Below are positions 1 through 64,000 of a stretch of DNA of 64,000 nt, in pieces. Both the position numbers and the translations under genes were made by a program. Each line of letters starts with the position of its first letter. Position 1 is the first letter of the stretch. Source of the DNA: Chiua virens (taxonomy: Eukaryota > Basidiomycota > Agaricomycetes > Boletales > Boletaceae); assembly GCA_019787685.1 (NCBI GenBank), contig JAHNUO010000005.1:1922001-1986000 (forward strand). The letters run 5' to 3'. The notes under the pieces are model-generated. The model had not been told where the DNA came from. It was given only the letters and a program-made list of their open reading frames with translations, and did not search any database.

Positions 1-410
1 GAAAAATGCCATCCGAGTTACTGTGTTACCTTGAGAATATAGAATTCCTTGGCAATGCAGCTGGTCTCACCCTGATGAACAAGGTCAAAGCTGTGTTACA
101 CTATGTGGCCCTAGATGAAGCTGAGGTCTGGCAAACCCTGCCAGAAACAATAGTCAACCCAATGGATTAGGATGCATTTGTGTCCATGGTTAAAAAACTA
201 TACCCCGGATGTGAGGGTACAAACCAATATGGTCATGTAGACCTCGAGTACTTGGCTCAGAAGTGTCACAGTGGGCAGATGCATAACCAGGATGAGCTTG
301 GGGAATATACCCAAGCATTTCATAAGGTCTCTTCCATACTAATCGCTAACCAAAAAATCTCAGACATCAACCACAATGGCTTATACCTAAATGGGTTCCC
401 ACCTGAGCTA

Positions 411-1838
411 CCGTGGCTCAAACAACTGTCCCAATGTTTGCATGTTTTTCACTAAATGCAACAAAATGTGGTAACTGCTAAACCTTACCCAAACCTGTTG
501 GGATATGAAATATAGTATGATATGTTGTAAAGTACTTACATACATTCAATAATGTTTTATTTATGTAACTATCATCAGCTAGCACCATATAAACCCCACC
601 ATTCCATAGTAACTCTCCTATTATCATTATGAAACCTATCTCCAGCTCTTCAAGGGACAATATCATCTCTTTCACTTTTCTTTCACTTTCCTCCAGGAAA
701 ATAACCTCTCAAACTGGTCTAGGCAAGTCTACATTGTCTAGGGTCCTTCAGGAAATCCAGTTAGACAAGACTTAACATCTTGGTGGTCACCCTTCAAAGT
801 TTTCATTTACCAGCAAAAGGGCTATTGTACAACAGACCATTACTGGCAAGGCCAAAAATGCTGTTCAGCTCACTATACTTATCAATACCATTATTGATAC
901 TCCTCTCTACCCTCAGGCAGTCAGAAATACCCTCTAGGAAGCCTCTTTGAAAGCTATGATAGAGAACAAAAACCTTTTCTCTTGAAGAGTCACAAGAAAG
1001 GATGGTTGGCCTATGCTTTAAAATACTAGCATTGGACTGTGGAGGTGGGAAAATGGTTGTATAGTTAAATGAGACTAAAGTCAATAGGATTGGGTCATAT
1101 AACCAAGAGTATGTGTGGAAAAAGGCAGGAGAGTGATTGATTGCTAGAGGTACAGTCAAGCATTGAGGAGGCTATGGGCCTATATAGGATAGAATAAAGT
1201 GGGAGTTTCAAGTGAGATGTACAGAAGGATGGATGCTGAGTAGTATGTGACAATTCCACACAGGGGTTGCTGGAAAGCATTGAAGAATTTAAAATTCCAG
1301 AAGGTGACATAATTTTTCAATAAGATAATGATCTCAAGTATCCCTCTAAAAGAGTTCAGACCTGGGTCAAAGATCAAGAGATTGGATCTTTAGATTGGCC
1401 TCCACAGTCTCTAGACCTCACTTCCTTTGAATATACTTGAATGTTTTCAGCTTATAAAAGTGCCCCTAAAGAAGTTTATCATTTATAGGAGAGGTTGGTA
1501 GAGGAGTGGGGGAAGATTTGTGCAGAATAGCATTAGAAATAGACTAAAAGCATGCATAGAAGGCTTGAAGTGATTATCAAGGCCAAAGGAGGTCATACCA
1601 AATACCAAATACTTACCTTTATATAAAGTCAAAAAACTGTCCCAATGAGTGATCATTTTGAAATGATTGCCATTTCATCAAATCTTATTCAAATCCTTTG
1701 ACCCTTGGTCCAATGGAACGCCAGTAGTAGGTACTATATTTCACATTCCCACAGCTTTGGGTAAGGTTTAGTGGTTACTGCATTTTATTGTGTTTAGTAA
1801 AAAACATCCAAACATTGGGACAGTTATTTGAGCCACTG
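411..1838 (+). mobile_element. Tc1/mariner DNA transposon inserted in gypsy gag
   Basis: The two ends are inverted repeats of roughly 100 bp. The left end is CCGTGGCTCAAACAACTGTC and the reverse complement of the right end is CAGTGGCTCAAATAACTGTC; both continue with matching sequence to the motif GAAATATAGTA. TA dinucleotides flank the element at 409-410 and 1839-1840, the expected Tc1/mariner target duplication, and the terminal CAGTG is typical. Length is 1428 bp. The repeats are about 80-85% alike by eye, so the copy is not recent. Confidence 0.93.
620..1612 (+). pseudogene. Tc1-type transposase, degenerate
   Basis: Plus-strand translation, interrupted by many stops and shifts, preserves the catalytic stretch of Tc1 transposases: QDNDLKYPSKRVQTW at about 1323, followed by SLDWPPQSLDLTSFEY. 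In the family this region holds the second catalytic Asp (DND) and the PPQSPDLNPIE motif with the third acidic residue. The first D is not clear and the N-terminal HTH domain is not recognisable. With this many stops it cannot make transposase, so the element depends on other copies or is extinct. Confidence 0.85.
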
Positions 1839-2656
1839 TACAGTGGGAGATCCGTGAATGGTTATGCATCATACTACCAGATCACCACCCTAATGACCCA
1901 TATTCCATTGATGATTCCATGAAGGTGGCCACTTTCCTCCTAATGGGTTCTACATTCCACCCGACATTCACCCCCATGCTCAGTCCTCCTCTGTTCACCT
2001 CTATATATCAACTGCCACGTCAACTAACTCAAATACCTGCACTACCTGCATCAATGTATCAGCTGACTGCACCTATTCCTTCATACTTGCTGGCCCCTAC
2101 AGTGAAGGTAGAGACAAACCAAACCTCATATACCTTATCTGCTTGCAAATTCTGTGGTGGACCTGGCCATTATATGCATCCTTGCCCCATCTGCATTGAA
2201 TACCTCAATATGGTGAAGGTGGTCAGAGGGCCAGATAATAAACTCTACATGCCAGACAGCTCTAACATCCCTTGAGTGCTGGGCGGACAATGTTTCAAGG
2301 ACAGTGTCAACTATGCATGGGCCAGCAACCAACCGGTTCACCCCCCTGTTGCATCCACATCATCTAACAGTACTACCAGGGACTTACCCCCACATATCAC
2401 AGCAGGCATTCTATCATCCACACATCTGGGGACACCAGCAGTCCTAGACATTGAACCGGTTGCCTTTGTGCTCATGGAAATGGACGAGGAAAGTGAACCT
2501 CTATCCATAGTAGCCAACCCAGATTTCTGGCCATACATTGCACAGGCTTGAGCTACATTCCAGGCAGATACATAAGGTGACCAAGGACAAGGGTAAACAT
2601 GTTCGGTTTGACGGTGTGTATATGCCACCTAGGAAACTGAACAATCAGTCAGCCAC

Positions 2657-3689
2657 TAGGGATGAGCATGGGTATGGGTATCTGGTGGGTATGGGTGTGG
2701 GTCAGAATTTTGATACCCATGCCCATACCCACACCCAGTATGTGTTTGAATGACCTGTATTACCCATATGGTGGGTACTCTTTGTTTGTTGTCATGTTTG
2801 GCTGTTACATGATAGGGAGTGGACCAAAGTAGTAGCCCAACATTCATCCCTCTTGACACAGCACCATCTACCCCATAACCTCCTTTGACCATCTGAAACC
2901 TTTTCAATCCAATAATGACCAAGCAGGTCATCACACCATCCAAAAAGCCAAAGGCAACACTAGAGGATCTGTCTTGGATCTTGGAGTCTGTTGAACCTGG
3001 TGAGATCAGAGGATTTAAACACTGCAGCTGAGCTTCCTGAAGTGAATGAGGAGCAAGGATTGGAGGATGGTTGGGATAGGACTACTGTCAACTTGTAGAT
3101 TGCTTGTATAGTGTACCACAACTGTGTGCTTTGTAATCACTGTTGTTCCTAGTGTTTTGAAGTTCAGTCTAGGACTGCTTAAAAGACTGGCAACTGGACT
3201 GGACCAGACTGGTAGGCAACTGGACTGCAGTTGTGATTGCATCCAGTTGCCAACCAGTCCAGTTGCCAGTTGCCTTAATTTTGAAAAAATAAAAGACCAG
3301 TCACAGACTGGTCACAACTAGTCCTGTAGTAGACTGGTCTTTAGTTCCTATCCATGAGTACTTCCCACAATAGTTTTGGAATTTTAGGTATTTTATTTGA
3401 ATTTCTGCAACAAAAACTGAGTTGAGACCCCCTCTGACTGACATGCCACCCAGAAATGGCCATATCTTTTCATTCTGTGATCCAAATCTTATGATACAAG
3501 GGTTGATAGGTAGCCAGGGGTCCATAGTATATTTTAGTTCACCATGACTAATCATGTTTTCCACAGAAAAGGGGTCAAAAGATTGGTTTTGCACAAAACC
3601 AGTTGCAATTGGTTACAAGGGTCCAGGGCCTTTCTATGATCAGTCCTCATTACACAAAGTACCCACGGGTATACCCACGCTCATCCCTA
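2657..3689. mobile_element. hAT-like non-autonomous element (TIR TAGGGATGAGC)
   Basis: The left end reads TAGGGATGAGCATGGGTATG and the reverse complement of the right end reads TAGGGATGAGCGTGGGTATA. GGGTATGGGT-type subterminal repeats follow the left end, with their inverse TACCCATGCCCATACCC at 2713-2735. A TAGGGATG terminus with GGGTA subterminal repeats is usual for fungal hAT elements. No transposase is seen in 1.03 kb. No clear 8-bp duplication flanks it, so either flanking sequence has been lost or the family call is wrong. Internally, 3177-3270 holds an imperfect palindrome of GGCAACTGGACTGG and CCAGTCCAGTTGCC. Confidence 0.55.
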
Positions 3690-5036
3690 AATGCAATGGA
3701 TGGTGGTCTCTCCTCCTCCTTCTGCACCCGCCTCTCTGATTGGAACTACAATGTGGGCATCCTGACCTATCAGGGCCATGTGTACGTTCCCCCAAACTGG
3801 GAGCTTTGTCAACAGATTGTCACCCACCACCATGACTCCCACTCAGCTGGCCACCCCAGTTTCCTGAAAACCAGACAACTTGTTGCTACAGAATTCTGGT
3901 GGCCCAGCCTGGCCTCCTTTGTCTGCTCTTACATGTCAGGATGCACTGCCTGCCAGCAACACAAAGTCAACACACACCTGACTATGCTGCCTCTTGCCCC
4001 GATTCCCTCCACATGCACCTGCCCTTTCCAGAACATATCTATTGATCTCATCACAGATCTCCCTGTCTCTAAGGAGGGTTACAACTCTCTCATGGTTGTG
4101 GTCGACCACAGCCTTATGAAGGGGGTAATTCTTTTCCCCATGGTAAAAACCACCGACTCCGCAGGTATTGCTTGCCTCTTTTTTCACAAGGTCTACTCCT
4201 GATTCAGCCTCTATGAAAAGATCATCTCCAATCACAGACCACAGTTTGCTTCCACCTTTGCCAAAGAACTCTCACGCCTTATCAGCTATCACCTCTCCCT
4301 CTCCACTGCTTACCACCCCAATCCGATGGTGAAACAGAGTGTGTCAATCAGGAGGTTGAGACTTACCTCCGCATGTATTGCCAAAACAATCCTGTGGGTT
4401 GGACTGACCTACTCCCCATGGCTGAATTCACTCACAACCACTGCCCTCACTCTGTCACTGGAAAGTCCCCATTCTTCCTAATGATGGGCTATGAACCATG
4501 CCCCCTCCTTGCCATTATTGCAGAAACCAAACTCCCTGCAGTCAAAGAATGACTCAAAACCCTCTTGGCAGCCAGGGATGAAGCCCTCGCCACCCATGAA
4601 CTCACCTAACAAGCAATGAAACCCCACTCCTTCAAGAAGTTTAAACCCTTCTCAAAAGGTGACCAGGTCTGGCTAGAAGCCTGTAACCTGAAAAGAGGAC
4701 TCATTTCCCCAAAACTTGCCTCATGCCAGGAAGGACCCTTTGCTATCATGGAAGTCCTTTCTCCACTCACTTACCACCTCTGTCTTCCCAAGACATGGAA
4801 GATCCACCTAGTCTTCCATGCTTCCCTGTTATCACCTTATCATGAGACAGAAACTTATGGCCCAAATTTCCCAAAAACACCACCTGACCTTATCGCCGGA
4901 GAAGAAGAATACAAAGTCAAACAGATCTTGCACCACACCCAGAATGCATGGAATCGCAAGTTCCTGATCTGATGGAAGGGGTACTCCGCAGCAGACGACT
5001 CTTGGGAACCCAATGAAGGTAATATATCCCGGCTGT
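3690..5036 (+). pseudogene. gypsy integrase and chromodomain, frameshifted
   Basis: The plus-strand reading gives the zinc-binding HHCC part (...HHHDSHSAGHPS...CTACQQHK, about 3820-3965), then the integrase core with ISIDLITDLP (first catalytic D, near 4040) and ISNHRPQFASTFAKEL (second D region is SNHRPQF, with the usual D changed to N). A stop after FHKVYS at 4202 and a frameshift near 4325 break it. The C-terminal part (4616-4972) ends in a chromodomain-like QILHHTQNAWNRKFLI, then WKGYSAADDSWEPNEG after one stop. The core inserts cDNA into the genome and the chromodomain targets heterochromatin. The Pol tail resumes after the inserted LTR at about 5980 (DDPIDDEGYANITG). Confidence 0.88.
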
Positions 5037-5974
5037 AGTGCAATACTCAGGGGGATTGAAAGAAATAGAAAGAGGGTGAAGGAATGCGATTCCGTTCGAC
5101 CCAGGGACAACACTGAGTTGGTGAACGACGAATAATGGTTTTTGAGTAGTCTGAGATGAATCCGGGGCGAATCCGGATTAAAACGGATAGAAAAGCAGAC
5201 ACAGCAGTCCAATCCAGATCGAGAAAATACAAGGAGAGTGAGAGAAAACGAACATCAACTGAAAACGATGTGAGACAGATGCACACGGGCAAAAGCTACT
5301 GTATTTTGTCAATACAGTGAATTTATAGTCCTCGGGAATACCCTCAGACTCATCCTAAGTAAGGATAATAATAAAAGAAGGTTTTTGTATGGTATAAAGT
5401 TTGAGAGGCACCTGAATGTCCCTGCAAGGGCTGTGTGACATGGTCTAGCCAATGCTAAGTACGAATAAGGAGCATCAAAAATAAAATAAAAGAGTCTGAG
5501 GCAAATCGGGCACGGATACAGCAATCCAGATGAGTTCGCACAAGCAGACAGATCAGGATTGGGATCGGGTGACGACAGGGTGCGGAAACATGCTATGCGA
5601 GCACAGGGAATACCTATTGCCTACAACGGTATTTATACTACGAGAATTGTGCACGGACCAAGAGTCTAAAAGGGGTGGCCAAGAAGAGCAGAAGGGATAA
5701 AGGCCAAAAGGAGGAATCGTACAATGCGATGGCAGCGGACGATGACAAAGATGAAATGACAAATGTGAAGCCATCAGATGATGACAAGAATGAAATGAGT
5801 AAGAGTGATGCCATCAGATGATGACGAGAAAGAAACAAGTAAGCACTCGGGTTGTGCCGGTGCAGGGTTACATACAAGGTAGAAGTGAAACGAGTATGGA
5901 GGAACATACGAGGATACCTAGGTATCGAGTAAAGTGAAGGAGTACAAGTGAAACAAAAGAAAGAAATCATAACA
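5037..5974 (-). repeat. Solo LTR, minus orientation, inserted in the gypsy Pol tail
   Basis: On the minus strand it starts TGTTATGATTTC at 5974 and follows the other LTRs of this window (10668, 50057) through the U3-like part to a TATA box at 5630-5638 (rc GTATAAATA). Downstream of the TATA box it is unrelated to them. It sits between NEGNISR and SPCDDPIDDEG of the Pol tail; deleting it restores an open frame there. The putative 5-bp target copies are GCTGT (5032-5036) and GCTAT (5975-5979), one mismatch. The inner boundary at 5034-5037 is uncertain. Confidence 0.65.
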
Positions 5975-6101
5975 GCTATCCCCATGTGATGACCCCATCG
6001 ACGATGAGGGGTATGCCAATATCACTGGCAGTCCTGTCCAGGATTCATTCTCTTTCTAGGGATGATCTTTGCATGGTGCTTTGATTGTACTCAGGGGGTA
6101 A

Positions 6102-6673
6102 TGTTACAATTCTTTTCTTTCTTTCACTTGTACTACTTCACTATGCCCAATACTCCAGTATCTCATATGTTCATCTATACTTGGTCCACTTTGAAACACT
6201 TACATTAGCATCAGTTCAACCCAAATGCTTACTCATTTACTCCTTGTCATCATCTGCTGCCTTCACATTGTACAATTCCCTATTTCAACTTGTTGTGCCA
6301 GTTCTGCTCTTCTTGGTCACCTGTTCTTCCGTTGGTCTGTGCGTTTTCCTTTACATACAAATAGCTCATTGAGTTACTCCTGTACACTAGTCTTGTTCTC
6401 CGCAATCTAGCTGAGTATACTCAACTCTCCCTTGGACTTCCTCCGAAGTCAACCTTGCCCCTTGGTCCCAAGAGTATAGATTCTCAACCGGACAACTTAG
6501 GAAACCTCCTGAGTCCAACTTTGCTCTCTCGGGTAGCAACTATGCTGACTCAATACCTCATTTGAACTCTACAGCATGCCATGTATCAAGTGGTGGTTGT
6601 TCGAGTTATCACAGCCACTTGTTACTTAGTGCTTTTGTGGCTACATTAGGTTCTACCCAGAACTATCGTAACA
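6102..6673 (+). repeat. 3' LTR of the degenerate gypsy element
   Basis: It begins TGTTAC right after the purine-rich CAGGGGGTAA and ends GTAACA, the same 6-bp inverted termini as the LTRs at 10668-11397 and 50057-50815. Its last 100 bp (tcaagtggtggttgttcgag onward) align closely with them. It is 572 bp, shorter than the 730-759 bp of its relatives, and the TATA region is diverged. Confidence 0.85.
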
Positions 6674-6766
6674 GTGCTTAGGTGTCATTCATTTAGATCT
6701 CTTTTCATTCATTTCATTATGTTACTCTTCTAATCCTTGTTTTTGTACTTAGGGATCTCACTCAGA

Positions 6767-6798
6767 TATGGACATGGACATGGATATGGATATGGATA
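6767..6798 (+). repeat. ATGGAC/ATGGAT hexanucleotide microsatellite
   Basis: Six near-perfect hexamers ATGGAC/ATGGAT lie about 95 bp downstream of the LTR end. Read as coding sequence they give Met-Asp repeats. The 6674-6760 stretch before it shows no recognisable gene. Confidence 0.8.
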
Positions 6799-6842
6799 TT
6801 GACTCAATACTATCATACAAGTAGGGATGGGCCAAAAACAAC

Positions 6843-8219
6843 TCAAGACATTCCAAACACCAGCTTTACCCTATCCAGTTCTCCCTGCTGCAAAGCGATG
6901 TATGATTCCATGGCTGAAGCACAAACCTGGAGCTCCTTGAAAAAGGACCTGGTCGACAGGAACTTCGCCTCCAGAGAGAGAATAGCACACCAGATATCAT
7001 CTGTCCCATCATAAGGCTCAGATGGCAAGCCAGTCTTAGACTTCTTCTTTGGCAACTCTACTTCTTCCTCCTCATCTTGAAAAGTGAGTGGAGACACAGG
7101 CTTGGACTTGTAGAAGAGCAGCTTGGGTGCATCCGGTGTCAGAGGAGATGTGGGTGAAGGATTGACCATGGCCTTGCGAGCTGGGATGGTAACCTTGATA
7201 ATGGGTAATGCTATGAAAAGATCAGCCAGGTTGATGCAATCTGAGGGGAGAGGTCATACCCACAACCTTGGCCTTAGGATCCACTAGTTTCCACTTCTCA
7301 ACCAACAGCCCACTCTTTACGCCCTGACCACTTGACTTGTTGTACTGGCCCTTGGCTTTGAAGCAAGGATCATAGGTGTGACCTGGAATCCCTGTGCACA
7401 GCTTACCAGTCCGAGTGCACATCTTGCATGCCAGGTTGTGAACCATACAATCTGGAATACTAAGTGGACCCATGACTACCACCTTCTCCTCATCATCACA
7501 TGGGCTATCTTCCATAGCAGCCTTTTGAGTGGACTGCTGAAAAGAACTGTTAACAAAGTGAAGTAACTGAGGCAACAACGGTCTTACCTTGCACTTCCTG
7601 CCAGCCTCAACCTCAACAGTCTTACCTGTCCCTGCAACCAAACCACCCAGAAATGAAGCAGATCCAAACAACCCAGGCCCTGTTGCCTTGCCTGAGGTGG
7701 CTTGCTATCTCTGAGCATCCATGCATTGAGCTATGTACTTCACCCTGCCATCTATGAAAAAACATGGTTGCCTTGCACATCATCTTCACCATCTTGTCAC
7801 TGAGGCAGTAGGAAATGCCATGCGACTTAGCCTGGCTAAGGGCAGTATTCAGATGCTCCTACAAATTTGGTTAATACCCAATCAACTCTATGAAATTCGC
7901 AATGTACCAAAGCCCATTGCCACTCCTGGCACCATCCCTCCTGTTCTTCTTGTAGCTCCTCCTTATCATCCGGCATCGCCAGCGCCACAGCCACAATCTG
8001 ATCCTGTCCTTGTGTGAGGTCCTTCTCAACCTTGACAGTTGCCTCATCAACGGGAGAGTCTGTGAATGCAAGGATGGAGTTGAGGGACATAAGAGACATG
8101 GCAATGAGTAGTGAATTGAGGGGAGAGGAAACCTGTTGAAAGAGTGGATAGCCAATGCGAGGCTTTAATATGCAGCCAATCCCAGTCACCAGTTCAAGGT
8201 CAGCACTCATGGGTGTCAC
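6843..8219 (-). pseudogene. Uncharacterised ORF cluster with Cys-rich zinc-cluster-like segment
   Basis: Three minus-strand reading frames lie in order (8219-7836, 7671-7222, 7169-6843) and probably come from one gene. The middle one contains CMVHNLACKMC...CTGIPGHTYDPC, a CxxC-plus-spaced-Cys layout that recalls Zn-cluster segments of uncharacterised proteins in Agaricomycetes. The last holds an acidic and basic patch (EEEEVELPKKKSK) and a helical end. Stops and shifts separate the pieces and I see no convincing introns joining them. Located inside a transposon island, it is probably a decayed member of a dispersed family. Function unknown. Confidence 0.4.
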
Positions 8220-9157
8220 GTGACTGACTGAGGACAGTCAGTATTCAAGTCCTTGTCGGGTGTAGAAGTCAATGGCCCCTTGAGGTGGTAAACCCATATT
8301 CCCACTTTGTTTACAGGATGCCTGGACTGCCCATATTGATTGTCCTATCTGTCTGTTGTGGTCCTGTGTCTATATGAGTGGATCCAACCCATATTTATAT
8401 GTTTTGTTTTTCATTTCTACATGTTTCCACATGAGGTGACTGAATCGGGTTGCTCGATCAAGATCGCACGACGCACACTAATCAACTCCCTTTTTGTCCA
8501 ACTTCCATTTTATTTCATACCTTCTTAGATTCTTTTCAGACAGTTCCATGTCATTGACATGTATCTGATTGGTTAAAAGGTATGGATAGTCAGATCATAC
8601 AACATTTTAAAGGTAGTCCATTGATTCATGGATCAAACCTTATCCCACCTTGACAGAACATTGTTTTTCTTTTCATGGGTCGATCTCCATGAGAGATGAC
8701 TCCATATACATACACTTTCCTTATTTACTTGGTACTTCATCCACTGTAAAAGTCCCAGGAATACCTGAGACTATAAAATTGTGTTCATAAATAAAAAATT
8801 TCTATCTTTTTGTATTCCTGTTTTCTCTCGCATCCTAAGTCACCATGTCCGTTTAACCATCCCTTCAAACCACCCTTACTTGTACTCTATCACTGTTGTG
8901 CTCAGGTCCTTGCCTTTTTGTTGAACTATCCGGCTGTCCACTTTTTGGCCAGTTTTATCAATTTTCATACAGTTTCATCCTGGGAACGTGTCCAGATTGC
9001 TTTCAAAGCTCTCACCAATGCCTCGACACTTTGTCTCCAACCTCAGAACCCCTTGGGATGAGTCATACTCACACCCACCTCTTTTCTTTCTATCTGACCA
9101 TTCCACTAATCCTAGTCCTGTCACACCAGCCTGTTTTACTCATCTTCAGTGTGTGAG
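8220..9157. other. No supported gene
   Basis: AT-rich sequence with only short unconvincing frames on both strands. No LTR, TIR or RNA gene was recognised. Confidence 0.5.
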
Positions 9158-9660
9158 GAAGTGTTGCAAGATATCAAATGCCAGATGTGGACACTAAGGG
9201 ATATACTAGAGTGTGCACTAGAAGAGGTAGTATTGCAAGACATCACAGGCATGCTGTGGATTGCAACATGTCCATGGTTCTTGCAATTGAAGGAATGGCC
9301 TGGATGGGCCAGGTGTGAGTGAGTAAATGGGCCTAGGGGCTTTGCAAAAAGCTGGGTGTGGACAAGAATTGAATATACTAGTAGTGTATAAGGAAGTGTT
9401 GCAAGATACTACAAGCACCAGATATACTACAGCATGCACCAGGAGAGGTAGTATTACAAGATATCAGAGGCATGCTGTGGATTGCAACATGTTCACAGTG
9501 TCTTGCAATTGAAGGAATGGCCTGGATAGGCCAGGTGTGAGTGAGTAAATGTGGAGTGGGCAGCAAAAATATTGCAAGACATCATGAGCATGCTACAAAT
9601 TGCAACAGGTCTGTGGTATCTTGCAATACCATAGTATGGCGATTTGCAAAGGAATGGCCT
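9158..9660 (+). repeat. Tandem repeat, about 235-bp period, 2 copies plus a partial third
   Basis: Copy 1 (9158-9390) and copy 2 (9391-9560) share blocks in the same order: GGAAGTGTTGCAAGATA, GCATGCTGTGGATTGCAACA, TTGCAATTGAAGGAATGGCC and GGCCAGGTGTGAGTGAGTAA. A diverged partial copy follows at 9567-9660 (TATTGCAAGACATCATGAGC). The short motif TTGCAAGA recurs within each copy. No coding function is apparent. Confidence 0.8.
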
Positions 9661-9762
9661 AGATAATGAGACTCCACAGGCACCATGTTTCCTGCAACAA
9701 GTTCTTGTGGTAGTTACTGGGTCTACTACAAAAAAAGGGCAGGATCTGGTGCCTTGAGAAGG

Positions 9763-10077
9763 TCACTTATAGACAACATTGGAAGGGGCCTTGAGTGAAT
9801 TGATCATTCTGGCCATCAAGTGCAAGCTTGCACTCTGTGAAGAAGGCCTCATGTGCCTTGGGTTATGTTTTTCCATTGCACACATACAATGGCACTTACA
9901 CTTATCAAACACTGCTGATGTGTACTTTACTAGTGAATAGCCCTGTATACCCCCTTCCAGCTCTTCATCACACAAGTCCAATCTTCCCTTGAAGTACTCA
10001 AGACACACATGCTTCAAGTCATTTTCTACATCTTCACAGTGCACAAAGTCCCTGGGCAGGGTGCAGTTGTGGTACAT
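9763..10077 (-). pseudogene. Uncharacterised ORF, probably a transposon-derived fragment
   Basis: A 104-codon minus-strand frame reads ...HCEDVENDLKHVCLEYFKGRLDLCDEELEGGIQGY..., ending in a Cys/His-rich stretch (DKCKCHCMCAMEKH). Codon choice looks protein-like, but neither start nor exon partners are clear. The next 560 bp (10078-10667) contain only broken frames on both strands. I do not recognise the family. Its place between a tandem repeat and a solo LTR suggests mobile or decayed DNA. Confidence 0.3.
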
Positions 10078-10667
10078 TCTGTTTGATGCATTTTACCTTT
10101 GTCCTGACACCTTTGTTAGTGACTAAGGTGAATGGCTCATCAAGTTCTTGCTACAGACTCAATGTGGAAGAATCTGAAAAAGTTCAAGCCTTTTTGTGCA
10201 TCAGGTTCTCCAAGCTTGTCTTGGTATGCATGATTTCCAATGACCAGGTACTTGTCACTGGCACCATTTGTTCTGGGATGCCTAGAACCTTGACAGTGAC
10301 ATTGTATGACTGGTGTCAAAGAGCCTTGTTGCAGCTTGTCTCTCACCTGATACCACCAAACTTTTTCAGGAGTTAAGACAGTGTCTTGCAAATTTCTTCC
10401 CTGTGTATTGTTATTTGTTGAGCACCAACCAGTAGTGGATGTGCCAGGTGAGATAAACAGTGTCTTGGATTGCTGAATTTTGGGCACTAATACTTCTGAT
10501 TTCTGGTTCCATGACTGTGATTCCTCTACATATGTTGACACTTTATTGCCCCAGCATTGACCAACATTCTGCACACAATGCACTCAGCAAATTTGATGTG
10601 GTAATCAGAAAGAAATACACAGAGAGAAGCTGTCCAAGAGTATGGACAACTCAAGCAGCTGAGCAAG

Positions 10668-11397
10668 TGTTACAATTTCTTTCTTTTGTCTCACTTGTAC
10701 CTCTTCACGCTACTTGATACCTAGGTATCTTCGTACGTTCATCCGTACGCGTTCACCTTTTACCTTTGTAACTCTGCACCGGCCTTACCCGGTGCTTACG
10801 CTCTTCTTTTCTTGTCATCGTCCGATGGCTTCGCACTTACTCATTCAATTCTCGTCATCATCCAATGGCTTCGCATTTGTCATTTCACCTTCGTCATCGT
10901 CCGTTGCCTTTGCATCATATGATTCCCTTTTTGATTACTGCGCACTCCTTTTGGCCCTTTGGCCCTTCCGCTCTTCTGGCCTTCCCCTTTTAGTTACTTG
11001 GTCCGTGCGCAGTTCTCGTAGTATAAATACCTCACAGCGATACTCCTGTACTCTAGTCTTGATCTCCGCAATCTAGCTGAGTATCACTGCTCCACTTGGA
11101 CCCTTCCTTGTGACCACTCGACCAGGGACTTCTCTCGTCGTCCCTTGACCCAACCCTTAGACTCTTAGCAGTCACCAGCGACCCTTGACCGTCCCTCGGG
11201 TATAGATTCCCAACTGGACAACTCTCAGCAACGCCTGAGTTTTCACTCGTCTCTCTGGTAGCAACCCGCTGACCAGAAATCCTTGATCAACTCTTCAGCG
11301 CACCACGTATCAAGTGGTGGTTGTTTGAGTTATCACAGCCACTTGGTACTTGGCGCTTTTGCGGCTACGTTAGGTCCTACCCGGAACTATCGTAACA
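10668..11397 (+). repeat. Solo gypsy LTR with perfect 5-bp duplication
   Basis: It starts TGTTACAATTTC and ends ATCGTAACA, so the termini TGTTAC/GTAACA are perfectly inverted. The flanking pentamers are GCAAG (10663-10667) and GCAAG (11398-11402), an exact target duplication. At 730 bp it matches the LTR at 50057-50815 closely. A TATA box (GTATAAATAC) is at 11021-11030. No internal region is attached, so it arose by LTR-LTR recombination of a complete copy. Confidence 0.95.
11021..11030 (+). promoter_or_regulatory. LTR TATA box
   Basis: GTATAAATAC in the solo LTR; the same motif after CTCGTA occurs at 50451-50460 and, on the minus strand, at 5630-5638. Conservation across three LTRs marks the U3/R promoter. 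Confidence 0.7.
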
Positions 11398-12314
11398 GCA
11401 AGTTGTTCAAATTCTTGGATGATATTATACTGTTGTCTAAGTTGAACATGGAAAAATTGAGATGCTGAGGATGAGAGGGTGGAAACAGTGCATGTGATTG
11501 GTTGTTATGCACAACAATGGAAATGGTAATCAAGAAATAAAGGGGTAGGTAATTGGAGAGCATAATGACCAAGACAATGGTCATTAGAGCAGCAGAGCAT
11601 AAAGGGATCCCAAGGACAAGGGGAGGGCCAAGGAAAACAAGTGTGTGTCTCCTTTCATCTGCCCCAAGAATTGAGTGCTGATATGGACTTCTAAATGACA
11701 GAGGGTAAATTGGTTGGACAAGGATCAAGGCAAGCTGCCTGAGAATCATGTGGTACCATCAAGGTGCTTCCAAAGATGGTTGCACAAGTGTCCTTTGCTG
11801 TGCAGTTTTGTTGTGAGATCATGGGGACTGAGCTGGACATAGGTTGATGAAGAAGATTCCTGTGCAACACATTTCTGAAAAGGATGAAGACAAAGACAAA
11901 GAAGCAACACTTGCATTGAAATGGCAGGATGTACATGCTACATAAGTATGTCTTTCCATTCATTCTCAATTGTTCTAACACCTGGGATGAACAATCAGGA
12001 CACCTTTATATCTTTGTTGTCAAACAAGTCTTGTGACAGTCCACAATCATTCCAGGCATGTACTTCAGGAAATAGAAATTGACAGAAACAGGGACAGAAT
12101 ATGTAAGATATGAATCCCATGATTGAATACAGTGGGATTAAGTGAGTCAACAAGGGTTGTGTAAGCAGGACCCCATAGCAAACACAAATAAGTAGAACAG
12201 GTCCTTTAAAGGAAGAAGCAAAAGCAAAGAAAAGAGGTTGTGGCAAAAGAAAGAAAATCTAACACAAGCACATTGCAGACCTTGTAGTATTGTTGTAGCA
12301 TTGTGCATAGTAGT
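11398..12314. other. No supported gene; possible 3' flank of the GTPase gene
   Basis: Minus-strand frames at 11387-11749, 11691-11981 and 11995-12246 are rich in hydrophobic residues but lack homology that I recognise or clear splice partners. They may be untranslated or decayed sequence downstream of the GTPase stop at 12315. Confidence 0.35.
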
Positions 12315-15300
12315 TCACTTTCTGATGTTTGTAGCTATAAAATTTTGAAAACATGCTAGAATGATCAAGAAGACTGATAACTTACAAATCAGATTCTGAG
12401 ATATGACACACATGATATGGTGTTTCATTTCCTTATGATCTTCAAAGTCATATTCAGAAATGAGCTTAGAGATTGCTTTCTTGACAGCATTGATTGTGCC
12501 AGAGGATGTGTAACGTTTGTTAGCCACTCTGAGTGGATTCTCAACACCCTGTTGGTGTAGAAAGAAGGAATGTTCTAGAATGATAGCATAACCTACATAT
12601 ATAAATGAGTGTAATCACTGAATGTGATTAAAAACCAACCAATCCCAGAATGAAGTGCTTTGCTCAATAGAGTGCTTTTCTTTGAGAACTGAAATATATC
12701 ATATGAGGTAAAAATAATGATGCAGTCAATGTACTTACAATAGATGTGGAGTGTGGTGCTATAGCTGAAGAATCTACAAGCTGATTTTAATATAAATTAA
12801 GTAAAATGGCAGGATAACAAGAAAAAAAGAATTAACATACTCTTGAAGATGCCAATATCTACAGATTTAATGTTATCATTTGTATGGTAAAATATACAAA
12901 TATTACAAACCTCCTAGGAAAGAATAAGTGAAAATGAGGGGGAAATGAAATAAATTGGCTCATACCTCCTAAATAATTTAAATGGATAAAAAAGAAAGTG
13001 TTATAATTTTTCAGGTTCTTAAGTGTGAATATGAAAGCTCACATCCTAAGTGCAGAAATATTAGTATCCTTAGGAAATAAAGTCAATGAATGATTGCCTA
13101 CAAACTATGAATAAGAGGACAAGGGCAAGACAGAGGGGCATGCATCAGCATCCTTCTGAAACCCCATTCACAATCAGAGCACTTACTAGCTATGAATGAG
13201 AGGACAAGGGCAAGACAGAGGGGCATGCATCAGCATCCTTCTGAAACCCCATTCACAGTCAGAGCACTTACTCCCTATGAATGAGAGGACAAGGGCAAGA
13301 CAGAGGGGCATGCATCAGCATCCTTCTGAAACCCCATTCACAATCAGAGCACTTACTCCCTATGAATGAGAAGACAAGGGCAAGACAGAGGGGCATGCAT
13401 CAGCATCCTTCTGAAACCCCATTCACAGTCAGAACACTTACATACTATGAATGAGAGGACAAGGGCAAGACAGAGGGGCATGCATCAGCATCCTTCTGAA
13501 ACCCCATTCACAGTCAGAGCACTTACTCCCTATGAATGAGAGGACAAGGGCAAGACAGAGGGGCATGCATCAGCATCCTTCTGAAACCCCATTCACAATC
13601 AGAGCACTTACTTCCTATGAATGAGAGGACAAGGGCAAGACAGAGGGGCATGCATTAGCATCCTTCTGAAACCCCATTCACAATCAGAGCACTTACTCCC
13701 TATGAATGAGAGGACAAGGGCAAGACAGAGGGGCATGCATCAGCATCCTTCTGAAACCCCATTCACAGTCAGAACACTTACATACTATGAATGAGAGGAC
13801 AAGGGCAAGACAGAGGGGCATGCATCAGCATCCTTCTGAAACCCCATTCACAGTCAGAGCACTTACTCCCTATGAATGAGAGGACAAGGGCAAGACAGAG
13901 GGGCATGCATCAGCATCCTTCTGAAACCCCATTCACAATCAGAGCACTTACTTCCTATGAATGAGAGGACAAGGGCAAGACAGAGGGGCATGCATTAGCA
14001 TCCTTCTGAAACCCCATTCACAATCAGAGCACTTACTCCCTATGAATGAGAGGACAAGGGCAAGACAGAGGGGCATGCATCAGCATCCTTCTGAAACCCC
14101 ATTCACAATCAGAGCACTTACTGGCTATGAATGAGAGGACAAGGGCAAGACAGAGGGGCATGCATCAGCATCCTTCTGAAGCCCCATTCACAATCAGAGC
14201 ACTTACATACTATGAATGAGAGGACAAGGGCAAGACAGAGGGGCATGCATCAGCATCCTTCTGAAACCCCACTCACAATCAGAGCACTTACAAGCTATGA
14301 ATGAGAGGACAAGGGCAAGACAGAGGGGCATGCATCAGCATCCTTCTGAAGCCCCACTCACAATCAGAACACTTACATACTATGAATGAGAGGACAAGGG
14401 CAAGACAGAGGGGCATGCATCAGCATTCTTCTGAAACCCCATTCACAATCAGAGCACTTACTTCCTATGAATGAGAGGACAAGGACAAGACAGAGGGGCA
14501 TGCATTAGCATCCTTCTGAAGCCCCATTCACAATCAGAGCACTTACATACTATGAATGAGAGGACAAGGGCAAGACAGAGGGGCATGCATCAGCATCCTT
14601 CTGAAACCCCATTCACAATCAGAGCACTTACTTCCTATGAATGAGAGGACAAGGGCAAGACAGAGGGGCATGCATCAGCATCCTTCTGAAACCCCATTCA
14701 CAATCAGAGCACTTACATACTATGAATGAGAGGACAAGGGCAAGACAGAGGGGCATGCATCAGCATCCTTCTGAAACCCCATTCACAATCAGAACACTTG
14801 CATACTATGAATGAGAGGACAAGGACAAGACAGAGGGGCATGCATCAGCATCCTTCTGAAACCCCATTCACAGTCAGAGCACTTACTTCCTATGAATGAG
14901 AGGACAAGGACAAGACAGAGGGGCATGCATCAGCATCCTTCTGAAACCCCATTCACAGTCAGAGCACTTACTCCCTATGAATGAGAGGACAAGGGCAAGA
15001 CAGAGGGGCATGCATCAGCATCCTTCTGAAACCCCATTCACAATCAGAGCACTTACATACTATGAATGAGAGGACAAGGGCAAGACAGAGGGGCATGCAT
15101 CAGCATCCTTCTGAAACCCCATTCACAATCAGAGCACTTACTTCCTATGAATGAGAGGACAAGGGCAAGACAGAGGGGCATGCATCAGCATCCTTCTGAA
15201 ACCCCATTCACAATCAGAGCACTTACTCGCTATGAATGAGAGGACAAGGGCAAGACAGAGGGGCATGCATCAGCATCCTTCTGAAGCCCCATTCACAATC

Positions 15301-17832
15301 AGAACACTTACATACTATGAATGAGAGGACAAGGGCAAGACAGAGGGGCATGCATCAGCATCCTTCTGAAGCCCCATTCACAATCAGAACACTTACATAC
15401 TATGAATGAGAGGACAAGGGCAAGACAGAGGGGCATGCATCAGCATCCTTCTGAAACCCCATTCACAATCAGAGCACTTACTGGCTATGAATGAGAGGAC
15501 AAGGGCAAGACAGAGGGGCATGCATCAGCATCCTTCTGAAACCCCATTCACAATCAGAACACTTACATACTATGAATGAGAGGACAAGGGCAAGACAGAG
15601 GGGCATGCATCAGCATTCTTCTGAAACCCCATTCACAATCAGAGCACTTACTTCCTATGAATGAGAGGACAAGGGCAAGACAGAGGGGCATGCATCAGCA
15701 TCCTTCTGAAGCCCCATTCACAATCAGAGCACTTACATACTATGAATGAGAGAACAAGGGCAAGACAGAGGGGCATGCATCAGCATCCTTCTGAAGCCCC
15801 ATTCACAATCAAAGCACTTACATACTATGAATGAGAGGACAAGGGCAAGACAGAGGGGCATGCATCAGCATCCTTCTGAAACCCCATTCACAATCAGAGC
15901 ACTTACTGGCTATGAATGAGAGGACAAGGGCAAGACAGAGGGGCATGCATCAGCATCCTTCTGAAACCCCATTCACAATCAGAACACTTACATACTATGA
16001 ATGAGAGGACAAGGGCAAGACAGAGGGGCATGCATCAGCATCCTTCTGAAACCCCATTCACAATCAGAGCACTTACTTCCTATGAATGAGAGGACAAGGG
16101 CAAGACAGAGGGGCATGCATCAGCATCCTTCTGAAGCCCCATTCACAATCAGAGCACTTACATACTATGAATGAGAGGACAAGGGCAAGACAGAGGGGCA
16201 TGCATCAGCATCCTTCTGAAACCCCATTCACAATCAGAGCACTTACATACTATGAATGAGAGGACAAGGGCAAGACAGAGGGGCATGCATCAGCATCCTT
16301 CTGAAACCCCATTCACAATCAGAGCACTTACTCCCTATGAATGAGAGGACAAGGGCAAGACAGAGGGACATGCATCAGCACCCTTCTGAAACCCCATTCA
16401 CAATCAAGGTACTTACTTTCTATAAATGCAAAGACATGAATCAGATCTTGTTACCATGACTATTAACTTGTAGTACATATAAGCTTGCTTACCTCAACAT
16501 GTGGAAACCATGATGCAATTCTTGTCCACATGGACTGCTGTTCAACACTAGTCAGTGACTCATTCAACTTGTGTTTATGCTCTATGAGAGGTATCAAAAT
16601 CCTATAAGATATGTTAACAGATACATGCTCAAAAGGATGTACGCTTTATCTAATTACCTTTCCATGGCAAACTCAATGCAGAGCATGATATTTGTGTGTT
16701 GTGCGGTCACAAGTAGCATTTGCAGGGCTTCTCCGTCTAGGGCCCTCATAGTCATTTCAATGAGAAGTTTACACCCCTCATCAGACCTGTCCAAGTCTTT
16801 ATGTATGACATCAGTTTACATGTCATGTAAAAGGAAAGTTTGTATATACATACCCCTTAACTCCACCTTTGCTGTTGGTTTATACTTCATGCTCTTTACC
16901 TTTCCCCATACAGGATTATTCTTTAACATGCTGTCAGCATTTTGCTGTCCCCTCACAAGTCTTTCCTCTCGGGGTAACTTTTGCTCCTCCAGTGTTAAGG
17001 CTGCAAGGCCTTGCAGCAGAAGTGCATCACATTTTGTGAGCACAAGTACAACAGGCACTGCAAACAAACATGAAAAAATGAACAAGTTGTCATTACAGTT
17101 GAGGAATGTTTACCATTTCCTGTGTCACACTCATCGAAAAACTTTTCCTCGGCAGCCAAGACTGCCCGGTGGTATTGATCCATAGGAATACAGTACCTAT
17201 TCGATAACATGTCATTGTTGGTACGTGCTGCTGTTTCTGGTTACGATTACCATATGGCATGGATACGCTTCTTCAGGAATGTTGTATTCGCGCGGTCCGA
17301 AACAAAGTCCTTCATTTCCTCGAATTCTTCTATACTTCCAGCTTCGAAGCCCTGCGAGTCGTGAAAGATGAAATTCGGGTTGCTTCGAAAGACCAATTCA
17401 TTCTCGATATTATGAATTCCGCGCTAGAGATGTGTTAGTTGAATGTTACCGATAACGAGGTCACAGTCACGGAACTGTGCCTGTGGAACTTACATCCGTG
17501 GTTCCCTCGATCTGTGCTAGATCGACCTGATCGCAGACCATTAGTGTCCCGTGTCCACGTCTCATGAGGAATTGGCATACCTTCTTTCCACTTCCATCGT
17601 AGACCTCTGGATCTTCTGTAGAGTTACAGATCTGCTTGAGTATCGTAGTTTTCCCAGCGTTGGCACGGCCAATGATAAGGATTCTGAAACGTCCGAATTT
17701 CTCTCTGAGGTTGTCGATCTGTATGGTAGTAGATTCTGCGGGAACGCCACCGGAGGATCCTCCAAGCGCTTCTCCAGGGACGTCTGCGGGAGCTTTGGAG
17801 CGAAAGAATGGGAGGCGAGTGAGCATTTTCAT
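12315..17832 (-). CDS. P-loop GTPase domain protein with a tandem micro-exon region
   Basis: Reconstructed exons on the minus strand: 17832-17581, 17526-17494, 17423-17251, 17196-17114, 17057-16854, 16796-16658, 16601-16493, forty 3-nt exons (16419 to 13102), GAT 13045-13043, GAG 12968-12966, GAG 12913-12911, 12858-12841, 12780-12739, 12688-12640, 12592-12386, 12334-12315. Every junction is GT-AG (one GC-AG) and the frame stays open for about 390 codons. Residues 55-63 are the P-loop GRANAGKTT, D117-S-Q-G is the G3 motif, and T188-K-C-D is G4, so it should bind and hydrolyse GTP. A helical C-terminal part follows. It resembles the G-domain proteins expanded in mushrooms, of unknown role. The first seven exons end exactly in phase 0 before the repeat array. 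Weak points: the use of the micro-exons and the exact 3' end. Confidence 0.82.
13102..16419 (-). repeat. 39 x 85-bp array: 82-nt intron plus single-codon exon per unit
   Basis: The period is exactly 85 bp across 39 units with no indel (13102 + 39 x 85 = 16417). Read on the gene strand, each unit starts GTAAGTGCTCTGATTGTGAA, ends in a pyrimidine-rich tract and CTCATTCATAG, and is followed by 3 nt before the next GTAAGT. Those triplets vary: TAT 16, GAA 8, GGA 8, CCA 3, and CTA, CTT, CGA, TTT, AAA once each. No stop codon occurs among the 40. The intron body changes only at a few scattered positions. One unit has a GC donor (14800-14801). CTGAT inside each unit fits a CTRAY branch site. The array may alternatively be an inert minisatellite inside one long intron (16492-12859). 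Confidence 0.95.
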
Positions 17833-18952
17833 CGTTGTTCGTTCGATGTCGACTGCCAGTGATAATATGAGTCAAGGTACCCGCGTCAACAACCCACAAC
17901 AAGTTGAACAACCGACTCTGCATAGAAACCGGCCCTGAACCATTGATACCTAAAGGCCACAGTACAGAGTAGTTCATACTCAGGTACAAACCGACTTATA
18001 CCTATGACAATCGCGACTGGCACTCAGCATAAGCATCATGTCACCAAGGTCTCCATCGTTCTCCATATTGATATTGCCAGAGCTACAATCCTAATTTACT
18101 ATTTACGGTACCTTCTTCCCACACGGCACGACGTTTACACACACTCTTCGCAGTCGCGCACCTCAGTCGTTTACCATCACGATTTTCTGCTCATCCTCTT
18201 TACTCCAAACCTCTGCGAGCAGATCAGTGCTGTAAGAGTTTCAATACCAAGTCAACGGTGAACTTGTGCAAGACAGCGATGAGCCAGCCAGTCCGGACCC
18301 AACGCGCGGACAAGATCGTGTTGATGCACAATTGCCAACAGCCAAAGTGGATTCCCGATCCTGCTCGTATTCGAGAGGGTCAATATTGACCTCGTCAATG
18401 GCCGTGGCTTTGATATCCGATAGTCGAGATCACTGGCAGAGGCTGATACCCCAAGCCTTTGAGCGGGTGATTTCATTGATGCTTCAAATTCGAGTGCATT
18501 CGTGTCTAGATGAGACAATCAGCGCCGAAGGATACATCTACAATGTAGTTAGCGCTTCCGCACAAAGACTGGACACTGGCAGTATGCAAACCTAGATTAG
18601 AAAAGAACAATGACTGCGTTGAGGTGAACGGAAGGACAGATGAAAATGGGTCCAAGTCCAATGCGGATGTGGATCGCTCAATATTCAATTCACGACACGG
18701 TAACGAATGAGATGATTATATGCATGTTGCGTCGTCGCGTCAACGAAGAGATGACAGGATATATGTACAGGATGGTAGCAGATTATACGTAATGACCAGA
18801 TTTTCCGGAAGTGTCCTATGACTCCCTAGATGTGTGTGAATAGCGTATACAAACGAAGGACGAACGAAAAAAGCAAGGCAAGGAACGAAAGCAAGCCGCA
18901 GCGACATGGATCAAAGAACACTGAAAAGAAACGAAACGAACAGGACGTGCAC
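17833..18952. other. Upstream region of the GTPase gene; no supported gene
   Basis: Short minus-strand frames at 18506-18688 and 18252-18518 read like protein in places (e.g. NIERSTSALDLDPFSS), but I could not join them into a gene. The first 200 bp should hold the GTPase promoter; no TATA box is obvious. Confidence 0.4.
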
Positions 18953-20139
18953 TCACGGCACCTCCGACACCTCGATGTGCGGCGACCTGATCAACATCAC
19001 CTCCCCATCGCGCCACCGCCCACTCATCCGCACCGCTTTCCGCGACTTCGACGGCGACGACGGCTGTTTACTCCCCGTCGACCGTCCACTCCCCGTCGTC
19101 GCCTGCGACAACCGTCTCAGTATCACCGAACTCGCACGGCTCACGACCGACCGACGCGGTGTCCCCACCGGCAGCGGGGTCCTCGTCTCCGTCGTCGTCG
19201 TCAAACACGCCCCCGCCGAGCCGGGTCGTGTCCCGCCGTTCCCGTTCACCACACTCCCGCTCCCCGTCGACGATGTCACGCTCTCGCCCCTGAAATGCGC
19301 CGCGTCCATCGGCAATGATACGGGCGAATGGTCATTGTCATTGTCAATCGTCGACGTGGGCGAGGCCGGGCCTGCGCCGAGACTCGATGTCCCGGAGCCG
19401 GAGCCATCGATGGGCGAGCCGGCGTCGGAGCCGCGTCGGCGCCTTTGAGGCTCATCACGAGGTTGGAGCGGCGGGTTCTGCGGGGTGTGCGTGTCATGAG
19501 AGAGGAGAATATTTGGAGGGAGTGAGTGCGGTCGAGGCCATTTAGACGGGTGCTGTTGCCGCCGTCTGTTTCGAGCCAGATGGATGGGACGCGCGTGGGT
19601 GGGAGGCCGGCTGAATGCGGTGGGGTGAGGAGGCCGAGCGTTGGTTGAGGTCCAGAGTCTGGAAGGAGGTCAGTATGTGTGTGTAAAAGAGACGAAACGA
19701 TACGGACATTGTGGCGGGTTGGGTGTTCGAGGACAGTCCTGAGTAATGATGCTTTCCATGTCCAAAAAAGAGAGATCTGGGGCATCGTGATGGGGGAGTG
19801 CAGGGATAGGTGGTGCGTCGATCGGCGAATATGCAGATGCTGCCGCACGCACGGCCTTGGGCAGCCGTAGGCTCGCATACGCGCGAGGCGTGACTGGGTC
19901 CGCCGCGTGTCGAGCGTCGACTCCTGGTCGACTTGAAAGACCGAACCGACTTGGTGTCCGACTCGTCGACGGCCTTGGGAGGACTGCCTTGGGAGGTCAC
20001 GAGTGTCGCCTTGGAAGCCACAGCAGTGGCAGTGACACCGAGTACGACCCCGATGAGTCGGTGTTGATGGTGATGGTGACATCGCCGAGTGTACCTGTTT
20101 CATCCACGTCAAGTTTTGGGTATCTATTATATTAAGCAC
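18953..20139 (-). pseudogene. Ser/Arg/Pro-rich membrane-like protein, frame broken or misassembled
   Basis: Minus-strand reading in successive frames gives one plausible protein: a hydrophobic segment LIGVVLGVTATAVAS (about 20045-20000), a basic-Ser tail (SDTKSVRSFKSTRSRRSTR), a Pro/Ala part (SAYSPIDAPPIPALP), then Ser/Thr/Gly-rich sequence (ESVTSSTGSGSVVNGNG, SSVILRRLSQATTGSGRS) ending at the stop at 18953. Frames change at least twice where no normal GT-AG intron fits, for instance in the GC-rich run near 19880. Either the gene is decaying or the assembly has small indels. The layout suggests a single-pass membrane protein with a disordered cytoplasmic tail. Family unknown. Confidence 0.4.
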
Positions 20140-20490
20140 CGCAGCTTGCCGGGTGGCTTATGATCGGTCGCTCGCCGCACTACTTTCGGTGAGGAGCGAT
20201 CGCTCATCGATCATCGATCCTCCTGTGGCGCGCTCTCTTTCGCCGTCCCTCCTTGCTCTTCGTCGCGTCGCTCCCCTGCAATCGAAACGTTTGTAATTTG
20301 TTGCGTCGCTGCAACTGTCTTTCCCTCTGGTCCGTTGTTCTTCCATCGTCTGTCGTCCGCACAGCGCCGCAACGGTCTCGCGCTCCTCTGCGTCGTCAGT
20401 CGATCGTGTGGAGCGCCGCTCTGTCAGGGCTCTCCCACAGCTCTTCCTTTGCATTGTCTGTTCTCGCTTTCCTTCTTCTCTTCGCTTCAG

Positions 20491-20685
20491 ATGGCCTCTG
20501 TTTGTAACATTCACAGAATCCTCAGCGTTCAGGGAGGACAGGCCTATCAGTACACTGAATCAAAATCGTTTTGGAAGCACGAAGGTTTTATTCCTTTGCT
20601 CTCCGAGTCCGGCACTGATCACGACGTGGAACTTTACATGTTTGGAAGGAATGGAGCATTACGTTCAGCAGATGCCAGGGTTTGA
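20491..20685 (+). CDS. Possible first exon or small hypothetical protein
   Basis: An ATG directly follows a pyrimidine-rich CTTCTTCTCTTCGCTTCAG, and 64 codons follow (MASVCNIHRILSVQGGQAY...), rich in charged residues (WKHEGFIPLLSES, DHDVELYMFGRNG). Composition is protein-like. It ends at TGA at 20683-20685. I see neither a recognisable family nor clear downstream exons; the DUF6533 remnant begins 200 bp later but looks unrelated. Confidence 0.3.
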   Translation: MASVCNIHRILSVQGGQAYQYTESKSFWKHEGFIPLLSESGTDHDVELYMFGRNGALRSADARV

Positions 20686-20886
20686 CTTTCAACACGCGTC
20701 GAACCATTGCACCTTCAAATGAAACTAAATCTACGACTAACACAGTGTGCCATCATCTCCTTCTATAGTCTGCATGTATCTATCTATGCCAGTGCAATCA
20801 TGATGCCACCGTCCGAAGGTTATGCTTGTATAATGTAAGCCCGCTCTCGAAGCTTCCCTTATCATTCCATTCACTGGTACCTCAAG

Positions 20887-21869
20887 GTCGAATATTGAGC
20901 GTTTTCCAGCTTTGGGTATACATTTTTTTTTGTCAGTGTAGCTGATTGTGAGTGGAATTGTACCTCAGAATCGTAATTGATGACAGCGATTACAGTTGTA
21001 ATGATTCTGCACATATGGGCAATGTACAATCGATCAAGGACGATCTTCGTCATACTTATTACAGTTTTTTCCATCGAGACCATCTCTATGGTGGTAGCTT
21101 TCGCCATCTACAGCGACCCAAAGCACGTACAATGTATGTACTAGATACTGGCTCAACATGTGTACGATAAGCTGACCAATGATCAGCGTTTACGATCCAA
21201 GCTCTGGAATATTTCTTTTGCGATGGGGACTTCACACCACACGTCTTTGGGGAAGTGTCAGATAGCTTGCAATTGACTCTTGCCATGATGTTGTGCATTC
21301 TTGCAGTCGTCCAGTTCGTCAGGCACTCACTTCAAGTATACGACGTGCCACACCATCGGCGGCAACCCCGGGTCAACCAATACATCGGATTGTTCGTCCA
21401 GCAGAGCATTGCTTATTTCTTCGCGTACATCCCTGTCGTCACCATTTCCCAATTCTTTTTCTCTGCTGTCAATTTAATCTTGTTAGGAAACTGATTCCTG
21501 ATGAAACTAATCATCGGTTTTCCCTTTACAGCATCTTCTTGCTGACACTCATCAGTCTACTGTGGTTCGCTGGAATTAGGACATACGCTGGTTGGCAGCA
21601 CATATTAACGTCTGTCTTGAATACCGTGCCCTCGATCACTCTACCCCCTCGATTTATCATCAGCGTACGGGAGATGTATGCCCACGACGTACAAGGCAGA
21701 TGTGGGACTGGGATTGACACAGGATTTGGTTTGTCCACGATATCCAGAACTGACATTGCCGGAGGACCACTGGTGTTCGCCCCTGGTGCGCAGAGCGATG
21801 TCAGAGAATGTTGAGGTGGATGATGCTCAGAAGGAGGAGAGGGGAGACATTGAGTTGGTGCCGGTCTGA
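20887..21869 (+). pseudogene. DUF6533-type 7TM protein, copy A, 5'-truncated and frameshifted
   Basis: Exons matching copies B (31704) and C (43553) can be placed: a short exon ending ...VSVADF at the GTGAGT donor near 20948, then VMILHIWAMYNRSRTIF, then a long membrane exon (LAMMLCILAVVQFVRHSL), then FLLTLISLLWF after the last intron. It ends with the family signature LPPRFIISVRE and GRCGTGIDTGFGLST. A T9 run at 20929 shifts the frame before the first donor, and the C-terminal tail of B is found one frame over (MSENVEVDDAQ). The N-terminal exons are missing or full of stops. Probably inactive, unless these are assembly errors. Confidence 0.7.
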
Positions 21870-22301
21870 GTCAGCTCTGAGTCGTGGATGGACGTTATTT
21901 AAGTATCTATAATCCAGAAAACCTACAATGCCGTGTAGTACGTCGTGTATGAATGTTGTGGCTCCAACCGTAGAGGTCGGCCTTGGACTTGTAGATCATA
22001 TCTGGAACTCCACAGTTCACCTTATCCCCAGCTTTCCTGAACCCTTGTCATCTCCCAGTATCTGCCGGCGGGTCATAGGGTAAAACCATCCTACAGCTAT
22101 CCCAAGAGTAAAATCAAAACAAATGTCATTCCAGCCTGAGTGACAATATAGTCGTAGCAAATATATAACCACTATTACGAGTCAAGCATAAATAACCATA
22201 ACCACGTCTTCCAGAGAAAATGTAAATAGCCTCGAGCGATTTCCTTAGCCGAAAGCACCAAACCATAAACGGGATAATGTGTTTTGCACGGAGGCATAAA
22301 C
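21870..22301. other. Intergenic, nothing recognised
   Basis: Lies between the DUF6533 remnant and the 3' end of the proline-rich gene. No reading frame, RNA gene or repeat is supported. Confidence 0.5.
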
Positions 22302-22850
22302 CTACGCACGTCCCAGGATTGATTGTCCCAGATTAATTCTAGTTTTGGGATCCATAAGCTTACATTTCGCGAAATGAGCTGCATGATCACTTACGACGCT
22401 AGTGTCTGTGTCCGATTGGAGGGGACGCGGACGCGGAGGGGGAGAGGGAGGGGGGAGAGGGAGACGCGGAAGGGGACGCGGAGGGGGGGGAGGGGGAGGG
22501 GGAGGGGGAAAGGGAGGGGGGGGAGGAGGACGCGGAAGGGGACGCGGAGGGGGACGCACGTCGACATCGGTCTTCCTGTCGTCGGCCGCATCAACGTCAT
22601 ACATCCCAGAGGCCAGGACGCCATCTGCCCCGGTGTCATCAATCCCAATGTCATCGAACGCGTTGTCATCGGCTTCGTCGTCATCGACCAACCCGGTAGC
22701 ATGGGGATGTGAAACCGAGGCCAGGCTGCCACTGTCATCAACCCCACTACTATTTATAACGCTCTTGGTCGACCCAGGAGCCTGGGGGGGCGGGATCGAC
22801 AATGCATTAGAAAAGAAGAGTGAAAGCACGACTAAAGGGATGAGTAACAT
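22302..22850 (-). CDS. Secreted proline-rich protein
   Basis: An ATG at 22850 opens a 182-codon frame. Residues 1-20 (MLLIPLVVLSLFFSNALS) form a typical signal peptide with cleavage expected near Ala-Leu-Ser. An acidic region follows (LVDDDEADDNAFDD), then about 50 residues of nearly pure Pro with Arg, Leu or Phe spacers (PRPLPRPPPPPPFPP), then a short basic tail. This suggests an extracellular or wall-associated polyproline protein; no enzyme domain is seen. A perfect donor GTAAGTGATC near 22398 may start an intron, so the last 30 codons are uncertain. The plus strand here is a long G-run (22435-22560). Confidence 0.65.
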   Translation of the reverse strand: MLLIPLVVLSLFFSNALSIPPPQAPGSTKSVINSSGVDDSGSLASVSHPHATGLVDDDEADDNAFDDIGIDDTGADGVLASGMYDVDAADDRKTDVDVRPPPRPLPRPPPPPPFPPPPPPPPPPRPLPRLPLPPPSPPPRPRPLQSDTDTSVVSDHAAHFAKCKLMDPKTRINLGQSILGRA

Positions 22851-22862
22851 CTTGAATGTCAC

Positions 22863-24881
22863 GAGGATGTTTGGGTGAGGGTTTGAGGTCTGCTCGTACT
22901 TCCTTTATACTCGAGAGCACCAATGAACGACAAGGAATTACCTGAGGTCCTATTGCGAAGAGCTCAGCATTCGCGTCCTTATTCTTGTGTCATATCATTC
23001 GAGTTCCAACACCATGCATTCCCCTTATCTCACCACAGGATAGGAAAGGCACCAGGAAAGGGAGTGGAGGGTGGAGTAGATCACTCCTGGTTGTAAGGAC
23101 GGACACGAACGGGTCATATGCGATATTGAGCGGGACGAAACGGACCCACCAACGATACCAAAAGGTAGGAAAAATCACGAGGGCTGATGTGCATCTGTAT
23201 ATCTCCCCATGAGTAGCAAGGAGACGCGTCGTAACTCAATGTGAAGCGAGAGTCCCAAATCTCCTCACGAGACGGTTAGAATTAAAAATCGGAGAGCGTG
23301 TAGGACTCCCATGAAACACGGACTTGAGAGCCGTACAGAGTCGATGAGATGTCAGCGGCAGCGTTGCTCGATGGCTTCTAACATCAATGACTGCAATTGG
23401 TCCTGTAATTCGATCATCGTTCAGTTACATAGCTGTTTCTTCCCAGAAAGAGTGCATGATAATTCGGGACCCCGTGCACAGTATGATCGCGCTGACTGGC
23501 AATGTTGCCATTGACAAAAACAGAGACGCTAGTTGATAGCTCTGGATTGTTATTGAGACCATCCAATCGACCGAGAGATTGCATAGTTGGACAAAAGAAG
23601 TTAATACAGTAGCGGCCATTGAATGGAGACCACAACTTACACAAATCCCGAAGTAACAAACGGCGAACCTTGCGACCAACCACAACAGCAACCTCGATCT
23701 AGGGCTCGCTCGATGCTCGCACGCTATTCTTAGAGGCTCACTTCATCAGTTGTTCCCGCCAGATATGAGAGTGACTCGGTAGATCCCATCAATTAAAGTC
23801 CAAAACGCTTGGATTAAGATGCGGCGGTACATTGGAGAAGAAGCTGTCTTTGAACGGAAACATTACGGGTGTGTCATGGCACGGGAGGAGAACGAGGAGA
23901 CCCTAGATGGAAGTGAACAGGGGGATGAGACGGTGAGAGTAAATTGCACAGCGCTTTTGTCAAGACCCTGAACGGTAGCAGGGAAGGCAGTGAGCTGCGA
24001 TTCGAGGGCGGGCGTTGCGCGCGTCTCCGAACAGTCGAGTATTCGGAGCTCGAGGTCTCAGGAAAGAAGTGTGAATGGCTGCGGGACGCAGAAAAAGGGA
24101 ATTTGATACTTGGGTGGTGGGTAGTACAGTGAGGTTGTGAGGTCAAGGAATGAGCGCGACACGTCAACGGCATCACCAGTGGCTGTGCTCATTCCTCCTC
24201 ATGAATCAATTAATCAATGTTGTACAATGACCATTTATGTTCAGGTTGGAACGCAGTAGTGACGAAATTTCATTTTGACTCTTCGTCCGCATCACATTTT
24301 TCGCAATTTTGGAGGGGAGTGTGTCCCCCTCGGCCTGTTAATACGTCCTGATATTAATTGCCGGCGTTATTCGCCCATTGGAGAACACTGGCTACCTGAG
24401 TGTCATAATTTGAATGAGCGGTAACAAAATTAATATCAAGTACAGTGGCAAGGCGATGTTTCAGCTACATGGGTTCGGTGGGCCTAAAGTCAAACCATAC
24501 CGGGTTGCTGTGCCGTCCTGGATATTACATGAAGTACTTTTCTCAAAGGTGGTTTTCACGCTTTCCGACCCCGAACAGTACAGTGAGCTGCGATAGCGGG
24601 AGTTGCACGCATCTCGGCACACTGTCGTACTCGAGATCCAAGGAAGAAGTGGCTGCGAGATACAAAGACAGAGTTTAATGCCTGTGTGTGGTGGTGGTAT
24701 GAGGAGTGGTGAGGTCACGGAACGACTCACTCGACGTGCCAGCGACATACTCGAAATATGTCACATTGTACCATGTACATAGTAGCTCTGGTTAGTCCAA
24801 CTTCGGACATCATCAGTGCTCGCTTACATAATCACGTGCACTGCGGACATGATGATCACTTCGTGTTCTTGTCCTCGATCC
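22863..24881. other. Mostly non-coding; short hydrophobic frames only
   Basis: Minus-strand frames at 23425-23691 (hydrophobic, ...LFLSMATLPVSAIILC...) and 23874-24176 cannot be assembled into a gene. A diverged duplication lies at 23980-24752 (separate entry). The first 150 bp should contain the promoter of the secreted protein. Confidence 0.4.
23980..24752 (+). repeat. Diverged direct duplication, about 190-bp copies
   Basis: Copy 1 at about 23980-24175 and copy 2 at about 24575-24752 share, in order, CAGTGAGCTGCGAT, a GCGGG(C/A)GTTGC run, TCTCGG/TCTCCG, CTCGAG, GAAGAAGTG, GGCTGCG, and GTGAGGTCA before the end. They are heavily diverged. Confidence 0.55.
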
Positions 24882-26006
24882 ATGTACGCCAATCACTATG
24901 GCTCTGCCAGTCCCACAACCCGGTCTGTCCAACAATCCCTTCGTAGAAGATCCAACCACCGCACACTGCACGTTTCCCAGATCTCAGTGCATCCACTTTT
25001 CAGCCAGGATACCCCTCCAACGGGTACTCAAATCAGCCTCAACAGTATCCACCACAATTTCAGCCATATTCATCCCAATCATATGGTCCAGGAGGCCCGT
25101 ATCAATCACAACCACAGCCGATGTCGCCTCACAGCCAGTTTGTCTCGTCATCCTTTACATCCCAGTACCAAGCTCAAGGGTTCGTCTGACTCGACCCAAC
25201 TGCTACTACTTCTTTCATTTTCACCCCGCACGTCTCTTTTACAGACAACTAGGACCACAACCCACTGGAACTGGCGCTTTCCAACCCACGAACGGCTTCG
25301 CCCAACCACCACAGCAATACCCTATCCAATCTAACTACCCGTATCCCGGCGGAGGTTACCCACAACAACAACCCCCAACCAACATTACCCCCGACTATCT
25401 CACCGAATTCGACCCGTATGCGCAACAGTCCCACGGCCAACAGCCTCAGTTGCCCGCTCAGGGTACCTCTGGAAACACAGGGCCCCCCAACACGACCCAC
25501 CCACGCGACCTGATCCGGGTTCACAAGTCGGGCCTCGAGATGTGGGACGTGTACAGTTGGAAACAGCTTTTAGGTGGGTGCGAGGCGCTCAAGGAGGCGT
25601 GGGCTGCGCGGAAACAGCAGGCGGAGAGCGTCGTACGGCAGTATGGAGGACCTGATCCGGGGCTTGGGTATAATAATCAGGTCGAAGGGTGGAGGCAGGT
25701 ATGTGACTCGGCTTCGGGCGACGAGACTGCGGCGGCTGTTGTTCGCGTGTATGCGTGAATGCTGATAGTGTTTTTTTTGCTAGGTTCTCAAGGACGCGAA
25801 CAATAATTTTGGTGCGTCGTTCTCATATTGTCGTGGCTATGCCGTGAGTCTGACACCGCTTCCTAGACACTGTCGCGGCGTGTACCTTCCAGCTGCAAGA
25901 GGTATTCAACAGCTATCGACAGTCAGGCGATGCAGCAAGTAAACGACGCGTGCGAGAATCGTGTAACGCTGCGGTGAAGGGTCTGCCCGATTGGCCTAGC
26001 AATTAG
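24882..26006 (+). CDS. Q/P/Y-rich protein with conserved C-terminal helical domain
   Basis: Proposed exons: 24882-24922, 24988-25179, 25245-25698, 25784-25811, 25867-26006, all GT-AG. The start MYANHYGSASPTT was chosen because its frame joins the next exon through a 65-nt intron; an ATG at 24898 with a 61-nt intron also works. The N-terminal half is low complexity (NQPQQYPPQFQPY, PQPTGTGAF, GGYPQQQPP). The C-terminal half is folded and charged (LIRVHKSGLEMWDVYSWKQL, EALKEAWAARKQQAE, NNFDTVAACTFQLQEVFNSY) and ends LPDWPSN. The layout recalls coat-vesicle or COPII-type adaptors with a terminal helical bundle, but I cannot name the family with confidence. Confidence 0.75.
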
Positions 26007-27683
26007 GACATCATTCAGGAATATCATTGACGCTTCTCTACCATTTTCTCTATGCAAAGGGTCGTGTGTGGTTGTAGTTCACCAATTTATTGGCATGCTT
26101 TGTGTCCCAATAGTCACTCGTTCCTTGTCCAATGTTAGATAGCTTGGAGGTCAAACTGCATTGTGAGCTATGATCCAATTGAAAAGAATACGACATATGT
26201 CGATACATGAGTTTTTCGCAACCACCTCGAATCGACGCATCTCTACGCGCCCTATGTCGCGTGTGCGCGTCGTTTTCCACTCTCATCTTTTGTCAACCAC
26301 CGATATGGACAGCCCCGGTATAGTTCTCCGCATTGAATTGGACATCACGAAACATGCCGCGGTCTTCCAGTCAGAGCCTAGATCACAAACGCAAACGTCA
26401 GCATCCATTCCTCAATGTCCGTATCATGAACGTGTCCTCCGTGATTCCTTCCCGAAGCCACAGCTTCCCTGACTGAGTGCCTCCTTCGCACGGCTTTTCA
26501 ACGCAAGCTCGAAATAAAACTCGAAGCTGGCGCGCCAAGCCATCTCCGCCATCCGTATCGTCGGCCGTTGAACGCTAGGTTATAAGGCATCCGTCTATGC
26601 GTCGCAGATAGGGATTTCACATCTCGTCGCAAGGGCGCGTTTTCGGGTGGCCATATTGATTGTGTCGCGGAGAATATGAGTAGGATATGCACCTCACTGG
26701 CAAGCAGGGTGGTCGATTTGAATCAACGAGCTGCTCGGGTGACGGGATGTCACTCACCTCGCAGCACGACGCGCAAAGAAATGCTTTGGGACAATCTGGT
26801 CAACAAGGTACAATTTTCGTGTAGAAGTATTTATGTCCTGTTGTTACCTTGACCACAGTCGAACCCCATGAAGACAGCATCTTTCCCTCCATCATTCCTG
26901 TTGCCAGTCAGGTCTCGAATACGAGGATGACATACGATAAAATCATACTACTTGACCGGATGTGCGGACTTTTCAAGGAGTAGTCCATGAGGACGCTGAG
27001 AAGGGAAACCAAAACGGGTTTTTTTCGAGCGATTCCTTGATCCAAGCTTTCGTTTCGCCAACTTGGGGTCTGAACAAGGTACAACTTCACTCGACTTGAC
27101 CCGTTTAAAGCGGAATGACCACATACCTGAGGGATACGGTGCTGAGGCTGGATACCCGCCTCGCGTTCGTCATCTTCAAGTTCTTTTCTAAACACTATCT
27201 CCCGATGTATGCATCACGCATGAGTTTGGCAACCACGTTCGCCGCGCCGAAGATCTTGAATTCAGGGTTCGTCTTGGTGCTCACCGTAAAATTAATGCCT
27301 GAGACAAGAATCCCTCCTAAGATGTGGTATTTCAAACACGTCAAGATACACGTACGCAGGGTGGATCAATCCCCTCAATTCTTCGAGGCAACAGGTTCTA
27401 GAGCCGCTCACATCCAAGTTCCACCACAGCCCATCAGCCGCAGAGGTGGCGTTGAAATATCGTCACGTTTGGTTTGTTTTATAACCATATCGATCACTCC
27501 ATTTACTCGTGAGTGCAGCAGAAAACATGGCAACCTCTCCCTTTCCTGCAGTGGAAGTCGCTGAGAAAACCGCCAGTGAAGTGATCATCATTCCCTGTAA
27601 GATAGTGCAGGACGCACATTGCAGTATATTCAATACAAGATTTCCGAATACACGGAACCTTGTTTTTCGTCCAAAATAGACCC
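26007..27683. other. Duplicated, decayed gene segments; no intact gene
   Basis: The 26300-26650 stretch resembles 46270-46590 (shared GTATAGTTCTCC...TGGAC(A/G)TCA and CTTCCA...GA(G)CCTAGA). The 26930-27360 stretch resembles 34680-35100 (shared GATCCAAGCTT, GTCTGAACAAGGTA, CGACCGCGCC-like blocks and a CACATACCT donor). Reading on the minus strand gives fragments such as SVLMDYSLKSPHIRSSS in the first copy. These look like exons of one uncharacterised minus-strand gene family, dispersed and broken. Confidence 0.45.
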
Positions 27684-28849
27684 TCAAAGAGCAGCTACAT
27701 ATTCTTCGACCACCCCCGACTCCTGTGCTCTCTTCACCGTCACACTCCCATCCTGTGCATGGCATCAATACGAATAAAGCTTTTCGGTGATGGGAATGAA
27801 CAAGATAATACCTGATTGCCAAAGTATGCCGCCTGCGCGATATTGCAGAACAGACCAACCTCCACGACGCCCGTCAGCATCTTTATCTTCGCCAACAACT
27901 GCTCGGAAAACAGCACGTAAACGTGTTCTACATTAGACGGAGCGAATGAAGGAGACGACTTCCACGTACCGAAGCCGGGTCCTGCACCAAGTCTTTCGAG
28001 AAAGGTGCGTCAATGACAAAGTTGCCGTTGTCGGTAACGACAGGTCCCGCCTTTGCTTTCGCCATGCGGAGGGATGCGTTGGGCGAACCGAGTTGCTCGC
28101 GAAGGTTCTGCAGGACCTTGGCGTAGGCAAAAGGGACAACCTCGATCGGCACTCCCTGGGTGAACTGGATGAACGGCAAAGGTGAATAGAGGTCATACTA
28201 GTAGAAATGTCTGAGAAGAACAGACGTACATTCTTTCCAAGGTAGGCGCTGTTCTTTCTGTAGTCTGCTACCACGATGAACCTCCGACGACATGAGCTGA
28301 GGCGAATCGAGAAATCAGCAACATGAGAACACACGTTTTTGCTGCTTCTGCGAGAACCTTTTCTCGCAGATGACACGCTCCTCCACCTTTGATACAGTTG
28401 AGGTTAGGATCGACCCTACCGTGACAATGAGTTAACATCAATGGGCGAATTGAGATGCCATGGAACGGACTCATCAGCACCGTCGATCGTGACATCGATC
28501 GTGAGATACTCGTCTACGTCGCCTAGAGCAAGCTTGGCCGAAATGATGAGCTCTTTGGACTGGAACCCGGTAGGGATGAAGACGCGGTCCTTGTTCAACT
28601 CAGTACCTTGTTGTACGATGCGATCGACGACGTAGGGTACGGTAGAGCCTGAGGAGGAGACGAGTAAGTAGAGAGTAAGATGATGTGGCAAGCACATACC
28701 TGAACCTATCCCGATGATCTAGGCGGTGCATGAGTATCGCTCGAGTGGTAGTGACATGGATCCTACCGCAGTACCTTATGATGAGAAAGGATGTGTTTAT
28801 CCACTGCTGTATAAGCAGCGAGCCGTTTAGATTCCTCAACGGCGGACAT
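27684..28849 (-). CDS. RKI1: Ribose-5-phosphate isomerase (type A)
   Basis: Catalyses ribose 5-phosphate to ribulose 5-phosphate interconversion in the non-oxidative pentose phosphate pathway, in the cytosol. Exons on the minus strand begin MSAVEESKRLAAYTAVDKHI at 28849. A 19-nt exon follows (IIGIGS, about 28720), then the main exon with STVPYVVDRIVQQG and the family signature DVTIDGADE. A spliced junction gives ADEVDPNLNCIKGGGACHLREK (phosphate-binding KGGG loop). Later exons carry VVADYRKNSAYLGK, QGVPIEVVPFAYAKV, NGNFVIDAPF, GVVEVGLFCN, and finish DGSVTVKRAQESGVVEEYVAAL at the stop at 27684. All RpiA motifs are present, so the gene looks functional. About seven introns of 50-70 nt are needed. 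TFB5 lies upstream on the opposite strand. Confidence 0.93.
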
Positions 28850-29298
28850 AGCGACTGGGAACAGCGTTGGCAAAAGGATGTAGAATTGGGTACTTGGGCT
28901 TACGAGAGGTCGTGGACTCAGGTGGGGTGGGTTTCCTAAGATAAAGAACATATTTGAAGGAACCGAAGAGCGTGACGTTGGGAAGGAAAAGACAAATGGG
29001 AGTTATATGAATCAATCGTGTCAACTCACAGCCTATCGACTTGTGACAAAGCTTGACCAAGGTGTCGCAAGGACTGTCACTGTGTTCCCAACGAAATGCG
29101 GACTGAGAGCGGCTCGAAAGGGTGAGCAGTCGGAGGTCTTGGACCGTAGTACGAGCCTGAGCATACGACAGTAGTACCAGTAATCGTCGCGTCGAGAAGT
29201 TGTCCTAAACCCTCAAGGCCTCACATCCCGATTCACACCTTAACACTCGCGTCGACAAAAACACGTAGGACTTCGAAGGAACTGAATCACGCGGCAGC

Positions 29299-29674
29299 AT
29301 GAGGGCTATCAAAGGTGCGCGCTCTTCCGAATCTCTCAACTTGAACAGATTATTGATTGGCTCCAAAGGCATACTTTTCACATGGTAAGCATCAAGGCTT
29401 GGTGATCCGCCTAGAATGGACTCTTTATCGTCCCTTACTTGTCCCAGCGACTCTGCAGTGAAACAAATATTGCTCTCGATGAACGAGAGAGCGCCCTTCA
29501 TCATAGAAGACCTGGATGATTACCATCTCATCATCAAGGCGGACGAGGAGTACAGAGCACGAAAGGAATTGGATACCGAGGTACGTACATCCTCCTCAAG
29601 ATGGTATCCGTTCTCATTTCTATTCATCATTTTAGTTGGAGAAGAATACGTATAGCTTGGAGGCGAGTCAGTGA
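29299..29674 (+). CDS. TFB5: TFIIH subunit TFB5 (TTDA/p8)
   Basis: Exons 29299-29314, 29369-29384, 29448-29580 and 29636-29674 join with GT-AG junctions into a 67-residue protein beginning MRAIKGILFTCDSAVKQILL and ending LEKNTYSLEASQ. The family is 65-75 residues: a (K/R)A(I/V)(K/R)G(V/I)L strand, CDP-x-(V/M)KQ-x-(I/L)L, FII-(E/Q)D-(L/I)DD-xH and a C-terminal helix. All are visible here (FIIEDLDDYHLIIKADEE). TFB5 stabilises the TFIIH core by pairing with Tfb2 and is needed for nucleotide excision repair. Notable are two consecutive 16-nt exons at the start; simple ORF calling would begin falsely at 29416. RKI1 is divergent, with starts about 450 bp apart. Confidence 0.9.
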
Positions 29675-31703
29675 CCACCCCAACTGCAGTGGAGGAAATG
29701 CGTATCCTTCCTCGAGTGATGCAAGCCTTCTCTCAATCGTTCTGCCAGTAGCTTCAAATTAAAGCTAAGTAAGTAATCTAAGACTTGTCAATGTCTAGTA
29801 TGTAGCTACCTTTTCTCCAGTACACAATGCTTTGGATTGATACTGTTCGAACTTGCTCGCTGTCAGTGACCCATTCTTTCTGGTCGGGACTTGGCCACGC
29901 AGATATTCCGTTGTACTCCGCGACTCGTGCCTGAACCACAAGTATGACTCTATGATCGATTGTAGATGGCACCGTTCAACCAGTTAGCCTCAAAGTTACG
30001 ACTTGCTATGTGCTCCTGATCAAAGATTCGCATTTGTGACGATGGAGATCGAATCTAAATGGAGTAGTCATGTAGGTTCCGTGCGCGTAAGTCTCAGGCT
30101 TTTGTGATATGAGATTCAATTTGAACAGACAGCGTAGATCACTAAAATCCGGTACGGACAACTACCAGAAATGCCACGGACAGTGCAATATCTCGGTTAT
30201 TGATCCCGACTCGTGTTGCCTCTTTCTCCCAGTCGTTAATGTGGATCCTCATCAATCTTCAGATTCCTCGCCCCCCTCACATCTTCCCGGAAGCGGAACT
30301 GCATACTAGCAGGAGAAATGGGGGGTCAAAGACGGGCAAAATACCTTTCCTTCTCCTGTCACACGCGTGTCTCTTTACCGGTACAGCCTCGACGCTCGTT
30401 CTCCACTCAGTGCGTATCCTATCCACCTTGCCGTGGACGCCTCTGCCATGGAGGACAAGCCTTGTCCAAACAACCGGAACACACAGCAATGTTAGTGCTG
30501 ATGGAAAGGCAGTGTGGCGAACAACCTCCCTTTGATATCGGCCGACAATCAAGATCACCGGCAAAAACGCGTGTAACTCCAACCACGCTATACATCGTAT
30601 TTTTTTGTAATTCCCCTCCACCCCGACTGAATGTTATGTACGGCAGGTGAGAAGTGTAGCCTGGGGCTGCATAGGACGTGTCAATGGGCTGACATGAATG
30701 TTAACTTGTGCGTCTGAAATTGTAGCGAAAATGTGTTATCTGGGGGTAATTTTGAAGCTTGAGCTGTGTGCTTCTGCTAATTTCTTGACCATTGCGATGG
30801 TTAGCGCAGCCATCATATCAGCAGATCACGTAGTGAATCATTTATAAATTTCGGGTGCCTTAAAGTACCCAGACCATACCCCGTTTGGTTGGGCTAGGTT
30901 AGTCGCCCTGAATATCCATTTTTGCCAACCATTGTCCAATCACTCTCAAAGAGGCTTGCTGAGAGTCGTCAAACATAACGCGACTATAACGTTACTCTAC
31001 TGCTTTGCAGATGCAAAGAGCGTCCGAGAGCCACGTTCATAACGACACAAAGACAACAAATACATCCAACCTACTTACTAGTAACAGGAAACGGAACGTT
31101 CCATCAATAGTACAGCAGGCAAAAACGAAGAACCCTTCCTAGCCAACGCTAGCCTATGTATTACACACTTCTCACTACTATTTCTAGCTATTGATTAACG
31201 ACAATAGTACGTCACGCTGTGTGTCGTAACGAGTGTCAAGTTCAGTCAGACTGGCAAACATAAGTTGACCGGAAGGTGCACCGGTGATCGATACGTCGCG
31301 GGTCAATATTGATGGTGGACACTGGACATAGTGTTTCGCGTTAGTCAGTATCATATCAACTTTGTGGTTACATGTAGAATTTATCTAAACGGGAGGGAGC
31401 ATCACAGCCACTCGGAATTTTCCTTTCCATGTATCGCCCTCAGGAGCAGTACTTGACCTGGGCCTGATGTGACGACACCATCGTCGGGCCTTGCTTGATC
31501 TTATCTCCGCCATTCATTGTTTCCGGTGCTAGTTGTGAAAGTGCGCTTCTCTGAGGCCTGAGGTTACAGCCGCATCAGCCACACATGCTCTACATAGTGT
31601 TCTTCCGTGGTCTTATTAACCAACCGGTTTGAGTAATAGTACTACCCAAGGGCCATAGCTGTTTGCTGTCTCTCCCATCTCTCAATTCAAACCATTCAAA
31701 ATT
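29675..31703. other. Intergenic with one decayed duplicate segment
   Basis: The 30200-30560 stretch resembles 40910-41150: both read on the plus strand as a hydrophobic protein piece (FLLLSHACLFTGTASTL versus FYLLAYTCLFINAASCL) with shared CACGCGTGTCTCTT-like and CTCCACTCAGTGCG DNA. Neither copy has a convincing start or exon chain. 30660-31540 shows no gene. 31567-31703 is the promoter of the next gene. Confidence 0.45.
31567..31703 (+). promoter_or_regulatory. Putative promoter of DUF6533 copy B
   Basis: CAGCCGCATCAGCC at 31567-31580, about 125 bp before the ATG. The same 13-14 bp lie 145-150 bp before the ATG of copy C (43394) and in the orphan promoter at 49952, with a partial match before copy D (48889). 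A pyrimidine-rich CTGTCTCTCCCATCTCTCAA precedes the start. Confidence 0.5.
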
Positions 31704-33479
31704 ATGTCCTATGTTCTGCAGTCATCTCTCACTTTCATGCATTCGCATGATTATGTGTCTCGTAAGTGTGGTTTTCCGCACTCGTGATGATGAATCAGTC
31801 TCATAGGTTCCAACTTTCTTGCAGTCGCCATCCTGACTGCCGTCGTATATGATTATGGTAAGTTGTCGATTGTGTTCCATTGCGCGGCACAAACTCATGC
31901 ATCATCAGTCCTCGTCTTTCCCAAAGAGGTACAGTTCACGCACTTTCCGGTATCATGAACGAGAAGGGTTCCTAATCATTAATCTATGAAGATAAGATAT
32001 ATTTGGGTGAGCGTACATCCATTCATATAGTCGAGCTTCTCTGATATGAGACAACAGAGTAAGCCGTGGACCTGCGTGTCGACGTCGTTCATTCTCGTGT
32101 GTACCAAAACTCCTAGTTCAGTGACATATGTTCTAGCGAGGCTTGCATAGGTTCGTTATTGCGGCCTATTGAATCTAGTGTAAGCTTGTGGCTGTTGCAC
32201 TGTATAGACCCAATGCTAAAGGCTAGCGCGTTTATTAGCTGCGTTGCCCTCGGTAAGTTGGACTCGGAAAGCAACTTGAAAATTTTTATCCAATTTGATC
32301 ACGCTGAAAGATGGCACCACATTCGTACATGGTCCTGAAAAGTATGAGGTATGCTTCGTCAGGTATCAATCACCGATGAAGGTGCTGAGCATGGATTTCT
32401 TTGTCCTCAGATGTGCGTACGCAGCTGCGATTCCACTTATGCATATCGTTGATTGGCATCTTGTTCAACAGCTGTGAGTATTCACTCGAAATCTTCCCCA
32501 TTCCATTCACGAATTTGTCAAGGTCAAATGATGTATATTACCATGCAATGGTCTTTTTTACTTTTTTTCGGTGCGGCTGATTGTGAGTAGCTATATGGCT
32601 CGGGTAAGAAAATAAAAACTAAGACGGGGATTACAGTCATAATGATTATTCGCGTCTGGGCAATGTACCATCGGTCTAAGCTCATCCTTGGTATACTTCT
32701 TGTCTTGTATTTCATTGAGGTCGTCGCCAACATAGCATGTGATGCTTTCAACAGTGTTCCGAAGAATTCATCATGTATGTATAACTTCCGTCAAATGTAG
32801 TTACACTGACAAACGTTCAGTGGTCGCCAACCTATACTGCGGGATATCGGTGGCACCCCCGCTTGAAGAGATCATCTTGGAACAAGTGGCTTATGCTTCG
32901 CTGATCATCTTTGGCGCAACGTTGTGCGTGCTCGCAGTCGTGCAGTTCGTGAGGCAATCGTTTCAAATGTATCGTGTGACAAAGCAGTGGCAACTCAACC
33001 GGTACATCAATGCACTCGTCAAGCAGGGCATTGTCTACTTTTTTGCGTATGTCTCCACCTTGGTCCTTTTTTTCAACGCCCAGAAATGTAATAGATGGCG
33101 CTAACGGTGACTTCTTCATCACAGCTTCCTCTTGCTGAACGTCATCGCCCTGTTGTACAGCTGGGGAAAGACTCCATCCAACACTGCGCTGTATTTCTTT
33201 TTGAGTTGTGTGATGTACGTGCCCGTATACACACTCCCCCCTCGGTTCATCATAAGCATACGGGAATTGCATGAACAAGACGTTCGAGGCAGAGGCGGGA
33301 TCGACTCTGGGTTTGGCTTATTGATACTATCCGACCGTGCCGTTCCCAGATTGCATATCGTGTTCGAAGGTCGTGAAGAGAACGAGGCGGGAGAAAACAT
33401 AGAGGCGGATGCTGGGCAGAGTGGGGGAGGCACGGAAAGCATTCAGATGGTACTAAAGGATGTTGAGTTGGCTTCGTAG
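31704..33479 (+). CDS. DUF6533-type seven-transmembrane protein, copy B
   Basis: About ten short introns are needed. The N-terminus reads MSYVLQSSLTFMHSHDYVSL, then AILTAVVYDYVLVFPKEIRYIW and SKPWTCVSTSFILVRYCG. This is the DUF6533 signature: a helix ending YDY, an E-x-x-x-IW motif, and a second helix ending in RY. Later exons give TFVHGPEK, FLLFFGAADFIMIIRVWAMY, then a TM helix (LILGILLVLYFIEVV), a long extracellular-like loop, TM helices around LIIFGATLCVLAVVQF and AFLLLNVIALLYSW, the signature TLPPRFIISIRELHEQDV and an acidic tail ending at TAG 33477. The family is a large membrane-protein group of Agaricomycetes with unknown ligand or role. The frame is open through all recognised exons, so it is likely functional. 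Confidence 0.8.
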
Positions 33480-35615
33480 ATGAATGTCAAGCGAGCGGAG
33501 GTGCAATGAAAGTTGTATCTGCGGCGAGTCTGGTTTGTTTCACGACCACGACCACCATTGTCTTCTACTCGTGAATAAAGTAGCAAAGATGTCAATCTCT
33601 TTTGTGCAGCGCATTTCGCGTTGGACAATCCGGTCCATTTACTAGTGACCCATTTGCCCTCTCACTGGTAACAGTCAACCGTACCGCAAAGATGGCCCTC
33701 GCTTGAGCTCACACCCCTCGGGCCAATTGTCCTCACCCACTCGATCTCGCTCGGTCGCTTCGACCCGCCGGAACACCAGGGCCTCTGGATCCGTCCTTCG
33801 ATCCGGAACCCCTGCTGATCGCGTCGTACAACAGCAGTCATTCAAGAGTTTCGCGCGGCCAGGCTCTTACCAGATACTAGGTAAAACAAAGAATGGGTCA
33901 CCGAGGGCGGGTTTCGGATGGTGTCAATCACGAGCTTGCTGGTCCGTGGAGCGACGGAGGCGATCGGAAGAAATGAGTAGCACTACAGAGAAAGTAGCCT
34001 ACGGAGCTTTGGGTATGTTGACGAGGCATATGCCATGCGAGCGAGTAGCTTTTGATATCTGCCAGTGGAAACCTTGATATGTTTAAAGTAATTTTTTTTC
34101 TGTAGATCAGAACTGAAACCAACAAGAATACGTTTAACTCCTGCCGGCGATTTGTGGTCCAAATTTCGGGTCATTTCTGATCTTCATGTGTCCTCCATAC
34201 GCCACATTTCAGATTGTGCAGGATACCAGCTCCGACTCTCGCCGCAGGACCGCGTTTGTGGGCGACTACATCGGCCGTCTCGCGGAAACAAAGGGTTTAG
34301 ACGCGTACACATACAGAGACACCACTTGAAGACAGTGAGCTGAACTAGACAAGTTGCCTACGCAACGGAATATCACTCACTCGTAACTCATCAACGCCAA
34401 TGCGTAACTAACGTTTCAGCGCAATCCGATAAACACTAGTTCACGAGTGCGCCATGAACAACAGTGATTGTATCTGTATCCAGGTGTCCTGTAAATCACA
34501 GTCACGGTGTGCCCAAAGCACCAGCCCATCGTCATCGTACGCTTGGAAAGCAACATTCTCGTGTAACAAGATTTCTGTCCTTGCCTGTCTTGACCACTGC
34601 CGCGCCATGATGAGACCACCCTGTCCTTCATTGTTCTTGTAGCCATTCAAACCTCTATTGCGAGGACGGCGTACAATAAACGCACGCCATATAGTCGGAT
34701 GTACCGGCTTTTCAAGCATAACTTTCAGTCGTGCATGAGAACACTGCGACAGAAGGGAATCAAAACGCTTTCTCGAGCGATTCTTCGATCCAAGCTTGGA
34801 TTTAGGGTCTGAACAAGGTAAGACCTCAATCAGCATGATCCATGAAAGTGGAATGGCCACATACCTTAGGATGCCTACTCCCAAATTCCATTCCAAACCC
34901 TTTGAGAATTCTCTCACATCCGTCACCGTCGAGTTTTCCGAAATGCCACTCGGTGCATGATGATCGTGCGTAACTTTGACAGCCACGACCGCGCCGACGA
35001 TCTTTGAACTTGGTGTCTGTCCTCGTAGTCACAGCGAAATCACAGCATGGAAGGCATAGAATAGGTATCTTGTGAGGGTATTTCGAAGCGCGTCAACGTA
35101 GACTTATTCGTGACAGGAGAGCTGCTCACATCTGCCAAGAGTTGAATACCACGCTAAGCGAATCCCGAATGAGGCGAATAGTCACCTGGTGACTATGCGT
35201 TCTGATTCATCGTTGGTATATTGAGCCTGCCTTTCAATATTACCTGTGGACTGGACGAAGAATATGATGATCATGACGACGGGAGGTTCAAGACAGGGTC
35301 AGCGTTGAGCATGCCAAGCAGCTCTATCCACTTTTCCAACGTTGACGTTTTTGAGTCTTGGTACAGTACACTTTGTCAAAATGCATATGGTAGTAGAGCA
35401 TAAATTACATATTGCATGGGTTTTCGGGTAATTCTACAAAGGTATGCGGGCAAAATCACACATTTTGCATAATGAATAATGCATGATGTCTGGATGTAGA
35501 ATATGAAGTGTGAGATACCATATTTGCAGTACAGTTACCAGGTGAATGATGGGGATGAACCGGCTGGTAATATGCCGTCTTAACTGAGATGTACCATTGA
35601 TGTTATACAATCTTA
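33480..35615. other. Duplicated flank of the DUF6533 module; no intact gene
   Basis: The 33640-33800 stretch resembles 45530-45720, the DNA in the same position behind copy C (shared ACTCGATCTC and GGNCCNNNCGNAC...CTCTGGATCC blocks). The 34450-35100 stretch carries minus-strand exons related to 26930-27360. I found no complete gene. 35400-35615 is AT-rich flank of the pogo element. Confidence 0.45.
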
Positions 35616-38076
35616 CAGTACATTTGGGCGCAAGTGAGTAGCAAATGAATATATATTATAATGTACATGCTACAATAGAGCCCATGGTTCGAAGAAATCT
35701 GATGAGAAGTCCAAGTCAGGCATAGCAGCTGCATTATGATTAACCATGCCAACCGTCACAAGCACATACCATACACAGCAGCACCAGCTAAATATTTAAG
35801 AGTGGGGCTTGTTTTCTGAAAATTCATTTGCGTGTACACAATCATGCCCACTGAGCTACAGAGGCGCAAACCACGACCAAAGCCTGCACCATACAATCGG
35901 AAACCACAAGACCCAGGGGGATTTCACCACAACGGCATGCCCAGGCCTGCCACCTCTGCAAAGCCTGTCAAATCCAATAACTCGAAGCGTGAAAACCTTA
36001 CCTTACACGACTGGCTCACCGTCTTTGCATTCATCGACTCTCATCCAAATGTATCCCAAGAGCGCATTGTTGAACACTTCAAGACACGGCAAGAAGGTGC
36101 CTTAGAGTTCACGCAGTCAACCCTCTCACGAAAACTGAAGGATCATGAACAACTAGAGAAATGTGTCGAGTCACATCCAAATGCATTGTCTAGCAAACGC
36201 CCTCGCATTGTCACCAGTCTGGAAGTCGAGAAGGCACTGTTGTTGTGGGTGCTGTCCATGCAGGAGAAGGGAGAAACGGTAAATGGGCCAATGCTACAGG
36301 AAAAGCGAAAGAGGTTTGAGGACGAGTTTGGAGTTCCAGAGGAGAGTAGACTTGCGGGTGCCGGATGGATTGCTCCATTCTGCAATGCCTACGGAATCAA
36401 AGAATATCGGAGACATGGAGAGGCTGGATCAGTTGACATTGAAGCTGTTGCGGCAGAGCGGGTACGAGTGCAAAAGATCTTGTCGACATTTCCGCTCAAG
36501 GATCGGTTTAACTTCGACAAAACTGGCTTCTTCGCCTTGTGCGTAAATTTATCCTTTAAGTCGGCATGAATACCACTGACCAATTTGTAGCGCACCTCCT
36601 GATCGAGGGCTTGCAACAAAGCAGATGAGTGGAAAGAAAAAGGACAAGTTCCGGATTACCGTCGGACTCACTACAAATGCAGATGGGAGCAAAAAGCTAC
36701 CACTGTTCTACATTGGTCGAGCAAAGAAACCGAGGGCTTTTGGTAACAAGACACCGCAGTCATGCAGATTCTATTACCGTCACAACACGAACGCTTGGAT
36801 GACAGCAGAACTATTTGAAGAGTAAGTGGTCTATACTCATAAGAGTGTTGCTGGCTTACGGAACTCAGGTGGGTTAAGATGCTTGATGTCAAGATGGGCG
36901 CCCAGCAGCGTTTCATTTGTCTTCTTATCGACAACTTCTCTGGACACATGATCGCCTACAAACCACGTCATATCCAGCTTGAGTATTTTGAGCCAAAGCT
37001 CACATCATTTGTCCAACCACTTGACACCGGCGTGATCCAATGCTTCAAAGCATTGTATCGTCGTGCATTTTGCAAACGTGCAATAGACCTAGATGAGGCA
37101 GGTGAACGCGACGTCTACAAAATTGATATTCGAGAGGCAATGCTCATGGCAAAAGAAGCTTGGGATATGGTCAAGCCTGAAACTGTTGGAAACATACAGG
37201 AATCCAAGCTGATTCTGGCGATCCATCCCAGGCGCCAACATCCCACCCAACTCACGCTGATCCGCAGGCCTGGAGTATCCTCCACGATTTCGCTACAAAT
37301 GATGGTTTCTCACTTCCGGCTGCCGAAACTCAACTCCAAGTACTCCTTGGGAGTTCATATGTAGATGAGCATTGGAGGCCTGCTCTCAGGGCCGTCATGG
37401 ATGCAGAAGGTGATGCTGCACAAGCATCAACGGCCATCGAGAAACTTGCTACCGCAGCTACCCACCGGACTGGGCTCACAATAAAAATCCCTGCCTTGTC
37501 GCACCAATCGTCACAGCTCATAGCTGCTGAAAAAGACCTTGAAGATTCCATTCAGCATTTAAAGGATCTCAAGCAAATTCTTGGAATACCAATGTCTGTC
37601 AACAAGTTTCTTGCACCAAAGGGAGAAGCGGAAGTCGGGCAGAGGATGTATCAGTTTGAAGGTGATGCAGCCATTGTTGCAGAGGTCCGGCACAGAATGG
37701 CTGTCGAGCGAGGTGAGATAATTGAGAACGACTCTGACGAAGAAGATGTCCAACCTACAGTGGCACCTATGCCACGTTCCGAGATCATCCAGCTCTGCGA
37801 GAGACTTGAGAAAGGTTGTATGACACGAAGTAATGCAAGCACCTCTCTGGAGTTACTCCGTCAACTTCGTATGCTTCGTGGGGCAATGCGCGGTGAGGAG
37901 TTGCAGAATGCGAGGCAAACAACGCTGAGCAGCTGTTGGGGCAAGTAGTATGCATGCGTCGACCGCGGAAATTGTCACAGAACTGTCACAAATGTCACAA
38001 TGTAGTTTTACATATATCTTGTTTTGCATGAGGAAATGGCCGGCGCAACTCGCATGCGTTATGACAAAGTGTACTG
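35616..38076 (+). mobile_element. pogo-type (Tc1/mariner superfamily) DNA transposon
   Basis: The left end CAGTACATTTGGGCGCAAG and the reverse complement of the right end CAGTACACTTTGTCATAAC share CAGTACA and TTTG. TA dinucleotides flank both sides (35614-35615 and 38077-38078), the target duplication of this superfamily. Length is 2461 bp, usual for pogo, with one plus-strand transposase gene inside. Only the outer 11-13 bp of the inverted repeats match. Confidence 0.85.
35844..37948 (+). pseudogene. pogo transposase, nearly intact, one frameshift
   Basis: Starts MPTELQRRKPRPKP. Residues 55-150 form a psq/CENP-B-like helix-turn-helix region (LHDWLTVFAFIDSHPNVSQE, LSRKLKDHEQLEKCV). The DDE_1 catalytic domain follows: first D in FNFDKTGFF (near 36520), then across an intron (about 36539-36590) APPDRGLATKQMSGKKKDKFR, a second intron (36823-36868), second D in LLIDNFSGH (36932), third D in FVQPLDTGVIQ (37018). 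All three catalytic residues are present. At about 37187 the frame breaks: WDMVKPET should lead into the family motif CWKHTGI, which is one frame over and continues open to 37948. The C-terminus is helical and acidic (NDSDEEDVQ). Confidence 0.87.
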
Positions 38077-38405
38077 TATCAAATTATGAGTTGCCAGTAG
38101 ATGTCACTGAAAATTAATAGTTGGGTTGAGTTCATCCTTCCACGTGACTGACAGTACGCGATGCCATATACAAGCAGGCCCAGAACGAGACCTCACCCAG
38201 CTTCGTCGACGCCGAGTATGGACAAACAGTGGAGTGAGTGGTACGAGGACAATTGAGCGAGACAGGGCGAAGAGACCTAGGTTGATATCGCAGAATTCAC
38301 ACAACGTTATGAAGTACTGTCTACAGGGCCGATGTACACAACCCGCGTTTACACTGGCAGACAGATCATCTCTAACCCCGGGTGACAACCGCATACTATC
38401 AGAAT

Positions 38406-40749
38406 TCACCCCAGTGAAGCATTGAGGAGAACCTTTGACTTGATGACCGTCGTCACCGCCAACCTATTCCTCTTTTCTGGTGACTCCGTAAGGACTTCTT
38501 TACTCAAACCCAAATGCGTGGTGCACAACACTTTCTGTCCCCTTAATGTTCCGCGTGCCCGATCCACCTCCATGGTAGTTTCGTCGAATACCTGAGCGGG
38601 TTGGACGGCCAGAAGTTTGAAATCGGCCGCCAGGGCATCCCCGATCGATTTACTGAGCTCTCCCGCGGTCGAAATGATCAAGGATATTCGGTTCCGAAAC
38701 CTGGATGAAATCTTTGATCGAGCGGCGGACACAGAGACTGCACAGCCAGCTGCTACGGCTATGTCAACAAGCCCTTGTACTGTAGCCGTGATGAGGCCAT
38801 CCGGGTCGCTGGCGAGCTCGGGGAAGATATAGGTACGAGTGAGAGATCGCCACTGCCCACATGACGTTTGGGACTCTGTTTATACTGTTAATATGATAGC
38901 AGCATCTCGGAATCGACTCCTTACCTGATAGCCTCAAGCGGTCGTACATCCCTTCGACGAGCGCGTCACACCCATTCTCCAATGTCCACGACGAGATTAT
39001 CCGGTGGAGGTGACAAGCAAGGTAGGCTTGAAATAAATTTGGGAGGACCAAAGCCATGTCGTTGCGTGACTTTCCCGACAACCGGAGCACCAAGGTTCGT
39101 TTGATCGTCGTTGAGGCGCGTTGCGCTGCCGATGATTGTTCCTCTACAGTGGGAGACTTGAAGCCTTCCATGAGGCCCGCAGCTATAAACATTGCGCTCA
39201 GCTGGACAACTACGTTCAATTCCTCCAAGTTCCGGATGATCGTTCTTTCTGCGCGTGCATCCGAGTCAGTGACATAGTCCTCTACAGGAGCTATTTTCGG
39301 TTGACTGTTCTCGACAGCTAGCTCGAGCTTCGTTATCTGTTCACAATAAAGTTGACGAATCTTGAAATATTGAGATCGGAAGATCCTAAGACCGCCGCGC
39401 ACAGAGATGAGCTCGTGTGATACATCGGGCAACCGCTCGAGGTCTTTGCGTACGGCAGCGAGCTCGTCTGTCTTAGCAGCAACTGAACGCTCCCGCTGCT
39501 CTAATTCGGTGGTGAGTGCGGTAATGGTGCGGTCTCTGTCTTGTTGCGCTGCGATACGGCGTTGATTGCGGACAGAAGTGAGCTTGTGCGACTGTTCCTC
39601 AGAGCGACTCTTGAGGTTTGCAAGTTTATTTTGGAGATCTCGAATAAACTTCTTGGTCTTGTCGATTTTTTTTCGTGTTGTGCCTGTTGAAACAACAGTC
39701 AGAAAGTGGAACGAGGAAGAGAATGGACATACTTGAGTGCTCGGTCTGTCAGCATGACAAGTAAGTGGAATATTCGCCAATTTTGGAGCAAGTACACTTA
39801 CATTGTCACAATAACGAGAAGGAAAAATATCATGGAGATTTCGAAGCGTTATCGTCTTGTCCGCACTCGTCAGTAAGTCATGATCTTCAGAGACGGCCAT
39901 GGAGCGGACAGTATCAGCATGTGCGATGGGAGATCCGATTTGCCTGCGGGTCACCGTATCCCAGAATGACACGGACGAGTTGGCAGATGCTGCAATGTAA
40001 GTCTCGTTCCCTGCCAAGGCGATGCATTGCGGGTGGTAATTACTGTGAATGCGCCATTTTGCGAGGGTGGCGCCAGTCGACACATCGAGGTAGTGAATGT
40101 CCCCGTAGCAAGACAATGCAAAGAGACTCGTGTTGTCGCGACTCCAGGCAACCGACACGTTGCTCAGCACGGAGACTTTGACCTTGAAATCCACGAGGAG
40201 ATACCCGTCCTGTGCGTCGTAGATTCGGATGGATTCTCGCTCCCAAGTAGCCGTTGCGACAAGACGTCCTTCGCTTGAAAATTTCGCCGCGCACACGCAC
40301 CGACCGTCATGTACGAGTGTATGCAAACTCTGGCCTGTAGGGAGTGACCAGATACAAGCGGTGCGGTAGTCCGATCCTGTCACGATCTTGGACCCATCGG
40401 GCGAGACATCGACGGCGTAGACAGGCCCTGCGTGTCCGGTCAACTCGGTCACCTTTTTTCGACTCTGGACGTTCCACACTCGCACTTGACCGCGAAATGT
40501 CCCGCTCACGACCCATTTGCCATTTTGAGACACTGCAATGTCGTACACGTCGCTCCCTGCGTCCATTGGTGCCCCGACCTCCTTCAAGTTCCCACTGGTA
40601 TCCTCGACCTGCCAGCATCGGATGGTTCCGTTGGGACCACCGCCAAGAATGTGCTTTTCGTCCAAAAACGCTACGGACAAGATAGAATCTCGGTCGTTGA
40701 TTTCGATCAGCTTTGCTTTTTTCTTCTGAGTACCAGTGGAAGCGGAAGC
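38406..40749 (-). CDS. WD40-repeat protein with coiled coil
   Basis: The minus-strand frame is open from 40749 (ASASTGTQKKKAKLIEIN...) and gives at least six WD40 blades: SVAFLDEKHILGGG...IRCWQV, DIAVSQNGKWVVSGTFRGQVRVW, AVDVSPDGSKIVTGSDYRTACIW, AAKFSSEGRLVATATW, NVSVAWSRDNTSLFALS, MAVSEDHDLLTSADKTITLR. One or two introns near 39750-39690 follow, then a coiled coil (RKKIDKTKKFIRDLQNKLANL, LTTELEQRERSVAAKTDEL) and a helical C-terminus. A 49-nt intron at about 38880 joins RLRLSES to TYIFPELASDPDGLI, so the protein runs to 38406. The propeller is a protein-interaction scaffold; function unknown. No in-frame ATG precedes the first blade: the start lies in an upstream exon or was lost (paralog at 42690 has ATG). 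Confidence 0.78.
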
Positions 40750-41296
40750 CCTGTGTGTGCAGTGGTCCTCGTCAACATTCAGATGCCCAGGCTCGCCCCG
40801 CCTTCAACCTTACTTTTGCTCAACCTTGCCAGGGGTGGAACTACTGGTGCCTTCTTCGTTGAATTCTTGTGAATGCTGGTCAGAATCAGTTGCCGATTGT
40901 CCCGTTCATCTACTCACTTTTACTTGACCTCAGACGCAGTTTGGAAAACATTCTTAGTGGATGACAGTGCCAACGGGAGGAAGACCCTTTTCTATCTCTT
41001 GGCATACACGTGTCTCTTCATCAACGCCGCCTCGTGCCTTGGTCCTCGTGCTCCACTCAGTGCGCATCCCATCCCCGTTCTCGCCGTAGACGTATGTAGC
41101 TTGGAGAGCGAGACTACGAGGCTAATCGGAACACTCACTGGCAGCATGCAAACACATAATACAGTCATGAAGCTCTTGGTGCGTTGACACTAGTGCTGGT
41201 GCGTCTGGCGCATCGACTCTCCCCCTCGATCGACGCCGTTCTCGAAGTCCTGTCGAACCCATCGACCTCGCCGTCGCCATTTGTGCCTGCGATTCG
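40750..41296. other. Duplicate of the 30.2-30.6 kb segment
   Basis: 40910-41150 reads on the plus strand ...GRKTLFYLLAYTCLFINAASC..., related to 30310-30470. It may be a remnant exon of a membrane protein, but no exon chain is found. The unexplained 5' exon of the WD40 gene would also lie here on the minus strand. Confidence 0.4.
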
Positions 41297-42023
41297 CTAT
41301 TCAACGCTCCCAGCTCCTTTCTCAATGATCTCGGCTCGCTCGTTAACGATTTCGCGACTGGTACCCGGTTCCACTTCGACTTCTTCGCCGTTCGTCAATG
41401 CGCTCTGGACTTCATCGGCACCATCTAGGGGCTTTCCTTGCCTCCTTGGTCGACTTCTTTCATCGTTGTCATCGATTATCATCACCATGTCATCTCTGGA
41501 CAATCCCAACACCTTTGTCTTGACCCTCTCAATCCTCGCCCCACCTGTCTGGATGACGCTCGTCGCCATCTGTCACGTCTACAGGGTCTTCTGATGGGCT
41601 TGTCTCCTTAGCGATGTCGCCCTCGTGGTATGTGTGCAATGCACCTGGTGTGCTCGCGTCGTCTAGTGGTTTGGGCGGTAATGTGGGCTCGACTGGACTC
41701 CCTAGCTGATATTCGTTGTCGCCTGCCTCGTGTTCGTCGACCCTGTCGTGTGCCTTCAAGTTGCCACCAGTTGCTCCAGCATCGTCTGTCGTCTGTCAAC
41801 CTTTTCACTCCCGCTCGAGCGACGTGCTGGGCATGTGGTGGGGTGTGGCTACGTCCGTTGACGCGCTCGCTGTCGTCATAGCAGTGGGCTCGTCTGCCAA
41901 TGTACTATCCGTGCCGTCTACGGATATAGTTTCGTCAACGCATTCAGTGGCATGCGTTCGACCTTCGTGGTTGGTGGTTGTTTGGTCTGCACCGTCGACC
42001 TCTTCGAGCTTCTCTTTCCCCAT
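41297..42023 (-). CDS. Possible acidic, disordered hypothetical protein
   Basis: Three minus-strand frames in order (42023-41805, 41759-41529, 41569-41297) are all rich in Asp, Glu, Thr and Ser (KLEEVDGADQTTTNHEG; EGDIAKETSPSEDPVDVTDG; ADEVQSALTNGEEVEVEPG). The shared composition suggests exons of one disordered protein, but the junctions are not convincing, and the plus strand is equally open because of the composition. Function unknown. A pseudogene is an alternative. Confidence 0.3.
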
Positions 42024-42474
42024 CTCAACCTCTCCACCTGCGCGTCTCTCATGTGCATTTTTTGGAAGTCATCACTCTTTCTGCTCCACCTGTCAATACT
42101 CAGGTTCACTGGCAACATCCCCAGGAAATCATTTCAGCATTGTGCGGCACCGGCATAATCACACCCCACTTTTGGGCTACACACGCAACGTATCGTTCAT
42201 TTTGTCGACCTCATTTACCACCTCACTGGTGAATTTCTGTCTTTTTTTCTTCTTCTCCTCCTCGTTTCCCTGTTTCATTGACTCTCATTTCATTTCATTT
42301 TCATTCACTCGGAGTTGCATTACTTTTATTAGTCTTTTTACCTCTGCTCACCTTGTATTATGTAGCTACCATGCTTGCAATACATGATTCCCCCCTTGTC
42401 CGTCGCCTTCGTCTTAATTAGAATGACGAAGCTGCCGCCACGTGACTTGAGTCACGACGTTTTTATTTTCTGAC

Positions 42475-42690
42475 GTCGTGATGCCGTGCACGTCGCTCCC
42501 CGTGTCCACTGGCGTTCCTACCTCATTCTAATCCTCGACCTGCCAGCATTGGATCATTCTTGTTAAGTCCACTTCCAAGAATGTGGTCTTCGTCAGCCAG
42601 AAACGCCACAGGCACGACCGTGACTGTAGTATTCCATTTCGATTCGCGTGCGCCGTGCCATTTCTTCTGAGTGCCAGTCGTAGCAGACAT
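42475..42690 (-). pseudogene. 5' fragment duplicate of the WD40 gene
   Basis: ATG at 42690 opens MSATTGTQKKWHG..., matching ASASTGTQKKKAK of the WD40 gene. It then gives VAFLADEDHILGSG for SVAFLDEKHILGGG, and, after frame changes, QCWQVED and VDTGSDVHG at the positions of RCWQVED and MDAGSDVYD. Similarity stops within the first blade, so about 220 bp of the start of the WD40 gene was copied. It retains the initiator ATG that the large copy lacks. Confidence 0.75.
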
Positions 42691-43360
42691 TGTTGCCATG
42701 GATCGCCTCTGGAATGGATACAGAGAACGCATCTGAAGCCGCTCAGAACACAAAGCAGGGACTCAACTGCCTACACAGGTCACGGAACTTTAGCTGCGAT
42801 CATAATATTGACCGAGAATTATGATCATCAACAAGAACGTGTTTGGCGCCAACTACGCTTTCTTGATGCTCAACCGCAGCGCGTCCGAATGGATGTCAGG
42901 TTCAATCGGCACAACTTTGGCAAGTTGAGCTTAAGTCACCTAGCGTTGCTCGAGACAATAGATTGGCCGGAAGGTGATGGACGGGAGGTCAGATATGGTT
43001 CTTGGTCGTTGGTGTGTGAAGCAGTGAGCGTCATTCGTTTTTCAAACGTATTCAGATTGACGACGGGTTTGAACTAGATACCGGAGGAAAGAACTAAGGA
43101 CTGACTCATCCCTCCGAGCCCTTGAAGTGCCGTGGCTCGAGGTCCGGAGCGAAACCCGTACCCCGGGCATGAGACCTGTAAACACGAGTGGACCAGGAGT
43201 GGTGTTTACGATTACAGGATGGCAGAAAAGACCTCTGGAGCATTCGCTGCTCGGATATGCGATGCTTATTTTTGACAAACAAGAAAACTCAACTTATCTC
43301 CGCCAATCACAATTACCGGTGCATACCAGTGGTCGTTTCGTAAAGTACGCCTCCATTACT

Positions 43361-43552
43361 AGAACGGCTACTACATGAGTGTCCATAAAGTTCCAGCCGC
43401 ATCAGCCCCGTAACATTGATGTTTTTAGGATCACAAGATGGATTCTGTTATCTTATAAGTTCATCTGTCTGAGAGAGTGATACCTCAAGGCCTCATAGCC
43501 GATTGTTATCTCGCGCTTTTCATTATCTCCTGATCCACGCCTATTCAAGATC
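43361..43552 (+). promoter_or_regulatory. Putative promoter of DUF6533 copy C
   Basis: GGCTACTACATGAGTGTCC followed by CAGCCGCATCAGCC (43394-43407), about 145 bp before the ATG. The same pair of blocks recurs at 48873-48896 (copy D) and 49925-49964 (orphan). Conservation outside the coding region of duplicated modules suggests either recent duplication or regulatory constraint. Confidence 0.5.
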
Positions 43553-45327
43553 ATGTCCGAGTCTTCTGCTCTGCAGTCAGCTATAAGTTTCTTGCAGTGG
43601 AATAACTATGTATCTCGTATGCTCTTCGATCACTGCACTTTGGAGATCGGTCTCTCACACTTTTTCAGTCACCATCCTCACTGCCGTTGTATATGATTAT
43701 TGTACGTTGACTCTTTTGTTCCAACATGAGGCACAAACTTATGCATCTATCATCAGTCCTAGCGTTTCCGAAAGAGGTGCTACCAGTTCTCATACTTTCC
43801 GTGTTTGCATGCAAAACTTTTCTGATCTACAATTGGCGAAGATAATATATATCTGGGTCAGTACTAATACACACCCATTCTTGGAGATATCCCTGATGCG
43901 ACAACAGAGCAAACCATGGACATGGGTGTCGACATTGTTCATTCTCGTGCGTACCGAAACCCCTAGCTCCGTGGCATATGCTCGAGCGAGGCTTTCATAG
44001 GTTCGTTATTGCGGCCTGTTCGGTTTAGTGTGAGCCTATGTCCGCTGCGATGTATGTGCTATATACTAATTTGGAGCATTCATCAGGTGCGGTACCCTCT
44101 GTACGTTGGACCCACAGATATAGACCTGTTCCAACTTTGACCGCATTGTAAGCTGGCACCACGTTCGTACCTGGTCCTGCAGAGGTATGCTTCATCAAAT
44201 AGCAATTACCTGTGAATGTCCTGACACGTATTACTGTGTACCTAGGTGTGCGTATTCGGCCTTGATTTCAAGTACTTATCCTTACTACCGGCTGACGTCT
44301 TTCGATTCAACAGTTGTGAGTGTTCAATCAACTTCCCCCTTCCATTATATTCACGAATACTCCAGGTAGAATGGTATATCTTATCTGGATATGGTCGTTT
44401 CTCCTCTTTCTTGCTGCGGCTGATTGTGAGTGGCTATGTAGCTCAGATTAGAAAATGAACACCAAATTAATGATTACAGTCATAATGATCCTGCGTGTAT
44501 GGGCAATGTACAATCGATCAAGACTAATCCTTGGTATACTTCTCGTCCTGTTTCTGATTGAGGTCGTCTCCGTTATGGTAAATTGTTCCTTCCTCAGCGA
44601 TTCCGAGGTCGCCATACGTATGTAATGTACGGTCATTGCATATGTGCACGCCATACTAACCTATGGTCAGTTGGTACCACCCAAATACTGGAATATTCGT
44701 CTTGCACATTGGCGACATCACTTCCAGAGGTCGTTTTGTCACTGACAGGTTACTCTGCACGAATTCTCTTTAGCATAGTGTTTTGCACGCTCGCAATCAT
44801 CCAATTCGTGAGGCAGTCAATTCAAATGTACCGCGCGACAAAGCAGTGGCAACTCAATCCATACATCAATTTACTCCTCAAGCAGGGGGTTGCCTACTTC
44901 TCTGCGTATGTCTCTATTCTCATTCCCTTTTAAAAAAATTCGTCGCCGAGAAACGCATTAAACGAAGCTTTTTCATCACAGGCTGCTCCTGCTGAATATC
45001 ATTGGCATATTGAACTCAGGCTTCTGGGGAGGGATTCCATTCACCACTGAGCAGTCTTTATTAGTAGCCTTCGTGGAGTACGTACCCGCCTTCACACTCG
45101 CCCCACGATTCATCATCAACATACGGGAAGTGCATGAGCATGATGTTCAAGGCAGATGTGGGAGTGGGATCGATTCTGGGTTTGGCTTATCGACGCTATG
45201 CGACCATGGAGCTGTCAGATCGCGCATTCTATTCGCAAGTCGCGAGGAGAGCGAGACGGACACGATGCAGGATGAGGGAACGGAAAGAATTCAGATGGTA
45301 TCAATTAGCGATGTCGAGTCAGGTTGA
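43553..45327 (+). CDS. DUF6533-type seven-transmembrane protein, copy C
   Basis: Same exon plan as copy B. N-terminus MSESSALQSAISFLQWNNYVSL, spliced to TILTAVVYDYFLAFPKEIIYIW and SKPWTWVSTLFILVRYCG (DUF6533 signature). Middle exons give FLLFLAAADFIMILRVWAMY, LILGILLVLFLIEVVSVMV, a TM helix (ILFSIVFCTLAIIQFVRQS) and LLLLNIIGIL. The C-terminus has LAPRFIINIREVHEHDV, GRCGSGIDSGFGLST and an acidic tail ending TERIQMVSISDVESG at 45325-45327. Introns are 45-70 nt, GT-AG, at the same places as in B. Protein identity with B appears to be about half. It is expected in a membrane; ligand and partner unknown. Confidence 0.8.
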
Positions 45328-47809
45328 CTAAAGTGCATATGAAACACGTGTAGCTATGACCGTTGTGACGAGATGCACTGATGAAATTCCTTACAATTGC
45401 GCTCCGTGTCCGCTGCAGAATAGAGATACGCTTCCAAGGCAATGTCTCTCGTCCAGCGCCTTTTCGCGTTTTTTTTGGCAACGTCTGGTCGTTCATGTTG
45501 ACACTTGTCCGCTCTCTCCTCGCCCTCTTTTCTTTCCGTCGTCACTCATCCGACCCGTTCATCCTCCCAAGAGCCAATCGTACGCCTTGTTTACTCGGGC
45601 CGATTGAAAGCAGTTGCCCTCTCCCAAGGACGCCGCTCACAACTCGATCTCCCTCGGTCACCTTGACCCTGTTATTAGGCCACGACCAGTACGCAAGCAT
45701 CTCTGGATCCATCCTTCACCTCACCGTCGCTTAGAGGATTTCCCCAATGATCGATCCAACACGTCCCCGAACTCAGTTTATCCTCCAACATGCCACCGCG
45801 AGCGACCAGCTTTGGCGGAGGCATGTCCTCGCTGACCACCCCAGTAAGGTCGTTGTACATCTTGCTTCTCACACCTCGACTGATGCGGATCTTTTGCCGG
45901 CGGCCGCGGCGTTATATGCAGGCTCCAGGTAGGTGTCAATCAATGTGCACCACCCCGCATACACCGAGTTGATGGTCGGACCAACAGCTGGTGTGCGGTC
46001 GTGGTTGGCTAATTTAGTACTACGTAGCATGCCTTTTGTGTGGCACTCGCCCGTTATACAATGTCAGATAGAGCCCTTGGTAAAATGCGTTGTGCGTTAG
46101 AACGCGAAATAATACCATTTGGATCCATAATTATTCTACTCACAGCCTCCCCCCTCGAATCGATGGGGATTACGAGCCGCATCTTGGTGCGTTACGTTGC
46201 GTGTTCTTGTCTTTTCCACCTCATCCTTGACTTCGTCACACGCTGATATCGCCACCTCCACATGTCGTTGGCTGTACGATGACAGTATAGTTCTCCACAA
46301 CAAACTGGACGTCATGTTTGAACGTGACGACGCCTTCCAACCGGAGCCTAGACCACGGACGCGAACGTTAGCGTCCTAACACAAATCAGATACACAGACG
46401 CACTGGAACACAAACACCCTCGCACCATTCCTTAACGTCCATATCAGGAACGCGTCTTCCGTGATCCATTTCACAAGACCGCTGTCCGAGCGGTCTGTCA
46501 ATGCAAGCCTAATAGGAAATACAACGCTGGTGTGCCCGGCCATCTGCGACATCTGATACCGTTGATCGATCACATCCATGATGCGATCCACGTTAGCTAC
46601 GAGTGGAGCAGGGCATGTGCAGTGGGGTGTACGAGGACGTCTGGCGGAACGGTCGGTGGTTGGGAGGTGTGTCGACGTGGAAACCCACCAGCATATCTCA
46701 GAAACTAACGTCCAAACGTATCTCTCGACATGCTTCCAGAACAGGAATACCTAGCAGACAGCAGATATCTCGTCGCCACCACACGAGATAGGGTATTGAA
46801 ACGGTGCTGATGGATCCTACGTCAAGTTATTATGAGGAATCAGCGGAAAGATCAATGAGTTGCACACGCACGATGTATTCGTCCAACGAGGTTGCCGGTG
46901 GTCCCCGAGCTGAAGATGCCAATTTTGAGCCCCTTGCGTTTCAAAGCATGTCCTGGAGCTTCTCGAAGCTCGTCTTGGGTGGAGGTAAATGTCATCTTGT
47001 TAGATCCAAGGTCGACATTGTGTCCACAATCCATGAGATGGCGCCACGCACCCGATCTTCTTCGCTACGCTCAGGTGTCCCGAATAAGGGGGATTTTCGC
47101 GTCTTACGACTATTATTCCGATTCCTCGGTGGCAACCTTGAGCATGCCTTCCAACATTGCCTGTGGATTGGACGACATACGGCTAGGAGATGAGCAACAA
47201 TTGCAGTGACGCGTACAGACCGGGCCAGCGTTGAACACGCAGCTTGTCCACGTTCCCGGCCTCAACGTTTTGGAGCCTATCAAAATGTGAGTTGGATGCG
47301 AGTGAATACGCTTGGTGAAGTGCTCGCCTGCGAAACCGAGGTCGTCGAGGTCGTCCTTGTATGCGACTTCGTATACAAGCGGATTCGGGACGAAACCTCG
47401 GCCAACTACATCGACGTCGAGGATGTAGTATGGGGTGGGTAAGAGGCGTCAATACGCGGAAAAGGACGCCATACACGGACTCACTAATAATTCCGAAGCA
47501 CTATGACCAATCAAATACTCCAAGCTAGGAAGACATTGGTGTCGTGTGTGTCGTCGAAGAGTCATCGCCGGATGCAAAGCTAGTGGTGGGGTTGAGAGTC
47601 CTTCTCGATGGCCAACGCGGCAACGATGAACAACCTTCGACGCGGCATGAAAACAGTGAGCCTCACTCCTTTCCACACTTCGAGCCATTGATCAACAAAG
47701 TATACCGCCGAGTACTTCAAGTCGGACTCCCTCCAGGGCCCGGGTAAGACCCGTACCTGTATGACACCCGTAGGCACATGCTACTCTTGTGGTTGCAGAA
47801 GGCTAAGGC
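45328..47809. other. Duplicated module DNA with decayed minus-strand gene pieces
   Basis: Several stretches have relatives elsewhere: 45530-45720 with 33640-33800, 46270-46590 with 26300-26650, and 47590-47700 with 49165-49310. Minus-strand frames at 46852-47034 (HNVDLGSNKMTFTSTQDEL) and 47580-47777 look protein-like but cannot be joined. No family recognised. Confidence 0.4.
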
Positions 47810-48719
47810 CATCAGTAATTTTACAAAAGTCTTTTTTCGTCTTATTCACGACTAAAGCAGACTTGCCGCGCTTATGGCGATAAGCGATTCGGCACAAGAC
47901 GGGCAAGACAATAAGTTAAATAGCATCGCCTACACTACCAATGTACGAAACGTTTATGAGATATATGCCGAGAATATATTAATATTGTTATGTAAATAAA
48001 TAAATGTTGACAGGACATCACGGTAATTCCCACAGAGCCAACTCGGGCGCGCAGCCAGCCAATGAGAAAACGCGACAAAAAGATAGCACTAGCAGGCTTC
48101 GATCCGCAGCATTTCAATAACACCAAGTCGTCCATAAAGACCACTAAGCCATAAAACCTACAGCATCATTAGCTTCCTGACTAAATATATACAGTATATA
48201 AAGTATGATGTAGATTTTCTGTTCAAGGAATCCCTGATTCACAGTCATATACTGAGATCATTGGAATTGTTTTGTGGGACTTTGCAGATTGCTAAATAGA
48301 CTGAACAGAATTTTCGCTCAGTATAGATAATACTGTATATATTTACCCAGGGAACTACAAATACTGTGGGTAGTATGGCCTAGTGGTCTTTATGGATGGC
48401 TTGGTGTTGTTGAAATGTTGCGGATCGAAGCCTGCTGGTGCTATCTTTTTGTCGCGTTTTCTCATTGGCTGGCTGCGCGCCCGAGTTCTGGCTCTGTGGG
48501 AATTACCGTGATGTCCTGTCAACATTTATTTATTTACATAACAATATTAATATATTCTCGGCATATATCTCATAAACGTTTCGTACATTGGTAGTGTAGG
48601 CGATGCTATTTAACTTATTGTCTTGCCCGTCTTGTGCCAAATCGCTTATCGCCATAAGCACGGCAAGTCTGCTTTAGTCGTGAATAAGACAAAAAAAGAC
48701 TTTTGTAAAATTACTGATG
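47810..48719. repeat. Palindrome: two inverted tRNA-like (SINE-like) units
   Basis: The left arm 47810-48156 and right arm 48373-48719 are inverted copies of about 347 bp, roughly 95% identical by eye, around a 216-bp spacer. Each arm has a tRNA-like head next to the spacer: box A TGGCCTAGTGGTC (48376-48388), box B CGGATCGAAGCC (48421-48432), and GGTAGTA pairing with TGCTATC as a 7-bp acceptor-like stem. A roughly 270-bp tail points outward and ends AAAATTACTGATG. No flanking duplication is seen. Either two SINEs inserted head to head, or this is a foldback element carrying pol III promoters. Confidence 0.8.
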
Positions 48720-49040
48720 TCAACTTGATGGTGAAGAAATCAAATACTCTAACAATACGAATCCACAACTTGGATCCTCGCTTATTTCTAGGAAAGCTGA
48801 CAAACCTTAACTCATCCTCGGCATTCACGACCACCAGTGCTAGTCCGTTCGGAAGAACTACTCATAATCAGGTTACTGCATGAGTGTCCAGCCGCCTTCT
48901 GGCCTACTCTGCTTATCATGATGTTATATCCCCCTCACAAATAGATTGTATTGTCTTAAAACCCATCAGTCTATGCAGAGTGACCTGTTTCCTGTCTTGT
49001 GCGCTTTTCACCATCTCTCAACTTGAACCCACCCAAGATT

Positions 49041-49150
49041 ATGTCCTCTGTACAGCTTAGTGACCCTTGGTGGAATAATTATTTGTCCTGTATGCTTTTA
49101 TGCACTCGGAATGATCAGTCTCACATATTTCAACTTTCTTGCAGTCTCCC
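49041..49150 (+). pseudogene. DUF6533 copy D: first exon and intron only
   Basis: ATG at 49041 reads MSSVQLSDPWWNNYLS, matching ...LQWNNYVSL of copy C. The intron GTATGCTTTT...TTCTTGCAG matches copies B and C. Directly after the acceptor the sequence switches to DNA related to 47590-47700 instead of exon 2. The gene is therefore a stub. A CAGCCGCC block upstream (48889) is the diverged promoter motif. Confidence 0.75.
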
Positions 49151-50056
49151 AATAGTGGACATCGTACTTGTTGGTCAACATCAGCTTGTTGATGGCCAGA
49201 GGAATGACGATGAACAGCATTTGTTTCTCTTCATCCCCCTTTGACCCGATCATTGCATAATAAATCATGTCAGGCAGCATGAAACACTTGCAGTGAGCCT
49301 CACTTGTTTCCAGAATGTTGATCAGTCACTTATCTCGGTGCAGCATACGGATCCAAGTTATTTCCAATCATCATGAGTTGCTGGTCCAATGGCTGAGCGC
49401 ACAGTTTCAGATTGACAGCGGGTTTGGACAGGACACCTGAGGAAGAATTAAGGTTTGAACTATACCACTGGCACTGAATCTCACGAGGAACTCTGTGCGG
49501 ATCCAAGCCATCACTGCAGATTGTTTCTCCCAGCGCACAGTTTTAGATTGACAACGGGTTTACGTAAGACACCGGAGAAAGAACCGTGGTCTGACCATGA
49601 GGGTGAGCTGTGTGAGACCTGCAGATGAGGCTGAGCGACATTTGGGATTACAGAAACATGAAAACAGCAAAGAATCTTTGCTGAGACTCTGCTCTCAGCG
49701 CTTCCCGGCTTTCAGGCCTGTGGCCGCCTGCCCTGCAGATCCCGAGGGGGGACCACTAATCTGACCTGATGACCTGGAGGAGGAAATGGAACACCAGTAC
49801 AGCATTCGCCGTGTGGATGTGGAACCGCGGGCGATGCCTATTCCTAGGCCAGAATTTCAAGTTATCACTGCCACTCATCATTGCCCGTGCTGATTGTTTC
49901 AAAAGGTGCACTTAAACTACTCAGGCTACTGCATGAGTGACCGTCAGGTTCTAGCCGCATCAGCGCCATGGTATTTAACATATGTTCTATGGGGGTCACA
50001 AGTGGATTCTGTGCTCATATAAACTCATCGACTGAGTGTGGCGAACACCCCATAGT
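49151..50056. other. Further partial modules and an orphan DUF6533 promoter cut by an LTR
   Basis: Blocks AGATTGACAGCGGGTTTGGA (49406), AGATTGACAACGGGTTTACG (49536) and AGATTGACGACGGGTTTGAA (43056) mark three copies of the same upstream DNA. At 49936-50056 lies another copy of the promoter region (GCATGAGTGACC, TAGCCGCATCAGC), ending where the gypsy LTR begins. No coding exon of this copy is in the window. Confidence 0.6.
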
Positions 50057-50815
50057 TGTTACGATTCATCTTTTCCTTCACTTTTCTTGCTACTTTCTCT
50101 ACACTCGATACTACAGGTATCTCCTACGATTCAATCCGCAAGGCTTACCCTTGCCCCGGATTACTCAGCAAGGGCTTAACCCTTTGCCCCACCTTTTCTC
50201 TCTTCTTATCCAGATACTCCGATCACGCACTCCGGCTCAACCCGGGGATCCGTCGTCGCTTCCGTCCTTCTACTTCTTGATCCGGTACGGATCACTTTCA
50301 TTTCCGCTGTCACTTGGACAGCTTCCGTATTTACCATTCCCTTCTCTCGTCGATCTGGTGCTTCCGCCCCGCACGACTCCTTTGGTCCTTAGTCTGTTCC
50401 GCTCTTCCTGACCACCCCTTTTGACTGCTGGTCCGTGCACCAATCTCGTAGTATAAATACCGTGCAGTGATACTCCTGTACCTTAGTCTTGATCTACGCA
50501 ATCTAAGCTAGTATCACTGCTCCTCTTCGGACCCCCTCAAGGTCATCCCTCGTCGCTGCGACCAACGTCCAGCATCTCGATCCACCCCGATCACAAGGGG
50601 CAGTCTTGGTCCTTCGGGTATAGATTCCCAACAGGACGCTCTTAGGCAACGTCCTAAGTTCTAACTCGTCTCACTGGTAGCAATACGCTGACCAGCACTC
50701 CTCCTCGAACTCTACAGCGCGCCACGTATCAAGTGGTGGTTGTTTGAGTTATCGCAGCCGCTTGGTACTTGCGCTTTTGCGTCTACGCTAGGCCCTACCC
50801 GGGATTACCGTAACA
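50057..50815 (+). repeat. 5' LTR of gypsy element 2
   Basis: TGTTACGATTCA...ATTACCGTAACA, 759 bp, with inverted TGTTAC/GTAACA ends. TATA box GTATAAATAC at 50451-50460. The last 130 bp match the solo LTR at 10668 (GTATCAAGTGGTGGTTGTTT and on). It has landed in a duplicated DUF6533 promoter. Confidence 0.93.
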
Positions 50816-51222
50816 TAAGATCAAGACTACTCCCTCAGCCTGCCATCGCGCAGTAGCTGCCCACCATTGCTGGACGACACCCCACTCGTCCGACCCTTAC
50901 CCCTCGTTGGAGTCTTCGGACATCTAACACCCCATCGTCCGATCTATCCGACGATAACCCTGAACCCACTTCGCCTTCTTCTGAACCCCAGGAGAACGAC
51001 TTCGACATCAACGTCGAACACTCTAACTCTGAAGACGAAACCCAGTAACTAGCTGAACGTCTTACCACCTCACTCGACATACCGAGTCTCGCCTCCTTTG
51101 CGTCCCCTACGACCCCACGAAGGATCAACCCCGGACCCTCCTCGCTCCGCAACCCGAACCCCTCTGTGGTTCTCCCTTCGGCACCAACCCCGAACCCTAC
51201 GCCCACCACCTCGTCTAGCAAC

Positions 51223-52071
51223 ATGACTAGCAAGGCAGTCGAACTTCACCTCGGAAAACCCTCCACCTTCGACGGGTCCTATGACCGCGCCGTACCCTGG
51301 CTCAACGACGTAGCAACATATCTCTTCGTCAACGACCCCATCTATGACACCGATAACAAACGTGTCGCCTTCGCCCTTTCGTTTATGACGGAAGGATCCG
51401 CTAAAACTTGGGCCGATACATTCCGCGCCAAGGCTATTCCCCTCCGCTCCTTCGGGAGTTGGACCGACTGGCAGACGGAGTTCCAAAAGGACTTCGAACA
51501 CCATGACACTAAAGGCGACGCTATCGCCTGGCTCTCCACCACTCGGGTAACCCGCAACGAGGATGTACCCTCCTATATCTCCTCGTTCCGCAACAAAGTT
51601 GCCACCGCCACCCTCACCGGATCGGACTCTGTTCTGATCAACTTCTTCGCTGCCGGCCTTCCCCCTTCGCTTATGCACAGGATCCAGGGAATGGACACCG
51701 TACCCACGACTATCGACAAATGGTACACCCAGGCCATTCATTTCAAGACGCAGTGGGAACGCGCAGACGAGATCGCTCGTCGCAACAAGAAACCCGCCGC
51801 CACTGTCGTCTTCCACGACTCCCCCGCTCCATCCCGTAAAAAGGAACGAGACCCCGACGCCATGGACGTGGACTCTATCCGCGTAAACAAGATGACCGAT
51901 GCCGAGCGAAAGCGATGCATCGACAAGAACCTCTGTTTCCGGTGCCGCCAACCTGGCCACCGCACCTCTTCTTGCCCGGTCTTCACGACCGACTCCGCTC
52001 GTTCCGCCCCCGCACCTAACAAGAAGGTCCGGAAGACCGAACCCAAACCCGAACCTATCCCTGCTTTGTAG
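51223..52071 (+). CDS. Gypsy Gag polyprotein
   Basis: ATG at 51223 (MTSKAVELHLGKPSTF), 282 codons to TAG 52069-52071; the frame is also open upstream to about 51060, so the start could be earlier. The central part is the retrotransposon gag domain (AFALSFMTEGSAKTWADTFRA, WTDWQTEFQKDFEHHD, FAAGLPPSLMHRIQ). It ends in a zinc knuckle CFRCRQPGHRTSSC (CX2CX4HX4C, near 51937-51978) and a basic tail. Gag forms virus-like particles in the cytoplasm and binds element RNA through the knuckle. Codon use is C-ending rich and clean, unlike the decayed gag near 1-2640. The protease follows in another frame. Confidence 0.92.
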   Translation: MTSKAVELHLGKPSTFDGSYDRAVPWLNDVATYLFVNDPIYDTDNKRVAFALSFMTEGSAKTWADTFRAKAIPLRSFGSWTDWQTEFQKDFEHHDTKGDAIAWLSTTRVTRNEDVPSYISSFRNKVATATLTGSDSVLINFFAAGLPPSLMHRIQGMDTVPTTIDKWYTQAIHFKTQWERADEIARRNKKPAATVVFHDSPAPSRKKERDPDAMDVDSIRVNKMTDAERKRCIDKNLCFRCRQPGHRTSSCPVFTTDSARSAPAPNKKVRKTEPKPEPIPAL

Positions 52072-52229
52072 GAGATAGAGGACGATGATGACGACTCTAT
52101 GAGCGTCAACAAAGTCAACTCCAACGCCCCTGAACCCATCACGGGTTTTTAAGGCGGAAGACCGATTCGACGCCGGTATCTTCCCATTCTCGTACCCATG
52201 TACTTGTAGCTGAGTTAGCATGCCAATCT

Positions 52230-52454
52230 ATGCAGATTCCGATTAGATTAAATGCTACCGCTACCTCGAAAGACGTCGACACCCGCGCTCTCATCGACTC
52301 GGGAGCCGGGATAAACTGTATCGACTGGCACTTCATCCAGAAGAACAAGTTTCCTAAGGAACGCGTCCCAAAACCTATCCCGGTTCGGAACGTGGATTCC
52401 ACCGCGAACAAGAATGGTGACATCAAATTCACCACCACCCTCCGGATTGCTCTT
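52230..52454 (+). pseudogene. Gypsy protease (N-terminal part), interrupted
   Basis: The frame from about 52230 reads IPIRLNATATSKDVDTRALI, then the active-site triplet DSGAG, then INCIDWHFIQKNKF and VRNVDSTANKNGDIKF, ending TTLRIAL at 52454. This is a retropepsin-like aspartic protease that processes Gag-Pol. It resumes at 63755 as GGVLQRVKFHIIHCGSENVILG, which includes the ILGLPW motif closing the protease fold. The two halves are in one frame once the insert and one TT are removed, so the insertion alone destroyed it. Confidence 0.88.
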
Positions 52455-52469
52455 CATCAGGAAACTTCA

Positions 52470-52640
52470 CAAAGTCTATGTAGTCCTATGTAGTCTATAT
52501 AGTGCTATAGTAGCAGTAGTCTTCTCATCTATACATAGCTACTACATAGTTGGGGGGTTTACTATATAGTACTATGTATCACAACATAGACATACATGAT
52601 TCATCTATGTACTACATAGTTGACAGTTGTAACAGCTTGA
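52470..52640. repeat. Left subterminal repeats (CTATGTAGT / ACTACATAG)
   Basis: CTATGTAGT at 52476 and 52488, and ACTACATAGTT at 52539 and 52611, with several CTATATAGT variants between. The same motif occurs in both orientations and again near the right end, as expected for transposase-binding subterminal repeats. Confidence 0.75.
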
Positions 52641-53123
52641 AAGCACTACATATCACTATGAATGCTACTATGACCTACCACAAGACAATAGAATCACCCT
52701 CAGGCTTGTATAAAATAATCCAACAAACCCTATAATATTTTCATAACATCTAGTATAGCTATCTAAAGTGTATCTAAACCCATATTAGCAAAACAGATCC
52801 GGGAGGGTGACATGGAATGGCCTGGTGTGGCCATACAACACAGATGCAGGTTTGATGTCAGGGGATGGCTGGGGGTTGTGAGGGTGATGTACTTACTCGT
52901 GTGCATCTTTTCGGGTGTCAGATAGTGCCTGTAGATGCATTGATGATGCTAGTGGGGTCAGGAATGGCATCACCTGATCAACAGGAAAACGTACAAAATG
53001 GACCTGGCTTTTCTCGCAGCAAAGAAATGGGTGCCGTCTTGGTCCGTTGCAAGGCACCACAGGAGTGCTTAGAGGGTCTGAGTATGAAGGTCTACTGGTG
53101 CTGACCTTGTTCGTCGTATCGGA

Positions 53124-54990
53124 ACACTTTTAGAGACCCATTGCGTAAACCAGTGTAGACGGTACCAGTGTTTTTCGGGTGAACGCAGGTGGGTTGGCTC
53201 GGGAGAACTGGCGTGCATCGGAGGCAAACATGACGTATGGACACAACATTGTCATCATCCATGCATTATATCGTCGCTGCCATGTCCTCATCCTCATCGT
53301 CAGGCGAGGTGGCACAAGGGAGGTGGTGACATGAGGAAGGTGAAGTGGCGCGAGGAGGTGAGGTGGAGGGGTCGTCGTCGTCGTCGTCGTGGCGTCCTCG
53401 TCCTCGTCCTCGTCCTCATGGGATCCTTGTCTTCTTCATCGTGGCGTCCTCCTCGTCCTCATGGCGTCCTCTTCATCTCGTCGTCGGGTGAGGTGGAGGT
53501 ATCGTTGTCGTCGTTGCATCCTCATCGTTGCAACGTTGCGATCGCGTCGTCGTTGCCGTCCTCGGGACCTGGTGGCACAAGGGTGGAGAATGATGGCGGG
53601 TGACATAGTAGGTGGGGTGCGTCCTCCTCATCTCCATGGGATCCTTGTCTTCTTCATCGTGGCGTCCTCCTTCTTGTGGCGTCCTCTTCATCTCGTCATC
53701 AGGTGAGGTGGAGGTATCGTTGTCGTCGTTGCATCCTCGTTGCGACGTTGCGATCGCGTTGTCGTTGCCGTCCTCGGGACCTGGTGGCATAGTAGGTGGG
53801 GTGCGTCCTCCTCATCTCCGTGGCATCCTTCAAGTTGTCTTCCTCCTCGTAGCATCCTCGTCCTCGTCTTGTCCTCGTCGTTGTCGTCAGGTGAAGTGGC
53901 ACGAGGATGGCGAGGTGGAGGCATCATCGTCACGGTCGCATCGTCGTTATCGACCTCGGGCCTGGTGGCACGATGGGGGTGGCACAAGGGAGAGGATGGG
54001 GGATGACGGCAGGCGGCATAGTAGGTGGGGTTGCCAGTAGGTGCATCCTCCTCGTCGTCATCGTGGCGTCCCCGTCCTTGTTGTCATGGCATCTTTGTCT
54101 TCCTCATTGTGGCGTCCTCGTCGTCGCAGTCACATCGCCATTGTTATCCTCGGGATATGTGGCACGATGGGAGTGACACAAGGGAGGCAGATGGCGACGG
54201 CGGGGTAGTAGGCAGGGTTGGGTGAGGTGCGTCGTCATCGTGTCGGTCTAGGCGTCGGTCTAGGGTAAGGTGTGGGAGGTGGCGTGGCGTGGCGTGGCGT
54301 TGTCGTCGTGACTATGAATGGAAAGGGAGTCGTGTGGTGGACCAGGTGGCACGAGGTTTGGTGCAAGGGAGAGAGGGGAGTGAAGTGGTGTAGCAGGCGG
54401 AGTTGAGTGAGGTGCGTCGTTGTTGTGGTCGCGTTCGTAGGGTGACGTGTAGGATGCGGAGTGAGGTTGCATCGTTGTTGTCGTGACTATGAAGGGAAAG
54501 GGCATGTGGTGGACCAGGTGGCACAAGGGTTGGCACAAGAGGGATGGTGGAAGTGAGGTGGTGTAGCAGGTGGAGTTGGGTGAGGTCTATTGTCGTCATC
54601 GTTGCGTTGTCGTCATCGCATCGTCGTTGCGTTGTCGTCATCGCATCGTCGTCGCGTTGTCGTCATCGCCACGAAGGGAGAGGGAGGAGTGTGTGGCATG
54701 AAGGAGAGGGATACCCACCGCATCGCGTCGCGTCGCCGTGTCACCATTCGTCACCACAAAGGGAGAGGGAGGGGTGCATGCCACCAGTGGCACGAAGGAG
54801 AGGAGATCCGGACCGAGTGGTGCAACCATGTCGCGATTGCGAAAATAAAAATCCATGATTGTAGTTGTGCTCGAGTCTTCATTTCTGCTTGCCCGTTGAG
54901 AGCGACCAAATTTGACATACGATCCTGTCACGATTCTCGTCCCGTCCGGCAAGACGTCGACCGCCCACAGGTACCGTTGGTAAGGTGAGA
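53124..54990 (-). pseudogene. WD40-gene fragments captured in the transposon
   Basis: Minus-strand translation at about 54985-54905 reads RYLWAVDVLPDGTRIVTGSY, a WD40 blade like AVDVSPDGSKIVTGSD of the host gene at 40.4 kb. At about 53195-53110 it reads NTGTVYTGLRNGSLKVFRYDE, another blade. Between them lies only low-complexity DNA. The pieces keep the order and strand of a gene but no continuous frame, so they are remnants of a host WD40 gene rather than an active one. Which locus donated them cannot be told here. Confidence 0.6.
53330..54830 (-). repeat. GC-rich degenerate minisatellite, left block
   Basis: Several tandem layers: a roughly 220-bp unit (53469-53650 and 53687-53830, sharing GGTGAGGTGGAGGTATCGTT and GCCGTCCTCGGGACCTGGTG) and a roughly 175-bp unit (54305-54475 and 54479-54640, sharing TTGTCGTCGTGACTATGAA and GTGGTGGACCAGGTGGCAC). 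Interspersed CGTCGT and CCTCGT runs make all frames open on both strands, which gives spurious ORFs. Confidence 0.85.
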
Positions 54991-55476
54991 TGTAGGAGGT
55001 GGGCTGAAGACTGAAGTACTGAAGCTTGAAGTGCCATCGCATCGTCGTGTCACCATTCATCAACTCGTGGTGGCGCCGTCAAGTGAAGGGTGAGGCCTTG
55101 AGGTCACTGAGGTGTGGGAGGGGCGAGGTGTGATGGTGAGGGAGCTTGAGACAAATACGACGCGTGGACGCGACACGTTGTCACACCGTTGTCACGTCGT
55201 CGCCCTCGGGTGAGATGCAGCAGGGCAGACATCTCTACATGAAATAAAACAGACCAAGCAGCATACGATTCTCCCAAATCTAAGTACCATTACAAAGTAC
55301 CAGTGTACTCTCTAATCCCGACACTGTTCCAACTGGCAATCGCGGATAGCATTCTTGAACACGCGACTCGGCACGGCAACCTTCCTATTCTCACCCATAG
55401 CTTCACTCCCCGGGACGCCAGCATTGACACTGAACATTCAAATCAGCCACTTTCGTCAATTGTGCTGGACATGCAC

Positions 55477-57244
55477 TTACCAGCCATTGTTGTAGACACC
55501 TTGTAACAACTTGTCGAGTAGTTTGTATTCAGCCGTTTCGCGATGGAAGTCTTCGAGTGTGGCCATGTGAGTGAGGTAGATGGGTGAATACTCCTCTCCG
55601 GTGAACGAGACTTGCGCGCGACTCCCCTGAGCCCACTCATCGATAGCACAATGAAGCTAAATACGAACACATCAGCAATATATTCCGAGTATTAATAGAC
55701 ATCCGTACCGCTGCCACTGCGAGAGCAAAGCCTGGACGGGGGAATGGATTGTAGTAGCTAGACCACCTTACGCCTTCATCCTTCCTACTCTTGAATAAAA
55801 CTTCATTGATGACGGATTGGATTGCTGGATTCCCGTATGGTCCACTGTGCTCGTCAACTGACCCACCCCGAGTCTAAAGAAAGAGTGAGCCACAACACAA
55901 GCTGACAAAGAAACACTTACGCGGAAAGTGAACGCTGCCTCATCGAGGAGCACCTGGACGAGGAGCCGGTTTTTCTCAATCACTGTTGGGTCTGCGCTGG
56001 CTTGGAACCCAAATGCGGTTTGGACAATTGCACGCGCTTTAGTTTTAAATTGTCTGCGGGTTTGAGATCCACGTTGAGTGAGCTAAACGAAATGTTATTT
56101 TCGTGAATCCGAATCAGTGATCACGTACCAGTTTAAAGTTCCTCGCATCCAACGCCATCTCACCAGCGATCTCATGCTGCTTGCATGCTAAAGTCCAAGC
56201 CTCCCTGGCCCAGTTATATTCATCGTCAGGGGAAGGGTAAGGGTTCACCGTAAGTAAACGACCACGATAAATTCCGATGGCAGTCTTGACGACCGGTAAC
56301 GTGCTCGGGTCACAGTCTGAAGCACGAGCGCGCTGCTTACCACCCGTCCTGGATTTCCTTCCAGCGCTCAGAGCAGAGGCCTTGACCTCCCTGGGCTGAA
56401 AAGCCTTGGATGGTAAGGCCCCGTGAGACTCATCATTGTTGCTGATGATCTCCACGCAGCGGGCACGTTTTCTCGGCGTGGGCTCGTCATCTGCACTGTG
56501 AACCGCGCTAAAACTGTCCAAGGCAGTTGCAGTGCAGTTGGAATCGGTGTCCATATCCGGCAGCTCTGAGGGGTCTTCGTCATCGGGCTCATAGTCACGA
56601 TCACGGTCGTCGTCACAATCAGTGGGTTCGAGTTCCCTGATACTACACATGTCAGTATGTAATTTGTAGAGGAATGCCAACTCACGATTCAGAATGTGCG
56701 CGCTTGAGTGGCATACGAGGGATTACTTCACCCTCACTGGATTCTTGTTCCATGGCGTACGATGCAGCCCTGCGATTGACCATGGGTGCCTTGTATGCTT
56801 TCTTTTCAGACGGGATCATCATAAAGGGCTTTCCTGGCCTTATCACGCCGAGTTGTAGTCCTTTAACCGGTGGCACGCTACCCTTTCGCGCCACCAGTTG
56901 AGTTGCTAAGAGCGTCTCGTGGCGAACTAAGGGCCTCCCTATGGACCTGGCAGAAAACTGTGGCATGGAAATTTGGCGATGACATCCAACCATTGACCCT
57001 AAGTCACTCACTGCGTTGTCAGGTGCGAGTCGGGTGGGACGGGACTGATCGGTTTGGGCACTGGTCCCACTCTCGAGTCCCTTAGCAGCCTTTGTCACCT
57101 GCTCGCGCCTAAGCGTCCGCTCAGCTTGGCGTTTCGCCTTGTCGGTAGACGCCTTTTCAGCTGCTACCTTTTCATGTTCTCTTTCCCCTGTGTTCACTTT
57201 TCATCTCTGTATTCACGCAACGAAATGAGAATATTACCTTGCAT
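55477..57244 (-). CDS. DUF6532-type protein, companion gene of the Plavaka transposase
   Basis: Proposed first exon is only 7 nt (57244-57238), joined through GTAATATT...GAAAAG to 57197 (MQVNTGEREHEKVAAEK). Exon 2 ends near 56687; exon 3 (56641-56127) is acidic and basic (DDDRDRDYEPDDEDPSELPD, TPRKRARCVE), a nuclear-like tail, then begins the conserved domain (VKTAIGIYRGRLLTVNPYPS, WTLACKQHEIAG). After an intron come LTQRGSQTRRQFKTKARAIV and TAFGF, matching the RGSQ-RG-K-KAR pattern of DUF6532, then VNEV-type helices (NPAIQSVINEVLFKSRK, PRPGFALAVAA) and LHCAIDEWAQGSRAQV to LLQGVYNNGW. DUF6532 proteins are common in Agaricomycetes and unnamed in function. The gene is divergent from the transposase, 730 bp apart. 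Confidence 0.75.
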
Positions 57245-57977
57245 TACTTGAAATTTTTCGCTGGGGCGAGAAACACGGCCTGACCGTGTGGAGTCGGTGT
57301 GCATGAACGGCATGTCGTCAAGAACTTTAGGTATCTGGGCTATTAAGAAACGAGTAGGGGTTGCAACGATGATGTGGGGAGTGATGATGCGGCTGAGGAG
57401 AGAAGCAGCAGCCTTTTATATTCAAGAAGGTAAGAGGAACGTACCAAGTGGGATGGCCATTTAATCACACCGTTCTGCCGATGTTTTTTGCAAGCGGTGA
57501 GCCATAAACAAAAGGGTCCATGGGTCACGATCATCGCAATGCACGCTTGTGGAGCAGACCCGGACGAAGCGAGAGTGGTGGCTGGAGAAGAGTCAGTATG
57601 TGGGTTGGATGCATCGGACAAACCACGAGTCGCTTACCAAGACGTCAGCCTGATAGCGGAGCCGAAGGGCGGCGAATCAAGCCACACCGACATACGCAGC
57701 AGAGGATCTACTATTCGGGTTAGTGTCCATTCATGACGGTCACCGATTGGATCGGTGCAATAAATGATGGTTACGCCGGCTGCAGGGCCCTAAGGAAAAT
57801 ATGTGGGTCCTTGGGTTATTGGTTCGGCATAGCGGTGATTATGACGCCCGGATGGACGGTCGGGTACATCGGGTATGTTCATTGAACTGGGCAGTCACTA
57901 GATTATAAGTTAGTGATGGCAAGCTAAGATGGGTTAAACTTGCCTCGTCGAGCAACAGTACTCCGTCACTTTCATCC
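57245..57977. other. Shared intergenic region of DUF6532 and transposase genes
   Basis: About 730 bp between two divergent starts inside the transposon; probably a bidirectional promoter. No TATA box is clear and no coding frame is supported. Confidence 0.5.
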
Positions 57978-60936
57978 ATGCCACCCATCAGACAATCTTG
58001 CGGCCACTGTGGGCTGATTTTTCCCACTGCCAGCGGAGTGCGACGTCATATTGCTCATTCGCGAGCATGTCGTGCACGTTTGGAGTCCAAACTGGCAGCT
58101 CCTGCTGCCGTGGCACCCATTGATGGTGCAGTTCCTGGTATCCTCGTTGATCAGTACGAACGCAATGAGGAAGACGAAGACAATGAAGGCTTACCACAGC
58201 ATGCACCTCGGTATGGCCCTCCCCAAGTGGAACCTGACACAGAGAACGAAAACGAAAATGGAGATGTAAGACGTGCTGAAGAAGACATGACCACATATCG
58301 TTACATTCAAGAATTTAATGAGAAGCGTGCTGCAAATATCCTCGGGATTGGCGAGACCGCATTTGATGTGATGAGGGCAAGTCAAGAAGCAGCTGGACAG
58401 GGAGATTACGCCCCCTTTACTGATAGAGATGAATGGGAGTTAGCAGAATGGCTCATCAAAAACGTGAACCAACGAGCAACAGACGAATTCCTGAAACTTG
58501 GCATAGTGAGTTCAGTGGTTAACGATTCCATGGAAGTGACTCACCAAGGTATGAAACAGACAAGGACACGCACTCAACCCCGCTTTCAAAACAAGAAAGC
58601 TTTCCTGAATGTTGTCGATCAGCTCCCAACGGGACCTGAGTGGACGTGCGAGCTTATTCGCGTGCATGGGGACGTTGAGGATGAAGCCAATGAAGGGGAT
58701 CGCAACGCTGAAGAATTGGAATTGTGGATCAGAGATCCAGTCACCTGTGTTCAGGAACTGATCGGTAATCCAGCTTTTGACGGGGAAATTGCATACGTAC
58801 CGGAGAGAGTGTACACAGATGCGGATGGACAAAGTCGGCGGTACGATGAGATGTGGACGGGCAACTGGTGGTGGGAAATGCAAGTAAGTGTCTCTATCTG
58901 ATAAGGACGCACGCACCTGACTTGGAGGAACCAAAGCAGCGTATGCCAGAGGGTGTCACGATAGCTCCTGTGATCTTGGCATCCGATAAGACACAGCTCT
59001 CGCGTTTCAAAGGTGACAAAAACGCGTGGCCTGTGTACCTAAGTATAGGAAATATATCGAAAGAAGTCCGTCGTCAGCCATCACGCCAGGCGTCGATTCT
59101 GATTGGGTACTTACCTGCATCCAAACTGGACCTGTTCGACGACAATTCCGTTGCAGGCCAGCGTCTGTTTCACTACTGCATGAAGAGGTTAGTTGAACCC
59201 CTGGTGGCTGCAGGACAGGATGGCATTGAAACTATTTGTGCGGATGGTCGAATACGGCGAATTTACCCTATATTGGCGGCGTACATTGGGGATCACCCCG
59301 AGCAATGTCTGGTTACCTGTTGCGCCCAGAACCGATGCCCCAAATGCCTCGTGCGTGCAGACGAGAGAGGCGAGAACCGGCAATTTCCGCTTCGTGACAA
59401 AACACATACCATTCACACACTCCACGCACAAGCCTCGGGCCATTACCCTCCCAACTTCATTGCCCATGGCCTTCGACCCATCTTCTCCCCCTTCTGGGCG
59501 GATCTTCCCCATTCCGATATTTTTTTGGCCATCACCTCCGATATCCTACACCAGCTCCATCAAGGTATTTTCAAGGACCATCTAAAAAAATGGTGTGCTA
59601 CCATTGCCGGATCTGAGGACCTTGACACCCGCTTTCAGGCCATGCCAATCCATTCGGGGCAGCGATACTTCAAGGATGGCATCAGTAAAATCAAACAATG
59701 GACAGGTGCGGATCACAAGCAAGTCCAGCACGTATTCATTGGTGCGCTCGTTGGCACGACTCCTCCAGACACCATCAAAGCGGCACGACACCTTCTTGAC
59801 TTCATTTACATTGCCCAATATCAGTCTCACACCGAGGATACTCTACACGCATTGCAAAATGCTCTGGATGGCTTTCATGTAGCGAAGGAAAGTTTTGTCG
59901 AGCATGGATGCCGCACTCACTTCAACATACCTAAGTTTCACTCGCTAACCCATTATGTAGCAACTATCAAGGCATTAGGAAGTTTGGACGGGTTTAATTC
60001 GGAACACTCGGAACGTCTCCATATCGACTATGCAAAGAAGGCCTACGCTGCAAGTAACCGAAAGGATTACACTATCCAGATGACGCGATGGTTGCAACGG
60101 CAAGAGGCATTCATCCGATTCAAATGCTTTCTTGCTTGGCGGAATCGCACTCCTCCCCCAGTTGTGGGCTTACAGGCTCCTCAAGCTATCACACGGTATC
60201 GGATCTCACGACGGGCTCACTTTACCCAGAAACCCATTCGGTATCTTGAAGAACATCATGACGCCGTGTGCTTCATACCTGCCCTTCAAGTTTTCCTTGA
60301 TTCGCTACCCCCAACTCGGAATGGCCAACGCTTCTACCGAGCCAATATACACGATCGCTTTGATTGTTTCAAAACGATGACACTGGATTTACCTACCAGC
60401 GAACACATGCCGAGCAAGAACCACGCAAGAGTTCACGCTTACCCTTCTCGTTTAAATGGACCACGCAAACCACGCTCACCCGCAAGGTTCGACACAGTTC
60501 TCATACAGGAACACTCGGAATTGGAGCATGGGAGCGGGTTCCATGGTATGTACACTAGCAGGTACTAAGTCGCTTGCTAATTGCGTGTTTTTCAGGACTG
60601 CGGGTGGCCCAGGTTCGAGCCATCTTCAGATTGCCTCCACACCTAGGTGATAGTTGTACACCGTTGGCGTACGTTCACTGGTTCAAGCCCCTGCGCCAGA
60701 TTGATGAAGTGGTGGGGATGTTTCGGATCAGCCGCTCAACACGCTACCATCGACCGCATGCTGCTGTGGTTCCTGTAGACCGCATAGTTCAAGTTTGTCA
60801 CCTCATACCCAAGTTCCTGAATGGCGCCATCCATCCTCGCTGGATTCAGGGCCACGCGCTGGCTGAAGCTGAAACATTTTATCTCAACAGATATATTGAC
60901 TTTCGGCTTTTTGAACAGTACAGGAGACACTTGTAA
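57978..60936 (+). CDS. Plavaka transposase
   Basis: Exons 57978-58883, about 58937-60545, and 60596-60936 with GT-AG introns of 53 and 50 nt; about 950 residues. The N-terminus is a C2H2-like finger (CGHCGLIFPTASGVRRHIAH), then an acidic linker. The core reads FDGEIAYVPERVYTD, then TIAPVILASDKTQLSRFKGDK, AWPVYLSIGNISKEVRRQPS, ETICADGRIRRIYPILAAYI, CCAQNRCPKCLVRADERG, SDILHQLHQGIFKDHLKKWC, HFNIPKFHSLTHYVATIKAL and TERLHIDYAKKAY-type sequence (SERLHIDYAKKAYAAS). These are the conserved blocks of the Plavaka family, a CACTA-related transposase clade of mushroom-forming fungi. It ends HGLRVAQVRAIFRLP...FEQYRRHL. No stop or shift is seen, so it may be active; it cuts and pastes the element in the nucleus. 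Confidence 0.92.
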
Positions 60937-61080
60937 CTGTGTGGGAGGGGGGCGGGGAGGCGGTAAGTAACGTGTTTCGTCTTCTTTGCACATTGTTGAC
61001 CATGACTGTATCATAGCTAATTTTTCTCTTCCGTTGTCGGACAATTGGTGGGACGGACTGACAGGTAGTCGACTCAGACC
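60937..61080. other. Short spacer before the cyclin copy
   Basis: Contains GGTAAGTAACGTG and CTGACAG, which look like the ends of an intron (about 60966-61068), suggesting the captured cyclin copy kept at least one intron and thus came from genomic DNA. Confidence 0.4.
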
Positions 61081-61721
61081 ATGACTCCAGGGACGGCTTG
61101 TATTGCCGGTCACCGTCTCTTTATATCGGCGTTCATGCTCGCGTCAAAGGTCATCTGCAACAGTACGTATTCCAACAAATCGTGGTCCATCGTCGCTCAG
61201 GGCATGTTTCAGCTGCGCGAGATCAACCAGATAGAGAGGAGTGATGTTCCAGTACCTCGAGTGGGAACTAAACGTCGACCTCATTATCCTAAGGGAGTTC
61301 GAGGACTATGATACGAAAAGATTTCATCGGTTTCAGTCCCTACCCCACATACATTCTTCCATCGACAAAGAAGTCTACCCCGCCACCTTCAGTGAACCCC
61401 TTCGCGGCATCATCAAGCACCAGCCCATCTCTCTCATATGGCCAGCGATATCCTTCCCCGCCCAAGCCGGTATTGCCCCCTTCTCCCAACCTCTCTGCAT
61501 CCTATATGACTCCCCCCACTCCCCCCGATACCTCCTCCCCATCCTATTCACCTTCGCCATCTCTGGCCTCTTCCGCATCACCCCCGACGCCTGGGTATCG
61601 AGACGCCAGGATCGTGTCCGCGTCATCGTCGCCCGGTCTCACCAAAGCCGAGGCCATTCCCATCGTCCACTCAAAAACCAAGATGTTCGCTTTCGCATCA
61701 CCACTGGCAGCCACCTGGTGA
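61081..61721 (+). pseudogene. PHO80/PCL-type cyclin, 3' half, captured and frameshifted
   Basis: Three plus-strand frames join into one protein: GHRLFISAFMLASKVICNST, YSNKSWSIVAQGMFQLREIN, QIER | MFQYLEWELNVDLIILREFE | MIRKDFIGFSPYPTY, then a Ser/Pro-rich tail (SVNPFAASSSTSPSLSYGQR, SYMTPPTPPDTSSPSYSPSP) to TGA at 61719-61721. This is the second half of the cyclin box and tail of a fungal Pho80/Pcl-like cyclin (partner of a Pho85-type kinase). One extra base near 61238 and one near 61309 break the frame; the first half of the cyclin box is absent. It sits inside the transposon, so it is a captured host gene piece. Confidence 0.82.
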
Positions 61722-62149
61722 ATCCATATTGTAGCTCGTGTTATTCACCTAGAATCGCTGTCTTGACGACAACTATTTGTATTGTCGCCTTCTTACCATC
61801 GAGAATCACTACACGCCATGTTATGTCAATATTGCATACTATGTACAGCTATAACATTGTAATCTCTAAGTCGTGCATCATGGTATAAGCTCATGACTGA
61901 ATTTGCTTACATAGTGGTAAGTAATTACATAGGGTGATGGGAATATTAGCGAGTCACCACTCGGAAACCACCCAAAAATGTAACCTGATCCTTCTCGCCC
62001 ACCGTAGTCAGAGCTGATTGTCGAACGAATCTCTACGTAGTCTGTAGAGAACCTTGTGCGAGCGGGTGCGATTGATCAGGCAACCTGGCGGGCCCGGGAC
62101 ACGGGTGTTGCCTAAAATGGTAAGTATTCAAATGCCCTTCTCACCCGAC
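61722..62149. other. No supported feature
   Basis: AT-rich, short frames only; follows the cyclin copy and may be its former 3' flank. Confidence 0.4.
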
Positions 62150-63260
62150 GATGTGACGACGGCCTACACCTCTCTCCTACGTCTCACCCACCCTCTCCAC
62201 CTGACTCTCAGTGCCACCTGGACATGACGATGACGTCACAATGTGCCGCGTTGCTGCACCATGCCCTCCCTGCCCTCCCCCTCCCTCCCTCACCTCACTC
62301 CACGACGACGACGACGATGCCACGTTCGTACGGGCATCTTGCAAGCCCTAGCAGTGGGAGCCCCGGAATCCAACGGTATGATCTAGTAAGTGCTTTTGTC
62401 ACTTTGGCCAGACTAACTCAAGTTGTAGGCCTCCATTTGAGTCAACCTCGACGACGCAGTGGGTTTTTACGGTGGATAGAACGTCTAGCATGGTTGGAAT
62501 GTGGTGTGGGTGGCCTAGGTACGTCCATATTGGTCTGATCTTTATTCCATTCGGACTGACCTTCCTGCTCAGCCAGTAGTTGCGTTTTGACTCGTATCGG
62601 GTCCCCATCTTCTCACTCTTGCCCTCACCTCGCCTTGCCCTCGCCTTTGCCCTTATCTTGCACGGTCGCCCCTTGCCTCGGCCTCGGCCTCGTCCTTACC
62701 CCACCCTGACCTGCCCCGCCCTTGCCTCATCTCTCCCCTTAGCTCGCCTGACGAAGACAACAACAACAATGCGAGAACCATGTCATCATGATTCTGGCGT
62801 TGCTGTTGTCACATTCATCACCTTCGCCTCGTCCTTCCCTTCCTTCACCTCAGCTGACGACGATACTAGCAGCGACGCGAATACCATGCGACGCCGGCAA
62901 CAACGCAATAGCCGCGCTCTTCTCGTCGCCCTCCCTCGACCCACTTTCCACCTTGCCTGATGACGACAGCGACGACGCAAAAACCATGTGAAGACCACAC
63001 AACTGCGACCACAACATAAGAACCGCGCGCTACCGCGGTTCTCGTGTTGTTTTCATTGCTCTCATCGCCTTCGCCTTGGATCGTCCTTCCTTCCCTTCAC
63101 CCCGCATGGCAATGACAGCAACAACAACGCGAAGACCACGATCTAGCGTGGCTTTCGTATTGTTCTTGTCGCCCCCGCCTCTCCCTTCACTTTGCCTGAC
63201 GACAGCGACAACGACTCAGACACGGGAACCGCGATAGCACGGTTCTCGTGTAGCGCAGGT
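62150..63260 (+). repeat. GC-rich degenerate minisatellite, right block (inverted relative to left block)
   Basis: A unit of about 100-110 bp recurs with CCTGACGACGACAGCGACGAC-like cores at 62751, 62850, 62958, 63105 and 63197, each followed by (A/G)CCATG or ACCGCG. Related blocks (TGCCACCTGG, CACGACGACGACGATGCCACG-like) occur in the left block on the opposite strand. A roughly 150-bp protein-like stretch (WVFTVDRTSSMVGMWCGWPR, 62450-62520) interrupts it; I do not recognise it. Confidence 0.75.
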
Positions 63261-63524
63261 ATTGGTATGAGTAAGTATCAGGACACCCGCGGCTTTACCT
63301 CAGGCTGGCATGCGCACACTGGCAAAGTCTTGCGAAACAGACGAGAGGGTGGAGCTCGTCTCAGGAGCCACCTCCGAGTCGTCCTCTCCTTTTGTGCTAG
63401 CCCATGACTGGTTTGCGATGGCAATGCGACACAACTTCGCGACACGATATTGTCCACGCGTTGCACTTGTCTCATACATGTCTGCACACTGCCACCCTGG
63501 GGTGTGCCTGTGCGGTTACCTAGA

Positions 63525-63700
63525 GCCTATATAGTGATCGAGTGTAGATATAATATACATGAGAGCTATGTAGTGATTGAGTGTGAATAGAATGGATATA
63601 CGAGAACTATGTAGTGATTGTGTGAATAGAATGGATATGCAAGAACTATGTAGTAATCAAGTGTGAATGCAATGACTATGCAGTGCTATATAGGCTACAG
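63525..63700 (+). repeat. Right subterminal tandem repeats, about 42-bp unit
   Basis: Four units of the type (G)AGAACTATGTAGTGATTGAG + TGTGAATAGAATGGATATAC, the first diverged (TATATAGTGATCGAG). They carry the same CTATGTAGT core as the left end. Confidence 0.85.
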
Positions 63701-63752
63701 TCACTACCAAAAATGGTTGCTTACTACAGCACAAAAACAGGGTTTCCTGATG

Positions 63753-64000
63753 TTGGTGGAGTACTCCAACGTGTAAAGTTCCACATTATCCACTGTGGTT
63801 CTGAGAACGTCATCCTAGGTCTCCCTTGGCTTAAGGCGACCAACCCTACCATCGACTGGGTCGCCAAAACCATCTCCATTACTGCTCCAGAACCCGACTT
63901 CCCTCCTATCACCAACAACGAACCTTGCCACTCCGCCAAGCTTGCTCACCCACCGCCGGTCATCCCGACCCGCCACATCGATGTCGACCCCATCTGGGAC
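63753..64000 (+). pseudogene. Gypsy protease C-terminal part and Pol linker
   Basis: Continuation of the frame broken at 52454: VKFHIIHCGSENVILGLPWL, then ATNPTIDWVAKTISI and a Pro-rich linker (KLAHPPPVIPTRHIDVDPIW) that normally leads to reverse transcriptase. It is open to the end of the window. Confidence 0.88.

Follow-up and report, generated by a model that had tools for sequence, protein, structure and literature searches.

The question raised by this locus of the bolete Chiua virens (Boletaceae) is whether an 85-bp tandem array inside a GTPase gene is an inert repeat within an intron or a run of exons of a single codon each. The window, a stretch of 64,000 nucleotides, was found to contain the array on its minus strand, and the first-pass annotation had described it as 39 units of exactly 85 bp, each composed of an 82-nt intron-like sequence and a 3-nt slot, which was confirmed at 13102-16419. 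The array contained 40 triplets and 39 introns, all periods being exactly 85 bp (82 + 3), followed by the presence of GTAGGC after the last slot (13104-13102). Tandem Repeats Finder (TRF) reported a single 85-bp array (score 5838), and a 23-nt core word occurred 39 times in the window as against none in 100 shuffles. The introns, earlier called identical, were found to be near-identical, a comparison of 38 of them giving 16 different sequences. The introns had a mean pairwise difference per site of 0.024 and the slot one of 0.557, and even the most constant column of the slot exceeded every intron column in variability; the earlier view that the variation lies in the slot, the reverse of neutral decay, holds.

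The array was placed in a 54-exon gene model (Table 1), of which the 53 introns comprised 52 GT-AG introns and one GC-AG intron and the frame was open from the ATG to the stop, no stop being present among the 40 triplets, as had been noted at first. Where the last exon ends is uncertain in the model, as a GTAAGT lies inside it. Three further one-codon exons come after the array with introns unrelated to those of the array, and the first of them (13045-13043) was GAT in all 12 paralogs printed. The window protein scored 26.3 bits against PF01926 (MMR_HSR1; cut-off 21.9), the protein P0012 falling just below that cut-off at 21.8 bits. The Pfam scan of the window protein returned GTPase families, MMR_HSR1 being the best, and NACHT, NB-ARC, WD, ANK and TPR were absent from the 11 families listed. 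The profile search of solved structures returned short P-loop stretches only, and an IRG or dynamin-like identity from the fold was not adopted. Rfam (gathering threshold) and tRNA scans of the window gave no match, and none was found at E <= 0.01 when the predicted linker together with the C terminus was used as a database query.

Table 1. Features of the GTPase gene of the window, with positions counted from the first letter of the window
Feature	Position	Strand	Basis or remark
GTPase gene	17832-12315	minus	54-exon model, 502 residues and stop, 43 exons of 3 nt
Exons 1-7, G domain and the helices after it	17832-16493	minus	end in SWFPHVE, phase 0; homologs and PF01926
Exons 1-4	17832-17581, 17526-17494, 17423-17251, 17196-17114	minus	gene model
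Exons 5-7	17057-16854, 16796-16658, 16601-16493	minus	gene model
Array of 40 predicted one-codon exons (K GYYEYPYYEYPYYREYGEYYEYEYLYPGEGYGEGYGGLF) with 39 introns of 82 nt between them	16419-13102	minus
Predicted one-codon exon TAT, with a GC donor (GCAAGT) after it	14804-14802	minus	sole non-GT donor in the gene model
Predicted one-codon exon GAT, not part of the tandem array	13045-13043	minus	flanking introns non-repeat
Predicted one-codon exon GAG	12968-12966	minus	CAG or CAT in other paralogs
Predicted one-codon exon GAG	12913-12911	minus	paralog comparison and gene model
18-nt exon (ILASSR), phase 0	12858-12841	minus	paralog comparison and gene model
42-nt exon (LVDSSAIAPHSTSI), phase 0	12780-12739	minus	51 nt in paralog L009
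49-nt exon (FSKKSTLLSKALHSGIG)	12688-12640	minus	gene model
Last exon, conserved helical region at the C terminus (YAIILEHSFFLHQQG...)	12592-12315	minus	gene model

The array had been taken for a single locus, which did not stand, since the exact junction CATTCATAG-NNN-GTAAGT was found in 1323 copies in the genome (none for the reversed control pattern) and 24 arrays were read; the 84-nt unit gave at least 1115 genome matches. Every one of the 608 junctions recognised in the 24 arrays had a slot of 3 nt; one of these junctions (L020) lies 2.6 kb beyond its array and is likely a chance occurrence. The other 101 acceptor-like sites, all classed by eye, were either AGs that overlap a slot, final slots whose donor is GTAGG, or AGs at other places. 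The introns of the same arrays were found to vary from 58 to 90 nt (filter 57-97) and followed no rule of three. The 37 junction sites listed, which are part of the 1323, were all found by hand on the same strand as a GTPase match and at most 5 kb downstream of it. Within an array the introns were homogeneous, and their consensus was the same from one paralog to another, and the codons were diverse.

Both splice sites were present in 591 of the 599 units located by the intron core alone. The seven diverged arrays (193 units) contained conserved donor GT (diversity 0.005) and acceptor AG (0.000) nucleotides as against 0.134 for the remaining positions, followed by the presence of a CTGAT branch-like motif, YTRAY-like, in which the T and A positions had a diversity of 0.00, C of 0.23 and G of 0.17; other T positions were low as well. 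A G was the last nucleotide at all 34 of the 34 ordinary exon ends of the gene whereas the slots avoid G before the donor, which counts against the linker explanation given below.

Stop codons were found in 4 of the 608 slots (TGA 3, TAA 1) as against 75.4 ± 5.3 in 5000 within-array shuffles, and when each codon was counted once per array in 4 of 179 as against 17.8 ± 2.9, a count as low being reached in none of the 5000 shuffles. An alternative, in which the array is an inert intronic minisatellite, an 85-bp repeat with chance AG-NNN-GT lost inside one large intron, accords with the clean tandem repeat and with the frame, which would be preserved if exon 7 were joined across 3.4 kb, in one skip, to a later exon of phase 0. 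It was rejected in its neutral form on the stop counts, the exact slot length, the splice dinucleotides conserved in diverged units and the synonymous stasis described below beside saturated amino-acid variation, the same plan being repeated in many genes; none of these features would result from neutral decay of a repeat, and the alternative is considered extremely improbable. At the exact junctions genome-wide, TGA was found in 4 of 1323 and TAA and TAG in none; these four stop slots count against the linker explanation given below.

The residue differed in 81% of the 8824 within-array unit pairs, and among the 1644 pairs with the same residue 86 (5.2%) had a different codon, compared with 35% under a random model of freely drawn triplets and a mean intron diversity of 0.062. 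The residues are thus diverse while synonymous changes are as rare as changes in the introns, which points to selection on the protein rather than to hypermutation or neutral decay. By the Nei-Gojobori method pN was 0.664 and pS 0.353, only a 1.9-fold ratio, because multi-step paths inflate pS; the low ratio counts against the linker explanation given below. Marked codon preference was also found, with GGA 101 and GGT 5, CGA 23 and CGT 0, CCA 18 and CCT 0, and CTT 68 and CTA 3, the slots ending in A or T in 579 of 608 cases. Avoidance of NAG, a second AG acceptor, and of NGT, a cryptic GT donor, would cover part of this preference. Avoidance of NTA and NCT in the slots falls outside that account.

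Targeted rewriting of codons or hypermutation of the slots, in which the triplet is altered and the intron spared, would fit the array L027, where 24 identical 83-nt introns stand beside saturated slots (diversity 0.576), and would also fit the order of the slots, which with respect to repeated runs was the same as in shuffles in 21 of 21 arrays, repeated codon runs exceeding the shuffles at p < 0.05 in none of them. The synonymous variation of the slots, however, was not above that of the introns, and the only codon swap caught in the act, between L021 and L026, was found to have linked intron variants. On these two grounds slot hypermutation was rejected, and it is considered highly improbable.

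The swap in L021/L026 was a CGA versus GAT difference to which five intron changes were linked over some 70 nt, the swapped GAT unit having one mismatch from the unit two places off, and the same pair contained a deletion of one 86-bp unit. Among paralogs with 97-99% identity the array tails aligned no better than shuffles in four of the six pairs, and the tails aligned in the other two near-identical pairs, L027/L030 and L021/L026, which weakened the idea that unrelated tails are the rule for every near-identical pair. The sequences used for L027, L029 and L030 begin inside their arrays and lack the 5′ parts. Block duplication is the usual product of unequal exchange and was expected as the chief source of tail diversity, but it was not seen in the codon runs and was rejected in that role, a point against the linker explanation given below; one short repeated run (GEG) in the window retains its introns.

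Combinatorial skipping had been suggested by the first-pass annotation. In a generator of diversity at the level of splicing, the identical donors and acceptors would pair randomly and give a large set of in-frame linkers per gene. Any skip stays in frame because each slot has 3 nt and lies in phase 0, and a precedent is found in UBC, where, in the part of PMC10809524 available, stochastic splicing through an array of tandem splice sites sets the repeat number. The DNA differences between units and between paralogs, on the other hand, alone already give a large diversity, and such a generator is regarded as unlikely, although it may be compatible with the linker explanation. Recombination of DNA would be the better-supported generator of diversity than combinatorial skipping, since its diversity is visible between units and between paralogs.

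The segment had been named a Tyr-rich tail, and the codon-per-exon part of that claim stood whereas the tail did not. The conserved C-terminal exon comes after the array and was found downstream in 17 arrays of an 18-array set (the exception is L016) and in the window, so that the product of the array would be an inter-domain linker. Intronless contigs of other Boletales contained tails of similar alphabet at this point (n = 5). P0115 was found to equal P0114 (Pisolithus tinctorius) through SWFPNTK followed by the presence of 44 residues, DLPPYEQ..., on an intronless contig of 1695 nt. The five tails (124 aa), chosen by eye among 12 non-NCBI proteins extending past WFP, lacked I, M, C and S as against 18.4% of these residues upstream and 1.2% in the slots, and their contig source labels (jgi, lgn) are no proof of cDNA. 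Of the remaining seven, P0101 agrees with the pattern, P0016 and P0022 end immediately, and I, M, C or S is present in the tails of P0086, P0017, P0018 and P0040. Most NCBI models of the GTPase family reach no further than WFPH or the residues directly after it.

The ends of P0016 and P0022 just after WFPH are as retention of an intron would give, and together with the four stop slots of the exact-match set they speak for a regulatory array, in which slow or incomplete splicing delays or destroys the mRNA and the codons need only be non-stop. That reading leaves unexplained both the diversified residues with frozen synonymous sites and the restricted codon alphabet, and it is thought very improbable.

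The reading of one codon per predicted exon, between phase-0 exons of the GTPase gene as the first description had it, is well supported at the level of sequence by the 3-nt slots, the stop depletion, the conserved splice sites, the 54-exon frame and the relatives' tails of similar alphabet. In the explanation which we consider probable, the predicted one-codon exons, spliced singly, build a fast-evolving linker of 40 residues between the G domain and the C-terminal helical domain, recombination swaps its codons and diversifying selection maintains them. Each 82-nt intron would be recognised by intron definition and removed singly, probably in the 5′-to-3′ direction, the upstream exon lengthening by one codon per step. 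The introns, since they are near-identical, likely double as homology for out-of-register recombination, and gene conversion or unequal exchange breaking inside them would gain, lose or swap whole codons, always in frame and with the splice sites intact. Diversifying selection at the level of amino acids, predicted to act in the manner of that on genes for non-self recognition in fungi, would maintain the diversity of the codons as the introns become homogeneous.

A wider proposal, that about 70 paralogous GTPases form a single-codon shuffling system with introns as recombination handles, acting as a somatic or germline generator of diversity for non-self recognition, is put forward tentatively as a possible one; in such a system the intron would take the part of a constant region and the codon that of a variable one. 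If the codon-per-exon explanation is true, this would be the first gene family with a protein segment built from dozens of consecutive exons of one codon each, and the introns would be spacers through which recombination could alter a protein by single codons and leave the frame unshifted. The arrays bear on how a 3-nt exon is spliced when all neighbouring introns are alike, on whether identical splice sites pair in order, and on how one part of a tandem array stays homogeneous while another part stays diverse. The literature searches on such arrays, single-codon exons and microexons in fungi listed no description of such an array.

Introners spread to many genes, unlike the Chiua introns seen, which were found at one position of one gene family and in tandem. 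Introner elements of Micromonas and others are similar in the presence of many near-identical spliceosomal introns in one genome (PMC3879977). The micro-exon genes (MEGs) of schistosomes, in the accessible passages of PMC5825161, contain exons of 6-36 bp making up about 80% of the coding region, with protein variation by alternative splicing, and they share with the Chiua gene the runs of short symmetric exons skippable in frame. A MEG has most of its coding region in symmetric exons of 6-36 bp, and the window gene falls outside this definition, as its short exons are of 3 nt, account for 129 of its 1509 coding nucleotides and have near-identical tandem introns between them. The paper on Xlr2 of Trichoderma (PMC11121469), in the part available, states that functional microexons were previously undescribed in filamentous fungi; Xlr2 likewise has a short in-frame exon, which is one microexon in one gene acting as a switch, without array or hypervariability in that account. 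In UBC polyubiquitin the tandem splice sites lie at the repeat boundaries and the number of units varies by splicing (PMC10809524), the unit being a domain of 76 residues with AGGT as one element in the passages seen, whereas in Chiua the donor and acceptor are separate with a codon between them. The NWD/HNWD repeats and other internally conserved repeats of fungal NLRs were found, in the sections of PMC4986451 that treat them, to undergo concerted evolution with variable repeat number, shuffling within and between family members, and diversifying selection at a few codons per repeat. The Chiua arrays resemble them in evolutionary mode only, by concerted evolution together with diversified codons: the conserved part is protein (WD, ANK, TPR) in the fungal NLRs as described there and an intron in Chiua, where the variable part is a whole exon of one codon.

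The 3-nt exons accounted for 43 of the 54 exons in the GTPase gene of the window, 40 of them in the array and three downstream, and its G domain was found to pass the MMR_HSR1 Pfam cut-off. The first-pass annotation had described single codons between 82-nt intron-like units in a GTPase gene, and this plan was recovered over the whole array, whereas the introns, which it had called identical, were only near-identical (16 distinct sequences among the 38 compared). The mean pairwise difference per site in the array was 0.557 in the slot, the triplet between an acceptor and the next donor, versus 0.024 in the intron. The 53 introns of the gene were all GT-AG except one GC-AG. The window contains an exon after the array (YAIILEHSFFLHQQG...), and the same exon follows 17 of the 18 further arrays, the exception being locus L016.

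Positions of the array gene and of other repeats in the window
Feature	Position	Strand	Description
One-codon array	13102-16419	minus	40 triplets, 39 introns of 82 nt, every period 85 bp
GTPase gene	ATG 17832 to stop 12315	minus	complete model, 54 exons, 502 residues, open frame
Three one-codon exons downstream of array	13045, 12968, 12913	minus	from the gene model
GC donor (GCAAGT)	14804-14802		array unit; sole non-GT donor of the gene model
Two 40-bp tandem arrays	5741-5843 and 10809-10915		consensus units resemble mutual reverse complements (by eye)
G-rich tandem repeat	22419-22557		12-39 bp, within open frames that are rich in Gly/Arg on one strand, in Pro/Arg on the opposite strand
Tandem repeat	63527-63682		about 39-41 bp, 3-4 copies

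The one-codon array architecture is a genome-wide family in the bolete Chiua virens. The genome contained at least 1115 matches to the array unit, and the pattern CATTCATAG-NNN-GTAAGT gave 1323 exact matches over both strands, versus none for the reversed control pattern. A GTPase exon search gave 213 matches, and about 70 distinct GTPase places were counted by hand among the approximately 150 of these that were listed. Each of the 37 junction sites listed had a GTPase match upstream of it on its own strand, no more than 5 kb away. The GTPase exons were present just upstream and in the same sense in 17 of the 18 further arrays first fetched, and the stretch read for L015 contained the C-terminal exon only, without GTPase exons. 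Together with the window and five more arrays, these 18 made up the 24 arrays analysed. The loci L028 and L031 (contigs C19 and C39), L010 and L011 contained another intron subfamily, about 85 nt long with an 88-bp period; its intron body was clearly different, but the slot plan was unchanged and the codon set largely shared.

The slot was found to be 3 nt long in 608 of 608 recognised junctions of the 24 arrays, one junction of L020 probably lying outside its array, and the other 101 acceptor-like sites, inspected by eye, were accounted for otherwise. Intron length in these arrays varied between 58 and 90 nt and followed no rule of three. Stop codons occupied 4 of the 608 slots, whereas 5000 shuffles gave 75.4 on average and never fewer than 57; when each codon was counted once per array, the figures were 4 of 179 versus 17.8, with 0 of 5000 shuffles as low. 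Among the 1323 exact junctions, TAA and TAG were absent and TGA was found four times (C2:2553691, C8:1529933, C11:1028464 and C11:1028636 of genome G000); the TGA slot of L021 was CGA in its near-identical paralog L026, and some of the arrays with TGA slots may be disrupted or terminate early. In seven diverged arrays (193 units), diversity was 0.005 for the donor GT and 0.000 for the acceptor AG, compared with 0.134 over the remaining positions, in a search that itself demanded near-consensus sites; in the control, where only the intron core was used to find units, both splice sites were kept in 591 of 599. The residue was different in 81% of the 8824 within-array unit pairs, and the codon differed in 86 of the 1644 same-residue pairs, near the intron level and far below the 35% of a random model. 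The pN/pS ratio by standard count was only 1.9, since pS is inflated by multi-step codon paths.

The slots ended in A or T in 579 of 608 cases, with one codon only for most residues, and the third base genome-wide (n=1323) was C in only 3 and G in only 30. The G nucleotide at the donor -1 position was avoided in the slots (28 of 608), whereas the two ordinary exons that precede the array had G as their last base at 34 of 34 donors read. This avoidance is likely to reflect that an AG-ending slot would form a second acceptor and delete the slot itself.

The locus L027 was found to contain 24 identical 83-nt introns alongside fully varied codons, and a common intron consensus was present in paralogs with 97-99% identical flanks (L027/L029/L030, L022/L025 and L012/L013). 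The tails, the residues spelled by the slots of one array, aligned no better than shuffles in four of six pairs of near-identical paralogs; the alignment was clear in L021/L026 and partial in L027/L030. Between L021 and L026, one 86-bp unit was lost with breakpoints within introns, and a codon was replaced (CGA versus GAT) along with intron changes on either side, all inside a stretch of some 70 nt; a single mismatch separates the GAT unit from a unit two places away. Such a trace would be expected of short-tract gene conversion between units. Block duplications were not prominent, repeated codon runs exceeding shuffles (p < 0.05) in 0 of 21 arrays.

In the proposed mechanism, the slots would serve as one-codon exons, a reading of the sequence, made already in the first-pass annotation, that is well supported by slot length, stop depletion, splice-site retention and the variation of residues with little synonymous change. 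Each intron would be removed on its own. The same annotation proposed that the one-codon exons are skipped in combination, which may also occur. We further infer an order of splicing for these introns, and that recombination between identical introns would reshuffle the linker codons and selection for amino-acid diversity would act on them, with a role in recognition.

The 467-residue frame P0115, on a 1695-nt contig with the source label lgn, which we take to be assembled public reads, was equal to P0114, a gene model of Pisolithus tinctorius, as far as SWFPNTK; from there P0115 continues with a Q-, E- and Y-rich stretch of 44 residues, while P0114 goes over to its C-terminal part. Four jgi contigs of 1.5-1.7 kb, also from other species, contained the full protein intronless, with a variable stretch of 12 to 28 residues at the corresponding position. 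I, M, C or S were absent from the five tails of P0115 and these contigs (124 residues in total), picked by eye from 12 candidates with borders also set by eye, versus 18.4% upstream in the same proteins, and made up 1.2% in the slots. Many genome annotations of the family stop at or near WFPH, as would be expected from a gene finder unable to place 3-nt exons. The AlphaFold2 model of the homologous protein P0012 (mean pLDDT 85) contained a G domain and helices, followed by a low-confidence stretch at about 310-341 and a C-terminal helical bundle, and since this stretch lies between the helices and the bundle, the array is predicted to encode a linker. By fold, the protein matched immunity-related and dynamin-like GTPases, but these matches did not stand out from those to other G proteins.

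No description of a one-codon exon array was found in the open-access literature searched, subscription journals and preprints lying outside its scope. One functional microexon was described in Trichoderma (PMC11121469), and in UBC whole domains are flanked by splice sites in tandem (PMC10809524). The schistosome MEGs share short symmetric exons with the Chiua array, but theirs are longer (6-36 bp) and form most of the coding region (PMC5825161). The fungal NLR repeats combine concerted evolution with diversified codons (PMC4986451), but their constant part is protein, unlike that of the Chiua arrays.
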